From assembly GCA_947499635.1 (NCBI GenBank), contig CANMPD010000005.1, forward strand, positions 62,001 to 126,000: DNA of 64,000 bases, in the 5' to 3' direction. Made by a program: the position numbers and the translations under genes. Each line of letters opens with the position of its first letter. The stretch's first letter is position 1. Origin of the DNA: an uncultured Paracoccaceae bacterium. Lineage in GTDB: Bacteria; Pseudomonadota; Alphaproteobacteria; Rhodobacterales; Rhodobacteraceae. Positions 1 to 64,000 of this stretch are shown piece by piece. Below the pieces are notes generated by a model. It was not told the DNA's origin and made no database searches. It was given only the letters and a program-made list of their open reading frames with translations.

Positions 1-861
1 TGGATGCTCAAGGATGGCATCGCCACAACAGGCGAAATTGACGATGCCATCCGCATGAGCTTTGGCTTACGCTGGGCGCAAATGGGTCTGTTTGAAACCT
101 ACCGTATCGCCGGCGGCGAAGCGGGGATGCAAAGTTATATCGAACAGTTCGGCCCCAGTCTTGCGTGGCCATGGTCCAAACTGACCGACGTGCCCGAGCT
201 GGACGCTGACCTGATTTCTCAAATCGCACAACAGTCCGATGAACAGGCGGCGGGGCGATCTATTCGTGATTTGGAACGGTTGCGCGATGACAATCTTGTC
301 GCCATCATGCGCGGCTTGCGCCGCAACAGCAGCGGAGCGGCCAAGCCGGTTCTGGACCACGAAGCACAGCTCCCCAGTGGCGGCTATCATGACGGATTAC
401 CCATCACCCTACGGCGCGCTGTTCCGGTAACCTGGACAGACTACAACGGTCACATGAACGAAGCCGCCTATCTTGAGGTTGGTACATGGGCCACAGATGG
501 CTTGATGAAATACATCGGTGCAGACGCGGATTATGTCGCCTCGGGCAAAAGCTTCTTTACCGTTGACACACGTATTCGCTATCTCGATGAGGTTCATCGC
601 GGGGCTACGGTCATGGTCACAACACAGGTGGTTAAAGGCGAAGGCAAGAAAATGCATCTTCTCCATCGTATGTTTAAACAAGATGGCACAGAGTACAGTT
701 TGGTCTCTACAATCGAGACCTTGTTGTTGCATACTGACCTGACCACCCGCCGCAGCTGTGCACCGGAACCTCATATTCTTGAGGCGTTGACAGCCCTTGC
801 TGAGGCCCATTCACAACGCCCTGCTGAAAGCATCGGAACCGCCGTCGGGCAACGCCCTTAA
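1..861 (+). CDS. lcdH: Carnitine 3-dehydrogenase/betainyl-CoA thioesterase fusion, 3' part
   Basis: This is the 3' end of a larger gene; the frame is open at base 1, so the NAD-binding Rossmann half lies upstream. Visible residues 1-110 look like the helical C-terminal domain of the 3-hydroxyacyl-CoA dehydrogenase superfamily. From about residue 130 a hotdog thioesterase domain follows, with the signature D146-Y-N-G-H-M-N152. This fusion is known from carnitine dehydrogenases of rhizobia and relatives: the first half oxidises L-carnitine to 3-dehydrocarnitine and the second half is thought to hydrolyse betainyl-CoA made after cleavage. Both activities are inferred from family knowledge. A class II aldolase gene starts 19 bases downstream. 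The domain pair is clear; the exact substrate is less so. Confidence 0.8.
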   Translation, partial: WMLKDGIATTGEIDDAIRMSFGLRWAQMGLFETYRIAGGEAGMQSYIEQFGPSLAWPWSKLTDVPELDADLISQIAQQSDEQAAGRSIRDLERLRDDNLVAIMRGLRRNSSGAAKPVLDHEAQLPSGGYHDGLPITLRRAVPVTWTDYNGHMNEAAYLEVGTWATDGLMKYIGADADYVASGKSFFTVDTRIRYLDEVHRGATVMVTTQVVKGEGKKMHLLHRMFKQDGTEYSLVSTIETLLLHTDLTTRRSCAPEPHILEALTALAEAHSQRPAESIGTAVGQRP

Positions 862-880
862 CCCTAGGAGAAAGAGATAC

Positions 881-1615
881 ATGTCGCCGGAAGAACAAAA
901 AACACGTGAAGATCTTGCTGCTTGCTACCGTCTAGCGGCTCTGCATCGCTTTACGGATTTGATCTATACCCATATTACCGCACGGGTTCCCGGCGATGAA
1001 GGGCATTTTCTGATCAACCCTTATGGCTGGCGTTGGGAAGAAATCACAGCATCGTCTTTGGTTAAAATCGACGTGAATGGGAATAAGGTCGACGGCAGCC
1101 CTCATCGTGTGAACCCAGCAGGATTCACCATCCATTCTGCTGTTCATATGAACCGGCACGACGCGGCATGGATTATGCACACACACACCCGTGCCGGCGT
1201 CGCAGTGTCATGTATGGAAGAGGGGTTGATGCCTCTGAACCAGATCTCGTTGCAATTTCACAACCGCATCGCTTACCATGATTTTGAGGGGATCGCGCTG
1301 GATCTAGAAGAACGCGAACGCATCGTCGCAGATTTCGGCATGCATCCCGTGATGATCCTACGCAATCATGGCCTCATCGCGACAGGGCGTAGCGCTGCTG
1401 AGATGTTCAGCAATATGTTTTATCTGGAACGTGCCTGTGAGATTCAAATCGCGGCGCATTCCACAGGGCAGCCCCTGCGTACAATCAGCAACGATATCGC
1501 CGCACGTGTTCATGAACAATATGTGCAAATGAACGAAGAAGACGGCGGTTTGGATTTGGAATGGGCTGCACACTTGCGGTCGGTTGAGGGCCTGGGCAGC
1601 GATTTCCGCCTTTGA
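881..1615 (+). CDS. Class II aldolase/adducin family protein
   Basis: A 244-residue protein of the class II aldolase/adducin fold, which covers metal-dependent aldolases and epimerases. Metal-ligand histidines are visible in the MHTHT segment (about residue 102) and in the RNHGL segment (about residue 165). The ATG at 881 was chosen because an AGGAG ribosome site lies at 866-870; the frame stays open further upstream into the preceding gene, but without a comparable site. It probably shares a transcript with the carnitine dehydrogenase. A close paralogue sits at 58157-58921, there next to a peptide-type ABC transporter. The substrate cannot be read from the sequence. Confidence 0.85.
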   Translation: MSPEEQKTREDLAACYRLAALHRFTDLIYTHITARVPGDEGHFLINPYGWRWEEITASSLVKIDVNGNKVDGSPHRVNPAGFTIHSAVHMNRHDAAWIMHTHTRAGVAVSCMEEGLMPLNQISLQFHNRIAYHDFEGIALDLEERERIVADFGMHPVMILRNHGLIATGRSAAEMFSNMFYLERACEIQIAAHSTGQPLRTISNDIAARVHEQYVQMNEEDGGLDLEWAAHLRSVEGLGSDFRL

Positions 1616-1642
1616 CCCTCGCCAACCATATACCTTGGTAAA

Positions 1643-3229
1643 TTAATACCCCAGCGCACAGCCATCTTTTCGGCTGTCGCTACCGCCGTGTAAAATGCCG
1701 TCACCAATGCGGATGGCCTGTGATCCACCAATCGGGCTGGGCATCTGTTTGATCACGTGACCGCGACGTTCAAGCTCTGCACAGACCTCAGCTGGCAACG
1801 TTTCCTCGACTTGCAATTCATCCCCAAAAGCAAAGCTGCGCGGCTGATCCATAGCCGCCTGCAGATCAAGACCTTGATCCACAAGCGCGGAAATAAACGC
1901 GGCTTGTCCTGCCGCTTGATATTGTCCGCCCATTACACCAAACGGCATCACAGGCTTGCCATCCTCTACGGCCAATCCCGGAATAATCGTATGCATCGGT
2001 CGTTTAAACGGTGCAATGGAATTGGGATGTCCTTCGATCAGGCGAAAGCTGGCTCCGCGTGAATGGAACAAAACACCTGTCTGCGGATCAAGCCGTGTCG
2101 AGCCAAACCCATGAAAAATCGAATTGATAAATGAAAGAGTGTTGCCCTCTTCGTCCACGACACAGAGATAAATGGTGTCTTTATGTTCAGGCTCGTCCCA
2201 CAATGCGGGCGGCAAGGCTTTCGTCATGTCGATACGTGCGGCAAGCGCGTCGATAACCGTGTCAGACAACAATAGCTCTGCCACACCTTCACAATCTTCA
2301 GGGTCCGCAATGAGCGCATCGCGATGGTAATAGGCCAGTTTTGTTGCCTCGGCGTGCAAATGGACACGATCTGCGTCACTGACTTCAGGTCCTAGGTCAA
2401 ATTTGGACAGAATGCGCATAATTATCAGGGCGCATAAACCTTGGCCATTGGGCGGGCACTCATAGATATCATAGTTGCCATATTTCGCGGAAATCGGTTT
2501 GGTCCAAAAGGCTTGATCCGCGCCAGCGTGAAAATCTTCTTCGGTTTGCAGACCGCCTAAAGACTGCAAATGTGCAACCATTTTGGCCGCTGTCTCGCCC
2601 TTATAAAACCCATCTGGGCCATGTTCTGCGATTTCAGATAAACGCTCAGCCAACAAAGGCTGCATCATAACATCGCCAACTTTGGGCACCTGCCCCTGTG
2701 GCAAAAAGACCGCCGCAGCATGAGCATCTTGCGCGATGAGCTCTGCATTTTCCGCCCAATCCGCCGCGACACGTGGCGTAATCGGGAAGCCATTTTTTGC
2801 ATAGCCAATTGCGCGTTTAAAAATTTGTGTCAAAGGCAGGCGGCCATGTTCGCGGTGCAAAAGGCACCAAGCAGAAACTGCGCCAGGGATGGTTACGGCA
2901 TGTGGGCTGGTTTGAGGAATTTCATCCGTTAATCCTGCCGCATTTAGCGCTTCAATCGTCGCCGCAGCTGGGGCGCGACCTGATCCATTCAGCGCCATCA
3001 CCTCCCCACCTTTGGGGGCATAAAGGGCAAAACAATCGCCCCCAATACCCGTCATAAGTGGATCAACAACACATTGAACGGCAACTGCTGCAATTGCAGC
3101 ATCTACAGCATTCCCCCCTGATGATAAGATTTCCATTCCCGCCGCTGTACTCAGCGGATGGGACGTGGCAATCATCGCTTGAGAGGCCAGAGTTTCGGGA
3201 CGACGGGCGGAAAAGAAGTTGAAAGCCAT
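1643..3229 (-). CDS. ggt: Gamma-glutamyltransferase family protein (first copy)
   Basis: A 528-residue Ntn-hydrolase of the gamma-glutamyltranspeptidase family, which autocleaves before a threonine and then transfers or hydrolyses gamma-glutamyl groups. The candidate nucleophile is Thr352 in the segment DTIYLCVVDEEGN, and the N-terminal GGNAVDAA motif is present near residue 38. The protein begins directly with the catalytic domain and has no signal peptide, unlike periplasmic E. coli Ggt (about 580 residues), so it is probably cytoplasmic. It is convergent with the class II aldolase gene (27 bases apart) and divergent from a GntR regulator at 3353, which is the likely local regulator. A second family member lies at 11635-13227. 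Confidence 0.88.
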   Translation of the reverse strand: MAFNFFSARRPETLASQAMIATSHPLSTAAGMEILSSGGNAVDAAIAAVAVQCVVDPLMTGIGGDCFALYAPKGGEVMALNGSGRAPAAATIEALNAAGLTDEIPQTSPHAVTIPGAVSAWCLLHREHGRLPLTQIFKRAIGYAKNGFPITPRVAADWAENAELIAQDAHAAAVFLPQGQVPKVGDVMMQPLLAERLSEIAEHGPDGFYKGETAAKMVAHLQSLGGLQTEEDFHAGADQAFWTKPISAKYGNYDIYECPPNGQGLCALIIMRILSKFDLGPEVSDADRVHLHAEATKLAYYHRDALIADPEDCEGVAELLLSDTVIDALAARIDMTKALPPALWDEPEHKDTIYLCVVDEEGNTLSFINSIFHGFGSTRLDPQTGVLFHSRGASFRLIEGHPNSIAPFKRPMHTIIPGLAVEDGKPVMPFGVMGGQYQAAGQAAFISALVDQGLDLQAAMDQPRSFAFGDELQVEETLPAEVCAELERRGHVIKQMPSPIGGSQAIRIGDGILHGGSDSRKDGCALGY

Positions 3230-3303
3230 GATTACCCTACGGACTGAGATGTGAAAGCGATTGCAGTTATTTCGATTTACGGCTGGTGAACGATTGTAAT
3301 ATT

Positions 3304-3315
3304 TATGTATACATA
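3304..3315. promoter_or_regulatory. Candidate GntR/FCD operator
   Basis: The perfect 12-base palindrome TATGTATACATA sits between the divergent ggt and GntR genes. The core ATGTATACAT resembles operators of FCD-type GntR regulators, which favour a central GTATAC. Its position, 38 bases before the GntR start and 75 before ggt, suits control of both directions. This is inference from pattern only. Confidence 0.5.
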
Positions 3316-3352
3316 TAATACATAACGGAACACATTATCAAAAGGCAAGTCC

Positions 3353-3994
3353 ATGAGCGTTCGCACCGCTGAGAATATTTATAATTTGCTGATGGATGGC
3401 ATTGTCACTGGCGAATATAGGTCTGGGCATAACTTGGCAGAGGTTACTCTGGCAGAGAAATTTAACGTGTCCCGCACCCCAGTACGCGAAGCACTGCATC
3501 GATTAGAGCAAGAAAACCTGATCGAGCGCGGCGCGCGACGCGCCTTTGTTGTACGTAAAATGCGTGCGGATGATTTTGAGGACCTGTTCGAAGCCGTCGG
3601 TGAAATTGAAGCCTCCCTTGCCGCACTCGCCGCGCAACGCATGTCGGAAATTCAAAGACGGCAACTTGTCGCGATACTAGACGAAGGCGACAGCAGTGGC
3701 GACAATTCAAGCACTTATAGTGACATCAATACCCGTTTTCATACACTCATCAATCAATCTGCCAACAACATGATTTTGGCTGAAACCCATGCGAACCTAA
3801 TGATGCGGACACAAGTTTGGCGTGTCGCCAATTTCAAACGCGACGAGCGCCGACTGGAAACTTCGCGTATCGAGCATCGTGCCATTAGCGAGGCGATCCT
3901 TGACAGCGATGCAAACGCCACACGTCAATTGATGCGACAACATATTGCCTCGTCATTTATGACGCTCGCTAATCTCCTATCGCAGGAAGATTAA
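3353..3994 (+). CDS. GntR family transcriptional regulator (FCD type)
   Basis: A 213-residue regulator. Residues about 5-70 form a GntR winged helix-turn-helix, with the typical stretch EKFNVSRTPVREALHRLEQE, followed by an all-helical FCD ligand-binding domain. The ATG at 3353 is preceded by AAAGGCAA. It is divergent from ggt, with a palindrome in the intergenic region, and lies 60 bases before a TauE-type exporter. It probably controls ggt, the exporter, or both; the ligand is unknown. Confidence 0.88.
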   Translation: MSVRTAENIYNLLMDGIVTGEYRSGHNLAEVTLAEKFNVSRTPVREALHRLEQENLIERGARRAFVVRKMRADDFEDLFEAVGEIEASLAALAAQRMSEIQRRQLVAILDEGDSSGDNSSTYSDINTRFHTLINQSANNMILAETHANLMMRTQVWRVANFKRDERRLETSRIEHRAISEAILDSDANATRQLMRQHIASSFMTLANLLSQED

Positions 3995-4054
3995 CCTCCG
4001 CCTGTGCGACTATTCCCTACATCCGACTTTTAACGCAATATAAAGAGACCTCAC

Positions 4055-4882
4055 ATGCAACAAGACACACTCCTCCTTTTAGAAATGCTTGCGATTTTGA
4101 GCGTTATCGGTTGCATTTCCGGCATTTTAGCAGGGCTTTTGGGTGTCGGCGGCGGTATCGTATTGGTTCCTGCATTCTTTTTTGTATTCCAAAGTCTTGG
4201 TTATGACGGACCGCAGATAATGCAGGTCTGCTTGGCAACCTCATTGTCAACAATTATTGTCACATCCATACGCTCGGTTATGGCGCATCATCGCAAAGGT
4301 GCAGTGGAGTGGGAGATATTGAAACGTTGGGCCCCTGGCATTTCAGGTGGTGCTATTGTGGGGATGTTGATCGTATCGTCACTGGAAACGACTTACCTGC
4401 AGATCATTTTTGGGCTGCTCGGGACAACCATTGGACTTTACATGTTGGTTAGCCGCCTGTCATGGCAGCTGGCCAGCGAAATGCCATCCAAGACCAAAAG
4501 CTATATATTTTCACCCGTCATCGGGTTTTTATCCGTTCTGATGGGGATCGGCGGGGGCAGTTTTGGCGTTCCGTTTATGACGCTACATGGCGTAGCAATT
4601 CACCGTGCGGTGGCTACAGCTGCAGGGTTTGGCCTTGCCATTGGGCTCCCTTCTGCTGTGGGTTTTTTGATGACAACCGTTGAACCGGGTTCGCGTCCAC
4701 CCTTTACATTAGGGGCCGTCAACATCCCTGCATTCATAATAGTCATCGCCATGACATTGATCACAGCACCAATCGGGGTCAAGCTTGCCCATGCCACCAA
4801 CCCCAAACCACTCAAACGCTTCTTTGGCCTGTTCTTGATAACCGTTGCACTGAAGATGCTGTGGGAAGCGGTCTCGGGCTAG
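4055..4882 (+). CDS. TSUP/TauE-SafE family membrane transporter
   Basis: A 275-residue integral membrane protein with the two-fold repeated architecture of the TSUP family (TauE/SafE, DUF81). The glycine-rich GLLGVGGGIVLVP near residue 30 and GIGGGSFGVPF near residue 168 are the duplicated signature. Family members export sulfite, sulfoacetate or other organic anions. It follows the GntR regulator in the same orientation, so it may share the regulation of the ggt locus. Substrate unknown. Confidence 0.85.
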   Translation: MQQDTLLLLEMLAILSVIGCISGILAGLLGVGGGIVLVPAFFFVFQSLGYDGPQIMQVCLATSLSTIIVTSIRSVMAHHRKGAVEWEILKRWAPGISGGAIVGMLIVSSLETTYLQIIFGLLGTTIGLYMLVSRLSWQLASEMPSKTKSYIFSPVIGFLSVLMGIGGGSFGVPFMTLHGVAIHRAVATAAGFGLAIGLPSAVGFLMTTVEPGSRPPFTLGAVNIPAFIIVIAMTLITAPIGVKLAHATNPKPLKRFFGLFLITVALKMLWEAVSG

Positions 4883-4918
4883 GGTTCGTCTAAACGGCAT
4901 ATCCGTGGCAACATAAAT

Positions 4919-4965
4919 TGGCCGGCATTGACGACGGCCATACCCTCAGGTCATCAATACTGAGG
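4919..4965. terminator. Tandem stem-loops between convergent genes
   Basis: Two short inverted repeats lie between the convergent TSUP and semialdehyde-dehydrogenase-like genes: TGGCCG/CGGCCA (4919-4924 with 4935-4940) and CCTCAG/CTGAGG (4944-4949 with 4960-4965). No good T-tract follows either, so a role in termination rests on position. Confidence 0.35.
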
Positions 4966-4996
4966 CGAGCACAGTAAAGCCGCCGCATGCTATTAA

Positions 4997-5917
4997 TTAG
5001 TTTTGCGGGGGCAGAGATTTTACGATCCGATGCATGATACCTGCTGTCGCTGCCTCGAGATTGTCACCTTTTAACACGAATAACACCCCCCGCGGTGTCG
5101 TGCGTAAATGTGCCACTGTCGACAGTGGGGCATCAGGCGCAAAGCGGTCGCGCCCCTCGATTTTGTCTAAGACGCAAATATCAGGATGGGCCGAAAGGGT
5201 CTCTTGTATGGTTTGTTTATCTGCCTTTTTATCCAGATCAACCGCAACTGTTATCGTGTGACCCTGCCAAATTGGCACACGCGTTGCAAAAACATCCACA
5301 GCAAAAGCATCTTGAAACAGCAGGCCCAATTCATTGGTCAACGCCTCAACCTCTCCTTCGAGGTGTCCGACGATCTGATTGTGAATGGCAGACGCAGGCA
5401 GCCCCGGTAAATCTGTCCCACTAATCGCCTGCATCGTCGTAATCGTTGTGCGGGTTATACCAAATGCCGCATGAAGCGCGAGCAATGGTGCGGCACAAAT
5501 TGCAGTGGTGCAATTTGGCGTGGACAATAACGCAGTATTTTCATGCGGTGGCTGCGTCACACCAGGCAGACACAATGGCGCAATCTCACGAGCATATTCG
5601 CAGTGACTGATAACTTGCGTTCCTCTCGCCAGATGTTGTGCTTCAATCGTTCTTCCCGACGAATCCGGTAGGAATGACACCATCAAAGGCGCGAGACTTG
5701 GCGCCTCTGGTGACAATATAGGGATTGCCGCACAAGCCGCACGCGCCTGTGCATCTAGTTGCCAGCCTGAAATTTGAGCAGTGTCAGTCGCAGTAAGATC
5801 ACCAAGATCGCCATGTAAGCTTTCAATAGTAATATCAGCATCTTGCGTCATCTTGTTGAGCAAGCTCTGCCCCAGTAAAGTCTCGATTCCAGCGATAGAT
5901 AGGCGAATTTTTGACAT
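4997..5917 (-). CDS. Aspartate-semialdehyde dehydrogenase-like protein
   Basis: A 306-residue protein resembling aspartate-semialdehyde dehydrogenase/USG-1. The catalytic cysteine context STPNCTT is present (Cys136 from this start), as are the substrate-binding segment GEVEALTNELG and the RVP-x3-GH segment with the expected Arg and His. The N-terminal Rossmann glycine motif is degenerate: GIETLLG stands where GATGxVG is normal, so NADP binding is uncertain. The ATG at 5917 was chosen over an upstream in-frame start because GAGGAG precedes it. It is divergent from a GntR gene and its transporter operon, so it may be a specialised catabolic paralogue, not the lysine-pathway enzyme. Confidence 0.75.
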   Translation of the reverse strand: MSKIRLSIAGIETLLGQSLLNKMTQDADITIESLHGDLGDLTATDTAQISGWQLDAQARAACAAIPILSPEAPSLAPLMVSFLPDSSGRTIEAQHLARGTQVISHCEYAREIAPLCLPGVTQPPHENTALLSTPNCTTAICAAPLLALHAAFGITRTTITTMQAISGTDLPGLPASAIHNQIVGHLEGEVEALTNELGLLFQDAFAVDVFATRVPIWQGHTITVAVDLDKKADKQTIQETLSAHPDICVLDKIEGRDRFAPDAPLSTVAHLRTTPRGVLFVLKGDNLEAATAGIMHRIVKSLPPQN

Positions 5918-5986
5918 GAGCTTACTCCTCAAAGGATAAAAGTAATTTATAAAAATGTCTATTTGCTCTAATTGAAATGTCAATAA

Positions 5987-6769
5987 ATGTATTTTGGAAT
6001 TTTTATGTACGATCCATCTTCCCCACTGCTACGTCCTGTTGTCTCCCAAGCAGGGGCACCAAACCCCGAAGCAAAGGCTCGCTTCGCAGAAGATCGCCTG
6101 CTTGATGCGGTTATCTGGTGTGCCCTTACACCAAACGGGACGGTAACCGAGGCAGATGTAATGGAACGTTTCGGCCTAACCAAAGCGGCAGCTCGATCCG
6201 GTTTGGCGCGCCTTGGCTATGACGGATGGGCAACCCCACAACCACGCGCGGGGTGGCTGATCCTACCGATCAGCGGTGCGTTAATCGGACAGATCATAGA
6301 GGCCCGCCGAATTGCAGAAGCTGCATTAGCGACGCTTAAACTCCCTGATGCTGCCTGCGCCGAACTTGAGAATATCGGACAAATACTCCTGCCTCTGGAC
6401 GGTCGTAATGACCCCGGTGTCCTGCGAACGGTTAATCATTACTTGAACCGTATTGACGGGATCATGCTGGAAGCCAGCAACCCTTTTACAGCACGCCATT
6501 TGCGCAAACTGTGGCACCACACAGCCCGGATCACCTACTATTTTGACCAGTTCACGCCAAGTGAAGGGTTTCGGCGCACCGATTGGCCGGACTTGATCAA
6601 AGCCTTATGTGACCGCGACCCCACTGCAATCACGGCTGCACGCACTGATTTGCTTGCGTCACAAGAGACTTATTTTTTGCGCCAGATCCTACGTGACGAG
6701 ACACCGCTAATGTCCGCCATCCCCAATCCCAACGATACCAAAACAAACCTCGACAGGAGAGAACAATGA
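5987..6769 (+). CDS. GntR-like (FCD domain) transcriptional regulator
   Basis: A 260-residue protein with an N-terminal winged helix (about residues 30-95, including VMERFGLTKAAARSGLARLG) and a helical C-terminal domain of FCD type. The GntR match is weaker than for the 3353 gene. The start may be 5987 or the in-frame ATG at 6005; neither has a strong ribosome site and the upstream DNA is very AT-rich. Its stop overlaps the start of the binding-protein gene (ATGA), so it is the first cistron of the transporter operon and probably its regulator. Confidence 0.72.
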   Translation: MYFGIFMYDPSSPLLRPVVSQAGAPNPEAKARFAEDRLLDAVIWCALTPNGTVTEADVMERFGLTKAAARSGLARLGYDGWATPQPRAGWLILPISGALIGQIIEARRIAEAALATLKLPDAACAELENIGQILLPLDGRNDPGVLRTVNHYLNRIDGIMLEASNPFTARHLRKLWHHTARITYYFDQFTPSEGFRRTDWPDLIKALCDRDPTAITAARTDLLASQETYFLRQILRDETPLMSAIPNPNDTKTNLDRREQ

Positions 6770-8256
6770 AACACACGATGAAAGGCTTACTTGGCGCAGT
6801 CGCTATGATCGCGTTTACTTTACCCGCCTATGCGGCCGACATTACCGTCGACTTAGCAGGGGAGCCGTCTTCGCTGGATCCACATCTACAGTGGAACCCA
6901 GACAGTTATTATGTTTACCGTAACATCTTCGACAACTTGCTGACCCGCAGCAACGCTGGAGAGATCGTACCACAAATCGCGACAAGCTGGACCCAGCTTT
7001 CCGAAACCGAACTGGAGCTCACCATTCGCGAAGGTGTCACCTTCCACGATGGGTCATCCCTCACACCAGAAGACGTCGTGTTTTCCGTAAAACGCATCAC
7101 CGACCCTGAATTCGGCTCCCCTCAGTTGGGTCAATTTAACCAAATCACAGACGCCAAGGTTGTCGACGGTAACAAAGTGGTCCTAACCACTGCAGGGGCC
7201 TATCCTGCGTTGATGGCGCAGTTGGTCAAGCTCTCGATCGTCCCGCAAAAGGTTGTCGAAGCCATGGGCAAAGATGCGTTTAACGCTGCCCCAGTTGGCT
7301 CTGGCCCTTATAAGTTCAACGACTGGTCACGCGGTGTGGCTGTTTCCTTGACACGTAACGACGCTTACTGGGGGGATGCAGGCCCGTTCGACAATGCGAC
7401 GTTCCGCGCTGTACCTGACGCAGCAACACGGGTTGCTGATTTGTTAGCAGGAACTGCCGATCTGGTTGTGAGCATCGACGCCGATGCCGGTGCGCAATTG
7501 TCGAGCAACGCAGACGTAAAGCTTTTGTCTGCCCCTACAGAGCGCGTTGGCTACATGGGTCTGAACCTTGACAAAGCGCCGTTTAATGATCTGGACATGC
7601 GCAAAGCTGCCAGCCTCGCGATTGACCGGTTGGGCATTACCGAAGGTCTGCTGCAAGCCGGTGAAGTTCCCGTCTCGCAAATGGCAACCCCGGCCCATTT
7701 TGGTTACTCTGCAGATCTGCCACTGTTTGATTTTGACCCCGAAAAGGCAAAACAGTTGACCTCTGCCAAGGCCGATTTGGCCGCCACACCCATCGAACTG
7801 GCCACCGCGCCTGTGTTTGATCAGCGCATTGTCCAAGCCGTACAACAAATGCTGAATGACGTGGGCTTTAACGTATCGATCAGCATGACCGATATGCCGA
7901 CCTATCTAGGGATCGTACGATCCGAGCCATCTGAAAACTCAGAACTCAGCTTTGGTCGCTGGTCCTGTGCCTGCCAAGATGCTGATGGGATCATCTATCC
8001 AACATTGCATTCGGACAGCGCATGGTCACGGGTGAACCTACCCGAAATCGATGCTCTACTAGAAGAAGCGCGCGTATCGCTAGATCCGGCAGTGCGCCAA
8101 GCCGCCTATGACAAGGTGAACGAGATGGTACGTGAAAACTACTACCTCTTGCCGATGTACCAAGCTGCGGTTCTCTATGGTGCGGCTGCGGATCTCGAAT
8201 TTGATCCAACAGCCAACGAAAGCATGTTCCTCAACCGTATGAGCATCGTCGAGTAA
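6766..8256 (+). CDS. ABC transporter substrate-binding protein, peptide/solute family 5
   Basis: A 496-residue periplasmic binding protein of the SBP_bac_5 (DppA/OppA) family. A Sec signal peptide covers about residues 1-23, ending at AYAA. The family hallmark near residue 85 (VTFHDGSSLTPEDVVFSVKR) is present. It lacks a lipobox, so the mature protein is a free periplasmic one. It starts inside the stop of the regulator gene (ATGA) and is followed after one base by the first permease. Ligands in this family range over peptides, opines and glutathione; the enclosed gamma-glutamyltransferase hints at a gamma-glutamyl or amide ligand. Confidence 0.9.
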   Translation: MKHTMKGLLGAVAMIAFTLPAYAADITVDLAGEPSSLDPHLQWNPDSYYVYRNIFDNLLTRSNAGEIVPQIATSWTQLSETELELTIREGVTFHDGSSLTPEDVVFSVKRITDPEFGSPQLGQFNQITDAKVVDGNKVVLTTAGAYPALMAQLVKLSIVPQKVVEAMGKDAFNAAPVGSGPYKFNDWSRGVAVSLTRNDAYWGDAGPFDNATFRAVPDAATRVADLLAGTADLVVSIDADAGAQLSSNADVKLLSAPTERVGYMGLNLDKAPFNDLDMRKAASLAIDRLGITEGLLQAGEVPVSQMATPAHFGYSADLPLFDFDPEKAKQLTSAKADLAATPIELATAPVFDQRIVQAVQQMLNDVGFNVSISMTDMPTYLGIVRSEPSENSELSFGRWSCACQDADGIIYPTLHSDSAWSRVNLPEIDALLEEARVSLDPAVRQAAYDKVNEMVRENYYLLPMYQAAVLYGAAADLEFDPTANESMFLNRMSIVE

Positions 8257-8257
8257 A

Positions 8258-9184
8258 ATGGTACGCTTCCTGCTCAATCGTGGTGGACAGGCCCTGATCG
8301 CGGTGTTCGGTGTGGTGACGCTGGTGTTTTTTATCCAGCGTCTCTCTGGCGATCCCACAGCGCTTTTACTGCCCGAAACTGCGACGCAGGCAGACATCGA
8401 GGCCATGCGCGTGACGCTTGGCCTCGATCGCCCGATGATCGTACAATATTTCGCCTTTTTAGGTGATCTTATCCGGTTCGATCTCGGACGCAGCTATGTT
8501 CAAAATGCAGACGTTTGGGACATCATCTCAAGTCGTATACCCCGCACATTACAACTCGCTGGCGGCGCCATGGCCGTCGCATTGCTAATTGGCGTGCCAG
8601 TAGGCGTTATCATGGCCCTCACACGGGGGCGGCGCATTTCAAAAGCCCTGATGTGGTTGATCCTAGCCTTTCAATCCATGCCGACGTTTTGGAGTGGCAT
8701 CACTATGATCTTGGTCTTTGGTGTCTGGCTCAGGTGGCTGCCTTCGTCGGGAACCGGTACTTTTGCGCATCTTATCATGCCCTCTATTGCGCTTGGCCTG
8801 CTGTCTCTGGCAACCTATGCCCGCATTACACGATCCGCTGTTTTAGATGAGTTGAGCAAAGATTATGTTCGCTCAGCCCGGGCGCGTGGCGTCGAAACTG
8901 GGCGGTTGGTGCGCCATCATCTGATGCGCAATTCATTGATCCCGATTATCTCGATCACTGCACTTGAACTGTCTCAATTGCTAGCAGGTGCCGTTATCGT
9001 AGAGACTGTTTTTGCATGGCCGGGCCTTGGGCTCCTCACAGTTCAGAGCATCGCAGCGCGTGACTTTCTTGTGGTTCAAGCTATTGTTTTACTTGGGGCT
9101 TTTGTGACCATATTTGCTAATGTCGCTGCAGATATTTTATATTCTGCAGTTGATCCGCGTGTGCGTCTGGCAGGAAAAACATGA
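8258..9184 (+). CDS. ABC transporter permease, DppB type
   Basis: A 308-residue inner-membrane permease of the DppB/OppB type. It starts with an N-terminal membrane segment, followed by the periplasmic loop typical of DppB (LSGDPTALLLPE..., then the QYFAFLGDLIRFDLGRSY region). The EAA coupling loop is visible as DYVRSARARGVETGRLVRHHLMRNSLIPI. It forms the channel with the downstream DppC-type protein, and the two genes overlap by ATGA. Confidence 0.92.
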   Translation: MVRFLLNRGGQALIAVFGVVTLVFFIQRLSGDPTALLLPETATQADIEAMRVTLGLDRPMIVQYFAFLGDLIRFDLGRSYVQNADVWDIISSRIPRTLQLAGGAMAVALLIGVPVGVIMALTRGRRISKALMWLILAFQSMPTFWSGITMILVFGVWLRWLPSSGTGTFAHLIMPSIALGLLSLATYARITRSAVLDELSKDYVRSARARGVETGRLVRHHLMRNSLIPIISITALELSQLLAGAVIVETVFAWPGLGLLTVQSIAARDFLVVQAIVLLGAFVTIFANVAADILYSAVDPRVRLAGKT

Positions 9185-10017
9185 CACTAAAACGCTTTTC
9201 GCTTTCCGGATTTCTATCGTTATGGCCTGCTTGGATTTTACTCTCATTGGTCGTGGCAGCCCTTTTTGCCCCTGCCATCGTTCCATTTGATCCAGACCGA
9301 CAAAACTTGCTAGCCCGTCTCAAGCCACCCGGTTTTGAATCCCGCGGCGCAGCCTATTTCCTAGGCTCGGATGAATTAGGTCGTGATGTCCTGTCTCGTC
9401 TGATCTACGGAGCCCGAATCTCGTTGGCCGTCGCGGCTTTGTCAGTGATCCTATCCGGCGCAGTTGGTATCTTGGTCGGCATGGCCGCTGGTTATCTACG
9501 CGGTTGGAGCGAAACCATCTTGATGCGTTTGGTCGATATCTTTTTGTCGATACCCGCCATTTTGCTGGCCATTATCACTGTTGCCGTTTTGGGGCCGGGC
9601 TTTATCAATGTAATCTTGGTTCTCGCACTTACCCGCTGGCCCCGTTATGCGCGTGTTGCCTATGGACAAACCCTGGCCATCGCAGATCGCCCGTTCGTGC
9701 AGTTAGCGCGCGCCATGGGCTCTAGCCCATGGCGAGTCTTGGCCATCCATATTTTACCCAATATCATTGGCCCCCTCATGGTCGTCGCCACATTGGAATT
9801 TGGATTGATGGTTCTGTTCGAAGCAGGTCTATCCTTTCTTGGCCTAGGGGTGCAGCCGCCTACCGCGAGCTGGGGTTCCATGATGTCCTCGGGGCGCAAC
9901 TATATTGCAACCGCATGGTGGATTACGATGTTCCCCGGCATCGCCCTGTTTTTGTTGGTTCTCAGCGCAAACCTTATTGGTGATCGGTTTAGCGATCACA
10001 TCGGAGATGGAAAATAA
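9181..10017 (+). CDS. ABC transporter permease, DppC type
   Basis: A 278-residue permease. The early motif LGSDELGRDVLSRLIYGARISL is diagnostic of DppC/OppC proteins. The EAA loop (VQLARAMGSSPWRVLAIHILPN) and the conserved end FEAGLSFLGLGVQPP...WGSMM are also present. It overlaps the DppB gene (ATGA) and the SDR gene (TAATG), which places an enzyme gene inside the transporter operon. Confidence 0.92.
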   Translation: MTLKRFSLSGFLSLWPAWILLSLVVAALFAPAIVPFDPDRQNLLARLKPPGFESRGAAYFLGSDELGRDVLSRLIYGARISLAVAALSVILSGAVGILVGMAAGYLRGWSETILMRLVDIFLSIPAILLAIITVAVLGPGFINVILVLALTRWPRYARVAYGQTLAIADRPFVQLARAMGSSPWRVLAIHILPNIIGPLMVVATLEFGLMVLFEAGLSFLGLGVQPPTASWGSMMSSGRNYIATAWWITMFPGIALFLLVLSANLIGDRFSDHIGDGK

Positions 10018-10775
10018 TGCAATTCGGATCTGAATTCACTGACAAACGTGTGGTTGTCACAGGTGCCGCAGGCATCATGGGGCGCGCCTTGTGCCAAACC
10101 TTTGCAGATGCAGGTGCAACGGTCTGCGCAACCGACCTCAGCACTGATACGCTAAGCGGATTTAGTGTTGCTGCTGACCTGACCACAGACGCGGGATTAG
10201 AAACATTATTACAGGCTGTCGAACAAGAATGGGGTGCACCGGACATCGTCATTAACAACGCCGCCCTCTACCCCTCATCCTTTCTGCTCGACCTAGAAGT
10301 CGATGACTGGGATCGTATTATGCAGGTTAACGTACGTGCACCTTTTGTCCTGATGCGTGGGTTTGCCCTGCAAATGATTGCACAGAAACAACCCGGAGCG
10401 TTTGTCAATATTTCATCCGGCGCGGCGCGTAAAATGCGACGTACAGCAGTGACCTATTGTATGTCCAAAACCGCCCTAGATCGCATGACCAAGGGTTTTG
10501 CGCTCGAGTTGGCCGAATACGGTATTCGGGTGAATTGCCTAGAACCCGGCTTTGCCTCCGGAAGTACAGTATCAGCCCTGTCTCAGGAACACATCGATCG
10601 CGTTGTCGCCGCCATTCCTCTCGGTGCCGAAACCACAGCCGAAGACGTAGGCCAAGCCGCGTTATATTTGGCCTCTTCAGCCGCAAAGAACGTTACAGGC
10701 ACGTCGCTTGCCGTGGATGGTGGCAATTCGGCAGGGGTCATGGATGTCTACCAAAGTAAAAAGAGCGCGCTGTGA
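10017..10775 (+). CDS. SDR family oxidoreductase
   Basis: A 252-residue classical short-chain dehydrogenase. The NAD(P)-binding TGAAGIMGRAL lies near residue 16, the NNAA motif near residue 80, the active-site serine in NISSGAA near residue 133 and the YxxxK pair in TYCMSK near residue 148. The C-terminal VDGG is typical. Since it is translationally coupled to the transporter, it most likely oxidises or reduces an alcohol/ketone group of the imported compound or a breakdown product. The substrate is not predictable. Confidence 0.88.
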   Translation: MQFGSEFTDKRVVVTGAAGIMGRALCQTFADAGATVCATDLSTDTLSGFSVAADLTTDAGLETLLQAVEQEWGAPDIVINNAALYPSSFLLDLEVDDWDRIMQVNVRAPFVLMRGFALQMIAQKQPGAFVNISSGAARKMRRTAVTYCMSKTALDRMTKGFALELAEYGIRVNCLEPGFASGSTVSALSQEHIDRVVAAIPLGAETTAEDVGQAALYLASSAAKNVTGTSLAVDGGNSAGVMDVYQSKKSAL

Positions 10776-11638
10776 TCTGGGATCCTCAACCTTACAGCTG
10801 GCCACAGGGATATAAATCTGCCGCCTGTTTCACCGTTGATGTGGATGCGACAGCCCCCTACCGATGGCAGCATCGCGACCAAACACCCAACACACTGGCT
10901 GCGCTGGAGCACCGCCGCTTTGGCATGCGCCGTGGCTTGGCTCGCATGGTCGCCATGCTTCAACGCGTCGGCATGCGCGGCACATTCTTTGTGCCGGCCT
11001 GCGTCGCACAAGACAATCCCGATCTGCTCACAGGGTTACTGGAGCGTGGCCAAGAAATTGCCTTGCACGGGTATTTTCACGAACTGGTCAATGACATCTC
11101 GGACACAGAGTTTACCGACGCCCTAGAGCAATCAATCGATCTGTTCATCGCCCAGACGGGTCAAAAGCCCGTCGGGTTTCGATCTCCGGCTTGGGAAATG
11201 ACACCGCATATGTTGTCAGAGCTTGCCCGTCTCGATCTTTGGGACAGCAGCCTGATGGGCGAAGATGTGCCCTATGAAATTGCAAACGTGCCGGAAATTC
11301 CAGTCCGCTGGGACAATGATGACGCGATCTTTTTCAAATTTCTTGGCGCGGGTGATAAAACGCCCCGCCCTGATTTTGAGGTCGCCCGCCAATGGCAAGA
11401 CGAGGCACAAGCGCTGTTTGACGAAAACGCGCTCTTTATGCTCACCGTTCATGACTGGATTTCAGGACGCGCCAATCGCGTTAAAATGCTAGAAAATTTG
11501 CTGACATCCTTTGTATCGCGACCGGATGTCTGGGTCGCCAGTTGCGGTGAAATAGCCGCCCATCACAAAGCCCAAAAAACGATGTTGCGCGTTTCAGCTG
11601 ACCTCGCCCAGCCGATCGGACATAAGGGATTGGAATGA
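10772..11638 (+). CDS. Polysaccharide deacetylase-fold amidohydrolase
   Basis: A 288-residue NodB/carbohydrate-esterase-4 fold protein. The metal-binding aspartates are seen in FTVDVDA (about residue 20) and the His pair in HGYFHE (about residue 94); RSPAWE follows near residue 134. There is no signal peptide, so it acts in the cytoplasm. This points to the PuuE/HpPgdA-like branch, which hydrolyses C-N bonds of small amides or cyclic imides such as allantoin, and away from cell-wall chitin. It starts with GTG overlapping the SDR stop (GTGA) and ends overlapping the gamma-glutamyltransferase gene. Confidence 0.82.
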   Translation: MIWDPQPYSWPQGYKSAACFTVDVDATAPYRWQHRDQTPNTLAALEHRRFGMRRGLARMVAMLQRVGMRGTFFVPACVAQDNPDLLTGLLERGQEIALHGYFHELVNDISDTEFTDALEQSIDLFIAQTGQKPVGFRSPAWEMTPHMLSELARLDLWDSSLMGEDVPYEIANVPEIPVRWDNDDAIFFKFLGAGDKTPRPDFEVARQWQDEAQALFDENALFMLTVHDWISGRANRVKMLENLLTSFVSRPDVWVASCGEIAAHHKAQKTMLRVSADLAQPIGHKGLE

Positions 11639-13227
11639 ATACACAAGACAAAGGGCACCCCATGCCGATACCTGCCGCCGCTCATCAACTTTGGTCCATC
11701 ACAAAGCCGCAGGTCGAAAGTCACGGGGGTATTGTTGCCGCACAACACTTTGAAGCCGCACAAATTGGGGCTGATATCTTAGCAGCAGGCGGCAATGCAA
11801 TGGATGCTGCCGTGGCAACCGCCATCGCGCTTTCCGTGGCTGAACCCTGGCTGTCAGGATTAGGCGGCGGCGGGTTTTTACTGCACGCTGACGCCCAAGG
11901 TACTATTGACACGCTTGACTTTAATATGCGTGCACCTGCGGCGACCAACCCTGCTGATTATCCTCTTACTGGCGGAGAGGGCGGCGATTGGTTTAACTGG
12001 CCGTCTGTGCAGGACGACCGTAATATTATCGGCGCCCTATCGATCTGCGTACCCGGCGCTGTGGCCGGCTTGGCAGCAGGCCTTGAGAAATATGGAACTC
12101 TCAGCTGGGCAGAAGTCTGTGAGCCCTCGATTACCTTAGCAGAGCGCGGCATGCGCGTCGATTGGTTCGCCGATCTGGTTTTCGCAATCGACCAGCCCGG
12201 CCTGTCCCGCACCGAAGCCGCGACAAACCTGTTCCTTGATCCGACACGTCGCAAACCCGATCCGGCCGATCCGACTTCGCGGCTACTGCCCATGCCCGGA
12301 CAGGCCACCATGTTACGCCGCCTCGCACAAGCTGGCCCATTAGATTTCTACCACGGTGAAATAGCCTGTACACTGATTGACGATCTGTCAGCCGCTGGCT
12401 GTCCAATGACGCTTGCGGATCTTCAAGCTTATAAACCTCACTGGCGTCCTGCTGCCAGCGCCGCTTATCGTGACCGGCAAGTCCACACCATTCCCGGCCT
12501 CTCTGGAGGGCCAAGCCTGTTATCCGCCTTTGATGAGCTGTCCAAACACGACCTTGGCAACACTGACGAAGCTCAATTCTCTACTCTCCATGCCAATGCA
12601 ATCCGTACTGCCTATGAGACGCGTTTGAAAACCATGGGGCACGCTGCTGCCGCACAGGATTGCACCAGCCATCTGTCCGTGATTGATAGTGCCGGTAATA
12701 TGGTTTCACTCACCAATACACTGTTGTCGCGTTTTGGGTCCAAAATTGTCTCACCAAGTCATGATTTGGTTATGAACAACGGGATGATGTGGTTTGACCC
12801 TCGTCCAGACCAAGCCAATTCTATCGCACCAAATGCAACGCCGTTGGCCAATATGGCCCCTGTGATCACAACCCGAAATGGTCTCCCCGATATTGCCATT
12901 GGAGCTGCGGGCGGGCGGCAAATTTTCCCGGCTCTGCTGCAGTTGTTATCACGCTTGATTGACCGCGGCGACACGCCAGAAACCGCGCTGCATGCACCGC
13001 GCATCGACGCCAGCACGCCATTGATTGTTGTAAACCGCGCCGCAACTCATGATACAGCAGCAGCGGTCGCAGCCCACCATGCCGTGCAAATCTCCGAAGA
13101 CAGTTTGTACCCCGTTCAATTCGCCATCCCCTCTATGGTGCAGGCTGGTCGAGACGGAGCACCAAACATCGGTGCCGTACACCCCAACAACCCATGGACC
13201 GCCGCCCGAAGTGAGATCACGACATGA
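11635..13227 (+). CDS. Gamma-glutamyltransferase family protein (second copy)
   Basis: A 530-residue Ntn-hydrolase of the gamma-glutamyltranspeptidase family without a signal peptide. The predicted nucleophile is Thr344 in DCTSHLSVIDSAGN; GGNAMDAA and SGLGGGG are conserved near residues 52 and 74. An in-frame ATG at 11662 is an alternative start, but 11635 gives the ATGA overlap seen throughout this operon. It differs clearly from the copy at 1643-3229. Within a transporter operon it probably cleaves a gamma-glutamyl or similar acyl-amide bond of the imported solute in the cytoplasm. Confidence 0.87.
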   Translation: MNTQDKGHPMPIPAAAHQLWSITKPQVESHGGIVAAQHFEAAQIGADILAAGGNAMDAAVATAIALSVAEPWLSGLGGGGFLLHADAQGTIDTLDFNMRAPAATNPADYPLTGGEGGDWFNWPSVQDDRNIIGALSICVPGAVAGLAAGLEKYGTLSWAEVCEPSITLAERGMRVDWFADLVFAIDQPGLSRTEAATNLFLDPTRRKPDPADPTSRLLPMPGQATMLRRLAQAGPLDFYHGEIACTLIDDLSAAGCPMTLADLQAYKPHWRPAASAAYRDRQVHTIPGLSGGPSLLSAFDELSKHDLGNTDEAQFSTLHANAIRTAYETRLKTMGHAAAAQDCTSHLSVIDSAGNMVSLTNTLLSRFGSKIVSPSHDLVMNNGMMWFDPRPDQANSIAPNATPLANMAPVITTRNGLPDIAIGAAGGRQIFPALLQLLSRLIDRGDTPETALHAPRIDASTPLIVVNRAATHDTAAAVAAHHAVQISEDSLYPVQFAIPSMVQAGRDGAPNIGAVHPNNPWTAARSEITT

Positions 13228-14180
13228 GCTTGCTGACCATCCAAGATCTGGCGATACGCACCAATGATCTCTCCCTTGTGGATGGGGTGACGCTGGATGT
13301 CCAAAAGGGTGAAGTGGTCGCCTTGGTGGGGGAAAGCGGCTCTGGGAAATCTTTGACAGCAATGTCAGTGATGGGTTTGCTGGGTGATGGGCTCTTTGTG
13401 GACGGCGGCACCATAAAGTTTGATGATACAGACCTAACACAAGCCTCTTCGACCACCTTGAACCGATTGCGCGGCAACGAGATTGCCATGATTTTTCAAG
13501 AACCTGTTTCTTCGCTCAATCCACTGTTGTCGGTGGGCGCGCAGGTGGCAGAAAGTTTGGTCGTTCATGGCCGTGCCTCGCCCGCGCAGGCATATACAAA
13601 AGCAATCGAGATGCTGCGCCAAGTCGGCATTCCTGAACCCGAAAGCCGCGCGCGCCAATTGCCTTCGGAGTTGTCAGGGGGCATGTGCCAACGGGTGATG
13701 ATCGCGGCCGCCTTAATTTCTAATCCGCGGCTGTTGATCGCGGATGAACCAACAACAGCGCTGGATGTCACCATCCAAGCCCAAATTTTAGATCTTATGA
13801 AAGATCTAACCGCGCGCTCTGATACGGCTATTTTATTGATCACGCATGACATGGGCGTTGTCGCAGAACTCGCCGATCGAGTCTGTGTTATGTACGGCGG
13901 AAGTGTCGTTGAACAAGGCCCTGTCGACGATATCTTTGAGGCCCCGCATCATCCCTACACGCAGATGCTGCTCAAAACGTTACCTCGCCTAGACGAACCC
14001 CCCAAAGGCGCGCTGTTCGCGATCCCTGGAAATGTACCCAGCCCCAAAGATTGGCCCAACGGCTGCAGGTTCCAATCCCGCTGCGATCGCCCCTCTGACA
14101 GGTGTCAAACCCGCCCACTATTGCAAGGGTCCGAGACACACCGCTTTGCCTGTTTTCACCCTGTGGGAGATGCCTCATGA
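13224..14180 (+). CDS. ABC transporter ATP-binding protein, DppD type
   Basis: A 318-residue ATPase. It has Walker A GESGSGKS near residue 36, an ABC signature LSGGMCQRV near residue 152 (the usual Q after GG is replaced by M), Walker B LLIADEPT near residue 172 and the H-loop ITHD. The C-terminal oligopeptide-transporter extension carries its cysteine-containing segment (CRFQSRCDR...RCQTRP). It is coupled by ATGA to the gamma-glutamyltransferase before it and the DppF gene after it. Confidence 0.92.
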   Translation: MSLLTIQDLAIRTNDLSLVDGVTLDVQKGEVVALVGESGSGKSLTAMSVMGLLGDGLFVDGGTIKFDDTDLTQASSTTLNRLRGNEIAMIFQEPVSSLNPLLSVGAQVAESLVVHGRASPAQAYTKAIEMLRQVGIPEPESRARQLPSELSGGMCQRVMIAAALISNPRLLIADEPTTALDVTIQAQILDLMKDLTARSDTAILLITHDMGVVAELADRVCVMYGGSVVEQGPVDDIFEAPHHPYTQMLLKTLPRLDEPPKGALFAIPGNVPSPKDWPNGCRFQSRCDRPSDRCQTRPLLQGSETHRFACFHPVGDAS

Positions 14181-15148
14181 CTCTGCTTTCGGTCGAAGAT
14201 CTACGCGTCTATTTTCCGGTGCGCACAGGGAAGTTCGGAGCGACTCCAGCCGTTGTGAAAGCCGTCGACGGCGTGTCACTTACCATCGGTGCCAATGAAA
14301 CACTCGCCATCGTTGGAGAAAGCGGTTGCGGAAAATCCACAACGGGCAATGCGATCCTCGGTTTGGCACAGATCACCAGCGGTACGGTCCGCTTCGAAGG
14401 TCGCGATCTATCCGAGCTAGGCTCGCGAGACCGCGCTCAGATATGGCGCGATATGCAGGTCGTATTCCAAGATCCGGTTTCTGCGCTCAATCCGCGCCGC
14501 ACCATTGCTCAGTCTATTGCGGAACCACTGGAAATCCACGGTTATCCAAAAGCTGAGATCAAACAGCGGGTGGATGAACTGCTCGCGCTTGTTGGTCTAA
14601 ACGCAGATCAACGTGACCGCCGCCCCAAAGCCCTCTCTGGCGGGCAACGCCAAAGGGTCGTCATCGCACGTGCTTTGGCCCTGAATCCCAAACTGATTAT
14701 CTGCGACGAAGCGGTCTCGGCCCTGGATGTTTCAATCCAAAGCCAGATCCTTAATCTGCTGATGCGCTTACAATCCGAGTTAGGGCTCAGCTATCTGTTC
14801 ATCGCCCATGATCTGTCTGTCGTGCGCCACATAGCAGACCGCGTCGCAATCATGTACCTTGGTCTGGTTGTAGAAGAGGGCCCCGCAGAGCAAGTATTTG
14901 CAAACCCCATCCATCCTTATACCCAAGCATTGATTTCCGCGATCCCCCTGCCCGATCCCAAGCAACGTAATTCCGGGCGCCGTATTATTCTCAAAGGTGA
15001 TCTACCAAGCCCATTGAACCCTCCAGTAGGTTGCCCTTTTGTAACACGGTGCCCCGAGGCCCAAGACCGCTGCAGCCAGACACGCCCACCTCTTGTTGTG
15101 TCCTCAGACGGGTCGCGCCACAGTCGGTGCTTTGTCCACAGCCTGTAG
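14177..15148 (+). CDS. ABC transporter ATP-binding protein, DppF type
   Basis: A 323-residue ATPase with Walker A GESGCGKS, the Q-loop QDPVSALNPRRT, signature LSGGQRQR, Walker B LIICDEAVSALDVS and the cysteine-containing C-terminal oligopeptide-transporter extension. The ATG at 14177 was chosen because it overlaps the DppD stop in the ATGA pattern and gives a normal N-terminus; the frame continues upstream inside the DppD gene. It is the last gene of the operon; no clear terminator follows. Confidence 0.92.
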   Translation: MTLLSVEDLRVYFPVRTGKFGATPAVVKAVDGVSLTIGANETLAIVGESGCGKSTTGNAILGLAQITSGTVRFEGRDLSELGSRDRAQIWRDMQVVFQDPVSALNPRRTIAQSIAEPLEIHGYPKAEIKQRVDELLALVGLNADQRDRRPKALSGGQRQRVVIARALALNPKLIICDEAVSALDVSIQSQILNLLMRLQSELGLSYLFIAHDLSVVRHIADRVAIMYLGLVVEEGPAEQVFANPIHPYTQALISAIPLPDPKQRNSGRRIILKGDLPSPLNPPVGCPFVTRCPEAQDRCSQTRPPLVVSSDGSRHSRCFVHSL

Positions 15149-15416
15149 ATACCGAGAACCCGACCTGAACGCACCTTCTAGAATTTCCGAAGATGAGGGC
15201 GACACTTTGAAACCTGTTGCGTAGCAATACTGCGCCACAGGCATCTTCGTTCTGCAAAATTCACACCGTTACATCGCGAAATCAACTATCTGAGACGACG
15301 CGCGTTTGATTTCTCAAAACACTGTTACTCGCCACGCTGCGGCATTTATTCTTGTGCGCCTTCCACCCTATGTACTGGAAGAGCACAATTTTGACACAGT
15401 GCCATTGGAGAATTCG

Positions 15417-16577
15417 ATGTTAACGAGATCCATTACCATAGGCTTATTAAGTTTCCTCACTTTGATTGATCTTTTTGGATCACAAGCAATCCTGCCGCAG
15501 CTCACAGAATTTTATAATACCGACCCAGCATCGATGGGATTGGCAGCCAATGCGTCTACTTTTGGAATGGCAGCTGCTGGTTTGGTGGTTGCCTTACTTA
15601 GTCGTCACATAGACCGCGTTAAGGGTATTTGGCTAAGTCTTGCCCTGTTGGCAATTCCAACAACTCTTCTTGGTTTTGTGGATAGCCTGACCCTTTTCAC
15701 TTGGCTCAGAATTGCTCAGGGGGCTTTGATGGCCACCGCATTCACTCTTACCATGAGTTACCTTGCCGAGGAATGCAGCACCGAAGAGGCCGCAGGCGCT
15801 ATGGCGGCTTATATAACCGGAAACGTTCTTTCTAATCTTGTCGGTCGATTGATGGCCGCGAATTTTGCAGATTGGTTTGGGCTTTCAATCAGCTTTTGGC
15901 TGTTTGCCTTACTGAATATCGCAGGGGCGTTCCTCGCTTATCTATGTCTTTCTCAAGGGACGCCACGGACGTCCAATCCAGACAGCCCATCTGTGATGCA
16001 GGTCTGGAAAATCCATCTCACAAATCCGCGTTTACAAGCGAGTTTCCTACTTGGATTCTTGATTTTGTTCATCTTCTTATCTGTATTCACCTATGTGAAT
16101 TTTGTACTGTCGACCGAACCATTTTCTTTAACAGGTAAGCAGCTTGGCTTTGTCTACTTCGTCTTTTTGCCTGCTGTATTTACAACGCCACTGGCTGGCA
16201 AAATGGTCTCTTACCGCGGTGCATATTTTGGCTTCAAGATGTCAATGGGATTGGCGTTTATCGGCTTGCTTGCCTTGTTGACAAGCATGTTGCCCCTCGT
16301 CATTTTGGGGCTTATGGCCGTAGGGATAGGAACCTTTTGCGCACAAGCTGTCGTTTCCGGACAGGTCGGTGCTTCTGCAACTGCGGATCGCGCGACAGCC
16401 AGCGGTTTGTATTTAACCAGTTACTATTTTGGCGGTTTAATCGGTGCGGCTGTAATCGGGCGTATCTTTACCGCAAGTGGTTGGAATACCGCCGTTATTA
16501 TACTTCTTCTTGTTACGGCAGCATCGATGGTCATTGCCAGACCACTCGCGAAGCCAATTTCAAATACGACAAATTAA
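15417..16577 (+). CDS. MFS transporter
   Basis: A 386-residue major facilitator protein with about 12 hydrophobic segments and an arginine-containing loop (RHIDRVKG) after the second one. The ATG at 15417 follows TTGGAG at 15405-15410 and gives a standard N-terminus entering the first membrane helix at once; a longer in-frame reading adds an unlikely 37-residue extension. It stands 48 bases before bdhA in the same direction, so a role in uptake or export of a substrate linked to 3-hydroxybutyrate is possible but unproven. Confidence 0.85.
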   Translation: MLTRSITIGLLSFLTLIDLFGSQAILPQLTEFYNTDPASMGLAANASTFGMAAAGLVVALLSRHIDRVKGIWLSLALLAIPTTLLGFVDSLTLFTWLRIAQGALMATAFTLTMSYLAEECSTEEAAGAMAAYITGNVLSNLVGRLMAANFADWFGLSISFWLFALLNIAGAFLAYLCLSQGTPRTSNPDSPSVMQVWKIHLTNPRLQASFLLGFLILFIFLSVFTYVNFVLSTEPFSLTGKQLGFVYFVFLPAVFTTPLAGKMVSYRGAYFGFKMSMGLAFIGLLALLTSMLPLVILGLMAVGIGTFCAQAVVSGQVGASATADRATASGLYLTSYYFGGLIGAAVIGRIFTASGWNTAVIILLLVTAASMVIARPLAKPISNTTN

Positions 16578-16625
16578 CACGCACGTCCACCTGCCGTGGA
16601 ACGCGCTCATATATGGAGCATTGAC

Positions 16626-17408
16626 ATGAGTGACACAAAAACAGCCGTCGTTACGGGATCTTCGAGCGGAATTGGCCTTGGTATTGCCAATGGCCTCGCA
16701 GCCGCCGGCATGAACATTGTTATGAACGGCATTGAAAATGCTGATGATGTCGAACCAGCACGCAAACAGCTTGAAGCCGATCATGGGATCAAAGCGGTGT
16801 ATTCAGCCGCAAATATGATGGACCCTGAAGGTCCTGCAAAACTCATTGAATTTGCACAAGAAACATTTGGTCGGGTCGATGTCTTGGTGAACAATGCGGG
16901 CATTCAATATGTTTCGCCTGTCGAAGATTTCCCGAACGAAAAATGGCAGGCCATCATTAACCTGAACCTGTCAGCGGCATTTTATGCAACAAAAGCTGTT
17001 GTTCCCGGCATGAAAGAGAGTGGGTGGGGTCGGATTATCAACATTGCATCCGCACATGGCTTGGTCGCTTCCCCATTCAAGTCTGCTTATGTCGCTGCAA
17101 AACATGGTATTGTTGGTTTCACCAAAACCATCGCGCTTGAAACAGCCGAGAACGGTATCACCGTTAATGCCATATGCCCCGGATACGTCTGGACACCGCT
17201 GGTCGAAAAGCAAATTCCAGATACGGCAAAAGCTCGTGGCATGACCGAAGAGCAAGTAAAACGCGACGTCTTGCTGGCAGCGCAACCAACGAAGCAATTC
17301 GCAACTGTCGAGGAAATGGCGGCTCTTGCTGTATTCCTTTGCACAGACGGTGCGAAATCAATCACAGGTACTGCCCTGCCTGTTGATGGTGGCTGGACAG
17401 CGCATTGA
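16626..17408 (+). CDS. bdhA: 3-hydroxybutyrate dehydrogenase
   Basis: A 260-residue SDR enzyme that interconverts D-3-hydroxybutyrate and acetoacetate with NAD. It has TGSSSGIGLGIA at residues 10-21, NNAG at 89-92, and the catalytic Ser142, Tyr155 and Lys159. Length and the ending LPVDGGWTAH match BdhA closely. The ATG at 16626 follows TGGAG. The next gene (cupin) starts 19 bases later, then a patatin. BdhA next to a patatin is a recurring alphaproteobacterial arrangement linked to polyhydroxybutyrate or hydroxybutyrate-ester turnover. Confidence 0.92.
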   Translation: MSDTKTAVVTGSSSGIGLGIANGLAAAGMNIVMNGIENADDVEPARKQLEADHGIKAVYSAANMMDPEGPAKLIEFAQETFGRVDVLVNNAGIQYVSPVEDFPNEKWQAIINLNLSAAFYATKAVVPGMKESGWGRIINIASAHGLVASPFKSAYVAAKHGIVGFTKTIALETAENGITVNAICPGYVWTPLVEKQIPDTAKARGMTEEQVKRDVLLAAQPTKQFATVEEMAALAVFLCTDGAKSITGTALPVDGGWTAH

Positions 17409-17427
17409 TTTGCCAAAGGATCACAAC

Positions 17428-18309
17428 ATGAAACTTCTTTCTGTAATGACTGCCTGTGCATTAGGTGTCACTGCCAGTGCGACTTTTGCTTTCGATTTGG
17501 ATGAGGTCAAAACCAAAGTCATACTTGACCTAACCGGACCCGCACAGGGAGCTATGATTAGCTCAAAAGTGACGGCGACACAGCCTCTTGAAAAAGAAGG
17601 TATCGCTGAATTGGCAGGTAGAAAGCTGCGCACCCGGTTCTGGGCGGTCAAAGGCCCGGGTGGAATTGTGCCTATTCACGAACATAGCAGTCGCCCTGCG
17701 ATGTTCACCGTTGCGTCTGGTGAAATTCTCGAACACTCAAGTCTTGAAGAAGAGCCAATAGTCCACAAAAGAGGTGGCTTAGCCAAAGAATCTGGAGAAT
17801 TGGCTCATTGGTGGCACAATGCAGGCTCTGAAACAGTGCATTTGATCGCTTTTGACGTGCAACCCGTAGCAAAAGACTATGCAGCCGTCGCGCTATCCCC
17901 CAAACCGGTCAGCCCCTCGTTTGACATGCCGGCAACGAAGGATGCGCAAAATGACCTGTTAGGGGTTATCGACTTGGGTGAGCACTTCAACCAAGAATAT
18001 GGTACCGGCTGGGTTCTGTCGACATATCGCGCAACAATTGAACCAGGTGGAATTCTACCGGATTTCACAGGTCCAGGTGAGCCGTTACAGGCTTTCGTTT
18101 GGACAGGTGACGTCCAAGAGTATCGCTCGGACAATCCGACGCCTGTAACGTTAAATGCGCACAGTGGCAGCAATCTCGGTGATGGCACAACGGCGTATTG
18201 GAAAAACACTGGTGATATTGCGGCAGAGGTCTACTTTGGCGTTATTGAGCCAACCAGCGAAATCAGTGGTATCAAGCCAGTCGGTATTTTAGCGCATGGC
18301 GCGCACTGA
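17428..18309 (+). CDS. Secreted bicupin-like protein
   Basis: A 293-residue protein with a Sec signal peptide (about residues 1-20, cleavage after TFA). Two beta-barrel halves are apparent: one around residues 60-150 with IPIHEHSSRPAMF, and a second around 180-285 carrying EPGGILPDFTGPGEP. The first resembles a cupin motif 1 (H-x-H ... E); the second lacks the histidines, so it may be structural only. It sits between bdhA and a patatin and is probably cotranscribed. It may act periplasmically on a hydroxybutyrate-related compound; no activity can be assigned. Confidence 0.65.
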   Translation: MKLLSVMTACALGVTASATFAFDLDEVKTKVILDLTGPAQGAMISSKVTATQPLEKEGIAELAGRKLRTRFWAVKGPGGIVPIHEHSSRPAMFTVASGEILEHSSLEEEPIVHKRGGLAKESGELAHWWHNAGSETVHLIAFDVQPVAKDYAAVALSPKPVSPSFDMPATKDAQNDLLGVIDLGEHFNQEYGTGWVLSTYRATIEPGGILPDFTGPGEPLQAFVWTGDVQEYRSDNPTPVTLNAHSGSNLGDGTTAYWKNTGDIAAEVYFGVIEPTSEISGIKPVGILAHGAH

Positions 18310-18371
18310 TTTCTTACTGAATTCTACGTTTATCTAGAGATTACGACTAAATTTTAAAGAGGGCACCTCTA

Positions 18372-19412
18372 ATGACTAAGACCAAAAAGATCAATCTCGC
18401 ACTGCAGGGCGGTGGTTCTCATGGTGCTTTTACTTGGGGTGTCCTTGACTATATTCTTGAGGATGGGCGTTTAGATTTTGAAGCCATTTCAGGAACGTCA
18501 GCGGGCGCTATGAACGCTGTTGTCTGTGTGGACGGCTTGATGAAGGGCGGCAACGATGGCGCCCGCGAAGCGTTAGAGAATTTTTGGCACAAGATGAGTG
18601 ACTCAGCCAAAACCAGCCCAATCCAACGTGCGCCATTTGATGTCTTCATGGGAAACTGGAGCCTTGAGAACTCTCCAGGCTATCATTTCTTTGACGCGCT
18701 GACACGGATCGTGTCACCCTATCAAATGAACCCTTTCAACATGAATCCCCTACACAGTTTAATAGAAGAGGTTGTTGATTTTGATAGAGTTCGCGCCTGT
18801 GACAACGTTAAGCTATTCATATCAGCAACAAATGTCGAAACCGGGCGTGTTAAAGTTTTTGACTCAAACCAGCTGACGTCTGACATGGTTATGGCCTCTG
18901 CCTGCCTACCAATGGTCTTTCAAGCGGTTGAAATTGATGGTGTACCGTATTGGGATGGCGGATATATGGGCAACCCGGCTTTGTTCCCCTTCCATACACA
19001 CACCGATTGCTCGGATATCGTTGTTATTCAAATCAACCCAGTAGAGCGATCCGGTGCGCCCAAAACAGCGCAGGAAATTATGAATCGGGTAAATGAAATC
19101 AGTTTCAACTCAAGCCTGTTAAAAGAACTTCGTTCAATAGATTTCGTGGCGCGTCTCATCCGCGAAGGCAAACTGTCTGCAGATGAGTATCGAGACACCC
19201 GAATTCACATTGTTGAAAATCAAGCGGCATTACTTCCCTTGGGTGCATCATCGAAAATGAACGCCGAACGGGATTTCCTCATTCATCTGCGCAATCTTGG
19301 TCGCAAAACTGCAGAGGCTTGGCTTGACCAAAACTTTGCCGATATCGGGCGTAAGGCAACTGTCGATATTGCCAAACTGTTTCAAGGAATAGGACCAGAA
19401 CACCAGGGTTAA
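18372..19412 (+). CDS. Patatin-like phospholipase/esterase
   Basis: A 346-residue patatin-family hydrolase. It shows the oxyanion glycines GGGSHGAF (residues 13-20), the nucleophile elbow GTSAG with Ser43, and the catalytic Asp195 in DGG. No signal peptide is present, so it is cytoplasmic. Patatins beside bdhA have been linked to granule-associated polyhydroxybutyrate or ester hydrolysis; here the pairing supports such a role, but a lipid substrate is equally possible. Confidence 0.88.
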   Translation: MTKTKKINLALQGGGSHGAFTWGVLDYILEDGRLDFEAISGTSAGAMNAVVCVDGLMKGGNDGAREALENFWHKMSDSAKTSPIQRAPFDVFMGNWSLENSPGYHFFDALTRIVSPYQMNPFNMNPLHSLIEEVVDFDRVRACDNVKLFISATNVETGRVKVFDSNQLTSDMVMASACLPMVFQAVEIDGVPYWDGGYMGNPALFPFHTHTDCSDIVVIQINPVERSGAPKTAQEIMNRVNEISFNSSLLKELRSIDFVARLIREGKLSADEYRDTRIHIVENQAALLPLGASSKMNAERDFLIHLRNLGRKTAEAWLDQNFADIGRKATVDIAKLFQGIGPEHQG

Positions 19413-19459
19413 CGAACTGCGATCTTGACCACCTCGTGTGGCAGATGATACACGTCTAT

Positions 19460-19981
19460 TTATGTAGCACTATCGGGAGTGCTGCGTTCATCCAGTATAA
19501 GCTGCATCATCACAAGGTCTAGCCAAGTCCCAAACTTAGCCCCAACTTCGCGCATTCGCCCGACCTCTTCAAAACCGTGGCGCATATGGAGCCGGATCGA
19601 AGCTGCATTTGTGCCATCAATTCCAGCGACCATTGCGTGTTTGCCCTGTGCTCGTGCACGTAAGATCAATTCATCAAGAAGACGCTTGGCCACGCCCTGC
19701 CCCCGGTGGTCTTTGTGAACATAAATTGAATGCTCAACCGTGAAACGGTAACCTTCCCACCCCCGCCAATCCCCAAAACTTGCATAGCCAGTCGCCAGAC
19801 CAGACGGATCGCGTGTGACGAGAACCGGATATCCCTGTGCTTGACGACTTTGCATCCAATCACGGCGGTTCTCTAAGTCGGCTAATGTCTTATTCCAGAT
19901 TGCAGTCGTATTGGCGACGGCCTCATTATATATATCAAGAATAGCAGGAAGATCCCCTTCCGTCGCATCAAAGACGTCCAT
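19460..19981 (-). CDS. GNAT N-acetyltransferase, phosphinothricin-acetyltransferase-like
   Basis: A 173-residue GNAT-fold protein. The acetyl-CoA-binding motif is VHKDHRGQGVAKRLLDEL around residues 86-103, and the N-terminal ATEGDLPAILDIYNEAV is typical of PAT/Bar-like enzymes that acetylate phosphinothricin, methionine sulfoximine or similar amino-acid analogues. The ATG at 19981 was preferred over a TTG nine codons upstream because a GGA element precedes it. It is convergent with the patatin gene and not evidently part of a neighbouring operon. Confidence 0.82.
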   Translation of the reverse strand: MDVFDATEGDLPAILDIYNEAVANTTAIWNKTLADLENRRDWMQSRQAQGYPVLVTRDPSGLATGYASFGDWRGWEGYRFTVEHSIYVHKDHRGQGVAKRLLDELILRARAQGKHAMVAGIDGTNAASIRLHMRHGFEEVGRMREVGAKFGTWLDLVMMQLILDERSTPDSAT

Positions 19982-20211
19982 GTCAGATCCATTCACAGTT
20001 AAGTCCAAATCAATTGCGCCAATATATTAGATGATAAAGCTATTCGTCTAGATCAACATATCCAGTAAAAGCCGGCAGTTAGGTGGCTATAGCTGATGGT
20101 TTACTTAAGAGATACAGTACACATTATAGGTCTCATTTTAACACGGATCGGTTTGCGTTAAGACTAAAATACCTTCAAAGTCGTCATTCACGTAAAAGGA
20201 TATGAGTGGAT

Positions 20212-20868
20212 ATGACCAGAAAACAAACTGTTAGTCCGCACGCCGGCGTAGCCTTACTACAGGATCCACATCATCTTCACGAGCCACGCGAAAAAGTGCT
20301 CGAAGTGGCGATTGGTCGCGAAGTTCGCGCACATCGGCGTAAGCAAGAGATTACAGTTGCGGAGCTTTCAGAAAGCACGGGCTTGTCGATTGGGATGCTG
20401 TCCAAAATTGAAAATGGGAATACATCCCCATCCTTGACCACATTACAAACCCTCGCAAATGCATTGTCCGTGCCTATCACAACGTTTTTCCGTGGCTTTG
20501 AAGAGGCACGCAGCGCCGTGCACACCAAAGCCGGAGAAGGTGTTGAACTGGAACGCGCAGGCACACGGGCACATCATCAATATAATTTGCTAGGGCATAT
20601 TGGTGCCAACACCAGCGGTGTTATCGTTGAACCTTACATGATCACCCTAACAGCAGAATCCGATCGGTTTCCAACCTTTCAGCACGCAGGTATCGAGACG
20701 ATCTATATGCTGGAAGGCGAAGTTGATTATCGCCATGGCGACGATATTTATAAGCTTATGCCCGGTGACACCTTATTCTTTGATGCGGACGCGCCACATG
20801 GTCCCGAAGAGCTCATAAAGCTGCCTGCACGGTATTTATCGATCATCAGCTACCCGCAAACAACCTAA
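20212..20868 (+). CDS. XRE-family regulator with C-terminal cupin
   Basis: A 218-residue regulator. An XRE helix-turn-helix covers about residues 30-90 (VAELSESTGLSIGMLSKIENGNTSPSL) and a cupin sensor domain about 115-215, with the ETIYMLEGEVDYRHGDDIYKLMPGDTLFFDADAPHG segment. The ATG at 20212 has AGGA 11 bases upstream; a GTG at 20206 is an alternative. Regulators of this type often control amine or amino-acid catabolism. It precedes the glx/glnT/eut block and is its best candidate regulator, although a 419-base gap separates them. Confidence 0.86.
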   Translation: MTRKQTVSPHAGVALLQDPHHLHEPREKVLEVAIGREVRAHRRKQEITVAELSESTGLSIGMLSKIENGNTSPSLTTLQTLANALSVPITTFFRGFEEARSAVHTKAGEGVELERAGTRAHHQYNLLGHIGANTSGVIVEPYMITLTAESDRFPTFQHAGIETIYMLEGEVDYRHGDDIYKLMPGDTLFFDADAPHGPEELIKLPARYLSIISYPQTT

Positions 20869-20882
20869 CAAAGACGCAAAAC

Positions 20883-21156
20883 TCACTGTTTCAAAGGTGT
20901 TTCCGTGTCGAGATCCGGAGACACCCCAAAAACCTGCATAAATGAGATCCGCAACGGTATGCTTAGGCAATCGTAAAACCCTGCGCAAACCATCTGCGTC
21001 AAGTTCACTTTTGTGTCCATGCCCGCGACCTGCACTGTGCAGATCGACTAACTATTTTTCCACGACATTCATCTCTGTTGGTTTGTCTCTTGGACGAGTG
21101 TGCCAATCTCGCTGAGTGATCCTGTCTGGCATTGGCTCTGCTCTAAACTCAAACAT
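20883..21156 (-). pseudogene. Possible decayed small gene
   Basis: Reading from an ATG at 21156 gives 34 codons, then a TAG at 21054-21052. The same frame continues with coding-like composition to about 20930, where a shift of frame gives a plausible protein end (MQVFGVSPDLDTETPLKQ) and a TGA at 20885-20883. I do not recognise the product, and chance open frames are not excluded. Confidence 0.2.
21127..21142 (+). promoter_or_regulatory. Candidate sigma-54 (-24/-12) promoter
   Basis: TGGCATTGGCTCTGCT places GG and GC exactly 12 bases apart, with TGGCA at -24 and TGCT at -12. This matches most of the TGGCACG-N4-TTGCW consensus. It lies about 146 bases before glxB. Control of nitrogen-assimilation genes by NtrC/sigma-54 is well known, so the location is plausible. 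No NtrC sites were identified. Confidence 0.35.
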
Positions 21157-21287
21157 GCTTATTTAACGTCACATCAATTATTACCCTTTAGGAATATTTT
21201 TTTCCTGCAATTGAAGTATGCATTATTTGATGTTAAAGGTGACTCGGCCCGTCTTAATCCGCGGGTGGAAACATTTGAGGAAAGTAC

Positions 21288-22217
21288 ATGTGCGGGATCG
21301 TCGGACTTTTTCTAAAAGACAAAGCATTAGAACCTGAATTGGGACGGCTTTTGACGGGTATGTTGATCACGATGACGGATCGCGGCCCAGACAGCGCTGG
21401 CATTGCCATTTATGGTTCAGAAACAGATGGTAAGACCAAGGTCGTCGTCCAATCTGATACCCCCTCCACAGCCTTTTCGGGCTTGGAGGATACCTTGCAG
21501 ACAGCCATGGGGCAGCCTATCGGAATTGATGTCAAAGACACCCATGCTGTTTTGACAATTCCAACCGGTACAACAGAACAGCTCCGCGCGATTTTAGCCG
21601 AGCTTGAGACACCCATCCGTTTCATGAGCCGCGGCGAAACTTTGGAGATTTACAAGGAAGTTGGCCTGCCCAAGAATGTGGCGGCGCAGTTTGAAATTGC
21701 GCAGATGTCAGGCACACACGGGATTGGTCATACGCGTATGGCAACTGAATCGGCCGTAACAACAATGGGAGCGCACCCATTCAATACCGGCGACGATCAA
21801 TGCCTTGTGCACAATGGCTCCCTGTCCAACCATAACAGGTTGCGCAGCAAGCTGCGCCGCGAAGGCATTCATATTGAGACCGAGAACGATACCGAAGTTG
21901 GTGCCGCTTATTTAACATGGCAGATGCAACGCGGAGCAACATTGGGGCAAGCTCTTGAACGGTCACTTGAGGATCTTGATGGGTTCTTTACCTTTGTGGT
22001 TGGGACAAAAGATGGCTTTGGCGTCGTGCGCGATCCTATTGCCTGCAAACCTGCGGTCATGGCTGAAACAGATCAGTATGTTGCCTTTGGATCGGAATAC
22101 CGCGCTCTTGTCGATTTGCCAGGGATCGAAACCGCCCGTGTTTGGGAGCCCGAACCCGCCACCGTTTATTTTTGGAACCACGACGGAACCCCGTCCAACA
22201 CTACGAAAGCGGCCTAG
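21288..22217 (+). CDS. glxB: Class II glutamine amidotransferase, GlxB-like
   Basis: A 309-residue Ntn-type glutamine amidotransferase corresponding to the N-terminal domain of glutamate synthase. The nucleophile Cys2 directly follows Met1 (MCGIVGLF), and GTHGIGHTRMATES (about residues 144-157) and the HNGSLSNH segment (about residues 181-188) are present. It should release ammonia from glutamine for the FMN partner encoded two genes downstream. Members of this three-gene set are called GlxB or, in the N-methylglutamate pathway, MgsA. GlxB is preferred because no N-methylglutamate dehydrogenase genes follow. The next gene begins immediately after the stop. Confidence 0.85.
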   Translation: MCGIVGLFLKDKALEPELGRLLTGMLITMTDRGPDSAGIAIYGSETDGKTKVVVQSDTPSTAFSGLEDTLQTAMGQPIGIDVKDTHAVLTIPTGTTEQLRAILAELETPIRFMSRGETLEIYKEVGLPKNVAAQFEIAQMSGTHGIGHTRMATESAVTTMGAHPFNTGDDQCLVHNGSLSNHNRLRSKLRREGIHIETENDTEVGAAYLTWQMQRGATLGQALERSLEDLDGFFTFVVGTKDGFGVVRDPIACKPAVMAETDQYVAFGSEYRALVDLPGIETARVWEPEPATVYFWNHDGTPSNTTKAA

Positions 22218-22895
22218 ATGCAGACGATTGATATGCAAGAGGTCAGCCTGCGCGATGTGAATGCGACGTTACATGAACAGGCCGAGACGACAAATCAGAC
22301 CACTTGGACCCTTGAAAACCCTAAAGGCGCACATGCAATTGCCTGCGGACTAGACGCACCAATTGAAGTCACAGTCAAAGGATCAACCGGCTATTATTGC
22401 GCAGGTATGAACCAACAGGCGACCGTCAACATCAAGGGCTCCGCTGGTCCCGGGGTTGCCGAAAACATGATGAGCGGCACGGTGATCATCGACGGAGACG
22501 CCAGTCAATACGCCGGTGCCACCGGACACGGTGGGCTGTTGGTCATCAAAGGCAATGCTTCTAGCCGCTGTGGTATTTCGATGAAAGGCATCGACATCGT
22601 TGTGCACGGCAATATCGGCCACATGTCCGCATTTATGGCGCAATCTGGCAATTTAGTTGTCTGCGGCGACGCCGGAGAAGCTTTGGGTGACAGCCTCTAT
22701 GAGGCACGTTTGTTTGTACGAGGTTCGGTCAAATCCTTGGGCGCCGATTGCATCGAAAAAGAGATGCGTCCCGAGCATCTGGAGATCCTCACCGATTTGC
22801 TGGAACGCGCAGGTTCAGACGCAAAACCTAGCGAATTCAAACGTTATGGGTCGGCTCGCAAACTCTATAATTTCAATATCGACAACGCATATTAG
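22218..22895 (+). CDS. glxC: GXGXG-motif protein, GlxC-like
   Basis: A 225-residue protein equivalent to the C-terminal beta-helix (GXGXG) domain of glutamate synthase GltB, a structural domain with repeated glycine turns (for example GSTGYYCAGMNQ, GSAGPGVAENM, GDASQYAGATGHGG). Together with GlxB and GlxD it reconstitutes a split glutamate-synthase-like complex. It is adjacent to glxB with no gap and ten bases before glxD. Confidence 0.85.
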   Translation: MQTIDMQEVSLRDVNATLHEQAETTNQTTWTLENPKGAHAIACGLDAPIEVTVKGSTGYYCAGMNQQATVNIKGSAGPGVAENMMSGTVIIDGDASQYAGATGHGGLLVIKGNASSRCGISMKGIDIVVHGNIGHMSAFMAQSGNLVVCGDAGEALGDSLYEARLFVRGSVKSLGADCIEKEMRPEHLEILTDLLERAGSDAKPSEFKRYGSARKLYNFNIDNAY

Positions 22896-22904
22896 GGGAT
22901 GGGC

Positions 22905-24248
22905 ATGAACGACGAACACGCAAGCGCTCCGCGCACAACGCCAATCCAATCGGCAACATTTTCCAATCCTGTGAACGCAGAAATCCGTCGCTCTGCCGCG
23001 ACCGGCATTTATGATATCCGCGGTGGTGGGGCAAAACGTAAACTGCCTCATTTTGATGATCTGTTGTTCCTTGGGGCATCCATGTCGCGGTATCCTTTGG
23101 AAGGTTATCGCGAAAAATGCACGACATCTGTCACACTTGGGACGCGTTTTGCCGCAAACCCCATTGAACTGGACATCCCCATTACGATTGCAGGCATGTC
23201 TTTTGGCGCCTTGTCCGGTCCCGCCAAAGAGGCGCTCGGACGTGGTGCAACATTGGCGGGGACATCGACAACCACAGGCGATGGCGGCATGACCAACGAA
23301 GAGCGCGGTCATTCCAACAAACTGGTCTACCAATACCTACCGTCGCGCTATGGGATGAACCCTGTCGACTTACGCCGTGCGGATGCGATTGAAATCGTGG
23401 TTGGCCAAGGGGCAAAACCTGGCGGCGGTGGCATGCTATTGGGCCAAAAGATCAGCGACCGCGTTGCCGAGATGCGTAACCTTCCAAAAGGCATCGACCA
23501 ACGGTCCGCTTGCCGTCACCCAGATTGGACCGGACCGGACGATTTGGAAATTAAGATCCTCGAACTGCGTGAAATTACTGCATGGAAGGTCCCGATCTAC
23601 ATCAAAGTTGGTGGTGCGCGCCCGTATTTTGATACGACATTGGCGGTCAAGGCCGGTGCGGACGTTGTGGTCTTAGACGGGATGCAGGGCGGCACGGCGG
23701 CGACGCAGGATGTGTTTATTGAAAACGTCGGCCAGCCGATACTTGCCTGTATTCGCGAAGCCGTGCGTGCTTTGCAAGATCTTGGGATGCACCGCGAGGT
23801 ACAACTTGTTGTCTCGGGCGGTATTCGCAATGGCGCAGATGTGGCAAAATGCATGGCACTTGGTGCGGATGCTGTCGCAATCGGCACCGCAGCGTTGATC
23901 GCATTGGGCGACAACGACCCCAAATGGGAAGCCGAGTATAACGCTCTTGGCACCACCGCAGGCGCCTATGACGACTGGCACGAGGGACAAGATCCCGCAG
24001 GGATCACCACACAAGATCCAGAGCTCATGAAGCGCTTTGACCCTATCGAAGGCGGGCGACGCCTGAACAATTACCTCAAGGTCATGACCTTAGAGGCGCA
24101 AACAATCGCCCGTGCCTGTGGCAAAAGCCATTTGCATAATCTTGAACCAGAAGACCTTTGCGCGCTGACATTAGAAGCAGCCGCGATGGCTAAAATCCCG
24201 CTGGCTGGCACGGATTGGTACCCCGGCAAGCCAAATACATCTTTCTAG
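22905..24248 (+). CDS. glxD: FMN-binding glutamate synthase family protein, GlxD-like
   Basis: A 447-residue TIM-barrel protein equivalent to the central FMN domain of GltB. Recognisable segments are SFGALSGPAKEALGRGA, TTTGDGGM, GQGAKPGGGGMLLGQKI, then KVGGARPYFDTTLAVKAGADVVVLDGMQGGTAATQ and SGGIRNGADVAKCMALGADAVAIGTAAL for phosphate and flavin binding. It should make glutamate (or an N-substituted glutamate) from ammonia (or an amine) and an oxoacid. The ATG at 22905 is used because AGGGG lies seven bases before it; an ATG two codons earlier is too close to that site. Confidence 0.86.
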   Translation: MNDEHASAPRTTPIQSATFSNPVNAEIRRSAATGIYDIRGGGAKRKLPHFDDLLFLGASMSRYPLEGYREKCTTSVTLGTRFAANPIELDIPITIAGMSFGALSGPAKEALGRGATLAGTSTTTGDGGMTNEERGHSNKLVYQYLPSRYGMNPVDLRRADAIEIVVGQGAKPGGGGMLLGQKISDRVAEMRNLPKGIDQRSACRHPDWTGPDDLEIKILELREITAWKVPIYIKVGGARPYFDTTLAVKAGADVVVLDGMQGGTAATQDVFIENVGQPILACIREAVRALQDLGMHREVQLVVSGGIRNGADVAKCMALGADAVAIGTAALIALGDNDPKWEAEYNALGTTAGAYDDWHEGQDPAGITTQDPELMKRFDPIEGGRRLNNYLKVMTLEAQTIARACGKSHLHNLEPEDLCALTLEAAAMAKIPLAGTDWYPGKPNTSF

Positions 24249-24258
24249 ACAAGACAAA

Positions 24259-24290
24259 GGGCGCATGGCGATTTCGCCGGCGCCCGTTTT
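24259..24290 (+). terminator. Intercistronic terminator-like hairpin between glxD and glnT
   Basis: GGGCGC (24259-24264) pairs with GCGCCC (24280-24285), with an inner GGCGA/TCGCC stem and a GTTTT run directly after. A second hairpin, GGCCAA/TTGGCC, follows at 24292-24307. The pair could attenuate transcription into glnT or set different mRNA levels for glxBCD and glnT. Confidence 0.55.
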
Positions 24291-24329
24291 CGGCCAACCC
24301 ATTGGCCCGACCAACAACAGGGAAACACA

Positions 24330-25655
24330 ATGACCGTAGATCTCGCTGAATACGCCGCTGAAAAAGGCGTAAAATACTTCATGATAAGCTTCACCGACCT
24401 GTTTGGGGGGCAACGGGCCAAGCTGGTCCCAGCGCAAGCGATTGCTGACATGCAGCAAGATGGCGCGGGATTTGCAGGGTTTGCGACATATCTGGATATG
24501 ACACCTGCGCATCCTGACATGCTTGCTGTGCCTGATCCGTCGTCCGTTACCCAGTTGCCATGGAAACCCGAGGTCGCTTGGGTCGCAGGCAACTGCGTCA
24601 TGGAAGGGCAAGACGTGGCCCAAGCCCCGCGAAATGTCTTGCGCAAGCTGATCGACGAAGCGGCCGACGAAGGTCTACGCGTAAAAACAGGGATTGAGGC
24701 TGAGTATTTCCTGCTGACCCCTGATGGCAGCCAAATTAGCGATGAATATGACACGGCTGCCAAGCCCTGCTATGATCAACAGGCTGTAATGCGACGCTAT
24801 GATGTGGTCCGCGAAATTTGCGATTACATGCTAGAGCTGGGTTGGGGCCCCTACCAAAACGATCACGAAGACGCCAATGGCCAATTCGAGATGAACTGGG
24901 AATATGACGACGCGCTCAAAACCGCTGACAAGCACTCCTTTTTTAAGTTCATGACCAAATCGGTTGCGGAAAAGCACGGCTTTCGCGCAACCTTTATGCC
25001 CAAACCAATCGAAGGCCTGACTGGAAACGGCTGTCACGCCCATATTTCCGTTTGGGATATGGCAGGCGAAACCAATGTATTCGCGATGGAGCCAAACGAC
25101 AGCTCGCAAACTGCTGAGTTGGGCCTGTCAGATCAAGGCCGGCACTTTCTTGGCGGCATTATGAAACATGCCAGCGCCTTGGCTGCGATCACCAATCCAA
25201 CGGTGAACAGCTATAAGCGGATCAATGCGCCACGCACAATGTCCGGCGCGACCTGGGCACCAAATTCCGTGACATGGACCGGCAACAACCGCACGCATAT
25301 GGTACGTGTTCCAGGTCCTGGCCGATTTGAATTGCGCTTGCCCGACGGAGCCGTAAACCCGTATTTGCTTCAAGCGGTTATTATCGCAGCAGGCCTGTCC
25401 GGTATCCGCTCCAAATCTGACCCGGGGCCACGTTATGATATTGACATGTATGCCGAAGGTCACACAATCAGTGGCGCACCAAAACTGCCATTGAACATGC
25501 TAGATGCGATGCGGGAATATGACAAAGACGAAGGTCTCAAGGCTGCTATGGGTCAAGAGTTTTCACAGTCTTATGTCAAAATGAAACTGCAGGAATGGGA
25601 TAGCTTTGTAGGCTATTTCAGCCAATGGGAAAAAGACCATACATTGGACATCTAA
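24330..25655 (+). CDS. glnT: Type III glutamine synthetase-like ligase, GlnT
   Basis: A 441-residue member of the glutamine synthetase superfamily of the rhizobial GlnT kind. Active-site blocks are visible: GIEAEYFLL, NGQFEMNW, GNGCHAHIS and the RVPGPGRFELRLPD segment near the C-terminus. GlnT joins glutamate with ammonia; related enzymes use methylamine (GmaS) or ethanolamine (Streptomyces GlnA4). Because it lies between glxBCD and eutBC, it may either capture ammonia from ethanolamine or make a gamma-glutamyl amide. The ATG at 24330 follows an AGGG ribosome site. Confidence 0.87.
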   Translation: MTVDLAEYAAEKGVKYFMISFTDLFGGQRAKLVPAQAIADMQQDGAGFAGFATYLDMTPAHPDMLAVPDPSSVTQLPWKPEVAWVAGNCVMEGQDVAQAPRNVLRKLIDEAADEGLRVKTGIEAEYFLLTPDGSQISDEYDTAAKPCYDQQAVMRRYDVVREICDYMLELGWGPYQNDHEDANGQFEMNWEYDDALKTADKHSFFKFMTKSVAEKHGFRATFMPKPIEGLTGNGCHAHISVWDMAGETNVFAMEPNDSSQTAELGLSDQGRHFLGGIMKHASALAAITNPTVNSYKRINAPRTMSGATWAPNSVTWTGNNRTHMVRVPGPGRFELRLPDGAVNPYLLQAVIIAAGLSGIRSKSDPGPRYDIDMYAEGHTISGAPKLPLNMLDAMREYDKDEGLKAAMGQEFSQSYVKMKLQEWDSFVGYFSQWEKDHTLDI

Positions 25656-25676
25656 CGCAACGAGGAGATGTAAGAC

Positions 25677-27053
25677 ATGAGTTATCACGCAGACATTGCT
25701 GGCCAGCGGTTTCGCTGGCCCTCACTTAAGGCAGTGTTAGCTCATGCAACTCCTGAACGCTCCGGTGATCTACTTGCTGGTCTTGCCGCATCTGGGCAAG
25801 TGGAACGGCTGGCTGCCCAACATTGTCTCGCGGATGTGCCACTCAAGGCATTTCTGGACGATGTCATGCAGATCGATGGTGACGATGTCACACGGTTGAT
25901 CATGGACCAACACGACCTCAAAGCCTTTGCGCCCGTCGCATCGCTCACCGTCGGTGCATTTCGTGACTGGCTGCTAGATCCGCAGGTAACAGGTGCGCAA
26001 CTCAAAGCCCTAGCATGGGGCCTTACCCCCGAAATGGTTGCGGCAGTGTCCAAACTTATGCGCGTGCAAGATTTAATTGCCGTGGCTGCCAAAATCGAAG
26101 TCGTCACACGGTTTCGTTCAACCATTGGCCTTACCGGTCGTATGTCGACGCGCAATCAGCCCAATCACCCCTCTGATGACAGTCGTGGTATCGCTTTATC
26201 TGCAATCGACGGATTGCTGATGGGCACAGGCGACGCTGTGATTGGCGTCAACCCTGCAACTGACACGGTCGCGGATTACATTCGCATTTGCGAGGTTTTG
26301 GATGTCATCACAACGCAGCTTGAAATTCCAACGCAACATTGCCTGTTAGGTCACGTCAGTACCGCCCTTGCCGCGATGAACCAGCAGGCTCCTGTTGATC
26401 TGGTGTTTCAATCCGTGGCGGGGTCAACCAAAGCAAATGACGGATTTGGTGTCAGCCTCTCGATGCTAAACGAAGCCTATGATGCTGTGCAGGGCCTTGG
26501 CCGGGCCCCTGCAGGCAGCAATCTGATGTATTTTGAAACCGGACAAGGTGCAGCGCTATCCGCTGATGCGCATCACGGCATGGATCAGCAAACAATTGAA
26601 ACACGCGCCTACGCCGTGGCGCGCCAATATCGTCCACTTTTGGTAAACACAGTTGTTGGGTTTATTGGGCCCGAGTATTTAGCCGATGGCAAACAAATCA
26701 TCCGCGCAGGTCTCGAAGATCATTTCTGTGGCAAGTTGCTTGGCCTGCCGATGGGCGTCGATGTCTGTTACACCAACCACTCATATGCGGACCAAGAGGA
26801 CATGGACGTCCTGCTAACCGTCCTCTCCGCTGCCGGTGTCAATTTCGTAATCACCGTGCCGGGATCAGACGACATTATGTTGAATTATCAGTCATTGTCC
26901 TTCCAAGATTCAATATACATTCGCGACACCCTGCGCCGCCCTCCTGCCCCTGAATTCGAAGCCTGGATTCAGGCGCATGGAATTGGAACGCCAGAGGCAA
27001 CACTGCCCTCCGTGCAATCTGCTCTGGCACAACTAAAGTTGCCCGCAACATGA
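25677..27053 (+). CDS. eutB: Ethanolamine ammonia-lyase large subunit
   Basis: A 458-residue EutB, the catalytic TIM-barrel subunit of adenosylcobalamin-dependent ethanolamine ammonia-lyase (ethanolamine to acetaldehyde plus ammonia). Family segments are clear, including FRSTIGLTGRMSTRNQPNHPSDD without its ends, and FQSVAGSTKANDGFGVSL. GAGGAG lies nine bases before the ATG. It is coupled to eutC by ATGA. No microcompartment shell, EutE dehydrogenase or EutA reactivase is in this window, which fits a simple nitrogen-source role. Confidence 0.95.
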   Translation: MSYHADIAGQRFRWPSLKAVLAHATPERSGDLLAGLAASGQVERLAAQHCLADVPLKAFLDDVMQIDGDDVTRLIMDQHDLKAFAPVASLTVGAFRDWLLDPQVTGAQLKALAWGLTPEMVAAVSKLMRVQDLIAVAAKIEVVTRFRSTIGLTGRMSTRNQPNHPSDDSRGIALSAIDGLLMGTGDAVIGVNPATDTVADYIRICEVLDVITTQLEIPTQHCLLGHVSTALAAMNQQAPVDLVFQSVAGSTKANDGFGVSLSMLNEAYDAVQGLGRAPAGSNLMYFETGQGAALSADAHHGMDQQTIETRAYAVARQYRPLLVNTVVGFIGPEYLADGKQIIRAGLEDHFCGKLLGLPMGVDVCYTNHSYADQEDMDVLLTVLSAAGVNFVITVPGSDDIMLNYQSLSFQDSIYIRDTLRRPPAPEFEAWIQAHGIGTPEATLPSVQSALAQLKLPAT

Positions 27054-27820
27054 GTACAGACATAACTTCCCGCGCGGCAATCCGCGAAATCACCCAAGCG
27101 CGCCTTACCTTCGGTGAGCACAACCGTGTCGCAAGCACCAAGAGAACATTGGGTTTTGCCCTAGACCACGCCAAAGCGCGCGAAGCCGTTCTATCAGACC
27201 TAGACCTACCCCGCTTACACACCGCGCTTGAGACAGCTGGGCTGCCGCATCAAACTGTAACCAGTACAGCAATAACGCGCGATACCTTTGTTCGCAGACC
27301 TGATTTAGGGCGGCAACTTCCTAAAGAAGCTCACTCTCAGTTAGCTGAGCACAGCCCGCCTGATGTCGCCATTGTTCTGGGCGACGGCCTCTCTGCTCTT
27401 GCTGTCGCCCTAAACGGCGTGGCCTTTATTGAGGCTTTGACTAAACAGTTAGACACTGCAGGCTTGACCTATGGCCCTATCGTCATCGCACAGCAGGCAC
27501 GTGTGGCCTTGGGAGATAAGATCGCGCTCGCACTCAAGGCACCATCCGTTGTGATGGCCCTGGGCGAGCGACCGGGGCTTTCTGCTGCGGATGGGTTAGG
27601 GATTTATATCACCCAAAACCCGCAGCTTGACACCCCAGACAGCGCCCGTAATTGCCTGTCAAATGTGCGCCAAGACGGCTTACCCATCCCAGAAGCCGCG
27701 CGACAGACAGGTGACATTGTGCACGCTATGCGTCGTTATGGGCAAAGTGGTGTCATGTTAAATCAACACCGCGCTGAAATTGCGTCTTTGCCCAATGATG
27801 CAACCCATCAGCTCGAATAA
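27050..27820 (+). CDS. eutC: Ethanolamine ammonia-lyase small subunit
   Basis: A 256-residue EutC, the cobalamin-binding partner of EutB. The segments RLTFGEHNRVASTKR, DVAIVLGDGLSALAV, LGERPGLSAADGLGIYIT and NCLSNVR are typical. The length is a little under that of enterobacterial EutC (about 295), mainly at the N-terminus, as is usual in proteobacteria without shells. It is the last gene of the block. Confidence 0.94.
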   Translation: MSTDITSRAAIREITQARLTFGEHNRVASTKRTLGFALDHAKAREAVLSDLDLPRLHTALETAGLPHQTVTSTAITRDTFVRRPDLGRQLPKEAHSQLAEHSPPDVAIVLGDGLSALAVALNGVAFIEALTKQLDTAGLTYGPIVIAQQARVALGDKIALALKAPSVVMALGERPGLSAADGLGIYITQNPQLDTPDSARNCLSNVRQDGLPIPEAARQTGDIVHAMRRYGQSGVMLNQHRAEIASLPNDATHQLE

Positions 27821-27936
27821 TTTTGCAACCAAGTGCACTCATCAGTAATATATCAAACTGCAATTAGCCCCAGACATACAAGAGGCTAACCCCATACCAA
27901 ACCATCTCGAAATTAGAGATACCCGTCTGAGTACCC

Positions 27937-27966
27937 GCGATAATAAACCTGCGATAAATAAAACCT
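27937..27966. repeat. Short imperfect tandem repeat downstream of eutC
   Basis: GCGATAATAAACCT (27937-27950) is followed directly by GCGATAAATAAAACCT (27951-27966), differing by two inserted bases. The surrounding 225 bases are AT-rich and hold no gene. A regulatory role for the VOC gene downstream is possible only by position. Confidence 0.4.
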
Positions 27967-28046
27967 CACCCATGATATCCTGAGCATTATTATACCAAAA
28001 AATGCGCTATAACTGATCACAGTTAAGCTGAATTGAGGATGAGATC

Positions 28047-28439
28047 ATGAACCAGTCACTGGCACTCACTGCGGTTGTTGTGCACGACTATGATGAAGCA
28101 ATTGCATTTTATACAGAAAAACTCGGCTTCACATTGGTTGATGACACATATCAACCCGAACAGAATAAACGCTGGGTTGTCGTCAAACCCAAGGGTGACG
28201 GCCACGCAGCTATTTTACTCGCCAAAGCATCAAACAATCATCAGGCTCAATACGTTGGAGATCAAGCCGGAGGACGGGTGTTTTTATTCCTGCAAACCGA
28301 CGACTTTGAACGCGATTTTAGCGCCTATAGCGCACGCGGCGTTAAATTTATAAGACCTCCTAAAACCGCACCCTATGGCACCGTCGCAGTCTTTGAAGAC
28401 CTATACGGCAATTTATGGGATCTTGTTCAGTTCACGTGA
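28047..28439 (+). CDS. VOC (glyoxalase/bleomycin-resistance fold) protein
   Basis: A 130-residue vicinal-oxygen-chelate protein with two beta-alpha-beta3 modules. It begins SLALTAVVVHDYDEAIAFY and ends with VAVFEDLYGNLWDLVQF, the second metal-ligand strand with a Glu. GAGGATGAGATC precedes the ATG. It stands alone between the eut block and the uronate genes. VOC proteins include lyases, dioxygenases and resistance proteins, so no activity is assigned. Confidence 0.85.
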   Translation: MNQSLALTAVVVHDYDEAIAFYTEKLGFTLVDDTYQPEQNKRWVVVKPKGDGHAAILLAKASNNHQAQYVGDQAGGRVFLFLQTDDFERDFSAYSARGVKFIRPPKTAPYGTVAVFEDLYGNLWDLVQFT

Positions 28440-28777
28440 TCTGGGTTTCGACCTGTCTACCCTATCGATGCAGTCAAACACCGGCCTACTTTTATCAATC
28501 TTGCATGACGGCTTTATGGATTGGTAGCAGTGCAGAAATATTATGAACGACATCAGTATTAAGCCCTAAATATACCTTCCAAAAAATCCGGATCACGTCT
28601 GTTCCAACGACCGCTTTTCGTTATTAGAGCCACTTGTTGATCGCAGCAACAAAATGCAATCCGCGCTGTTCACCCAAGTTGCAGCTATTGTTGTCACCAG
28701 TGCCGTTTTACGTACCTATCGTTTACCATTTTGGGCCGGGGTAAACGCGCGACACGATAAAATATTCCAGCGTTTCG
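28440..28777. other. 338-base intergenic region, no gene seen
   Basis: This lies between the convergent VOC and uxaC genes. I find no credible coding frame, no clear T-tailed hairpin and no repeat. An open frame that starts at 28654 runs into the uxaC coding region on the opposite strand and is not credible. Confidence 0.5.
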
Positions 28778-30178
28778 TTAAAGAAATTGCTTACGCGCAT
28801 TTTCATAACATACCCCCCGTATCAATCTGTCATGTATTTCCGGAGCGTCTGGGATATGCCCTGTTTCCACCCAACGCCCCACCATTCGGCAAAACAGACG
28901 GCGAAAATATTCGTGCCGCGGAAAGGATAGAAATGATCGGCTGTCGGTCAACATGCCAAGAAAGGGCGTAATCAATCCCATTTGTGCAAGCTCTGTGATC
29001 TGGCGTTCCATGCCATCCAGTTGGTCATTGTGCCACCACGCGGTTCCAACCTGAACTTTACCCGCAACACTGCCATCTTGAAAACTGGCTGCTGTTGTTG
29101 TGAGGACGGCGTTTTTCGTGGCGTCAACACAATACAGCACTGTACGGGGCAGCGCATCGCTACGGTCCAATCGGTCCAAAAGTACATTCAACGGCTCTGC
29201 AATAGCGCGGTCCCCAATTGAATCCCCCCCCGAGTCGCGCCCCTTCGTCCCCATCAGACGAGACGAAGTATTGCGCAGTGATCCAATATGGAGCTGCATC
29301 ATCACATCACGCGCTGCGTAAGCCCGGCCCAATGCAGTAAAAAGCGCAGCCCGCAGACTAGAGGCCTCGTCTGATGTGATACGATCCAGCCCCGTCAGAC
29401 GGCGGCGTAGGATATCATCTAAAACAGAGGCCGAGACCTCCTCGCCAGCATCAAAGAAATCCAAACCATGATCCGAGGCCTTGCAGCCATGCGCCACAAA
29501 GTGATCTAGCCGCTGAAGCAACGCAGCCTCTAGGGCGTCGAAAGTGGTGATCTCAATTCCAGTCAACGCCGCCAAATCTGCAATATAGTTAGCAAAATGC
29601 GGTGCCTCGATTTGCAAAGCTTTATCCGGTCGAAAACTGGGCGCGACAGTGAGATCTGGATCATTCATCAATGCCCGATGATGTTCCAATGTGTCCAGCG
29701 GATCATCCGTCGTGCCGACAAACTCTACCTTCATCTGCAACAACAACCCGCGCGCGCCAAACTGTGCCTCACCTAATCGCGCATTTGCAGTCTCCCATAC
29801 CATATCAGCGGTGTCAGGAGACAAAATCGTGCCCTCCAACCCAAAATAACGCCACAACTCAAGATGGCTCCAGTGATGCACTGGGTTCATTATCATATCG
29901 GGCATGGCCTGCGCATAGGCGTCAAATTTTTCACGCCAACCCGCATTGCCAGAAACTCGTGCTTCGTCAATGCCCGCCCACCGCATTGCCCGCCACTTAT
30001 AATGATCATGCTCTAACCACAGTTGTCCCAGCGTCTCCCAATGCTGATCAGCTGCAATTTCGCTGGGCGGCAGATGATTGTGATAATCTATGATCGGTAA
30101 ATCAGCCGCAACCTCGTGGTACAATCGGCGTGCCGTCGCGGTGTCCAACAGAAAATCAGCGTTTAAGAAACGTTGCAT
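28778..30178 (-). CDS. uxaC: Glucuronate isomerase
   Basis: A 466-residue UxaC, an amidohydrolase-fold enzyme that isomerises D-glucuronate to D-fructuronate (and galacturonate to tagaturonate). Diagnostic segments are DYHNHLPPSEIAADQ near residue 32, HWSHLELWRYFG near residue 102, MQLHIGSLRNTS near residue 293 and GVCYENARKQF at the C-terminus. AGGAG precedes the ATG. It is the second gene of the uxuB-uxaC operon, 21 bases after uxuB. With UxuB and UxuA it forms a full path to 2-keto-3-deoxygluconate. Confidence 0.95.
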   Translation of the reverse strand: MQRFLNADFLLDTATARRLYHEVAADLPIIDYHNHLPPSEIAADQHWETLGQLWLEHDHYKWRAMRWAGIDEARVSGNAGWREKFDAYAQAMPDMIMNPVHHWSHLELWRYFGLEGTILSPDTADMVWETANARLGEAQFGARGLLLQMKVEFVGTTDDPLDTLEHHRALMNDPDLTVAPSFRPDKALQIEAPHFANYIADLAALTGIEITTFDALEAALLQRLDHFVAHGCKASDHGLDFFDAGEEVSASVLDDILRRRLTGLDRITSDEASSLRAALFTALGRAYAARDVMMQLHIGSLRNTSSRLMGTKGRDSGGDSIGDRAIAEPLNVLLDRLDRSDALPRTVLYCVDATKNAVLTTTAASFQDGSVAGKVQVGTAWWHNDQLDGMERQITELAQMGLITPFLGMLTDSRSFLSFPRHEYFRRLFCRMVGRWVETGHIPDAPEIHDRLIRGVCYENARKQFL

Positions 30179-30199
30179 GAGTGCTCCTGAATTGCAGGG

Positions 30200-31633
30200 T
30201 CAAAGGCAGGCGGCAACAGCGTTGCGTGCGCCCTGCTCGCAAATCGCAGTATAAGCGCCCTGTATGGCGGAAATAAAATCGGGATTTTTGGCAAGGGCCA
30301 CGGGAAAAATTTCAGATAGATTTATCAACGCATCAACATAGGCGGCGCCGTCATACTTTGCTGCGATCCCACGAAGTGTTTCAGCCAATGGATCCGAGAT
30401 CGGCAGCGTATTGTCGCGATCATCACGGCCTTTTAGATATGCCATCCACCCAGCGATACCCAAAGCCGTCAACGGCCACGGCTCATCACGATCCAAATGG
30501 ATGTGCGCCGGAACAAGCAAGCGTTGCGGTAATTTAGCAGAACTGTCTGTCGCGATCTGACTGGTGGTGTGATTTAGCCGCGAATTGGCAAACCGCGAAA
30601 TGAGGGCATCTGCATAAACCGATAAATCAACCCCATTCAATGGGGCAAGTGTCGGCGCCTGCTCTTGAAGCATCAGTTTATATGCGGCCTCGCGAAACAC
30701 ACTGTCCGCCATACAATCAGATATCGTGGCATGCCCAGCCAAGGCGCCTAAATGCGCAAGAAATGTATGCGCCCCATTCAGCATCCGCAGCTTCATCTCT
30801 TCGAACGGCACCACATCTGCGACCAATTGTGCGCCAACCTTTTCCCACGCCGGCCGACCTGCTGCAAAGTCATCTTCGATCACCCATTGGCTAAATGGTT
30901 CGCAGACAATACCGTTCGGGTCTTCTGTACCAGTGATTTCGGTCAACAATGCGGTCCCCCCAGTATCAAGCGCAGGAACGATGCGATCCACCATCGTGGC
31001 CGGAAAGCAGACTTTGGCCGTGATCCAATCCGCTAAGTCCGGGTCAATCGCGCGCGCAAACGCCACAACTGCAGCCCGGGCCAGTCGACCGTTTTCAGGC
31101 AAATTATCGCAAGACAAAACGGATATACCAGCCAATCCAGCCTGACGCCGCCGCGCAAGACCTGCAACAAGGATACCAACCGCAGTTTTAGGGTCGTCTG
31201 GGTTTTCCAAATCAGCCCTGATCCCGATGTGTTCAAAATCAAGCTCCCCAGCAGACAGGCAATAGCCCTTTTCTGTGATGGTCAGGGACACAATCGACAA
31301 ATCTGTTTGCGTAAAATAGCTTAACAACGCGTCCAAGCCATCACGCAACGGATGGCAGGTTCCTGTTATAACCCCAATTTCGCGCGCAACACAGCTCGCG
31401 TCGTCTGCTTCAATCACAGTATATCTGTGATCGCGCGCATCCAGCGCATTCAGCGCCTCAACACCAGAATTCAGACGCACGGCCACAACACCCCAATCCC
31501 CGCCCTGTCGCGACAACAACTGGTCTAAATAGACAAATTGATGCGCACGCGCAAAGGCACCAAAACCGATGTGCAATATCCGTGGCTTAAGCATACTGCG
31601 GTCATAGGTTGCGGTTGTACGTTGAATATCCAC
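30200..31633 (-). CDS. uxuB: Mannitol dehydrogenase family, D-mannonate oxidoreductase
   Basis: A 477-residue long-chain dehydrogenase that reduces D-fructuronate to D-mannonate with NADH. The N-terminal GFGAFARAHQ dinucleotide site is near residue 23, and KVCFPATMVDRIVP and the catalytic KLRMLNGAHT segment (about residues 276-285) match the family. The GTG at 31633 is preferred because GGGAG lies eight bases upstream; an ATG 13 codons later is possible. It is divergent from the GntR gene, with an UxuR-like operator between them. Confidence 0.9.
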   Translation of the reverse strand: MDIQRTTATYDRSMLKPRILHIGFGAFARAHQFVYLDQLLSRQGGDWGVVAVRLNSGVEALNALDARDHRYTVIEADDASCVAREIGVITGTCHPLRDGLDALLSYFTQTDLSIVSLTITEKGYCLSAGELDFEHIGIRADLENPDDPKTAVGILVAGLARRRQAGLAGISVLSCDNLPENGRLARAAVVAFARAIDPDLADWITAKVCFPATMVDRIVPALDTGGTALLTEITGTEDPNGIVCEPFSQWVIEDDFAAGRPAWEKVGAQLVADVVPFEEMKLRMLNGAHTFLAHLGALAGHATISDCMADSVFREAAYKLMLQEQAPTLAPLNGVDLSVYADALISRFANSRLNHTTSQIATDSSAKLPQRLLVPAHIHLDRDEPWPLTALGIAGWMAYLKGRDDRDNTLPISDPLAETLRGIAAKYDGAAYVDALINLSEIFPVALAKNPDFISAIQGAYTAICEQGARNAVAACL

Positions 31634-31718
31634 CTGACCACTCCCAATTCGCTGCCGCTGTCACGGTACTAAGCAGATGCAAGGTACCTTAGTATAAGGA
31701 ACCTATGAACCGTTGATC

Positions 31719-31752
31719 AAAATTGGTCAACCAAAATTACTTTTTGGTTGAC
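31719..31752. promoter_or_regulatory. UxuR/ExuR-like operator in an inverted repeat
   Basis: AAAATTGGTCAACCAAAATT (31719-31738) closely resembles the enterobacterial ExuR/UxuR consensus AAATTGGTATACCAATTT. In addition, GTCAACCAAAA (31726-31736) and TTTTGGTTGAC (31742-31752) form an 11-base inverted repeat with a five-base spacer. The site lies between uxuB and its divergent GntR regulator, so it could repress both directions and be relieved by a uronate intermediate. Confidence 0.65.
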
Positions 31753-31833
31753 AATCATACTGGTAACCGCACTTATTTACGCGCAGCACACAGGGCTGAT
31801 CCGTCTCAATATAACTTTCTAAGTGTGGGCCCC

Positions 31834-32601
31834 ATGGAAAACGACGCCAGGCGTTATCAAGATATCGCACAGGAGTTGCGTGATCACATCCTTGAGAAAA
31901 GATACCAGATTGGCGATAGGCTGCTAACAGAACGCCAAATGGCCGAACAGTTTTGCGTTGGCCGTAGTATGGTCCGCGACGCAGTTATTATGCTTGAGGT
32001 TCAAGGATTTGTTCAGGTTCGAAAAGGATCAGGTATATACCTTCTACGTGATCCCTCCGAACAGATGCAGCCTTTGGAAAATGACATCGGCCCGTTTGAA
32101 TTGCTACAAGCGCGACAAGTCTTAGAAGGCGCAATTGCAGGTTTCGCCGCCGCTATGGTCACCAAAAATGACATCCTGCGTATGCGCGATGCTTTGGAAA
32201 TGGAAAACCGCGCGATCAATGCGCTTGAGGCAAATGAACACAACAGCGAAACGGATCTGCGGGATTATGCAGGCGACGAAGCCTTTCACAGGCTGGTGGC
32301 CGAAGCGACGCAGAACTCGGTTCTCGTTCAAAACGTCCAAGATTTATGGGACTTACGCAAACACAGTCGGATGTGGAAACAACTTCACCATCGCATTTTT
32401 GACATGTCCTATAGACGCCAATGGCTAAAGGATCATCAACAGATTTTAGCGGCCCTTCAATCCCGAGACGCCGTCGCGGCGCGGCGTGCGATGCAACAAC
32501 ACCTCGCCGGGGTCAGCGAAACTTTAATGACGCTTTCCGATGTTGATGATCCGGATTTTGATGGATTTTTATTTTCTGCCAACAGCTTACCCGCCTCCTG
32601 A
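31834..32601 (+). CDS. GntR/FCD regulator of uronate catabolism (UxuR/ExuR type)
   Basis: A 255-residue FadR-subfamily regulator. The N-terminal winged helix includes GDRLLTERQMAEQFCVGRSMVRDAVIMLE, shown here in two overlapping parts near residues 27-56, and the FCD domain follows from about residue 90. The ATG at 31834 was chosen because the longer in-frame reading (from a TTG at 31723) would place the operator inside the coding region. It lies between uxuB and uxuA and most likely represses the uxu/uxa genes. Confidence 0.87.
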   Translation: MENDARRYQDIAQELRDHILEKRYQIGDRLLTERQMAEQFCVGRSMVRDAVIMLEVQGFVQVRKGSGIYLLRDPSEQMQPLENDIGPFELLQARQVLEGAIAGFAAAMVTKNDILRMRDALEMENRAINALEANEHNSETDLRDYAGDEAFHRLVAEATQNSVLVQNVQDLWDLRKHSRMWKQLHHRIFDMSYRRQWLKDHQQILAALQSRDAVAARRAMQQHLAGVSETLMTLSDVDDPDFDGFLFSANSLPAS

Positions 32602-32648
32602 TTTTCGAAACAGCGCGGCCACCACAGACATAGAAATGGAGCTCAAAA

Positions 32649-33803
32649 GTGAAACAAACTTGGCGTTGGTTCGGCCCCGATGATGCGATTTCGCTGCAAG
32701 ATATTCGTCAGGCAGGGGCAACCGGTATTGTAACCGCTTTGCATCATATCCCAAATGGGACCGTGTGGTCCGTTCAAGACATAGAACAGCGACGTGATAT
32801 GATCACGGCTGCAGGGCTTAGTTGGGATGTTGTTGAAAGCATACCCGTGCACGAGGACATCAAAACCGGTGCCGCAGGGTGGGAGCATTATGCCGAAATC
32901 TGGGTGCAAAGCATGCAGAACCTCGCCAGCTGTGGTATCAAAACGATCTGCTATAATTTTATGCCCGTTCTAGACTGGACCCGCACGGACCTGTGGTACG
33001 AGCTGCCTGATGGTGCCCGGTGTTTGCGATTTGACGCTGTTGATTTTGCGACGTTTGACATTCATATTCTCAAACGTCCCAATGCCGTTCAGGACCATGG
33101 TCCAGACCTGTCCGCCAAAGCGACCAAACGTGCAGACGCGATGGACCAAGCCGAACGCCAACGTCTTATTGATACGATTATTGCCGGCCTGCCGGGATCA
33201 GAAGAAAGTTACACGGTCGAAACCTTCGCCAACCGCCTCGCCGCTTATGCAGGGATCGGACCGGATGAATTACGCGCAAACCTCAAAGCATTTCTCGACA
33301 TTGTAATCCCCGCAGCCCAAGAGGCTGGCGTATTGCTTGCCATCCATCCAGATGATCCCCCTCGTCCGATTTTCGGCCTGCCGCGCATTGTGTCCACAGC
33401 GGATGATATGGATTTTATTGCTTCGATTTCGCCTTTACCTGCCAACGGGTTTACATTTTGCACGGGCTCATACGGTGTACGCGCCGACAATGATTTACCT
33501 TCAATGATGACCAAACACGCGGACCGCATACATTTTCTACACCTACGTGCAACCAAACGCGAAGAAGATGGCCTATCATTTCACGAAGCCCCTCATCTGG
33601 ATGGCGATGTCGATATGGTCGCGATCGTCGGCAAAGCACTTAACATCGAGAAAACACGCGGGGTTGAACTGCCATTTAGACCCGATCACGGTCACGCCAT
33701 CGTTGATGACACAACCCGCCGTACCGCACCGGGATACCCGTTGATCGGACGCCTACGCGGTCTTGCCGAAATTCGTGGTATTGAATACGCGTTAAAGCAC
33801 TGA
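32649..33803 (+). CDS. uxuA: Mannonate dehydratase
   Basis: A 384-residue UxuA, a TIM-barrel enzyme that dehydrates D-mannonate to 2-keto-3-deoxygluconate. The start MKQTWRWFGPDD and the segments GATGIVTALHHIPNG, YNFMPVLDWTRTDL, LAIHPDDPPRPIFGLPRIV and the H-x-R metal site in HFLHLR are diagnostic. The GTG start at 32649 has ATGGAG eight bases upstream. It follows the regulator by 47 bases. Kinase and aldolase for the product are not in this window. Confidence 0.95.
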   Translation: MKQTWRWFGPDDAISLQDIRQAGATGIVTALHHIPNGTVWSVQDIEQRRDMITAAGLSWDVVESIPVHEDIKTGAAGWEHYAEIWVQSMQNLASCGIKTICYNFMPVLDWTRTDLWYELPDGARCLRFDAVDFATFDIHILKRPNAVQDHGPDLSAKATKRADAMDQAERQRLIDTIIAGLPGSEESYTVETFANRLAAYAGIGPDELRANLKAFLDIVIPAAQEAGVLLAIHPDDPPRPIFGLPRIVSTADDMDFIASISPLPANGFTFCTGSYGVRADNDLPSMMTKHADRIHFLHLRATKREEDGLSFHEAPHLDGDVDMVAIVGKALNIEKTRGVELPFRPDHGHAIVDDTTRRTAPGYPLIGRLRGLAEIRGIEYALKH

Positions 33804-33820
33804 GCAATCAACGGATATGA

Positions 33821-33861
33821 AACGGCAACGCCTAGACAATATGCTGCGTTGCCGTTCTTTT
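33821..33861 (+). terminator. Strong terminator after uxuA
   Basis: AACGGCAACGC (33821-33831) pairs perfectly with GCGTTGCCGTT (33846-33856) across a 14-base loop and is followed by CTTTT. It lies between the convergent uxuA and DUF1826 genes. It fits an intrinsic terminator for uxuA, possibly working in both directions. Confidence 0.8.
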
Positions 33862-33876
33862 ACACGTTTGCAGACC

Positions 33877-34518
33877 TTAAATCTCTTCTGCCAGATCATA
33901 AATAGGATCTAACACAAGCACGAGGCGCGTTTCCCCAGTCCCTTCAATCGGCGGCGACCGATGCCTTAACCGGGTCGGAATATCGCTCGGCCATTTCGTA
34001 CCTCGTAACACCAAAGGACATGTGGGCGGCGTCGATAAGATTTCATCCGAATCATGTCCACGATCCGCCTCACCAAATTGCGTCGACTGCCCTCGATAGG
34101 TACACACAAGCCGCGCCGTAACAGCGTCGATATGAAATTTGCGACATGCATTTGTTGTGACAACATCCAAACGTAGACGCAGGGAACTGACACCCATCAG
34201 TGTGGCAAAGTTCTGGGCAAGGCTGGCAACGTCGCGTATCAGTGCTTGGCGCTCGATCCCCACCGGCGTACCGCAGCTATCGCAGACTTGCGTAACCACA
34301 TCTGCAACCCGATCTGGTTGTAAAATCTGGCGGGTCTGTGGCAGCTGGCTTGGCTCTAGAGTATCAAGCCAAGCACGCATTTGAGACAGAGGCGCTCTGT
34401 TCCAGATCACCGCGGCGCAACCTGCATTTCGGATCGCTGCCAAGGCTCCGACTTCCTCGACAAAGGTTACAGATTTCAACGCGGGTTGAGCAGCCGTAAT
34501 TTGCGCAGATATATTCAC
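33877..34518 (-). CDS. DUF1826 domain protein
   Basis: A 213-residue cytoplasmic protein of the DUF1826 family, whose function is unknown. Recognisable segments are [20 protein letters not shown] and VLRGTKWP near the C-terminal half; Cys/His residues in this part could bind metal. The GTG at 34518 overlaps the stop of the COG0523 gene (GTGA), which is better than a TTG five codons earlier. Genes of this family are often found beside zinc-responsive COG0523 GTPases, which matches this locus. Confidence 0.75.
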
Positions 34519-35729
34519 GAACGCTGCCCCCAATATGGGAATGGATCAGAAAGATCTGCCCATTTTTCAGGTTCAAAATCGTTTACGTCCAACAAAGCCG
34601 CATTCAAGCTCGCACAGATTTTTTCACGCTCTAGGCCTACACCAATAAATACCAATTCCTGTCGGCGATCCCCCCAAGGCTCTGCCCAATTCCGGGCAAT
34701 CTCATCTTGAGCCTGAGGATGCGTGGGCAAGCGATCTTGCGGGACAGCGGCCCACCAAAACCCCAATGGCTTTACAGATGACAATGCGCCAGCAAGGCTG
34801 AATTCAGCCGCCCATTGTGGCTGCGTCGCAATCCAAAAATGCCCTTTCGCGCGGATAACCCCGGGCAGGGTGGCATTCAGTACCTTGTGTAGTTTTGCCG
34901 GATCAAAAGGGCCACGCGCATGATAAACAAAGGATTGAATTCCGTATTCCTCATCTTCGGGCGTGTGGTTGGCAAAACCATAAAGCTCCTTAGCCCACAT
35001 AGGGTGTTCATGAGCCGTCTCAAAATCAAACAAACCAGTGTTTAGAATTGTGTCAGCGGACACATCCGAGTGGTTTGTTTCCACTAACTTAGCATCCGCA
35101 TTCAGCGCACGGATAATCTTGCGCGCCGTATCTGTACGCTGAGGCCCGGCCTCAGACACCTTATTCAGCACAACCACATCTGCAAATTCAATTTGTTCCG
35201 TTAATAAACTCACAAGGCTGCGGTCATCTTGGTCTCCAAGGGATTCCCCACGATCAGTGAGAAAATCATGACTAGAGAAATCCTCGAGCAGGTTCACAGC
35301 GTCAACCACCGTGACCATTGTATCCAGACGTGCAACATCAGACAGGCTTTGACCGTCTTCATCCCGAAAATCAAAGGTCGCCGCTACGGGCAGAGGTTCG
35401 GAAATGCCGGTGGATTCAATTAATAGATAGTCAAAGCGGCCCTCCTCGGAAAGCTTGCGAACTTCTTTCAGCAAATCGTCACGCAGAGTGCAGCAGATAC
35501 AACCGTTGGACATTTCAACCAACGTTTCCTCTGAGCGCGAAAGCTCCGTTCCTTCACGTACAAGATCTGCGTCGATGTTTACTTCGGACATGTCATTCAC
35601 GATGACGGCGACCCGCCGCCCCTCGCGGTTATTCAGAACGCGATTCAAAAGCGTTGTTTTTCCAGCGCCCAGAAATCCGGACAAAACCGTAACGGGCAAA
35701 CGGGTATCGGGTGGAGTGATATCTTTCAT
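34515..35729 (-). CDS. COG0523 GTP-binding protein, zinc metallochaperone type
   Basis: A 404-residue G3E-family GTPase. The P-loop [11 protein letters not shown] lies near residue 19, the metal-binding CICC (CxCC motif) near residue 68, and NKVSE (NKxD-like) near residue 188, followed by a C-terminal CobW_C domain. Zinc-regulated members (YciC, ZigA, ZNG1-like) deliver zinc to clients under starvation. The ATG at 35729 is preferred over 35765 because the latter lies almost inside the Zur-like box and would leave no leader. It is coupled to the DUF1826 gene. Confidence 0.87.
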
Positions 35730-35772
35730 AGCGATGGCTCTTTTTACAATTTGGCTACTGGGCATATATGTA

Positions 35773-35789
35773 ATGTTATATCATAACAT
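35773..35789. promoter_or_regulatory. Candidate Zur box
   Basis: ATGTTATATCATAACAT is a perfect 7-3-7 inverted repeat, 43 bases before the COG0523 start. It resembles Fur/Zur-family operators of the GTTATAATATAAC kind in proteobacteria. Together with the COG0523/DUF1826 pair it predicts repression by zinc-loaded Zur. Confidence 0.65.
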
Positions 35790-36438
35790 ATTGCAATCCC
35801 AATTACGACGCGCCTCGCCATTTTGCGCTATACTTATTTTGTCGCCAGTTCCTTGGCTGTTAGAGCAGTGAAAAACTATAAATCAACGAACAAGCGACAC
35901 CCAAGCATGAAATTGCGACGCAAAGTAGCATGCGGCTTACGTATTATAATTTAAATTTGCTTAACTTTAGCGCAATCAAGGGTTGGATTAGCGAAAGCAT
36001 TAGGCACTTCAGGCGCTGCACACGATTTTCAAATATTTGATTTCCAAAAACTTGACCAATCCACCATCCGACATTTTTAATCAGGTTATTAAAGGCATAA
36101 TGCAGTGACGCAGATATACCTGATCGTGGCAATGGCGCTACACCTTCCCAAACGTGCCCTCTGAATTGAGCGGCATACATCTGTAGCACCCTGTTCACAC
36201 ACCTCCGAACACATAGACAACTTGTAACAAACAAATTGCGGTACTTTGATACGGCATGCGCCTGTGTCCGCGTGATGCTGCCTGTTCGTTGATACGTCTG
36301 ATCTTTTTCAGGCGACGCCGCCCTATTCACTCAATGGCCATCCAAACGCGGTCCATCACCTAATCAACGTAAAAAAATCACCACGTAAATTAACGAAATC
36401 AAACTCTTAACTCCTTATCTAACCAAGGAACTTATGAA
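35790..36438. other. 649-base AT-rich region without a recognised gene
   Basis: This lies between the divergent COG0523 gene and nirC. The only sizeable frame (35944-36330, minus strand, GTG start, 128 codons) has no ribosome site and an unusual composition rich in Cys, Arg and Asn at its start. I recognise no family in it. It may be a decayed gene. AAGGA at 36425-36429 is the ribosome site for nirC. Confidence 0.4.
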
Positions 36439-37272
36439 ATGTCATACGTAACTCCAGCAGAATTCGCGACTAAGATGATCGAGGCTGGCGAATCTAAAGT
36501 CTTAATGTCGACCAAAGACACATTGATCCGTTCTTATATGGCCGGCGCAATTCTGGCACTTGCAGCCGCATTCGCTGTCACGATTGCGGTGAACACCGGG
36601 AATTTCTTGGTTGCATCGCTGCTCTTTCCTGTCGGCTTTTGCATGCTTTACCTACTTGGGTTTGACTTGCTAACCGGTGTGTTCACGCTGGCGCCACTGG
36701 CACTACTGGCAAAGCGACCTGGCATGACTTGGGGTGGGATTTTCCGCAACTGGGGGTTGGTCTTCCTCGGTAACTTTGCCGGTGCTATGACAACTGCTAT
36801 TTTCATGGCAATCATCTTTACCATGGGCTTTAGTCAAGAACCCAACGCCGTCGGGCAACGTATCGGCGTCATCGGAGAAGCCCGCACCGTAGGCTATGCC
36901 GCAGCTGGCGCATCTGGGCTGCTCACCGTGTTTATTCGTGCTGTGATGTGTAACTGGATGGTTTCAACCGGCGTTGTTGCCGCCATGATGTCAAACACGG
37001 TCTCGGGCAAAATCATGGCAATGTGGATGCCAATCCTTGTGTTCTTTTACCTCGGCTTTGAACACTCCATTGTAAACATGTTCCTCTTTCCATCAGGGAT
37101 CATGCTGGGTGGTGAGTTCACTTGGGGCGATTATCTGCTGTACAATGAAATTCCGGTCATCATTGGGAACCTTGTTGGCGGCCTGACCTTTGTCGGCGGT
37201 ATGATCTATGCGACCCACTATAAGACGTCACCAAAGCGTGTAGTGACGGGCGTTGGCACACCCGCAGAGTAA
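36439..37272 (+). CDS. nirC: Formate/nitrite transporter family channel
   Basis: A 277-residue FNT-family membrane protein with about six hydrophobic segments. Family landmarks are AAFAVTIAVNTGN after the first helix, GFDLLTGVFTL in the second-helix half-loop, AVMCNWMVSTGVVAA in the fourth to fifth helix region and the conserved histidine in FEHSIVNMF. FNT proteins carry formate, nitrite or hydrosulfide. The nitrite reductase pair downstream favours nitrite uptake. AAGGA lies nine bases before the ATG. Confidence 0.88.
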   Translation: MSYVTPAEFATKMIEAGESKVLMSTKDTLIRSYMAGAILALAAAFAVTIAVNTGNFLVASLLFPVGFCMLYLLGFDLLTGVFTLAPLALLAKRPGMTWGGIFRNWGLVFLGNFAGAMTTAIFMAIIFTMGFSQEPNAVGQRIGVIGEARTVGYAAAGASGLLTVFIRAVMCNWMVSTGVVAAMMSNTVSGKIMAMWMPILVFFYLGFEHSIVNMFLFPSGIMLGGEFTWGDYLLYNEIPVIIGNLVGGLTFVGGMIYATHYKTSPKRVVTGVGTPAE

Positions 37273-37372
37273 TTCACTCTCTACGAAATGACCCTGGGCA
37301 TTCCCTGTGCCTGGGGTCTCGGCATACGCATATGGTCGTTTTGCCAATACCCAATGGCTTAAGAGGCATGCT

Positions 37373-39151
37373 TTGAACAGCACCCCATCTGGTATCGATC
37401 AGCTTTGTGTCTCTCTGGCTCAAGCGTCCAGTACAGGACGCAAATTGGTGAACCAAGATTTCCATGGCGCATTGATCCCAAATGGATCCGCGCGTGATCT
37501 CAAAGGCATCACCCTTGCCCTTGCTGATGGGATCTCTACGTCTCAAGTGAGCCATATCGCCGCGGAAACCGCCGTCAAAGCTTTATTAACGGATTACTAT
37601 GCGACCCCTGACAGCTGGACAGCTCAGACAGCCATATCAACCGTAATCAACGCAACCAACAGCTGGCTCTATGCTCAGACTGCGAATACACGTTCAGGAC
37701 AGGTAGATCATGGTTATGTCAGCACCCTCGCCGCCTTGGTTCTCAAAGCGCATGAAGCACATCTTTTCCACGTTGGTGACAGCCGTATCTGGCGCATTTC
37801 AGGGAACGCGCTTGAACCATTAACCCAAGATCACCAAAGCATGGGTCTCTTGTCTGCGGCATTAGGCGCGAGGCAAACCATTGAAATATCGTATAAATCA
37901 CTTCCTCTCTCGCCAGGTGACATCTTTTTACTGACCACCGATGGGGTGCATGAATATTGGCAACCGTCTGACGTGTTGGCAGCGGTTGAACAGGGCAATC
38001 TACAATCCGCAGCTGACACAATTCTGACCGCCGCACAGGCAGCAGGCAGCCCGGATAACATGACTGTACAAATTGTACGCATAGACACTTTGCCCCTGCA
38101 CGCAGCCCCGCCACAAGACGCAGAGCTGTCTTTGCCCTTTCTCACGACCCCTCGTGTCGGGGATGTCGTTGACGGTTACGAAATCTTACGCACACTCCAT
38201 GGCAATCACCGTTCACACCTATTTCAAGCCAAGTCACCGTCGGGCACAAAGGTTGCCTTTAAGATCCCAGGACCCGATACACGCGACGCTCCAGATCACT
38301 TACGCCGCTTTGTTCTTGAGGAATGGATCGCGCGACGCCTGTCAAACCCTCATTTATTGAGCGCGCCACCCGCATCACACATTCCACGCAGTGGGCTTTA
38401 TAGTGTGACGGATTACATCGAAGGACAAACGTTACGCCAGTGGGTGCAGGACAATCCCCGCCCTCCTCTCGAAGACGTTCGTAATATTATCGAACAATGC
38501 ATCAAAGGCCTGCGGTCATTCCACCGCCGCGAAATGTTGCATCAAGACATCCGCCCCGAGAACATCATGATCACCAAGGACGGCGTGATTAAACTCATTG
38601 ATTTCGGATCCACCTATGTCGCAGGTGTCCAAGAGGCCGCGCCCTTGGCACAACAAGATGGTATCTTAGGCACCTATCAATATACCGCCCCCGAATATTT
38701 CTCGAATGAGCAGGTTAACTTTCGATCTGATATGTTTTCGCTTGCCGTCGTCGCCTATGAAATGCTGACAGGGTATCTGCCCTATGGCACCCAAATCGCA
38801 CGGGTGCGCAGCCCGCGGGACCGTATGGCGCTGCGCTATAGAAATGCACGTGACGACACCACCCCAGTGGCGCCTTGGATTGACGCAGCCCTTGCCCGTG
38901 CGCTCCATCCTGATCCAAACAGACGGTATAATACACTGTCAGAATTCGCGGCCGATCTGCGCAAACCATCTGCGGTCTTTCTGCGCCGCAAAGGTCAGCC
39001 CCTAATGGAACGCGACCCTCTCACCTTTTGGAAATCCCTCTGCGCTGCGCTGATGGTCTTATCGATCGTACTTGCCGTCAATTTGTGGACTTCCCCCGAA
39101 ACACCCCAAACCATCCAACAAGAAAGGCATACAGATGCTGACAAAAGATGA
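37373..39151 (+). CDS. PP2C phosphatase - Ser/Thr protein kinase fusion
   Basis: A 592-residue membrane-anchored signalling protein. A PP2C-type phosphatase domain comes first (about residues 10-225; NQDFHG, ADGISTS, HVGDSRIW, LTTDGVHEYW, SPDNMTV), then a Hanks-type kinase domain (about 255-540; VAFK lysine, HQDIRPENIMI catalytic loop, IDFGST), then one membrane helix near residue 560. The TTG at 37373 is chosen for its AAGAGG site six bases upstream; a GTG at 37307 is also open. Similar fusions occur in nitrate/nitrite assimilation operons of other proteobacteria. It overlaps cynS by 17 bases. Confidence 0.85.
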   Translation: MNSTPSGIDQLCVSLAQASSTGRKLVNQDFHGALIPNGSARDLKGITLALADGISTSQVSHIAAETAVKALLTDYYATPDSWTAQTAISTVINATNSWLYAQTANTRSGQVDHGYVSTLAALVLKAHEAHLFHVGDSRIWRISGNALEPLTQDHQSMGLLSAALGARQTIEISYKSLPLSPGDIFLLTTDGVHEYWQPSDVLAAVEQGNLQSAADTILTAAQAAGSPDNMTVQIVRIDTLPLHAAPPQDAELSLPFLTTPRVGDVVDGYEILRTLHGNHRSHLFQAKSPSGTKVAFKIPGPDTRDAPDHLRRFVLEEWIARRLSNPHLLSAPPASHIPRSGLYSVTDYIEGQTLRQWVQDNPRPPLEDVRNIIEQCIKGLRSFHRREMLHQDIRPENIMITKDGVIKLIDFGSTYVAGVQEAAPLAQQDGILGTYQYTAPEYFSNEQVNFRSDMFSLAVVAYEMLTGYLPYGTQIARVRSPRDRMALRYRNARDDTTPVAPWIDAALARALHPDPNRRYNTLSEFAADLRKPSAVFLRRKGQPLMERDPLTFWKSLCAALMVLSIVLAVNLWTSPETPQTIQQERHTDADKR

Positions 39152-39578
39152 TGTAACCGTGACAATCCTTAAGGCAAAAAAAGCCGCAGGTCTAAGTTGG
39201 GAGGAAATCGCTGCGAAAATCGATATGTCGCCGGTCTTCACCCATTCCGCCTGTGTTGGCATGAACGCCTTCCCTTCTGATAAGGCCGCCGAGTTGGGAA
39301 AACTGCTGTCTCTGTCTGACGAAGCCATTGAGGTTCTCAGCGAAAGCCCAACCAAAAACTTTGCCCAAACCGTCCCAACCGATCCTTGTATCTACCGCTT
39401 TTATGAAATCGTTGGCGTCTATGGCCCCACGCTAAAGGCGCTGATCCACGAAAAATTCGGTGACGGTATTATGTCTGCGATCGATTTTGATATGTCTGTT
39501 GAACGTGTCGAAAACCCCAAGGGCGACCGAGTCAAAATCGAGATGAGCGGGAAATACCTGGCGTATAATACTTGGTAA
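39135..39578 (+). CDS. cynS: Cyanate hydratase (cyanase)
   Basis: A 147-residue cyanase, which turns cyanate and bicarbonate into ammonia and carbon dioxide. The catalytic triad is intact as Arg88, Glu91 and Ser114, each offset by eight from the E. coli enzyme (Arg96, Glu99, Ser122). The ATG at 39135 lies inside the end of the kinase gene and follows AGAAAGG. No carbonic anhydrase or cyanate transporter gene is next to it. It adds a second inorganic nitrogen source to the nitrite block. Confidence 0.95.
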   Translation: MLTKDDVTVTILKAKKAAGLSWEEIAAKIDMSPVFTHSACVGMNAFPSDKAAELGKLLSLSDEAIEVLSESPTKNFAQTVPTDPCIYRFYEIVGVYGPTLKALIHEKFGDGIMSAIDFDMSVERVENPKGDRVKIEMSGKYLAYNTW

Positions 39579-39604
39579 TTCTCTGATCTGTGCACTGTGC
39601 ATTC

Positions 39605-39630
39605 GGTGCTGGGGGAGAGCCCCCGGCACC
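39605..39630 (+). terminator. GC-rich hairpin between cynS and nirA
   Basis: GGTGCTGGGGG (39605-39615) pairs with CCCCCGGCACC (39620-39630) across a four-base loop, with one G-U pair. No T-run follows, so it may be a Rho-dependent or processing structure, or part of a leader that controls nirA. Confidence 0.55.
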
Positions 39631-39664
39631 ATCAATACGCAACAGGATCAAAAATTGTGCGATC

Positions 39665-39679
39665 TCGTAAAATTTACGA
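39665..39679. promoter_or_regulatory. Palindrome upstream of nirA
   Basis: TCGTAAAATTTACGA is a 7-1-7 inverted repeat about 179 bases before nirA. It is a candidate operator or part of the nirA leader. The rest of the 39579-39857 gap holds no gene. Confidence 0.4.
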
Positions 39680-39857
39680 CGCAAACCTCGCCTGTTACAG
39701 GACCACCGCTTGCCTCGCGTTTTCCACTTGGCTAGCCTTTGGTAAGGCAACGACGCCCTCGACGATCTCCCCTTCGTCACCCTTAGCACAACGCCGTGTA
39801 TGTCAAAGCAGTTAGCCCCTTCGGGAGGCAAACCACTGAACCGTATGGAATGTGCTC

Positions 39858-41618
39858 ATGTCAGATCAATCAGAGAAATTCGAAGGATTTACGCGCGAAC
39901 AGCAGGAATACCTAGCGGGTGTTTTGATGCGTTTGAACCTACACAAGGCTTTTGCAGGCACGGCGAATGCCGCCACATCCTCCCCAGAGCCTGAGACATA
40001 TTATGGAATCCCTGTCGAAGACCTCTGCAAGGAGGAGCTCGCCAAATATAAAGCACACCCGCTAGATATCTGGCGGCGTCTTGAGCAGTGGACGGATGCA
40101 GATCAGATCGCCGAAGGGCTCGATCAATTCATGATGCGCCATTTGGGGTTTTTTAACGTCGAACCCAACAGCCAAGGTTATATGATGCGCCTACGTGCGC
40201 CTGCCTGCCAACTCGATGCAGCCCAAATGCGCACCCTCGCGACCTGCGCCAAAGACTATGCCGGTGGATATGCTCATGTCACCACGCGCGGCAGTCTGCA
40301 ACTGCGTGAAATCAAGCCCCGCTTTGTCATCGAAATGATCGAAAAGATGGAGGCAAACAACCTCACGTCCCAAGGAACCGGTGCAGACTCAGCGCGCAAT
40401 CTGACGGTCACCCCAACCGCCGGCTTTGATCGTGATGAATTGATCGACATGAGGCCGCAAGCCAGACGACTGTCGACCCGTATTCTACGCACCCGCGAAT
40501 TGCAGGGCATTCCACGCAAATTCAATATCTCTTTCGATAATGCAGGTCGGATATCCTGCCTGTCCGACACCAATGACATTGGATTTCTCGCAACTGTGGT
40601 CAATGACAATGACCAAGGCGTCGAACCAGGCCTATGGTGCCGGATTGCCCTCGGCGGCATCACAGGCCACAAGGATTTTGCCCGCGACACAGGGCTTTTA
40701 TGTCGAGCTGATGAGACTGTGGACGTCGCCGAAGCCATGCTGCGCGTTTTTGTCGAACACGGGGACCGTACCAATCGCAAGAAAGCGCGCTTAAAATATC
40801 TCTTGGAAAAGCACGGTGTAGATTGGTTCATAGAGCAGTCGCAAGAGATGCTCGACAGCTTTACCTCAGGTGTCAAACTCACCCGATTGGATGCGAAATT
40901 CGACCGCCCCCGCAGCCCGATTGATCGACAAGCGCATATTGGTGTCCACCCACAAAAACAATTCGGTCTCAACTATATCGGCGTCGCTTTAGAACTGGGT
41001 CGATTGTCACCCGATCAAATGCGCGTTTTGGCCGATGTGGCAGATCAATACGGTGATGGTGACATCCGTTTAACCGTGTGGCAAAATCCGCTGATCCCTT
41101 ATATCGCTGATGCGGATGTTCCTGCCGCCTCTGCCGCGCTTGAGGCAGCAGGTATGATCGTCAATGCCTCTGCTTTTGCTGCCGGAGTTGTCTCATGCAC
41201 AGGGAAATGGGGCTGTAAACTTGCCTCTGCTTACACCAAACAAGATGCGCTATCCCTTGTACGTCATCTCGAAGCACGTTTTGATCTCGCCAGCCCGATC
41301 AACATACACCTCACAGGCTGCGCAAATTCCTGCGCTCAGCATTATATCGGTGACATTGGCCTTGTTGGTGCCTCTGCCCCCGGAGGCGGAGAAGGCTACA
41401 ATATCGTCGTCGGCGGAGGATCCGATCAGGACCAAGGTCTTGCCCGTCCTTTATGCGGGCCGGTGGCTGCCGCAGACGTAAACGCCGTGGTGGAGCATAT
41501 GGTGCGCAGCTACATATCACATCGCGCGCCCGATCAAACTTTTCTCGCCTTTGTACGCACGCTCAGTGACGACGATCTCAAAACGCTTCTGCCCACAGCG
41601 CTCCAGATCGCGGCATAA
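39858..41618 (+). CDS. nirA: NirA-type siroheme nitrite reductase
   Basis: A 586-residue siroheme/4Fe-4S reductase with two NiR_SIR ferredoxin-like and two catalytic domains. The cluster cysteines are CTGKWGC (about residue 447) and TGCANSC (about residue 485); these CTG and TGC-NSCAQ contexts are of the nitrite reductase kind, not of CysI sulfite reductase. It reduces nitrite to ammonium with six electrons. The ATG at 39858 follows GGAA by seven bases. Its partner flavoprotein starts 14 bases downstream, suggesting that NADPH supplies the electrons. Confidence 0.85.
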   Translation: MSDQSEKFEGFTREQQEYLAGVLMRLNLHKAFAGTANAATSSPEPETYYGIPVEDLCKEELAKYKAHPLDIWRRLEQWTDADQIAEGLDQFMMRHLGFFNVEPNSQGYMMRLRAPACQLDAAQMRTLATCAKDYAGGYAHVTTRGSLQLREIKPRFVIEMIEKMEANNLTSQGTGADSARNLTVTPTAGFDRDELIDMRPQARRLSTRILRTRELQGIPRKFNISFDNAGRISCLSDTNDIGFLATVVNDNDQGVEPGLWCRIALGGITGHKDFARDTGLLCRADETVDVAEAMLRVFVEHGDRTNRKKARLKYLLEKHGVDWFIEQSQEMLDSFTSGVKLTRLDAKFDRPRSPIDRQAHIGVHPQKQFGLNYIGVALELGRLSPDQMRVLADVADQYGDGDIRLTVWQNPLIPYIADADVPAASAALEAAGMIVNASAFAAGVVSCTGKWGCKLASAYTKQDALSLVRHLEARFDLASPINIHLTGCANSCAQHYIGDIGLVGASAPGGGEGYNIVVGGGSDQDQGLARPLCGPVAAADVNAVVEHMVRSYISHRAPDQTFLAFVRTLSDDDLKTLLPTALQIAA

Positions 41619-41632
41619 CAGGACATCCTATC

Positions 41633-43375
41633 ATGAATGCTCAAAACGATTTGTTTGCCAAATCTATCGAAACTGCAATGGCCTCGGCTGAACCGCAGAT
41701 CGAAATCCTCCCGGCCGACGCCCCCTTTGATCCCGCACAACGCCAGTGGCTTAATGGGTTACTCACTGGACTGTCTGCCATAGCGGCATCTGCCGCGACC
41801 GACGACAACGCAACCTTGACCCCACTCAAGGTGCTCTATGGCTCGCAATCCGGCAATTGCGAAACCCTTACCAAAGATCTGCGTAAATCTGCAGGCTCTT
41901 ACGGGTTTGAGGCCGAGTTGATCACATTGGATGATATCACCCCAGCCGATTTAGCAACCATGGATCACGTAGCCATCGTTGTCTCTACCTTCGGCGAGGG
42001 AGAGCCCCCAGACAATGCCGCAAAGTTCTATGCAAGCTTGATGTCCGAAGAGTGCCCTTCGCTGCCCGCAACCCTGTTGTACAGCGTCTGCGGCCTAGGC
42101 GACACCAGCTATGCAGAATTCAACAAATGCGCCACCGACATTGACGACCGCCTTGCCGCACTTGGTGCCACGCGCGTGGTTGAGGTTGTCAAATGTGATC
42201 TCGATTTTGAAGACGACTATGCCATATGGAAGGATGCTTTGTTCACATCCGAGCCATTCGCCAAGGCTGGCAGCACGCCGACACAGGTCATCGACGACAC
42301 CCCCACTGCGATGTTCGACAAGAACCGCCCCTTCATGGCATCGCTCTTGGTCAGCGAAAAACTCAGCGGAGAAACCAGCGCGAAATGTGTCAACCACATC
42401 GAAATCTCACTCGCCGGAGGTGGCCCTGATCTCGAGTACAATGCCGGGGATGCATTGGGCGTATGGCCTGTAAATTGCCCCAGCGTCGTCAAATCAATCC
42501 TGAATACGACAGGTTTGAGCGGCAAAGAAACCGTGACCCTCAAAACCGGCTCTGCACAGTTGCGGGCTGCTTTGACCACACGATTGGATCTGGCCACGGT
42601 TACGCCCAAAACACTCGCAGCCTTTGGTCTCGACACGGCGCCCGACGGGGCCCAAATTCTTGACCTGCTGACGACACTTGAAAACATCAGCCCGCAACAG
42701 CTGGTCGATGGTCTGCGCCCGATGCAACCGCGTCTCTATTCCATCTCATCCAGTCCCAAGGCACATCCCGGCGAGGTGCATTTAACCGTGGGCGAGGTCC
42801 GCTATGACCTCAATGGGCGGGCCTGCAAAGGTGTCGCCTCAACCCATCTCAGCGAGCGTCTGGCCGAAGGTGGGATGGTAGGGGTCTATGTGCAAAAATC
42901 ATCGCATTTCCATTTACCAAGCGACGACAACACACCGTTGATCATGATCGGCCCCGGCACTGGCATCGCGCCATTTCGTGCATTTCTAGAAGAGCGCGAG
43001 GCCCGCGCGGCGACTGGGAAAAACTGGTTGTTCTTTGGCGATCAACACGCCGATTGCGACTACCTCTATCGCGACAGCTTAACTGCGTGGCAAGAGAGTG
43101 GTCTGCTCAACGAGCTCTCGCTTGCCTGGTCCCGTGATGGCGCTGAAAAGATCTATGTGCAAACTCTGCTTGAAGAACGCGGTGACGAAGTCTTTGCCTG
43201 GATTGAAGCCGGCGCCGCCATTTATATCTGCGGCGATGCCAACCGTATGGCTGTCGATGTCGAACAAACCCTGCTGCGCATCATCGCAAAAGGCGCAGAT
43301 ACAGATGCGACAGGAGCCAAAGCGTATCTCGACACCATGTCCGCAAGCCATCGCTATCAGCGCGACGTCTACTGA
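41633..43375 (+). CDS. CysJ-like diflavin reductase (NADPH to siroheme reductase)
   Basis: A 580-residue flavoprotein. A flavodoxin-like FMN domain begins with YGSQSGNCETLT at residues 69-80; then come an FAD domain (RLYSISSSP) and an NADPH domain (MIGPGTGIAPFRAFLEER). It ends HRYQRDVY, as CysJ proteins do. CysJ normally feeds CysI in sulfite reduction; here the adjacent hemoprotein is NirA-like, so it is most likely a dedicated electron donor for nitrite reduction. An N-terminal stretch of about 60 residues is extra. Confidence 0.87.
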   Translation: MNAQNDLFAKSIETAMASAEPQIEILPADAPFDPAQRQWLNGLLTGLSAIAASAATDDNATLTPLKVLYGSQSGNCETLTKDLRKSAGSYGFEAELITLDDITPADLATMDHVAIVVSTFGEGEPPDNAAKFYASLMSEECPSLPATLLYSVCGLGDTSYAEFNKCATDIDDRLAALGATRVVEVVKCDLDFEDDYAIWKDALFTSEPFAKAGSTPTQVIDDTPTAMFDKNRPFMASLLVSEKLSGETSAKCVNHIEISLAGGGPDLEYNAGDALGVWPVNCPSVVKSILNTTGLSGKETVTLKTGSAQLRAALTTRLDLATVTPKTLAAFGLDTAPDGAQILDLLTTLENISPQQLVDGLRPMQPRLYSISSSPKAHPGEVHLTVGEVRYDLNGRACKGVASTHLSERLAEGGMVGVYVQKSSHFHLPSDDNTPLIMIGPGTGIAPFRAFLEEREARAATGKNWLFFGDQHADCDYLYRDSLTAWQESGLLNELSLAWSRDGAEKIYVQTLLEERGDEVFAWIEAGAAIYICGDANRMAVDVEQTLLRIIAKGADTDATGAKAYLDTMSASHRYQRDVY

Positions 43376-43376
43376 T

Positions 43377-43430
43377 CCAATTTCGTTTGGGCCGCTACGG
43401 TATATACCACGGCCCAAACATCAAAATTGG
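43377..43430. terminator. Bidirectional stem-loop between convergent genes
   Basis: GTTTGGGCCG (43385-43394) pairs perfectly with CGGCCCAAAC (43410-43419), and an outer CCAATTT/AAATTGG stem (43377-43383 with 43424-43430) extends it. It separates the diflavin reductase gene from the convergent FAD oxidoreductase. There is no long T-tract on either strand. Confidence 0.6.
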
Positions 43431-44521
43431 CTCATGAATTTTTGATCAATCCCGTCCTTCAACCGCCAGACTAAATGCCCCGTGGCGCCAAGGCCCATTT
43501 TCTCGCCAAATGCGCGCTTGCCACCCAGGGACACCAGTTTCAGATAATCTGGCTGTGGATCGTAGGTCTCTAACGTCTCGCCATCCAATGCGTTGCGCAA
43601 GTTCTGCAACAATACCGGCGCTTGGCGTACCGCGTAAACGCCTGCCTTAGGACGGGGGCTATGCGCCATATGTGCACAGTCACCCGTCGCAAAAACACCC
43701 GTCGCACTTGTTTCAAGCGTACGACCCACTTTGATAAAACCATCGTGAGTTTCTAGACCGCAATTCGAGACCCAATCATGCGGCGTTGCACCCGCCGCAC
43801 CAACGACAAAATTCGCGGGTATCTCTGCCCCATCAGCAAGCAGCACACCCTTTGCCGTTACTTGAACTACATCAACACCTTCCAACACCTCAACATTGTT
43901 GGCTGGCAACTCTTTCAACACGCGGGCTTGTGTTTTCGGGCTATTGGCGGACAGAACCTTGCTACGATCAAGCAATTTAACGGTTACCTGCCCCCCTTTA
44001 TGGGCCCGCAATGCATAAGCCATCGCCATGGCCAGCTCTGCCCCAGCGATACCTCCGCCAATAATTAGAACGTGTTTGTCACCGCCAGACTTGCGAAACG
44101 CATCCCACTTTTGCGAAAATGGCGCCAGTGGCTTAGCAGGAACACCATATTCAATAAACCCCGCCAAAGCATCCATCCGCGATGTGATCCCGACGTCAAT
44201 TGATGCCACATCATACCCAAGTTCTGTTCCATCTTCGAGCCGGACGACCTTGCGAACAGGATCCATTCCGACGGCTTTGCCATCGACCAGCGTCGCGCCT
44301 ACTTTTTGTGACAGGGCCGCGAGATCAATATCCAGCGCATCCCGCGTATAATGCCCCGCGACGAACCCCGGCAACATCCCAGAATAAGGCGCGGTCGTTC
44401 CTGGGTTGATCACAGTAACATGCGCACCAGCGAGTGGCGCGGTCTTTAGTCCATTCAAAACAAGAGCATGAGCATGCCCACCGCCGACAAGGGCAACAGA
44501 TTTAGAGACATTCTGGGTCAT
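43421..44521 (-). CDS. FAD/NAD oxidoreductase like the N-terminal domain of SelD fusions
   Basis: A 366-residue pyridine-nucleotide-disulfide-type flavoprotein related to type II NADH dehydrogenases. The FAD motif VGGGHAHALVL is at the N-terminus, YSGMLPGFVAGHY follows near residue 50, a second Rossmann motif IIGGGIAGAELA lies mid-protein and FATGDCAHM near residue 280. The GGGHAH and SGMLPG motifs are those of the domain found fused to selenophosphate synthetase (SelD); here no SelD follows. The ATG at 44521 has GGA seven bases before it. The neighbours encode a rhodanese and a DUF302 protein, hinting at sulfur or selenium chemistry. Confidence 0.78.
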   Translation of the reverse strand: MTQNVSKSVALVGGGHAHALVLNGLKTAPLAGAHVTVINPGTTAPYSGMLPGFVAGHYTRDALDIDLAALSQKVGATLVDGKAVGMDPVRKVVRLEDGTELGYDVASIDVGITSRMDALAGFIEYGVPAKPLAPFSQKWDAFRKSGGDKHVLIIGGGIAGAELAMAMAYALRAHKGGQVTVKLLDRSKVLSANSPKTQARVLKELPANNVEVLEGVDVVQVTAKGVLLADGAEIPANFVVGAAGATPHDWVSNCGLETHDGFIKVGRTLETSATGVFATGDCAHMAHSPRPKAGVYAVRQAPVLLQNLRNALDGETLETYDPQPDYLKLVSLGGKRAFGEKMGLGATGHLVWRLKDGIDQKFMSQF

Positions 44522-44541
44522 CGTTTTATCCAATTTGGTAT

Positions 44542-45033
44542 TTATCCTTGGCCAATTCGACCACTGCGTTCAACCTGCGTCGGAACGCGCAAAGGCAAAT
44601 CGCGTTTCAGATAGCCAGAACCTGCCCCTGATCCAAGCATACCCTCGGGAACATCAAGCACGTCCGTAAATCCGGCACTCTGCAACCGGGCCGTCATCCG
44701 ATCCGAGCGCACTCCGCGCGCGCAAATCAAGGCAACGGGGCGCACACCTGTTTGATCAAAAATATATTGTAACACGGTTTCAAAATCATCACGGCGCATG
44801 TCCAGCGCAATGGCAGGTTGGGCGATGCCAGTACGGTCCCACTCATCAGGGCGACGTATATCTATCAAATAAATATCACCTGCCACAGCGCGCTGATATG
44901 CTTGATCAACAGACAACGCCCCCTGTTCTGACGCATCGCCAAACACATTGAACCATGTGGCGGCAACTCCGCCTCCGCTGGCAAGACAGACTGCCGCGCC
45001 ACCAAGTATAATATTACGTCGCGTCAGCAACAT
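44542..45033 (-). CDS. Tat-exported rhodanese-domain protein
   Basis: A 163-residue protein with a twin-arginine signal (TRRNIILGGAA, residues 4-14) and a rhodanese domain from about residue 40. The active-site loop is CARGVRS with Cys104, the sulfur-carrying residue; LIDIRRPDEW is the conserved early motif. It probably works in the periplasm as a sulfurtransferase. It lies 20 bases before the FAD oxidoreductase on the same strand, so the two are likely cotranscribed. Confidence 0.85.
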   Translation of the reverse strand: MLLTRRNIILGGAAVCLASGGGVAATWFNVFGDASEQGALSVDQAYQRAVAGDIYLIDIRRPDEWDRTGIAQPAIALDMRRDDFETVLQYIFDQTGVRPVALICARGVRSDRMTARLQSAGFTDVLDVPEGMLGSGAGSGYLKRDLPLRVPTQVERSGRIGQG

Positions 45034-45147
45034 ATGCCTGCCCCTAAAGTTATCAGGTTGCGTCCGGTGTCCACGTTGTCACAGGAACGGCGCGCTCTTT
45101 CTCGTCAAACCATGGCCGCTGATTTCACAGCGCTGTTTAACAGCCGA

Positions 45148-45594
45148 TCATTCAGAAATCGCCGCATTGGTGAGTTTGTTCAACGCGCCGGTCATCATCT
45201 GAAATGACTTCATATCTGGCGAAACACCAAAGCTTTTGGCCAAGGATGCAGGATCATGATAGGCGACAACCGTTTCACCTGCGCCATTTTCAAACACAAC
45301 GACACGAATAGGTAGATCCAAACCAGCCGCAGGGTTTTCGGCGAAAATTGGCGATCCGATATTTGGATTGCCAAAAATCAAAACCTGATTGGGGGCAAGA
45401 TCAATACCCACCGTACCTGCCGCCTGAGCATGATCAACACGCGCAGCAATATGAGCCCCCGCGCCCTCTACAGCGACAGCCAGCTTATCCATCGTAGCTT
45501 GAACAGAATGTGGGCTTTTTTTCTCAATAAGGTCAGCCGCATAGGCTGCGTTCGTCATCAATATAGCTGCAGCAGTCGCAAAAAAGGTTTTCAT
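45148..45594 (-). CDS. Secreted DUF302 protein
   Basis: A 148-residue protein with a Sec signal peptide (residues 1-19, cleavage after AYA) and a DUF302 domain (GAHIAARVDHAQAAGTVGIDLAPNQ is split by its core; VLIFGNPNIGSPIF follows). DUF302 proteins are small alpha/beta proteins of unknown role, often near periplasmic sulfur or redox genes. It precedes the rhodanese gene on the same strand by 114 bases. Confidence 0.82.
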   Translation of the reverse strand: MKTFFATAAAILMTNAAYAADLIEKKSPHSVQATMDKLAVAVEGAGAHIAARVDHAQAAGTVGIDLAPNQVLIFGNPNIGSPIFAENPAAGLDLPIRVVVFENGAGETVVAYHDPASLAKSFGVSPDMKSFQMMTGALNKLTNAAISE

Positions 45595-45751
45595 GATATT
45601 TCCTTTAACAAAGTGTCAAGTTTATGCCGACCGAACCCACAAAGCGATTAATCTATAGATTGGCTTATACTGGCTGACGATAGGACCAATATAAACAAAA
45701 GCCATCGATTTTAAACTCGCACGATTTCAATATTCCGTGCTGCGACGCAGA

Positions 45752-46801
45752 TCAGGCATCCAATGCGGCCAAACCAAGAGTTGCAAATCGATCCAAATCT
45801 GACCATTCCTGTTGCGTCAACGCGATACCATGTTCCAGCGATTGTGCCCTCGCGACAAAACGACGCTGCGACGGTAACCGTGCACCCTGCCCGACAATCG
45901 CCTCGATCAGTCGCTCTCCTTCAGCAATCGGATCACGCCCCGAACGGGCGGCAAAGACCTTAGGATCAAAGGCAACAATCAACGCCCCATGACGCGGCAG
46001 CAGTGCAGTGGTTCCAACAAAATCCAACGCCTCTCGGCTCATGAATTCACCAAGCATCGCCCCAGAAAGCAATTCAATCATTGTCGAGATGGCTGACCCT
46101 TTATGGGATCCAAATGGAAGCATCGCCCCCTCAAGCGCCGCAGCTGGATCAGTGGTCGGGTCTCCGTTTTGGTCAATTGCCCAGCCTTCAGGCAACGGCG
46201 TCCCTGCGCGGCGATGTAACTCCACTTCTCCCCGCGCCGCCACTGATGTCGCAAAATCAAAAACATAAGGGGTATCACCCACTCGCGGCCAGCCAAATGC
46301 AAAGGGGTTTGTCCCCAACAAGGGCTCTTGCCCCCCTGAAGGCGCAACCGTTGCATAGCTTGGACACATCGAGATCGACGCAAGCCCCTGCCCGGCCAAG
46401 CGTTCCACCTCGTACCACAACGCAGAAAAATGCAGGCAATCGCGGATAACCAATGCCGCAAGACCTGTTTCCCGCGTACGTTCAATCAATGCCTGTTCTG
46501 CCACCTCATATGCTGCATTTGCAAACCCACCGCCCGCATCAACTTCAATCACGGATGTTTTGGCATCAACCCCAGCGTCAACAAGATGCGGAACGGCATC
46601 CGGAACCACCGTACCAGCAGCCATTGCGCGCAAACATCCCTCGATCCGATAGACTCCATGCGATTTACAGGCATCTCGCTCGCCCGAGGCAATAACATGT
46701 GCAATTGCGGTCGCAGTCTGGGGCCGAAGTCCCGCATTTTCAAATATCTGCGCAACACGTGTGCACAGCGCTTCGAAACGGATGGTATTAAGTTCGCTCA
46801 T
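45752..46801 (-). CDS. Ldh family oxidoreductase (malate/L-lactate/ureidoglycolate dehydrogenase type)
   Basis: A 349-residue member of the malate/L-lactate dehydrogenase type 2 family, NAD(P)-dependent enzymes for 2-hydroxyacids, ureidoglycolate or cyclic imino acids. Family marks are SHGVYRIEG near residue 51, GGGFAN near residue 90, FALGTNPFAF-like TNPFAFGWPR near residue 165 and the FGSHKGSAISTMIELLSG loop near residue 228. The ATG at 46801 is taken because GGGAG lies five bases before it. It stands alone. Being near putA, a delta-1-pyrroline carboxylate or hydroxyproline-derived substrate is conceivable but only inferred. Confidence 0.82.
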   Translation of the reverse strand: MSELNTIRFEALCTRVAQIFENAGLRPQTATAIAHVIASGERDACKSHGVYRIEGCLRAMAAGTVVPDAVPHLVDAGVDAKTSVIEVDAGGGFANAAYEVAEQALIERTRETGLAALVIRDCLHFSALWYEVERLAGQGLASISMCPSYATVAPSGGQEPLLGTNPFAFGWPRVGDTPYVFDFATSVAARGEVELHRRAGTPLPEGWAIDQNGDPTTDPAAALEGAMLPFGSHKGSAISTMIELLSGAMLGEFMSREALDFVGTTALLPRHGALIVAFDPKVFAARSGRDPIAEGERLIEAIVGQGARLPSQRRFVARAQSLEHGIALTQQEWSDLDRFATLGLAALDA

Positions 46802-47088
46802 CATGGCTCCCATTTATCGAAATCAATATAGGCACAGACCCAAACACCCACGCGCCTTGGTCTGACGGCAACAAGTGCATGACGTTGAGACTTTATACGT
46901 AAACCCAAAACTTGACGGATCTAAAGCCATTCGAGCTCCCATCCAGTCATCACTTGCGCTTGTTCCGAGGCCTGCCTCATTCAAATATTTTTTCTTTTAT
47001 TACCAGTTTTTGCTTTTATGCATAAACACAGTCAGTCTCGCAAGGCCGCAATACGACACCTCAATCCAAACCTATCTTTGGCGTCGTA

Positions 47089-47562
47089 CTAGACAACCTC
47101 AAATAGCTCATCATCTTTTACCGACTGCATCGAAACATGCGTCGATGTGCTGCCAACATTTGGCATCGTCGAAATCGCCTGCCCCAGAACTTCGCGGAAT
47201 GTGCGCATATCCTTGGTACGTATCTTGATCAGATAATCAAAAGCCCCCGCGATCAGGTGGCATTGTTCCACTTCAGGGATGCCTTGCACCGCGACATTAA
47301 AAGCAGACAAAGCGGGCTCTGTGGTGTCGGTCAATTTGACTTCCACAAAAGCCACCTGTGCCATCTCCAGTTTGGCCGAATTCAAAATCGCCTTAAAGCC
47401 CAGAATGTAGCCCTCAGCCTGAAGACGCCTCAGCCGAACCTGACACGGGCTTTTGGACAAGCCAATGCGTTGCGCCAACTCAGTAACAGGCAAACGCCCT
47501 TCCTGACTTAGGACCTTAAGAATCTCGTGATCATAACGATCCAAATTCCCTTCTAAACTCAT
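47089..47562 (-). CDS. putR: Lrp/AsnC regulator, PutR type
   Basis: A 157-residue Lrp-family protein with an N-terminal helix-turn-helix (LPVTELAQRIGLSKSPCQVR, about residues 22-41) and an effector-binding RAM domain. It is divergent from putA with 131 bases between, the standard alphaproteobacterial arrangement in which PutR activates putA in response to proline. AGAGGTG precedes the ATG. It probably also controls itself. Confidence 0.9.
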   Translation of the reverse strand: MSLEGNLDRYDHEILKVLSQEGRLPVTELAQRIGLSKSPCQVRLRRLQAEGYILGFKAILNSAKLEMAQVAFVEVKLTDTTEPALSAFNVAVQGIPEVEQCHLIAGAFDYLIKIRTKDMRTFREVLGQAISTMPNVGSTSTHVSMQSVKDDELFEVV

Positions 47563-47629
47563 ATAACACCTCTATCAGGCTAACAATTACACTAAAAACA
47601 AATCAAATGACTTTCATAACCACAATAAT

Positions 47630-47644
47630 AAGGCAACATGCCTT
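47630..47644. promoter_or_regulatory. Candidate PutR operator
   Basis: AAGGCAACATGCCTT is a perfect 6-3-6 inverted repeat in the divergent putR-putA space, 50 bases before putA. The region is AT-rich, as Lrp-family sites usually are. Assignment to PutR is by position only. Confidence 0.45.
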
Positions 47645-47693
47645 TTGTATTTATCCTATCATATTGCAACACCGGCGCCAAAGGAGCACTGCA

Positions 47694-50600
47694 ATGGTCG
47701 ATCTAGAATCAATTCGCACAACCATCCGCGACACGCAGTTGCAAGACGAGGCAACGACCGTCGACCAGCTTATAAAAACAGCCGATATTCCTCCTGCTGA
47801 ACGGGCGATTATACGCAATCGAGCCATCGCACTGATCCAAGATATTCGCGCAGACGACAATCCTAGCTTGATGGAAGTTTTCCTCGCCGAATACGGTCTT
47901 TCCACCCGCGAGGGCATCGCTCTGATGTGCCTCGCCGAAGCCTTGCTACGTGTGCCGGACACCGACACGATTGATGCCCTGATCGAAGACAAAATCGCAC
48001 CTTCCGCTTGGGGACAGCATCTGGGTAATTCGTCCTCTTCGCTTGTGAATGCCTCGACTTGGGCTTTGATGCTAACGGGCAAGGTACTACAGGATGGAAA
48101 TGGTGTCGTCGCCACGCTCAAAGGCGTGGTCAAACGATTGGGTGAACCTGTCATCCGCGTCGCCATAGGGCGCGCCATGAAAGAAATGGGCAGCCAGTTT
48201 GTTCTGGGCCAAACCATCGACGAGGCCGTCAAACGCGGCAAAGCCAACGAAGATCAGGGCTACACCTATTCCTATGATATGCTTGGTGAGGCGGCGTTGA
48301 CCGCCAAGGATGCACAGGATTTCCTAAAGGCGTATCAAGACGCAATTTCAGCCTTGGCGAAAGAGTGCAAATCCAAAGATATCCGCGAAAACCCCGGCAT
48401 CTCGATTAAACTGTCGGCCCTGCATCCACGTTACGAAGTGGGCCAAAAAGACCGAGTCATGGCGGAACTCGTGCCATTGACTCTGCAACTTGCCCAGCAG
48501 GCAAAAAACGCTGGCATGGGGTTAAATATCGACGCCGAAGAGGCCGACAGGCTAGACCTGTCACTGGATGTGATTGATGCTGTTCTACGCGATCCTTCAT
48601 TGGATGGATGGGATGGCTTTGGTGTCGTGGTACAAGCCTACAGCAAACGCGCCTCCCATGTCTTGGACTGGCTGCACGAACTGGCCGTCGAACTGGATCG
48701 CAAAATCATGGTCCGACTGGTAAAAGGTGCTTATTGGGACAGCGAAATCAAACGGGCACAGGTCGAAGGGCTCGCAGGTTTCCCCGTCTTTACCCGCAAA
48801 GCTGCGACGGATGTATCCTATATCTGCTGCGCTCGAAAGCTGCTCAACATGAGCGACCGGATCTATCCACAATTCGCAACACATAACGCCCACACAGTGG
48901 CGGCCATTCTTGAAATGGCGGGAGCAGACAAAAAACGGTTTGAGTTCCAACGCCTTCATGGAATGGGCGAGGTTCTGCATGATCTGGTTATGAAAAACGA
49001 AAGCACACGGTGCAGAATATACGCGCCTGTCGGGTCTCATCGTGATCTTCTGGCTTATCTGGTGCGCCGATTGTTGGAAAACGGTGCGAACTCATCTTTC
49101 GTAAACCAGATCGTTGACGCGGATGTTGCACCCGAACTGATCGCGAAAGACCCGTTTGAAATCATCACGCCTCGCGGGCACGCAAACCCCGTTGTGCGTC
49201 CAGATGCACTTTATGGCACCGAACGGATGAACGCGCGAGGGTGGGACCTGCACGATACCCTCGATCTAGCCGAGATCGAAACAGCGCGAACACCTTTCAT
49301 GACAACAACTTGGGATGTCGGTCCCATGATTGCAGGCGAAGTGATCGGGGATACTACCATTGATGTCACCAACCCCGCCAATCCCAACGACAAATTGGGC
49401 GCTGTGCAACAGGCATGTGCTCAGGACATCGAAGTCGCGCTTGGGGCAGCACAGCCTTGGGATACCGACCCTAATTCTCGTGCAGATACCCTCTCTAAAG
49501 CCGCTGATCTCTATGAGCAAAACTTCGGAGAAATCTTCGCAGTCCTCACCCGCGAGGCGGGAAAGACGGTCATGGATGCTATTGCGGAACTACGTGAAGC
49601 GGTTGATTTTCTGCGATATTACGCCGCGCGCGCCAAAGAACTGCATCGTCCTGCCTGCGGTATCATTACCTGTATCTCGCCTTGGAACTTCCCGCTTGCG
49701 ATCTTTACGGGACAAATCGGGGCCGCACTGGCAGCGGGCAACGGCGTTCTTGCAAAACCTGCCGAACCTACCGCGATCATAGCAACGATCGGCGTACGAT
49801 TATTACACGAGGCAGGCGTACCCGCAGCCTGCCTACAATTGACACCGGGCAAAGGGTCCTCGGTCGGCGCAAAGCTGACGTCTGACCCTCGGATCGCTGG
49901 CCTATGCTTTACCGGCTCGACCTTGACGGCCCAAACAATCAACAAAGCCATGAGCCATGCCCTTGAACCCAGCGCCCCTCTGATTGCTGAAACAGGGGGC
50001 CTGAACGCGATGATCGTCGATTCCACCGCATTGCCCGAACAGGCGATCAAGGACATCGTCGCCTCTGCTTTTCAATCTGCCGGACAACGTTGTTCAGCCC
50101 TGCGATTGCTCTATGTCCAAGAGGACATCGCCGAAAGCTTCCTCGAGATGCTGTACGGCGCTGTGGACGAGCAGGTTCTGGGCAACCCTTGGGACCTGCG
50201 CACTGACATCGGTCCAATCATCAACGACACCGCCCGGCTGTCGATCTTGAAATACATCGAAGACGCAGCCGCCCAAGGACGTGTGTTAAAGCAGCTGACC
50301 GCACCCACGCAGGGCACATTTGTGCCGCCAACAGTCCTGCGTGTGTCCGGGATCGAAGACTTGGAAAAAGAAGTATTTGGCCCCGTTCTGCACGTAGCGA
50401 CATTCAAACCCGCAGATCTGGACGGTATCGTCGATGCAATAAATGCCACCGGCTATGGCTTGACCTTTGGCATGCACTCCCGGATTGATGACCGGATCGA
50501 ACAGGTTACGTCACGCTTGAATGTCGGCAATATCTACATCAACCGCAATCAGATCGGGGCAATTGTGGGGTCTCAACCCTTTGGCGGCGAAGGCCTCTCG

Positions 50601-51179
50601 GGAACCGGTCCCAAAGCTGGCGGGCCAATGTATGTAAAACGCTTCACCAAGCGCGGCTCAGTTGAAGTGCCTTCGCCCGAAGGTAATCTGGCATCGGCGC
50701 AAGACATTCAAAACGCCATTGACGCAACCCCAGCCCCGGCACGTCTGGCCCTTAGCCAAAGTCAACTTCCCGGACCCACCGGTGAATTCAATCTTCTGTC
50801 CACATACGGGCGCGGCAAGGTTCTTTGCCTTGGACCAACCCTTGATGCGGCTCATCGGCAGGCGGCAATCGTTCGGGCGCATGGCAGCTGCCCGGTGATC
50901 ATCGCCCCAGGCGTCTCGGACGCCACGGGTGAAAATGCCGTCAACGGCCAGATCGATCCTGCAACATTAGAGACCTTAACCGGTTTTGATACAGTGGTCT
51001 TCTGGGCTGCCAAACCACAATTACGGGCTGCACGCCGCGCATTAGCCGCGCGCCAAGGAGCATTGGTGCCCTTAATAACAAGTGAGGATTTCGGTGATAA
51101 CTGCCTCATCGAGCGCCACATTTGTGTCGACACCACCGCAGCCGGTGGGAATGCCAACCTGCTTGCTCAGGTCGACTAA
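47694..51179 (+). CDS. putA: Bifunctional proline dehydrogenase/P5C dehydrogenase
   Basis: An 1161-residue PutA that oxidises proline to glutamate. The proline dehydrogenase barrel covers about residues 150-450 (RLVKGAYWDSEIKRAQ is typical) and the aldehyde dehydrogenase domain about 540-1000, with the ETGG glutamate near 768 and catalytic Cys800 in GQRCSALR. A C-terminal domain of roughly 150 residues follows, as in longer PutA types. It has no N-terminal ribbon-helix-helix, so it is not self-regulating; PutR does that. The ATG at 47694 follows AAGGAG; an earlier in-frame start has no such site. Confidence 0.96.
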   Translation: MVDLESIRTTIRDTQLQDEATTVDQLIKTADIPPAERAIIRNRAIALIQDIRADDNPSLMEVFLAEYGLSTREGIALMCLAEALLRVPDTDTIDALIEDKIAPSAWGQHLGNSSSSLVNASTWALMLTGKVLQDGNGVVATLKGVVKRLGEPVIRVAIGRAMKEMGSQFVLGQTIDEAVKRGKANEDQGYTYSYDMLGEAALTAKDAQDFLKAYQDAISALAKECKSKDIRENPGISIKLSALHPRYEVGQKDRVMAELVPLTLQLAQQAKNAGMGLNIDAEEADRLDLSLDVIDAVLRDPSLDGWDGFGVVVQAYSKRASHVLDWLHELAVELDRKIMVRLVKGAYWDSEIKRAQVEGLAGFPVFTRKAATDVSYICCARKLLNMSDRIYPQFATHNAHTVAAILEMAGADKKRFEFQRLHGMGEVLHDLVMKNESTRCRIYAPVGSHRDLLAYLVRRLLENGANSSFVNQIVDADVAPELIAKDPFEIITPRGHANPVVRPDALYGTERMNARGWDLHDTLDLAEIETARTPFMTTTWDVGPMIAGEVIGDTTIDVTNPANPNDKLGAVQQACAQDIEVALGAAQPWDTDPNSRADTLSKAADLYEQNFGEIFAVLTREAGKTVMDAIAELREAVDFLRYYAARAKELHRPACGIITCISPWNFPLAIFTGQIGAALAAGNGVLAKPAEPTAIIATIGVRLLHEAGVPAACLQLTPGKGSSVGAKLTSDPRIAGLCFTGSTLTAQTINKAMSHALEPSAPLIAETGGLNAMIVDSTALPEQAIKDIVASAFQSAGQRCSALRLLYVQEDIAESFLEMLYGAVDEQVLGNPWDLRTDIGPIINDTARLSILKYIEDAAAQGRVLKQLTAPTQGTFVPPTVLRVSGIEDLEKEVFGPVLHVATFKPADLDGIVDAINATGYGLTFGMHSRIDDRIEQVTSRLNVGNIYINRNQIGAIVGSQPFGGEGLSGTGPKAGGPMYVKRFTKRGSVEVPSPEGNLASAQDIQNAIDATPAPARLALSQSQLPGPTGEFNLLSTYGRGKVLCLGPTLDAAHRQAAIVRAHGSCPVIIAPGVSDATGENAVNGQIDPATLETLTGFDTVVFWAAKPQLRAARRALAARQGALVPLITSEDFGDNCLIERHICVDTTAAGGNANLLAQVD

Positions 51180-51216
51180 AACAACTCGCAATCATTGTGA
51201 GTGATATTCAAAACAA

Positions 51217-51243
51217 CACCCCGCCCGCAATGCGGACGGGGTG
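51217..51243. terminator. Hairpin terminator between putA and the hydrolase gene
   Basis: CACCCCGCCCGC (51217-51228) pairs with GCGGACGGGGTG (51232-51243) with one mismatch and a three-base loop. On the minus strand it is followed by a T-rich stretch (TTGTTTTG), so it fits a terminator for the hydrolase gene and may also stop putA transcripts. Confidence 0.7.
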
Positions 51244-51275
51244 CAAACAAGACCACAGATCGTTACACTGCGAAT

Positions 51276-52244
51276 TTACGCAGAGAACTCCCAAGGTGCC
51301 GCAACAAAGCCATAAGCTTGACCCTTACGGATCACCTTACCCAAACCCGGAAATTCGAGATGCGCGCCAGTGACCAGCATTTTGTCGGCCGAGGCCCGAT
51401 CAAGCATTTTCTTGCGCGTTTCAACAGTCAAAGTTGGATCTGTATCAAACACCAAAGTCCAATCAGGCAAGGCAAATTGCAGACCCGTGAGGTGAATAAC
51501 GTCCCCCCACAACAGCAAAGATGCCGAACCGCCATCCAGCATATAACCAGTATGACCGGGCGTGTGACCGGGCAGAGGCAGCGAAGTAATCCCCGGTGCA
51601 ACTTCGACTTCGCCGTCAAATTTCTTCAAACGGTTAGCGTAAGGTGCGGTAGTGCTACGCGCCATTTCAAAAAACGGACGGTTGGCCTCTGGGACAGATG
51701 CCATGATAGCATCATCATACCAGAAACTATGCTCGGTTGTTGAAACAACCAGCTCGGCGTTTGGAAACACTGCTTGACCGTCTGCGTTAACAAGACCGCC
51801 CGCGTGATCAGGATGCATATGAGTGAGCAAGATGGTTGAGATCTGCTCGGGCGTCACACCTGTTGCTGCTAGGGATGCCGCCAGATTACCAAGGCTTGGA
51901 CCAAACAAGCTGGCTGCCCCAGCGTCTAATAAGGTGTATTTTCCAGCTTTTTCAATAAGGTATCCGCTAACTGGAATTGGCATGCCCTGTGGGCCAAACT
52001 GAAACAATGTGTCTTCCAGCGTTGCATCGGCTTGGGCCTGATCGAATGGGGAAATGATCTCGGACGCAATCGGGATGTGACCATCCAGCAGCGCGGTTAC
52101 TTTTGCATCCCCAATACTGACGGTGTGCGTGGTGCCGATTTTCGCCGGCGCCGCTTGCGCATGTGCAACTTGCGTCAGGCCGCTGGCCATGACAACCGGT
52201 GCCGCAAGAGACGCACCCAAAATCTGTCTGCGATTGATCGCCAT
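51276..52244 (-). CDS. Tat-exported metallo-beta-lactamase-fold hydrolase
   Basis: A 322-residue MBL-fold protein with a twin-arginine signal (NRRQILGAS, residues 3-11; cleavage near residue 29). The metal motif THMHPDHAGG (HxHxDH) lies near residue 142, a later ligand histidine in LPLPGHTPGHTGY near residue 226, and a last one in GAHLEF. The layout is that of lactonase-like hydrolases. GGAG lies eight bases before the ATG. It is divergent from a LysR regulator, which probably controls it. Substrate unknown; a lactone is a guess. Confidence 0.86.
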   Translation of the reverse strand: MAINRRQILGASLAAPVVMASGLTQVAHAQAAPAKIGTTHTVSIGDAKVTALLDGHIPIASEIISPFDQAQADATLEDTLFQFGPQGMPIPVSGYLIEKAGKYTLLDAGAASLFGPSLGNLAASLAATGVTPEQISTILLTHMHPDHAGGLVNADGQAVFPNAELVVSTTEHSFWYDDAIMASVPEANRPFFEMARSTTAPYANRLKKFDGEVEVAPGITSLPLPGHTPGHTGYMLDGGSASLLLWGDVIHLTGLQFALPDWTLVFDTDPTLTVETRKKMLDRASADKMLVTGAHLEFPGLGKVIRKGQAYGFVAAPWEFSA

Positions 52245-52369
52245 CTATATATCTCCAAAAACTGTGCGGTTCTCTTTCCGCTACTCTTTGCAAACTAGGG
52301 GCTGGTAATTTGACCCACTAGCCCCATATCCCTACTACCCCCTATTAGAACTGCTTATAGGTCGCCTAC

Positions 52370-53305
52370 ATGGATCGTCTCGGACTGCTCAAAACCCTTG
52401 TTACCGCCCTTGACGAGGGCAGCCTTAGTCGCGCGGCGCAGCGACAAGGGATCACCCAATCTGCGGTCAGCCAACAAATCCGCCAACTCGAGCAGAGCTT
52501 GGGCCACCAATTATTGCTGCGCACCGCATCCGGCGTGCGTGCCACACATGCAGGTGCCACCACGGCCCAACATGCCCGCCAGCTTTTACTGGCCTATGAC
52601 GCGCTAGAACGTGATTTGGACAATGTGTCAGACAGGCTCTCTGGTCGCTACAGCATAAGCGTTGGGACCATTCTAGGCCGGACCGTCTTTGGGCCGCTTT
52701 TGCTGGACATGAGTCAGAAATTCCCTGACCTTGATATATCGATGGGAATCGACGACCGCTATGTGGATGTAATGCGCGAAGGGTATGATCTCGCGATCCG
52801 CGCAGGCCATCTGGGGAACAAAGGCGGTTATGGGCGCAAGATTGCGCAACTCGACACTGTGCTGGTCGCAACACCAGATTATCTGAACACGCACGGGCGT
52901 CCGGACACGCTTAACGACTTGATGCGGCTTAAGTTCATTCGTTACAATTTAGAAACCACAGGCAATACAATTCGCGCCAAGACCCAAGGGGTCTGGGTTG
53001 ACACGCCCGTTACCCTTGGCTTTGCTGCAAGCGACCCACAGGTGGTGATGCAGGCATTGGAAAACGGTGTTGGCTTCGCCAAAGCTGTACGTTTCTTGGT
53101 CGAGGATAAACTGGCTGATGGTTCATTGGAACAGATCCTGCCAAACATCGAACTGGAACAAAAAGATATCTTTGCTGTCTACCCATCTCAGAACGGTCTG
53201 GACAAATGCCAAAACGCCATCATCGACGGCTTCCTTGATATCGTTCTGAAACGCCGTGATACGATTGAGCGAACCAAAGACCATTTACGGCTCGCTCTTG
53301 CCTAA
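52370..53305 (+). CDS. LysR family regulator
   Basis: A 311-residue LysR-type protein. The helix-turn-helix covers about residues 3-60 (LVTALDEGSLSRAAQRQGITQSAVSQQIRQLEQ shows the usual pattern in its core SRAAQRQGITQSAVSQQI), and the substrate-binding domain follows from about residue 92. It is divergent from the MBL-fold hydrolase gene across 125 bases, the standard layout for a LysR regulator and its target. Confidence 0.9.
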   Translation: MDRLGLLKTLVTALDEGSLSRAAQRQGITQSAVSQQIRQLEQSLGHQLLLRTASGVRATHAGATTAQHARQLLLAYDALERDLDNVSDRLSGRYSISVGTILGRTVFGPLLLDMSQKFPDLDISMGIDDRYVDVMREGYDLAIRAGHLGNKGGYGRKIAQLDTVLVATPDYLNTHGRPDTLNDLMRLKFIRYNLETTGNTIRAKTQGVWVDTPVTLGFAASDPQVVMQALENGVGFAKAVRFLVEDKLADGSLEQILPNIELEQKDIFAVYPSQNGLDKCQNAIIDGFLDIVLKRRDTIERTKDHLRLALA

Positions 53306-53323
53306 AATGGGGCTGGTGCTTGC

Positions 53324-54445
53324 CTATGTCGACCCTTGGGTCAAACAGCCCTCAGAGATTAAATCCAAGATACGATAGTCATCTGCAAGCGCAAGTATGT
53401 CAGCCGCAGCCATACCAGAGGCAAGGCCCAGCGGTGGTAAGCCCATCACCGAGCGGGGAATATCCGTCACCATAGGAATAGCCTCAGCCAGCGACAGTCC
53501 CACATGCTCCACAAGGTTGCGCAAACTTTGCCGCAGATCAATATGTGCCCCCGCAAGCGCCCCTTCGTCATTAATCAAGGCACCGTCTTTGACATAAATG
53601 TCCTGACCATAAAGCCTAAAGTGATCAGGCCCGCCAACAGTGGCCATGGCGTCAGATACAGCAAACATCAAACCAGACCGTGGCCGCGCCCGCAAAACGA
53701 TACGTACCATATCCCAGCTAACATGCAGCCCATCCACGATAATACCCGCCGGGATCTGTGATGTCAGTGCCGTCCCCAAAAGACCCGGCGCACGCGATGT
53801 CATCGGTGGCATCGCGTTATAAAGATGTGTGAAACAGCCCAGCCCTTGCGTAATCGCTGCTTTGGTTTGCGTGGCCGTTGCCGCAGAATGTCCCGCAGAG
53901 ACAATCGCGCCGCAGCCCACAAGCTCTGCCATCAGATCCGCATCCGCCAACTCTGGTGCAAGCGTCACCATAACCGCAAGCCCTTTGGCCCGCAGATGGC
54001 AAACCAAATCAACGGTCCGCCTGTCCAAGGGTCGAATATACTCTGCCTTATGAGTACCACGCCGCTCGATCGCGATATGCGGCCCCTCGATATGCAAGCC
54101 CCCCATCCCCGGAGCACCCAAAAGATCAAGCGCGGCCAGAGACGCCGCTTCGATGACCTCATGTGTGTCAGTGATCACCGTAGGCAGGATGGTCCCGGTC
54201 CCTTTCATCCGGTGCGCCTTGATAACGCGCATAATCCCACTCGGCGTAGGGTCGCTGTTGATCATGGTCCCGCCGCCACCGTTGACCTGAAGATCCGTTA
54301 AATACGGCAAAGCCAATGCCACGGTATGATCTGGCGTGGCCCCAGTTAAAGGCGCGATATCTTGCACAACGCCATCCACAATCGTCAGCCCTATGTTGGA
54401 CTGCAATGTGTGATCTAGCCAGATTTTCTGTGCTGCAATCAGCAT
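53324..54445 (-). CDS. nagA: N-acetylglucosamine-6-phosphate deacetylase
   Basis: A 373-residue NagA, an amidohydrolase that removes acetate from GlcNAc-6-phosphate. Landmarks are LTDLQVNGGGG near residue 49, HIEGPHI near residue 118, the metal-binding GHSAAT and HLYNAMPP (about residues 193 and 213), and the catalytic VSDAMATVGG near residue 268. Its ATG overlaps the stop of a 33-codon frame that links it to nagK. No glucosamine-6-phosphate deaminase gene is seen in the window. Confidence 0.94.
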   Translation of the reverse strand: MLIAAQKIWLDHTLQSNIGLTIVDGVVQDIAPLTGATPDHTVALALPYLTDLQVNGGGGTMINSDPTPSGIMRVIKAHRMKGTGTILPTVITDTHEVIEAASLAALDLLGAPGMGGLHIEGPHIAIERRGTHKAEYIRPLDRRTVDLVCHLRAKGLAVMVTLAPELADADLMAELVGCGAIVSAGHSAATATQTKAAITQGLGCFTHLYNAMPPMTSRAPGLLGTALTSQIPAGIIVDGLHVSWDMVRIVLRARPRSGLMFAVSDAMATVGGPDHFRLYGQDIYVKDGALINDEGALAGAHIDLRQSLRNLVEHVGLSLAEAIPMVTDIPRSVMGLPPLGLASGMAAADILALADDYRILDLISEGCLTQGST

Positions 54446-54540
54446 GACACTTGGGTCTCGTCATACACACACTGTGGTGTTTGAACACGGGCCCATATCT
54501 GCTGCGCCACAGGTAAAGGGTTTGCAAAACACTCTGTCAT
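54439..54540 (-). CDS. 33-codon frame bridging nagK and nagA
   Basis: The frame begins with an ATGA overlap on the nagK stop (ATG at 54540) and ends with a TGA (54441-54439) that overlaps the nagA start by seven bases, so it fits exactly between the two genes. The predicted peptide starts MTECFANPLPVAQQIWAR. I do not recognise it. In related clusters a SIS-domain deaminase gene often stands here, so this may be a remnant left by an in-frame deletion, or a small coupling peptide. Confidence 0.4.
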   Translation of the reverse strand: MTECFANPLPVAQQIWARVQTPQCVYDETQVSC

Positions 54541-55430
54541 GAGTGCACCGCCAGCAGGGCCGCACCACGCGCCCCTGAACTATCTCCATGAGACGCAACC
54601 ATGATCTTAGGTGGCCTCAGACCAGGCAAAAGATGGCTGGCCATTTTTCGTTCCAAAAGCTGGGAAATACCGGACATGTTAGACACCCCTCCACCTAGGA
54701 CAATACAATGCGGCGCAAGAGTAAGCTGTAGCGTCACCAGACAATCGCCAGTTATATCCGCCCAGATATCAAGACAGTCTTGATGGTTTTCAGCAACCAC
54801 AGCTTCGGCGGACAAACGTCTGCCAAGTTTATATTCTGCAATATTGGCCAGTCCTGTGCCGGAGATATAAGTCTCTAAACAACCTTTGCGCCCACAACCA
54901 CAGGCAAATAGTGGTAGACCATGCCGCGCGACAAGACCTGCGGGTGCCGCTACATGACCGATTTCAACCGCCAAGCCCCCCGCACGCGATGGCAAGCGGC
55001 GATCGATGCATATCCCGGCCCCAACACCAGTGCCCAAGACCAAGCCAAGGACCGTATGAAATCCTTGGCCAGCGCCACCGCAACTCTCGGACAGGGCAAA
55101 GGCCATACAGTCATTGATTAACGGCAAATCACGTCCAAGCCGATCCTCGAGGTCTTTCCCCAACATCTGTCCAGACGCCACAATATTTGCCGCGAACAGA
55201 CGCCCCGTGTCCGGGTCCAACACGCCCGGCACAGCAAGACCAACAGGCAAATCCCGCATATCTGCCTGCGCCATCAACCATTCAATCTGGGCCTGTACTG
55301 CGTCCAGAAACGCAGTATAGTTTTCACTTGGTGTCGGGATACGGCGGGTGGCCAATGTCGTATGACTCTCTGTATCAAACAGACGGGCCTCGATTTTAGT
55401 GCCACCCAGATCAATCCCCCCGCTTTTCAT
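54537..55430 (-). CDS. nagK: ROK family N-acetylglucosamine kinase-like sugar kinase
   Basis: A 297-residue ROK kinase, close in length to E. coli NagK (303). The ATP site GIDLGGTKIEARLFD is at the N-terminus, the catalytic aspartate is in LINDCMAFA near residue 106, and the zinc-binding CGCGRKGCLETYISG near residue 175 is intact. It should phosphorylate GlcNAc to GlcNAc-6-phosphate for NagA. The ATG at 55430 gives the standard start; an upstream frame extension is not needed. Confidence 0.85.
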   Translation of the reverse strand: MKSGGIDLGGTKIEARLFDTESHTTLATRRIPTPSENYTAFLDAVQAQIEWLMAQADMRDLPVGLAVPGVLDPDTGRLFAANIVASGQMLGKDLEDRLGRDLPLINDCMAFALSESCGGAGQGFHTVLGLVLGTGVGAGICIDRRLPSRAGGLAVEIGHVAAPAGLVARHGLPLFACGCGRKGCLETYISGTGLANIAEYKLGRRLSAEAVVAENHQDCLDIWADITGDCLVTLQLTLAPHCIVLGGGVSNMSGISQLLERKMASHLLPGLRPPKIMVASHGDSSGARGAALLAVHS

Positions 55431-55482
55431 AAAGCTCAACTCTCCGGTTACACCCTTGCCGTTTACCGCCGCTCTGCCCGGT

Positions 55483-56847
55483 TCACGATAGATCAGCCGC
55501 AAACGACGTCAGGCTGCGCTCTAAAATCCCCAACAGGTCTTGGACTTGAGATGAGGTGATCGTCATTGGCGGACAGAACCCTAAGGCGTCCAGCATATTG
55601 CGCGTGATTAGCCCGTTTTGCAGACATTGTTTGTTCATCGCAGCCCCAAGTTGACCTGACGTGAATTGATCTGCTTTCCCTTCAGGTGCCACCATTTCAA
55701 GCGCGGCAATCAGGCCAACGCCTCGGGCTTCGCCGACCAATGGATGACCAACCAGCGCATCCAGTCCGGCCCGCAGCTCCGCGCCGCGTTCGGCGGCATT
55801 CGCGACAAGGTTTTCCTCTTCAATAATGCGGATATTCTCCAGCGCAACCGCCGCCCCCACAGGGTGCCCGCCACCTGTGTATCCATGACCCAAGATACCG
55901 ATACGGTTGCTTTCATCCGCAATCGGATCGTACATCTTGTCGTTCATCATAAAGGCCGAAAACGGAAAATAAGACGAGGTCAGCTGTTTCGACATCGTGA
56001 TCACATCTGGCACAATGCCAAACGTCTCGCAGCCAAACATGTTTCCAGTACGGCCAAAACCACAGATTACCTCGTCGGCGATCAATAGAATATCGTGTTT
56101 CTTCAGGACTTTTTGGATCTTTTCCCAATACGTTTTGGGCGGCACCACAACACCACCTGCGCCCATCACAGGCTCAGCAATAAAGGCTGCGATCGTCTCG
56201 GCCCCTTCGGTCTGGATCATCGCTTCCAGATCTTCGGCGCAACGGGTGGCAAACGCCTCTTCGCTTTCGCCGTCCCGCCCTTCGCGCCAGTAATGCGGGC
56301 AAGTCGTATGCAAGACGCCGTCGATAGGCAAATCAAATGATGTGTGGTTCGCCGGCAACCCCGTCATCGACGCCGCAGCAATCGTGACCCCATGGTAACC
56401 GCGCAGACGCGAGATCACCTTTTTCTTTTGTGGCTGTCCCATCGCGTTGGCGCGATACCACAAAAGTTTCAAAATCGTGTCATTCGCTTCTGAGCCTGAG
56501 TTGGTGAAAAACACTTTGCTCATCGGTGCGGGGGCCAGATTGATTAGTTTTTCAGCAAGATCAATCGCAGGACCATGCGAGCGATGACTAAAGTTATGAT
56601 AAAACGGCAGCTTTTCCATCTGTTTTGTTGCCGCATCAATCAAGCGTTTTTCATTAAAACCGACCGCAACACTCCAGAGTCCGGCCATGCCCTCGATCAG
56701 TTTATTTCCTTGATTATCAAAGACATAAATCCCTTCACCGCGATCAATGATCAGGGGGCCCTGTTGTTCATTCAAACGGGCGTTCGTATAACTATGAAAG
56801 TGATAGGCAGCATCGCGAGCTTCGTCAGAATTTGGGCGCGGGTCCAT
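55483..56847 (-). CDS. Class III (omega-amino acid) aminotransferase
   Basis: A 454-residue PLP-dependent aminotransferase of the class III group (omega-amino acid:pyruvate, putrescine, taurine or beta-alanine types). The PLP lysine is Lys287 in TMSKQLTSSYFP, Asp258 lies in LLIADEV, and NSGSEAND near residue 116 binds phosphate. AGGGGA precedes the ATG by seven bases. It is first in the minus-strand run toward nagK and nagA, and divergent from a LysR gene across 172 bases. That LysR probably regulates it. The amine substrate is unknown. Confidence 0.88.
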   Translation of the reverse strand: MDPRPNSDEARDAAYHFHSYTNARLNEQQGPLIIDRGEGIYVFDNQGNKLIEGMAGLWSVAVGFNEKRLIDAATKQMEKLPFYHNFSHRSHGPAIDLAEKLINLAPAPMSKVFFTNSGSEANDTILKLLWYRANAMGQPQKKKVISRLRGYHGVTIAAASMTGLPANHTSFDLPIDGVLHTTCPHYWREGRDGESEEAFATRCAEDLEAMIQTEGAETIAAFIAEPVMGAGGVVVPPKTYWEKIQKVLKKHDILLIADEVICGFGRTGNMFGCETFGIVPDVITMSKQLTSSYFPFSAFMMNDKMYDPIADESNRIGILGHGYTGGGHPVGAAVALENIRIIEEENLVANAAERGAELRAGLDALVGHPLVGEARGVGLIAALEMVAPEGKADQFTSGQLGAAMNKQCLQNGLITRNMLDALGFCPPMTITSSQVQDLLGILERSLTSFAADLS

Positions 56848-56921
56848 AGAGATTCCCCTGAGGTTAATGTCATTTATTGATCATGGCTAGCGCCGCGCAG
56901 GCTAGATCGGCAAGCCAAAAT

Positions 56922-56962
56922 GCGACACTGTCGCGAAAATTATTTTAAATACGACAGGTCGT
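56922..56962. promoter_or_regulatory. Pair of CGAC/GTCG dyads in the LysR-aminotransferase intergenic space
   Basis: GCGACACTGTCGC (56922-56934, 6-1-6) and ACGACAGGTCGT (56951-56962, 5-2-5) share the core CGAC...GTCG, with centres about 28 bases apart. Two related dyads between a LysR gene and its divergent neighbour match the usual recognition plus activation site layout of LysR regulators. Confidence 0.55.
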
Positions 56963-57019
56963 TATGAAATTTATGGAACGTCGACGCGGCCAAACACGCA
57001 GCTTCGCGGCTTTTATCGG

Positions 57020-57988
57020 ATGGGTTTTGCCATGTTAGAAGATGATACTTCCGCATCGAAAACGGACCTTGTCGGTCCCAATTGGAACTTGCTGCGCAGC
57101 TTTTATTTCACTGCATCTTTAGGCGGAATGACGCGGGCAGCCAAGGCGCAAGGCCTGAGCCAGCCATCCATCAGTGCGGCCATCAGCAGGTTGGAAAAAA
57201 ACCTCGGCCATCGCTTGATCCAACGCGGTCAGCGCAATTTCGAACTGACCGCCGCAGGCAAGGTTTTGTTCAACGAAGTCGAAAAAATGTTCGAAGCCTC
57301 GCTCAGAGCAGAAGAAAAGCTGCGCGCCTTGCATTCTGGTTTGGTCGGCACTGTGCGGATCGAAATTGTCACCGGCGCGCGTTGTGATCTGTTTGACGAA
57401 ATCCTGCGCCTGATGCACCAGCGACACCCATCCGTCATCATTGATATCCAGATCACCACCAGCCATCGCATCTTGCAAAATGTCGCAACCGGAGAGCTGC
57501 CCTTTGGCCTGTGCCTGATGCAACGCCCGCTGTCGCGGCTGTCGTGTAGCCTCTTGCTGCGGGCGCGGTATAGTTTGTTTTGCGGGGCAGAACATCCATT
57601 GTGCGGGCGCCAAGATGTGACCCTCGAAGACCTGATTGAGGTGCCCTTTATCTCGTTTTCCTGTGACACCGAAGGTCGCGCACACGAACCTCTGACCATC
57701 TTGCGTGACACCACAGGGCTCGCCCGCAACGTCGGCGGCACCAGTGGTGATTTCTCCGAAGTGTGCCGCATGGTCACCGCAGGCCTCGGCATCGCAGTGC
57801 TTCCCGTTCACGCCGTCAGTCGCGAAATTGCCGAAGGCACCTTGTGGAAACTGGATCTAGAGGGGCCTGATCTTTGGGCCGATCTCTATTTCGTTACCGA
57901 TCCCAATCGCCACTTTAGCCCTGCAGAACAGATGTTTTTCGACCTCGCCCAAGAGGTCATAACCAGCAGAGCTGACGACATTACATAA
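57020..57988 (+). CDS. LysR family regulator
   Basis: A 322-residue LysR-type protein. The N-terminal helix-turn-helix covers about residues 22-80 (GGMTRAAKAQGLSQPSISAA is its core), and the effector domain starts near residue 110. The start is either 57020 or the in-frame ATG at 57032; neither has a strong ribosome site. It sits between a divergent aminotransferase and a downstream aldolase/ABC operon, and may control both. Confidence 0.88.
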   Translation: MGFAMLEDDTSASKTDLVGPNWNLLRSFYFTASLGGMTRAAKAQGLSQPSISAAISRLEKNLGHRLIQRGQRNFELTAAGKVLFNEVEKMFEASLRAEEKLRALHSGLVGTVRIEIVTGARCDLFDEILRLMHQRHPSVIIDIQITTSHRILQNVATGELPFGLCLMQRPLSRLSCSLLLRARYSLFCGAEHPLCGRQDVTLEDLIEVPFISFSCDTEGRAHEPLTILRDTTGLARNVGGTSGDFSEVCRMVTAGLGIAVLPVHAVSREIAEGTLWKLDLEGPDLWADLYFVTDPNRHFSPAEQMFFDLAQEVITSRADDIT

Positions 57989-58156
57989 CAAAATAGAATG
58001 TAAGAAATAACTTTAGTCTATTTTTTATCTTCAAAACAGATTGCTACGCTTTTGCTACAGACATGGCTCACACAGTCATGACTAAATTTTAATTCATTGA
58101 TTTCGTTATATTTTTATCACATCCGCACCCTTTGACGCTTCAGGAGAGCATGACAC

Positions 58157-58921
58157 GTGGCAGTAGAAACATCCTCAGATCTCCCTGTTGAACGTCTTCA
58201 TTTGGCCGCCGCCTACCGGTTGATTGCCCATTTTGGCCTAGATGACAGCATCTTCACCCATATTTCCGCCCGAGCGCCCAAAGATGAGGCAGAGCACGGG
58301 TTTCTCATTAATCCTTTTGGCCTGCGCTTTGACGAGGTCACCGCCTCAAACCTCGTTACCGTGGACCTCAATGGCAACATCATTCGTGATGATTACGGCA
58401 AGGGGATCAATGCCGCAGGCTTTACAATTCACAGCGCCGTTCACGCCGCCCGCCCCGAAATCGACTGTGTCCTGCATACACATACCGTGGCCGGGGTTGC
58501 GATCTCATCGATGCAAGACGGGATTTTACCGCTGAACCAATGGGCACTGCAATTTTACAACCGGATCGCAACCCATGCCTATGAGGGCATCGCCCTTAAT
58601 CTCGCGGAACGCGAACGCCTCGTGGCGGATTTGGGCACAGCCAAAGCAATGATCCTGCGCAATCACGGTTTGCTAACCTGTGGCGCAAGCGTCGGAGAAG
58701 CCTTTACCCTGATGTACAACCTCGAACGCACCTGCAAAGCTCAGGTCGCGCTGATGTCCTCAGGGGCCACCTTGGCCCCCGTGTCTGACACACTCGCCGA
58801 ATTTACGGCGCGCCAATATGAATCTTTGACCAAGGATCGCGGCAAACCAGGTGCCTATGATCCAGAGTGGGAGGCCTATTTACGCCTTGCGCTCAAACAC
58901 CATCCGGATCTGGCAGCATAA
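58157..58921 (+). CDS. Class II aldolase/adducin family protein (second copy)
   Basis: A 254-residue paralogue of the protein at 881-1615; the two share long identical blocks such as ILRNHGL and the LPLNQ...LQF...NRIA pattern. Metal-ligand histidines are in LHTHT near residue 112 and RNHG near residue 176. The GTG at 58157 is used because AGGAG lies ten bases before it and the nearby ATG at 58150 is out of frame. It is the first gene of a peptide-type ABC operon, so it probably acts on a molecule derived from the imported solute. Confidence 0.86.
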   Translation: MAVETSSDLPVERLHLAAAYRLIAHFGLDDSIFTHISARAPKDEAEHGFLINPFGLRFDEVTASNLVTVDLNGNIIRDDYGKGINAAGFTIHSAVHAARPEIDCVLHTHTVAGVAISSMQDGILPLNQWALQFYNRIATHAYEGIALNLAERERLVADLGTAKAMILRNHGLLTCGASVGEAFTLMYNLERTCKAQVALMSSGATLAPVSDTLAEFTARQYESLTKDRGKPGAYDPEWEAYLRLALKHHPDLAA

Positions 58922-58963
58922 GCCAAAGCGGATGTTCCATCCCCCCCCAACAGGAGAGAGAGC

Positions 58964-60526
58964 ATGAAGACATTAACGTCCCTCACGACCATGGCAGCAC
59001 TGGCCCTCGCTGCAACGGCCGCCACCGCACACGGTCCACCTGTGCCCGGTGGCACGCTCAACGCAGTGATCCAGCCCGAGCCCCCCAGCCTGATGCTGGG
59101 TTTGGTGCAAAATGGCCCCACCCAAATGGTCGCTGGCCAGATCTACGAAAGCCTGCTGCGCTATGACACCGATCTGAATCCGATGCCCTCTCTCGCTAAG
59201 GCATGGACTATTTCCGATGATGGGCTGACCTATACATTTACCCTGCAAGACGGCGTATTGTGGCACGACGACACCCCCTTTACCTCGGCGGATGTTGTGT
59301 TCTCGGTCGATGTTTTTCTGCGTGAAACCCACCCCCGCCTGCGTGCATCTTTGGCGCATGTAGACAGTATCACCGCACCGGATGACACCACCGTGGTCTT
59401 TACGCTCAAGCAACCCTTTGGCCCGTTCCTCGGTGTGTTTGAGGTCGGCACGATGCCGATGATCCCGAAACATATCTACGAAGGCACCGATTACGCCAAC
59501 AACCCTGCAAACAATACGCCCATCGGTACCGGCCCGTTCAAGTTCGACACATGGGAGCGTGGCTCTCATATCCATTTGGTCAAAAACGAAAATTACTATC
59601 TCGACGGGAAACCCTATCTCGATGAGATTTATTACCAGGTGATCCCTGATGCGGCCTCGCGCGCCGTGGCGTTTGAAACCGGCAAGATCGATCTGCTGCC
59701 GGGTGGCTCGGTCGAGAATTTCGACATTCCCCGCCTAACCGCGATGGACAATGTCTGCTCGACCAATGAGGGTTGGGAATTCTTTGGCCCGTTGTCGTGG
59801 ATGTGGATGAACATGCACGAAGGTCCAATGACCGACAAAAACCTGCGCAAGGCCGTAATGCATGCATTGGACCGCGATTTTGCCCGCGATGCGCTATGGA
59901 ACGGCAACGGCAAGGTTGCCACCAGCCCCATCAGCTCGGTGACACGTTTTTACGACGCAGATGTGCCAGACACATCTTATGATCCGGACAAAGCTAAGGA
60001 CTATCTCGCCCAATCCGGATATGACGGCGAAACCCTGCGTATCCTACCCCTGCCCTATGGGGAGACATGGCAACGTTGGGCCGAAGCGGTTCGTCAAAAC
60101 CTGTCAGAGGTCGGGATCAAATCCGAAATCGTTGCAACCGATGTTGCAGGCTGGAACCAGAAAACCGGCGCCTGGGACTTTGATCTCGGCTTTACCTACC
60201 TCTACCAATACGGCGACCCTGCCCTTGGTGTGGCCCGGACCTATGTTTCATCCAATATCGCCAAAGGCAGCCCTTGGAACAATGTATCCGGTTATGTGAA
60301 CCCAGAGGTCGACAAGTTGTTTGCCGAGGCCGCGGTTCAAACCACAGCTGAAGCACGTCAGGATCTCTACAGTCAGGTACAAAAGATCGTCGTCGATGAC
60401 GTTCCTGTCGCATGGATGATGGAACTGCAGTTCCCCACCATCTACCGCTGCGATCTGCACAATCCGGTGAACACCGCCATCGGCGTCAATGATGGCCTGC
60501 GCGACGCATGGATCAGCAAAGACTAA
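58964..60526 (+). CDS. ABC transporter substrate-binding protein, family 5 (second system)
   Basis: A 520-residue periplasmic binding protein of the SBP_bac_5 family with a Sec signal peptide (about residues 1-23, cleavage after ATA). The family segment VLWHDDTPFTSADVVFSVD lies near residue 98, and the strand pattern NNTPIGTGPFKF near residue 182 is typical. GGAGAGAG precedes the ATG. It differs from the 6766 protein and serves a separate transporter. A strong hairpin follows it, before the permease genes. Confidence 0.9.
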   Translation: MKTLTSLTTMAALALAATAATAHGPPVPGGTLNAVIQPEPPSLMLGLVQNGPTQMVAGQIYESLLRYDTDLNPMPSLAKAWTISDDGLTYTFTLQDGVLWHDDTPFTSADVVFSVDVFLRETHPRLRASLAHVDSITAPDDTTVVFTLKQPFGPFLGVFEVGTMPMIPKHIYEGTDYANNPANNTPIGTGPFKFDTWERGSHIHLVKNENYYLDGKPYLDEIYYQVIPDAASRAVAFETGKIDLLPGGSVENFDIPRLTAMDNVCSTNEGWEFFGPLSWMWMNMHEGPMTDKNLRKAVMHALDRDFARDALWNGNGKVATSPISSVTRFYDADVPDTSYDPDKAKDYLAQSGYDGETLRILPLPYGETWQRWAEAVRQNLSEVGIKSEIVATDVAGWNQKTGAWDFDLGFTYLYQYGDPALGVARTYVSSNIAKGSPWNNVSGYVNPEVDKLFAEAAVQTTAEARQDLYSQVQKIVVDDVPVAWMMELQFPTIYRCDLHNPVNTAIGVNDGLRDAWISKD

Positions 60527-60535
60527 CACACCACA

Positions 60536-60567
60536 CCCCGCGCGCGATATTATACATGCGCGCGGGG
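60536..60567 (+). terminator. Intercistronic hairpin between binding protein and permease genes
   Basis: CCCCGCGCGC (60536-60545) pairs perfectly with GCGCGCGGGG (60558-60567) across a 12-base loop. No T-run follows. Such stems after binding-protein genes usually protect the upstream mRNA so that the binding protein is made in excess over the membrane parts. Confidence 0.7.
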
Positions 60568-60596
60568 ACCCTCTATCCAATTGCCGAGGATCTCTC

Positions 60597-61568
60597 GTGT
60601 TCAGCTTTATCGCCGCGCGGCTGGTCAAAGCAGCCTTTATTCTGCTCGCCATCCTTGCCTTTAACTTTTTCCTCATCCACGCCGCCCCCGGTGACCCTGC
60701 CGCTGTCATGGCCGGAGAGGCCGGTGCCGCAGATGAGAAATTCCTGCAGGATCTGCGCGAACAATTCGGGCTGGACCAACCCGTTGCAGTGCAGTTTTAC
60801 GCCTATATGAAAGGCGCGATCCAGTTGGACCTGGGCTATTCCTACCGTCAACAAATGCCAGTGGCGACACTGATCTGGGATCGGCTGCCTGCCACGTTGC
60901 TGCTGACCTCGACCGCGTTTGTCATCTCGCTTATCCTTGGCGTTTTGGCTGGGGTTTTGTCCGCGCAAGCCCAAGGCACATGGCGTGACACTCTCATCTC
61001 GACCCTCGCGTTGTTGTTTTACGCCACGCCATTGTTCTGGGTCGCCCTTATGGCGGTTCTGTTGTTTTCCGTCGTGTTAGGCTGGTTTCCCGGCTTTGGC
61101 TACGAAACCATCGGAGCCAATTACACAGGCCTTGCCCGCATGTTGGACATCGCAAAACACCTCGTTTTACCGGCAACCACGCTGGGTCTGTTCTTTATGG
61201 CAATCTACATGCGCATGACCCGCGCCTCTATGCTCGAGGTTTCGCGACTGGATTTCGTGAAAACCGCGCGGGCCAAAGGTATGCGCAACAGTGTCATCCA
61301 ACGCCGCCATGTGCTGCGCAACGCATTGCTGCCAGTCATCACACTCGCCGGGCTTCAGGCTGGCCAAATCGTCGGCGGTGCGGTGCTCACCGAAACCGTT
61401 TTTGCATGGCCCGGCGTTGGGCGGCTGATGTTCGAAGCAATCAACCAAAGGGATTATAACGTGATCCTTGGCGTCTTTTTCATCTCTGCAGCAATGGTGT
61501 TGCTGTTTAACCTGATCACCGATGTTGTCTATGGCATCGTCGATCCCCGTATTCGGGTAGGCTCATGA
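60597..61568 (+). CDS. ABC transporter permease, DppB type (second system)
   Basis: A 323-residue DppB-type permease. The first membrane helix begins at about residue 8, and the loop HAAPGDPAAVMAGEAG is typical. The EAA loop is DFVKTARAKGMRNSVIQRRHVLRNALLPV. The GTG at 60597 is chosen because CGAGGA lies six bases upstream and because the longer frame would start inside the binding-protein gene and read through the hairpin. It overlaps the next permease gene by ATGA. Confidence 0.9.
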   Translation: MFSFIAARLVKAAFILLAILAFNFFLIHAAPGDPAAVMAGEAGAADEKFLQDLREQFGLDQPVAVQFYAYMKGAIQLDLGYSYRQQMPVATLIWDRLPATLLLTSTAFVISLILGVLAGVLSAQAQGTWRDTLISTLALLFYATPLFWVALMAVLLFSVVLGWFPGFGYETIGANYTGLARMLDIAKHLVLPATTLGLFFMAIYMRMTRASMLEVSRLDFVKTARAKGMRNSVIQRRHVLRNALLPVITLAGLQAGQIVGGAVLTETVFAWPGVGRLMFEAINQRDYNVILGVFFISAAMVLLFNLITDVVYGIVDPRIRVGS

Positions 61569-62404
61569 AGGCATTCTGGTCCCGTTTTCGTCAAAACCGT
61601 GGTGCAGTGATTGGTCTTGTATTGTTGATCTGCGTCATTCTTTGTGCCGTCGCCGCCCCGTTTGTGTTCCCACGCAGCCCATGGTCCATGGTGCAACGCC
61701 CGTTTCTACCTCCGTTCACGATGGATGGCCTGCCATTGGGCACCGACGCATTAGGGCGCGACGTCTTGTCAGGGCTGTTTCATGGCGCACGGATCTCGCT
61801 TCTGGTTGGGCTTGTCTCAACCGTGGTGGCACTGGCAATTGGCATCCCCATCGGCGCCCTCTCTGGATATTTCGGCGGGGTCGTCGATGATGCGCTGATG
61901 CGCTTTACCGAATTCTTCCAAACCATTCCCAGCTTTGCCCTCGCCATCGTGCTGCTTGCAATCTTTCAACCCTCTCTCGGCTATATCATCCTTGCGATTG
62001 CCATTGTCAGCTGGCCTCCCGTCGCGCGTCTGGTGCGCGGCGAAGTTTTAAGCCTGCGAGGCCGTGAGTTTGTCGAGGCCGCCACACTTTCAGGCCAAGG
62101 ACACCTGCGGATCATCTGCGCACAGGTGCTGCCCAATGCGCTGCCGCCAATTATTGTGCTGGCCTCTCTTATGGTGGCCACAGCGATCTTGCTGGAAAGC
62201 TCGCTCAGCTTTTTGGGGTTGGGTGACCCGAATGTCATGTCATGGGGCTATATGATTGGGGCCGCGCGCACGGTTTTGCGCACGGCTTGGTGGCTCAGCT
62301 TTATCCCCGGCATCGCAATCCTACTCACTGTGTTGGCCCTAAATTTGATCGGCGAAGGGTTAAACGATGCGTTAAACCCCCGCCTACGGAGACGTGGCAC
62401 ATGA
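61565..62404 (+). CDS. ABC transporter permease, DppC type (second system)
   Basis: A 279-residue DppC-type permease. LGTDALGRDVLSGLFHGARISL is the diagnostic early motif, the EAA loop is FVEAATLSGQGHLRIICAQVLPN, and the end SSLSFLGLGDPN is conserved. It overlaps the DppB gene before it and the ATPase gene after it (ATGA in both cases). Confidence 0.92.
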   Translation: MKAFWSRFRQNRGAVIGLVLLICVILCAVAAPFVFPRSPWSMVQRPFLPPFTMDGLPLGTDALGRDVLSGLFHGARISLLVGLVSTVVALAIGIPIGALSGYFGGVVDDALMRFTEFFQTIPSFALAIVLLAIFQPSLGYIILAIAIVSWPPVARLVRGEVLSLRGREFVEAATLSGQGHLRIICAQVLPNALPPIIVLASLMVATAILLESSLSFLGLGDPNVMSWGYMIGAARTVLRTAWWLSFIPGIAILLTVLALNLIGEGLNDALNPRLRRRGT

Positions 62405-64000
62405 CAGTGTTGAGCATCCAAAACCTCTCTATCGCGCTGCCGGAAACAGCCGACCGGGCGTTGGCTGTCAAAGATGTATCGCTGACCCTTGAGGCTGGTG
62501 AAATCCTTTGCATCGTGGGCGAAAGTGGCTCGGGAAAATCCATGTCGGCAAATGCCGTGATGGGGTTGCTGCCCGAGGGTGTCACACCCGTGGCAGGGGC
62601 CATCCACTTTGATGGGCGCAACCTTCTGGAGTTGTCCGAGACCGCGTTACTGGACCTGCGCGGCCGCGATCTGGCCATGATCTTCCAAGAACCCCTCAGC
62701 GCGCTTAACCCCTTGATGCGGATTGGCGATCAAATCGCCGAAGTGTTCGAGGCCCACAACCGCCTGACCCCAACCAAACGCCGCACCCGCGCATTGGAAT
62801 TGCTGGAAGAGGTCGGCCTGCCCGACCCTAAAACCATCATTCGCGCCTATCCGTTTCAACTGTCCGGCGGGCAACGCCAACGTGTGGTCATTGCCATGGC
62901 GCTGGCTCTTGAACCAAAGATCCTAATCGCGGATGAACCCACAACCGCACTGGATGTGACGACACAGGCGCAAATTCTTACCCTCATCGAAGAGCTGCGC
63001 GCCCGTCGCGGGATGGCGGTGCTGTTCATCACCCATGACTTTGGCGTCGTCGGCGACATCGCAGACCGGGTCATCGTGATGCAACAAGGCGAAGTGGTCG
63101 AACAAGGCACTGCCGACAGTGTTTTGCTGAACCCCACCCATCCCTATACCCGTCGTCTGTTGGATGCGATCCCGCGTATGACCTTTCGCACCCCCCGCCC
63201 GCGCGATGCAACGCCCTTGCTGCGGGTGCAAGATCTTAGCATGACATTCACCAGCCCCACCTCTGGATTGTTAAAAAAACCGCGCGTTGTCAAAGCGGTC
63301 CAGCAGGTTAGCTTCGATTTGGGAAAGGGCGAAACCATTGGCATTGTTGGTGAAAGCGGATCGGGGAAATCCACTTTGGGCCGCTGCATTGTGCGCCTGC
63401 TCAAACCACAGGCCGGTGTGGTCGAAATTGGCGGACAAGATATTTCCAAGGTCAGTGGTGACGCCCTGCGTCAACATCGCCGCCGTATTCAGATGGTGTT
63501 CCAAGACCCCTATTCCTCGCTCAATCCGCGCGCGCGGATTGGCACCATCTTAACCGACGGGCTGATCGCTTATGGCGCCGATAAAGCCGTCGCGCGCAAA
63601 AAGGCCTGCGACTTACTGAACCTTGTGGGTCTTGATGACACCGCAATGGCGCGGTTTCCTCATGAATTCTCAGGCGGTCAACGTCAACGCATCGGCATCG
63701 CCCGCGCCCTCGCCCTTGAGCCCGAAGTCATCATCGCCGACGAAGCAGTCTCGGCTCTTGATGTGTCCATTCAGGCGCAGGTGCTGGATCTGTTGGCCGA
63801 CCTCAAAGAGCGTCTCAATCTCGCGATGGTCTTTATCACCCATGATTTACGCGTCGCCGCACAGGTCTGTGATCGTATCATCGTCATGCAACAGGGCAAA
63901 ATGGTCGAATTCGGCCCCACACAACACGTGCTTGGAAAGCCCGAAACCGCATATACCCAATCCCTGCTTGCAGCCATTCCCGGCAAGGCTCTCGAGCAAG
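62401..64000 (+). CDS. Two-domain ABC ATPase (DppD-DppF fusion), 3' end outside the window
   Basis: The frame is open from the ATG at 62401 to the end of the window, giving 533 codons. Two complete ATPase modules are fused. The first has GESGSGKS near residue 41, LSGGQRQR near residue 155 and ILIADEPT; the second has GESGSGKS near residue 318, FSGGQRQR near residue 424 and VIIADEAVSALDVS. The two join around residue 270. The first transporter system of the window keeps these modules as separate genes. The missing end should be short. Confidence 0.92.
   Translation, partial: MTVLSIQNLSIALPETADRALAVKDVSLTLEAGEILCIVGESGSGKSMSANAVMGLLPEGVTPVAGAIHFDGRNLLELSETALLDLRGRDLAMIFQEPLSALNPLMRIGDQIAEVFEAHNRLTPTKRRTRALELLEEVGLPDPKTIIRAYPFQLSGGQRQRVVIAMALALEPKILIADEPTTALDVTTQAQILTLIEELRARRGMAVLFITHDFGVVGDIADRVIVMQQGEVVEQGTADSVLLNPTHPYTRRLLDAIPRMTFRTPRPRDATPLLRVQDLSMTFTSPTSGLLKKPRVVKAVQQVSFDLGKGETIGIVGESGSGKSTLGRCIVRLLKPQAGVVEIGGQDISKVSGDALRQHRRRIQMVFQDPYSSLNPRARIGTILTDGLIAYGADKAVARKKACDLLNLVGLDDTAMARFPHEFSGGQRQRIGIARALALEPEVIIADEAVSALDVSIQAQVLDLLADLKERLNLAMVFITHDLRVAAQVCDRIIVMQQGKMVEFGPTQHVLGKPETAYTQSLLAAIPGKALEQ

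Follow-up and report, generated by a model that had tools for sequence, protein, structure and literature searches.

Several described systems share parts with the locus analysed here. In Aspergillus nidulans, the short-chain dehydrogenase (SDR) HxnW, the cyclic imidase HxnM and the amide hydrolase HxnN are described as successive enzymes for a hydroxylactam, an imide and a half-amide, respectively, and HxnM is presented as structurally close to HP0310 (PMC9304392). HP0310 itself is reported to be inactive on allantoin and has no assigned substrate (PMC3084791; PMC9304392). In E. coli, iaaA adjoins gsiABCD, which brings an intracellular Ntn hydrolase next to a peptide-type ABC importer. Within the gamma-glutamyltransferase (GGT) family, HpxW is an oxamate amidohydrolase.

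The cassette found in the window (the whole stretch of 64,000 nucleotides that was analysed) resembles the Hxn set, as far as the latter is described, in having an SDR, then an HP0310-like putative cyclic imidase and then a predicted amide hydrolysis, and no homology of the whole pathway is claimed. The Hxn set is fungal and is not known to include a coupled ABC importer, and HxnN belongs to another amidase family than that of the cassette. The iaaA-gsiABCD pair differs in its isoaspartyl peptidase, which is not of the GGT fold, in the lack of an SDR and a deacetylase and in its importer, which takes up glutathione. The deacetylase of the cassette lies in the same fold branch as PuuE (3cl6) and HP0310 (3qbu), but falls far below the PuuE cut-off and is only 22-24% identical to HP0310. 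Its amidase has the fold and the Thr nucleophile of GGT, the family of HpxW, and it differs from GGT in its replaced gamma-glutamyl pocket. The preliminary description knew of no pathway with this exact set, and no operon of this kind was found in the open-licence literature, most subscription literature lying outside this search.

Gene organization

Nine co-directional genes at 6005-15148 (+) were confirmed by the ORF table and by Pfam and NCBIfam scans of the window. A coupled nine-gene operon with a divergent gene resembling aspartate-semialdehyde dehydrogenase (ASADH) had been described, and all ten genes are present; the operator pair, the loss of the gamma-glutamyl pocket and the broad host range reported below go beyond that description. 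The features are as follows:

4997..5917, minus strand: ASADH-like semialdehyde dehydrogenase, divergent, optional member
5950..5961, plus strand: operator half 1, TAAAAATGTCTA, matching TTGACATGTCAA at 8 of 12 positions
5972..5983, plus strand: operator half 2, TTGAAATGTCAA, 22 bp from half 1
6005..6769, plus strand: GntR/FCD-type regulator (ortholog profile and model match)
6766..8256, plus strand: family-5 solute-binding protein (SBP), signal-peptide-like start by eye, motif RWSCACQDADG
8258..9184, plus strand: ABC permease B (Pfam/NCBIfam scans)
9181..10017, plus strand: ABC permease C (Pfam/NCBIfam scans)
10017..10775, plus strand: SDR, probably NAD-dependent (Asp40; Ser134, Tyr147 and Lys151 invariant)
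10772..11638, plus strand: polysaccharide-deacetylase-fold amidohydrolase, complete metal site (Asp23, Asp25, His99, His103, His227)
11635..13227, plus strand: GGT-fold Ntn amidase (Thr344), gamma-glutamyl pocket lost (residue alignment)
13224..14180, plus strand: ABC ATPase D (Pfam/NCBIfam scans)
14177..15148, plus strand: ABC ATPase F (ORF table, Pfam/NCBIfam scans)

Seven of the eight junctions overlap, by four bases (regulator-SBP, B-C, SDR-deacetylase, deacetylase-GGT, GGT-D and D-F) or by one (C-SDR), and the remaining one, SBP-B, is a 1-base gap. The earlier coordinates began at 5918, the base next to the end of the ASADH-like gene at 5917; the gene set itself stood, with the regulator start refined to 6005 instead of 5987 (the ATG of MYDP, common to orthologs) and that of ATPase F to 14177. 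Judged by eye only, none of the three enzymes has a signal peptide. At gathering thresholds, Rfam gave no match in the window. The sigma-70 promoter scan returned 7 candidates against 8.3 in shuffles, and the 19 terminator candidates (11.0 in shuffles, sd 3.3), found on both strands and also within genes, were set aside.

Conservation and host distribution

The order regulator-SBP-B-C-SDR-deacetylase-GGT-D-F was kept at every one of the 19 further loci whose deacetylase is a close relative (18 complete loci and L061, which begins at a contig end within permease B), a conservation far beyond chance. Deviations were limited to a second binding-protein gene in L041 and a regulator of only 26% identity in L044. 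A search for the same order in other Rhodobacterales had been proposed; it does occur there, but is not confined to them: the hosts named are Jannaschia (with J. faecimaris DSM 100420, L059), Kandeliimicrobium, Tropicibacter, Ruegeria, Pseudoponticoccus, Maliponia and a Marinibacterium MAG, as well as Ahrensia (Hyphomicrobiales), a Rhizobiaceae MAG and three Granulosicoccus (Gammaproteobacteria). Within the order, close relatives of the deacetylase (at least 54% identity) were present in 10 of 292 genomes, the source genome counted, whereas any match at 0.001 was obtained in 256 of 292, the next best being at most 37% identical. The class-wide search (385 genomes, 1e-50) found matches in four genomes, again including the source. 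Of the 12 loci obtained by scanning genome contigs, two have contigs of the same length as two from the first search, and each such pair entered the total as a single locus.

All-against-all comparison of the flanks (ORFs of at least 120 aa, loci of 12-21 kb) revealed no recurrent catabolic partner. The families recurring in at least 3 of 20 loci were ABC ATPases (7), an SDR group (4) and a third one from L042, L043 and the window (24330-25655); Pfam assigned some of the flanking genes to unrelated families or gave no match.

The ASADH-like gene was divergent from the regulator in 7 of the 19 loci with that side visible, the window included, and was not found in the other 12. Its relation to ASADH is clear (2ep5, 4.3e-24; Pfam dimerisation domain above cut-off), and Cys158, Gln185 and His242 (numbering of the 328-aa ORF) are invariant in all six aligned proteins, while NCBIfam TIGR00978 scored 88.2 against a curated 301.2. 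A semialdehyde end of the pathway, as proposed before, may thus be an option in some hosts, given this occurrence in 7 of 19 loci.

Plasmid copies and mobility

An unrooted tree computed from all nine genes at 18 loci grouped the window with the Rhizobiaceae and Marinibacterium MAGs, apart from L041, which comes from its own genus, and placed Granulosicoccus among the alphaproteobacteria. Pairwise gene-distance correlations across the nine genes were 0.85-0.95, as expected if the block is inherited as one, in a statistic that ignores shared host history. From these sequences, the cassette appears to travel as a unit between marine and soil bacteria.

The deacetylase matched 275 records of the plasmid collection at 1e-15, and among the best 60 of these, 17 were at least 45% identical. 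Fifteen of the 17 records were opened, and a GGT gene adjoined the deacetylase in 12; it was absent nearby in those from Pseudoroseomonas, Roseomonas and Burkholderia stagnalis. All 14 plasmid GGT matches of at least 50% identity, among those listed, belong to the same 17 records, the rest of those listed being at most 44% identical. Gene content of L078, L084, L085, L091, L092 and L093, which are unannotated stretches, was established by BLAST only. On the A. tumefaciens CFBP5877 plasmid, the set falls into two groups of opposite direction and is accompanied by a further SBP and a prolidase-like amidohydrolase; such a prolidase-like gene adjoins two Agrobacterium copies. A RidA gene closes the set in four plasmid copies from Hyphomicrobiales (two Microvirga, Acuticoccus, Rhizobium CC-CFT758). 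L089 and L090, from one alphaproteobacterial genus (deacetylase 44% identical), have SDR-deacetylase-D-F without a GGT gene, one of them on a 6.4-kb contig; together with the three plasmid records, they suggest that the amidase is not always needed. L090 also holds an SBP and both permeases. Seven phage records had GGT matches, the five listed being 26-34% identical.

In L083 (Rhizobium sp. CC-CFT758, 13376-17990), the cassette is followed by RidA, an isoaspartyl peptidase, two SBP genes and a creatininase-family gene, so that parts of two cluster types, the GGT cassette and the isoaspartyl-peptidase cluster described below, stand side by side.

Regulator and tandem operator

Neither Pfam (at 0.001) nor NCBIfam (at 1e-10) gave a match for the regulator. 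Its ortholog profile matched GntR/FCD structures (3fms, 5.5e-13) and its model (pLDDT 81.9) matched GntR regulators (7u5q, E 5.5e-8, TM 0.58), which assigns it, by profile and fold, to the GntR/FCD proteins with an HTH and a helical FCD-like domain. Upstream of it, TTGACATGTCAA or a near form stands twice, 22 bp apart. The sample comprised 25 upstream regions, from 18 of the 20 cassette loci (L044 and L061 left out) and 7 plasmid copies, and was compared with single-base shuffles. A site of at least 9/12 within 130 bp was present in 21 of 25 regions (shuffles: mean 1.4, largest 4), a figure that is partly circular because the consensus was taken from these same regions. The spacing control is not circular: two sites of at least 8/12 exactly 22 bp apart occurred in 16 of 25 regions (shuffles: mean 0.02, largest 1), and any other spacing from 14 to 31 in at most 2 of 25. 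The nine regions without the 22-bp pair were those of all six Hyphomicrobiales plasmid copies in the sample, L041, L056 and L066.

In the source genome, an exact TTGAMATGTCAA occurs only here, at half 2, as does the exact tandem pair (5950-5983). Allowing one mismatch, the tandem pattern was found at four places against two in the control, one of them exact, at this locus; single sites with at most one mismatch numbered 34 against 25 for the reversed pattern (about 1.4-fold), and three single sites with two mismatches were found in the window against 3.7 expected. On these counts, no regulon is claimed beyond this site. The GntR/FCD protein would bind the tandem operator and may keep the operon repressed as long as the substrate or an early intermediate is absent.

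Importer and binding protein

The Dpp-type importer is complete, with an SBP, two permeases and two ATPases. In DppA and OppA, D408 and D419, respectively, are given as the Asp that binds the alpha-amino group of peptides (PMC9967938). This residue is replaced by Ala402 in all 19 aligned cassette SBPs (the second SBP of L041 was left out) and is Ala in the three plasmid first SBPs and Gly in one second SBP. The replacement argues against plain peptides, though GsiB, the glutathione binder of E. coli, also lacks the Asp and has a Ser there; the imported solute is probably not a plain peptide. NCBIfam GsiB scored 125.1 on the cassette protein against a cut-off of 594. AccA and AgaA come after 5u4o among its nearer solved relatives. 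Residues 398-408 read RWSCACQDxDG in the 19 aligned copies, a stretch in which two invariant cysteines flank the site that holds the peptide-binding Asp elsewhere.

SDR and deacetylase-fold enzyme

The SDR has Asp40, which we take as a mark of NAD preference, and invariant Ser134, Tyr147 and Lys151, a motif presumably of its usual meaning in SDRs; the enzyme is probably NAD-dependent. In the deacetylase, the metal- and water-holding residues Asp23, Asp25, His99, His103 and His227 are invariant in all 20 cassette copies and correspond to Asp12, Asp14, His86, His90 and His247 of HP0310, so that its metal site is that of the cyclic imidase/HP0310 branch. It groups with HP0310 and PuuE and not with N-acetyl deacetylases. 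Identity as a PuuE allantoinase was considered and rejected (TIGR03212, 58.1 bits against a cut-off of 424.6).

SDR and deacetylase form the most constant pair: an SDR gene lay within 1.5 kb of the deacetylase gene at all 9 close loci and at 10 of the 20 distant ones, a raw rate without background. Seven distant clusters (L046, L047, L049, L050, L053, L055, L076) are of a distinct conserved type, with genes for a GntR regulator, a creatininase-family protein, a PanE-like protein, an SDR, a deacetylase and an isoaspartyl peptidase that run divergently from those of a peptide-type ABC importer. They share with the cassette an importer, an SDR, a deacetylase and an Ntn hydrolase, and differ from it in a deacetylase of 33-34% identity, another Ntn family and two more enzymes. 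The open-licence literature yielded no description of them.

Putative GGT-fold amidase

The cassette enzyme passes the Pfam cut-off for GGT (313.1 against 27), and its catalytic residues (Ec T391, T409, G483, G484) are kept in all 27 aligned cassette GGTs. By contrast, none of the six gamma-glutamyl contacts (Ec R114, N411, Q430, D433, S462, S463), some of whose roles are general background, is kept in any of the 27, these positions holding N (S in one protein), L, G, W, A and N, respectively. NCBIfam TIGR00066 scored 264.5 bits against a curated 357.85. In the source genome, the L001 GGT keeps R114, D433, S462 and S463. Part of the six contact roles are given in PMC8062742, where extremophile GGTs are described with Ser and His-Thr at three pocket sites and some mutants remain active; pocket changes are thus not absolute. 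The residues nevertheless argue against the gamma-glutamyl substrate proposed earlier, and suggest that an entire branch of proteins now annotated as gamma-glutamyltransferase bears the wrong name, with consequences for the pathways predicted from marine and rhizobial genomes.

Proposed pathway and alternative substrates

A dedicated unit for import and intracellular degradation, as first proposed, is well supported. Gene order, conservation and spread, residues and operator sequence were observed directly; for activities and substrate, we infer the following. The SDR-deacetylase pair, the distant clusters with an Ntn hydrolase and the HxnW-HxnM-HxnN order favour a substrate-specific catabolic cassette with oxidation by the SDR, opening of an imide or lactam ring and amide hydrolysis, a reading that we hold with somewhat more doubt than confidence. 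The SBP, permeases B/C and ATPases D/F, judging by their family, would take up a small molecule with an amide bond. In the cytoplasm, the SDR would use NAD to oxidise a hydroxyl or hydroxylactam, and the product, a cyclic imide or lactam, would be opened by the metal-dependent deacetylase-fold enzyme, judging by its family branch. As the amidase keeps its Ntn site but has lost the gamma-glutamyl pocket, it would then split the remaining amide into a carboxylate and ammonia or an amine. A side product may be handled by the ASADH-like enzyme in some hosts and by RidA or the prolidase-like amidohydrolase in others. Cyclic imides, listed among the possible substrates in the preliminary description, are hence retained as one candidate, and gamma-glutamyl amides are not. 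Weak points of the imide reading are the lack of an assigned substrate for HP0310 and the copies without GGT.

A wider picture is more tentative still. The cassette might be a mobile one for an unnamed, presumably widespread cyclic imide or hydroxylactam, its GGT-fold Ntn hydrolase turned half-amide amidase, in a larger family where the SDR and a deacetylase-fold imidase are fixed and the third enzyme, an Ntn amidase, is swapped between a GGT-like and an isoaspartyl-peptidase-like form. The compact conserved set of parts (one SBP, one operator, three enzymes) offers a route to identifying an environmental nitrogen compound by ligand and growth tests.

Among the alternatives, a linear modified peptide or N-acyl amino acid, from which the deacetylase would remove the acyl group before the GGT-like enzyme cleaves the amide and the SDR oxidises a hydroxy acid, is unlikely but deserves weight. 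The importer is of the peptide type, a sister GGT subfamily occurs in an operon SBP-B-C-D-F-GGT-M20 peptidase, and a peptide-like amide would agree with the prolidase-like gene next to two Agrobacterium copies, a point against the imide reading. However, the SBP lacks the Asp for the alpha-amino group, and the deacetylase belongs on the HP0310/PuuE side of its fold, apart from the N-acetyl deacetylases. Salvage of a gamma-glutamyl amide or glutathione-like compound, the first substrate of the preliminary description, is very unlikely: the GGT fold with its intact nucleophile, the iaaA-gsiABCD neighbourhood and the absence of the peptide-binding Asp from GsiB too would suit it, but the six replaced contacts and the low GGT and GsiB scores oppose it. 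Highly improbable is the uptake of an opine or Amadori-type lactam (agropinic-acid-like), akin to that by the agrocinopine/AgaA binding proteins; AccA and AgaA do follow 5u4o among the nearer solved proteins, and plasmid copies occur in agrobacteria and Rhizobium tumorigenes, but these matches are to a very broad family and many copies are in marine genera, for which we know of no opine contact. Hardly credible, finally, is a catabolism of the pantothenate type, with pantothenase (Ntn), pantoate dehydrogenase (SDR) and aldopantoate dehydrogenase (ASADH-like), which covers these three enzymes and recalls the PanE-like protein of the distant clusters, but gives no function to the deacetylase, which accompanies the SDR most constantly, and relies on an ASADH-like gene that 12 of the 19 loci assessable for it did not show.

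Other GGT-family genes

The source genome has four GGT-family genes, and two of the three proteins other than that of the cassette also lack the pocket residues. A second such gene in the window (1643-3229, minus strand), adjoining a class II aldolase-like gene (797-1615), has the Ser and His-Thr pocket of extremophile GGTs. The sister subfamily, marked by NNGxxWFDP and perhaps also misnamed, was found in other importer or ring-cleavage-like operons (L102-L105) of Ruegeria TM1040, A. leguminum p4, Aminobacter MSH1 and Ketogulonicigenium, the operon with the M20 peptidase being one of them.
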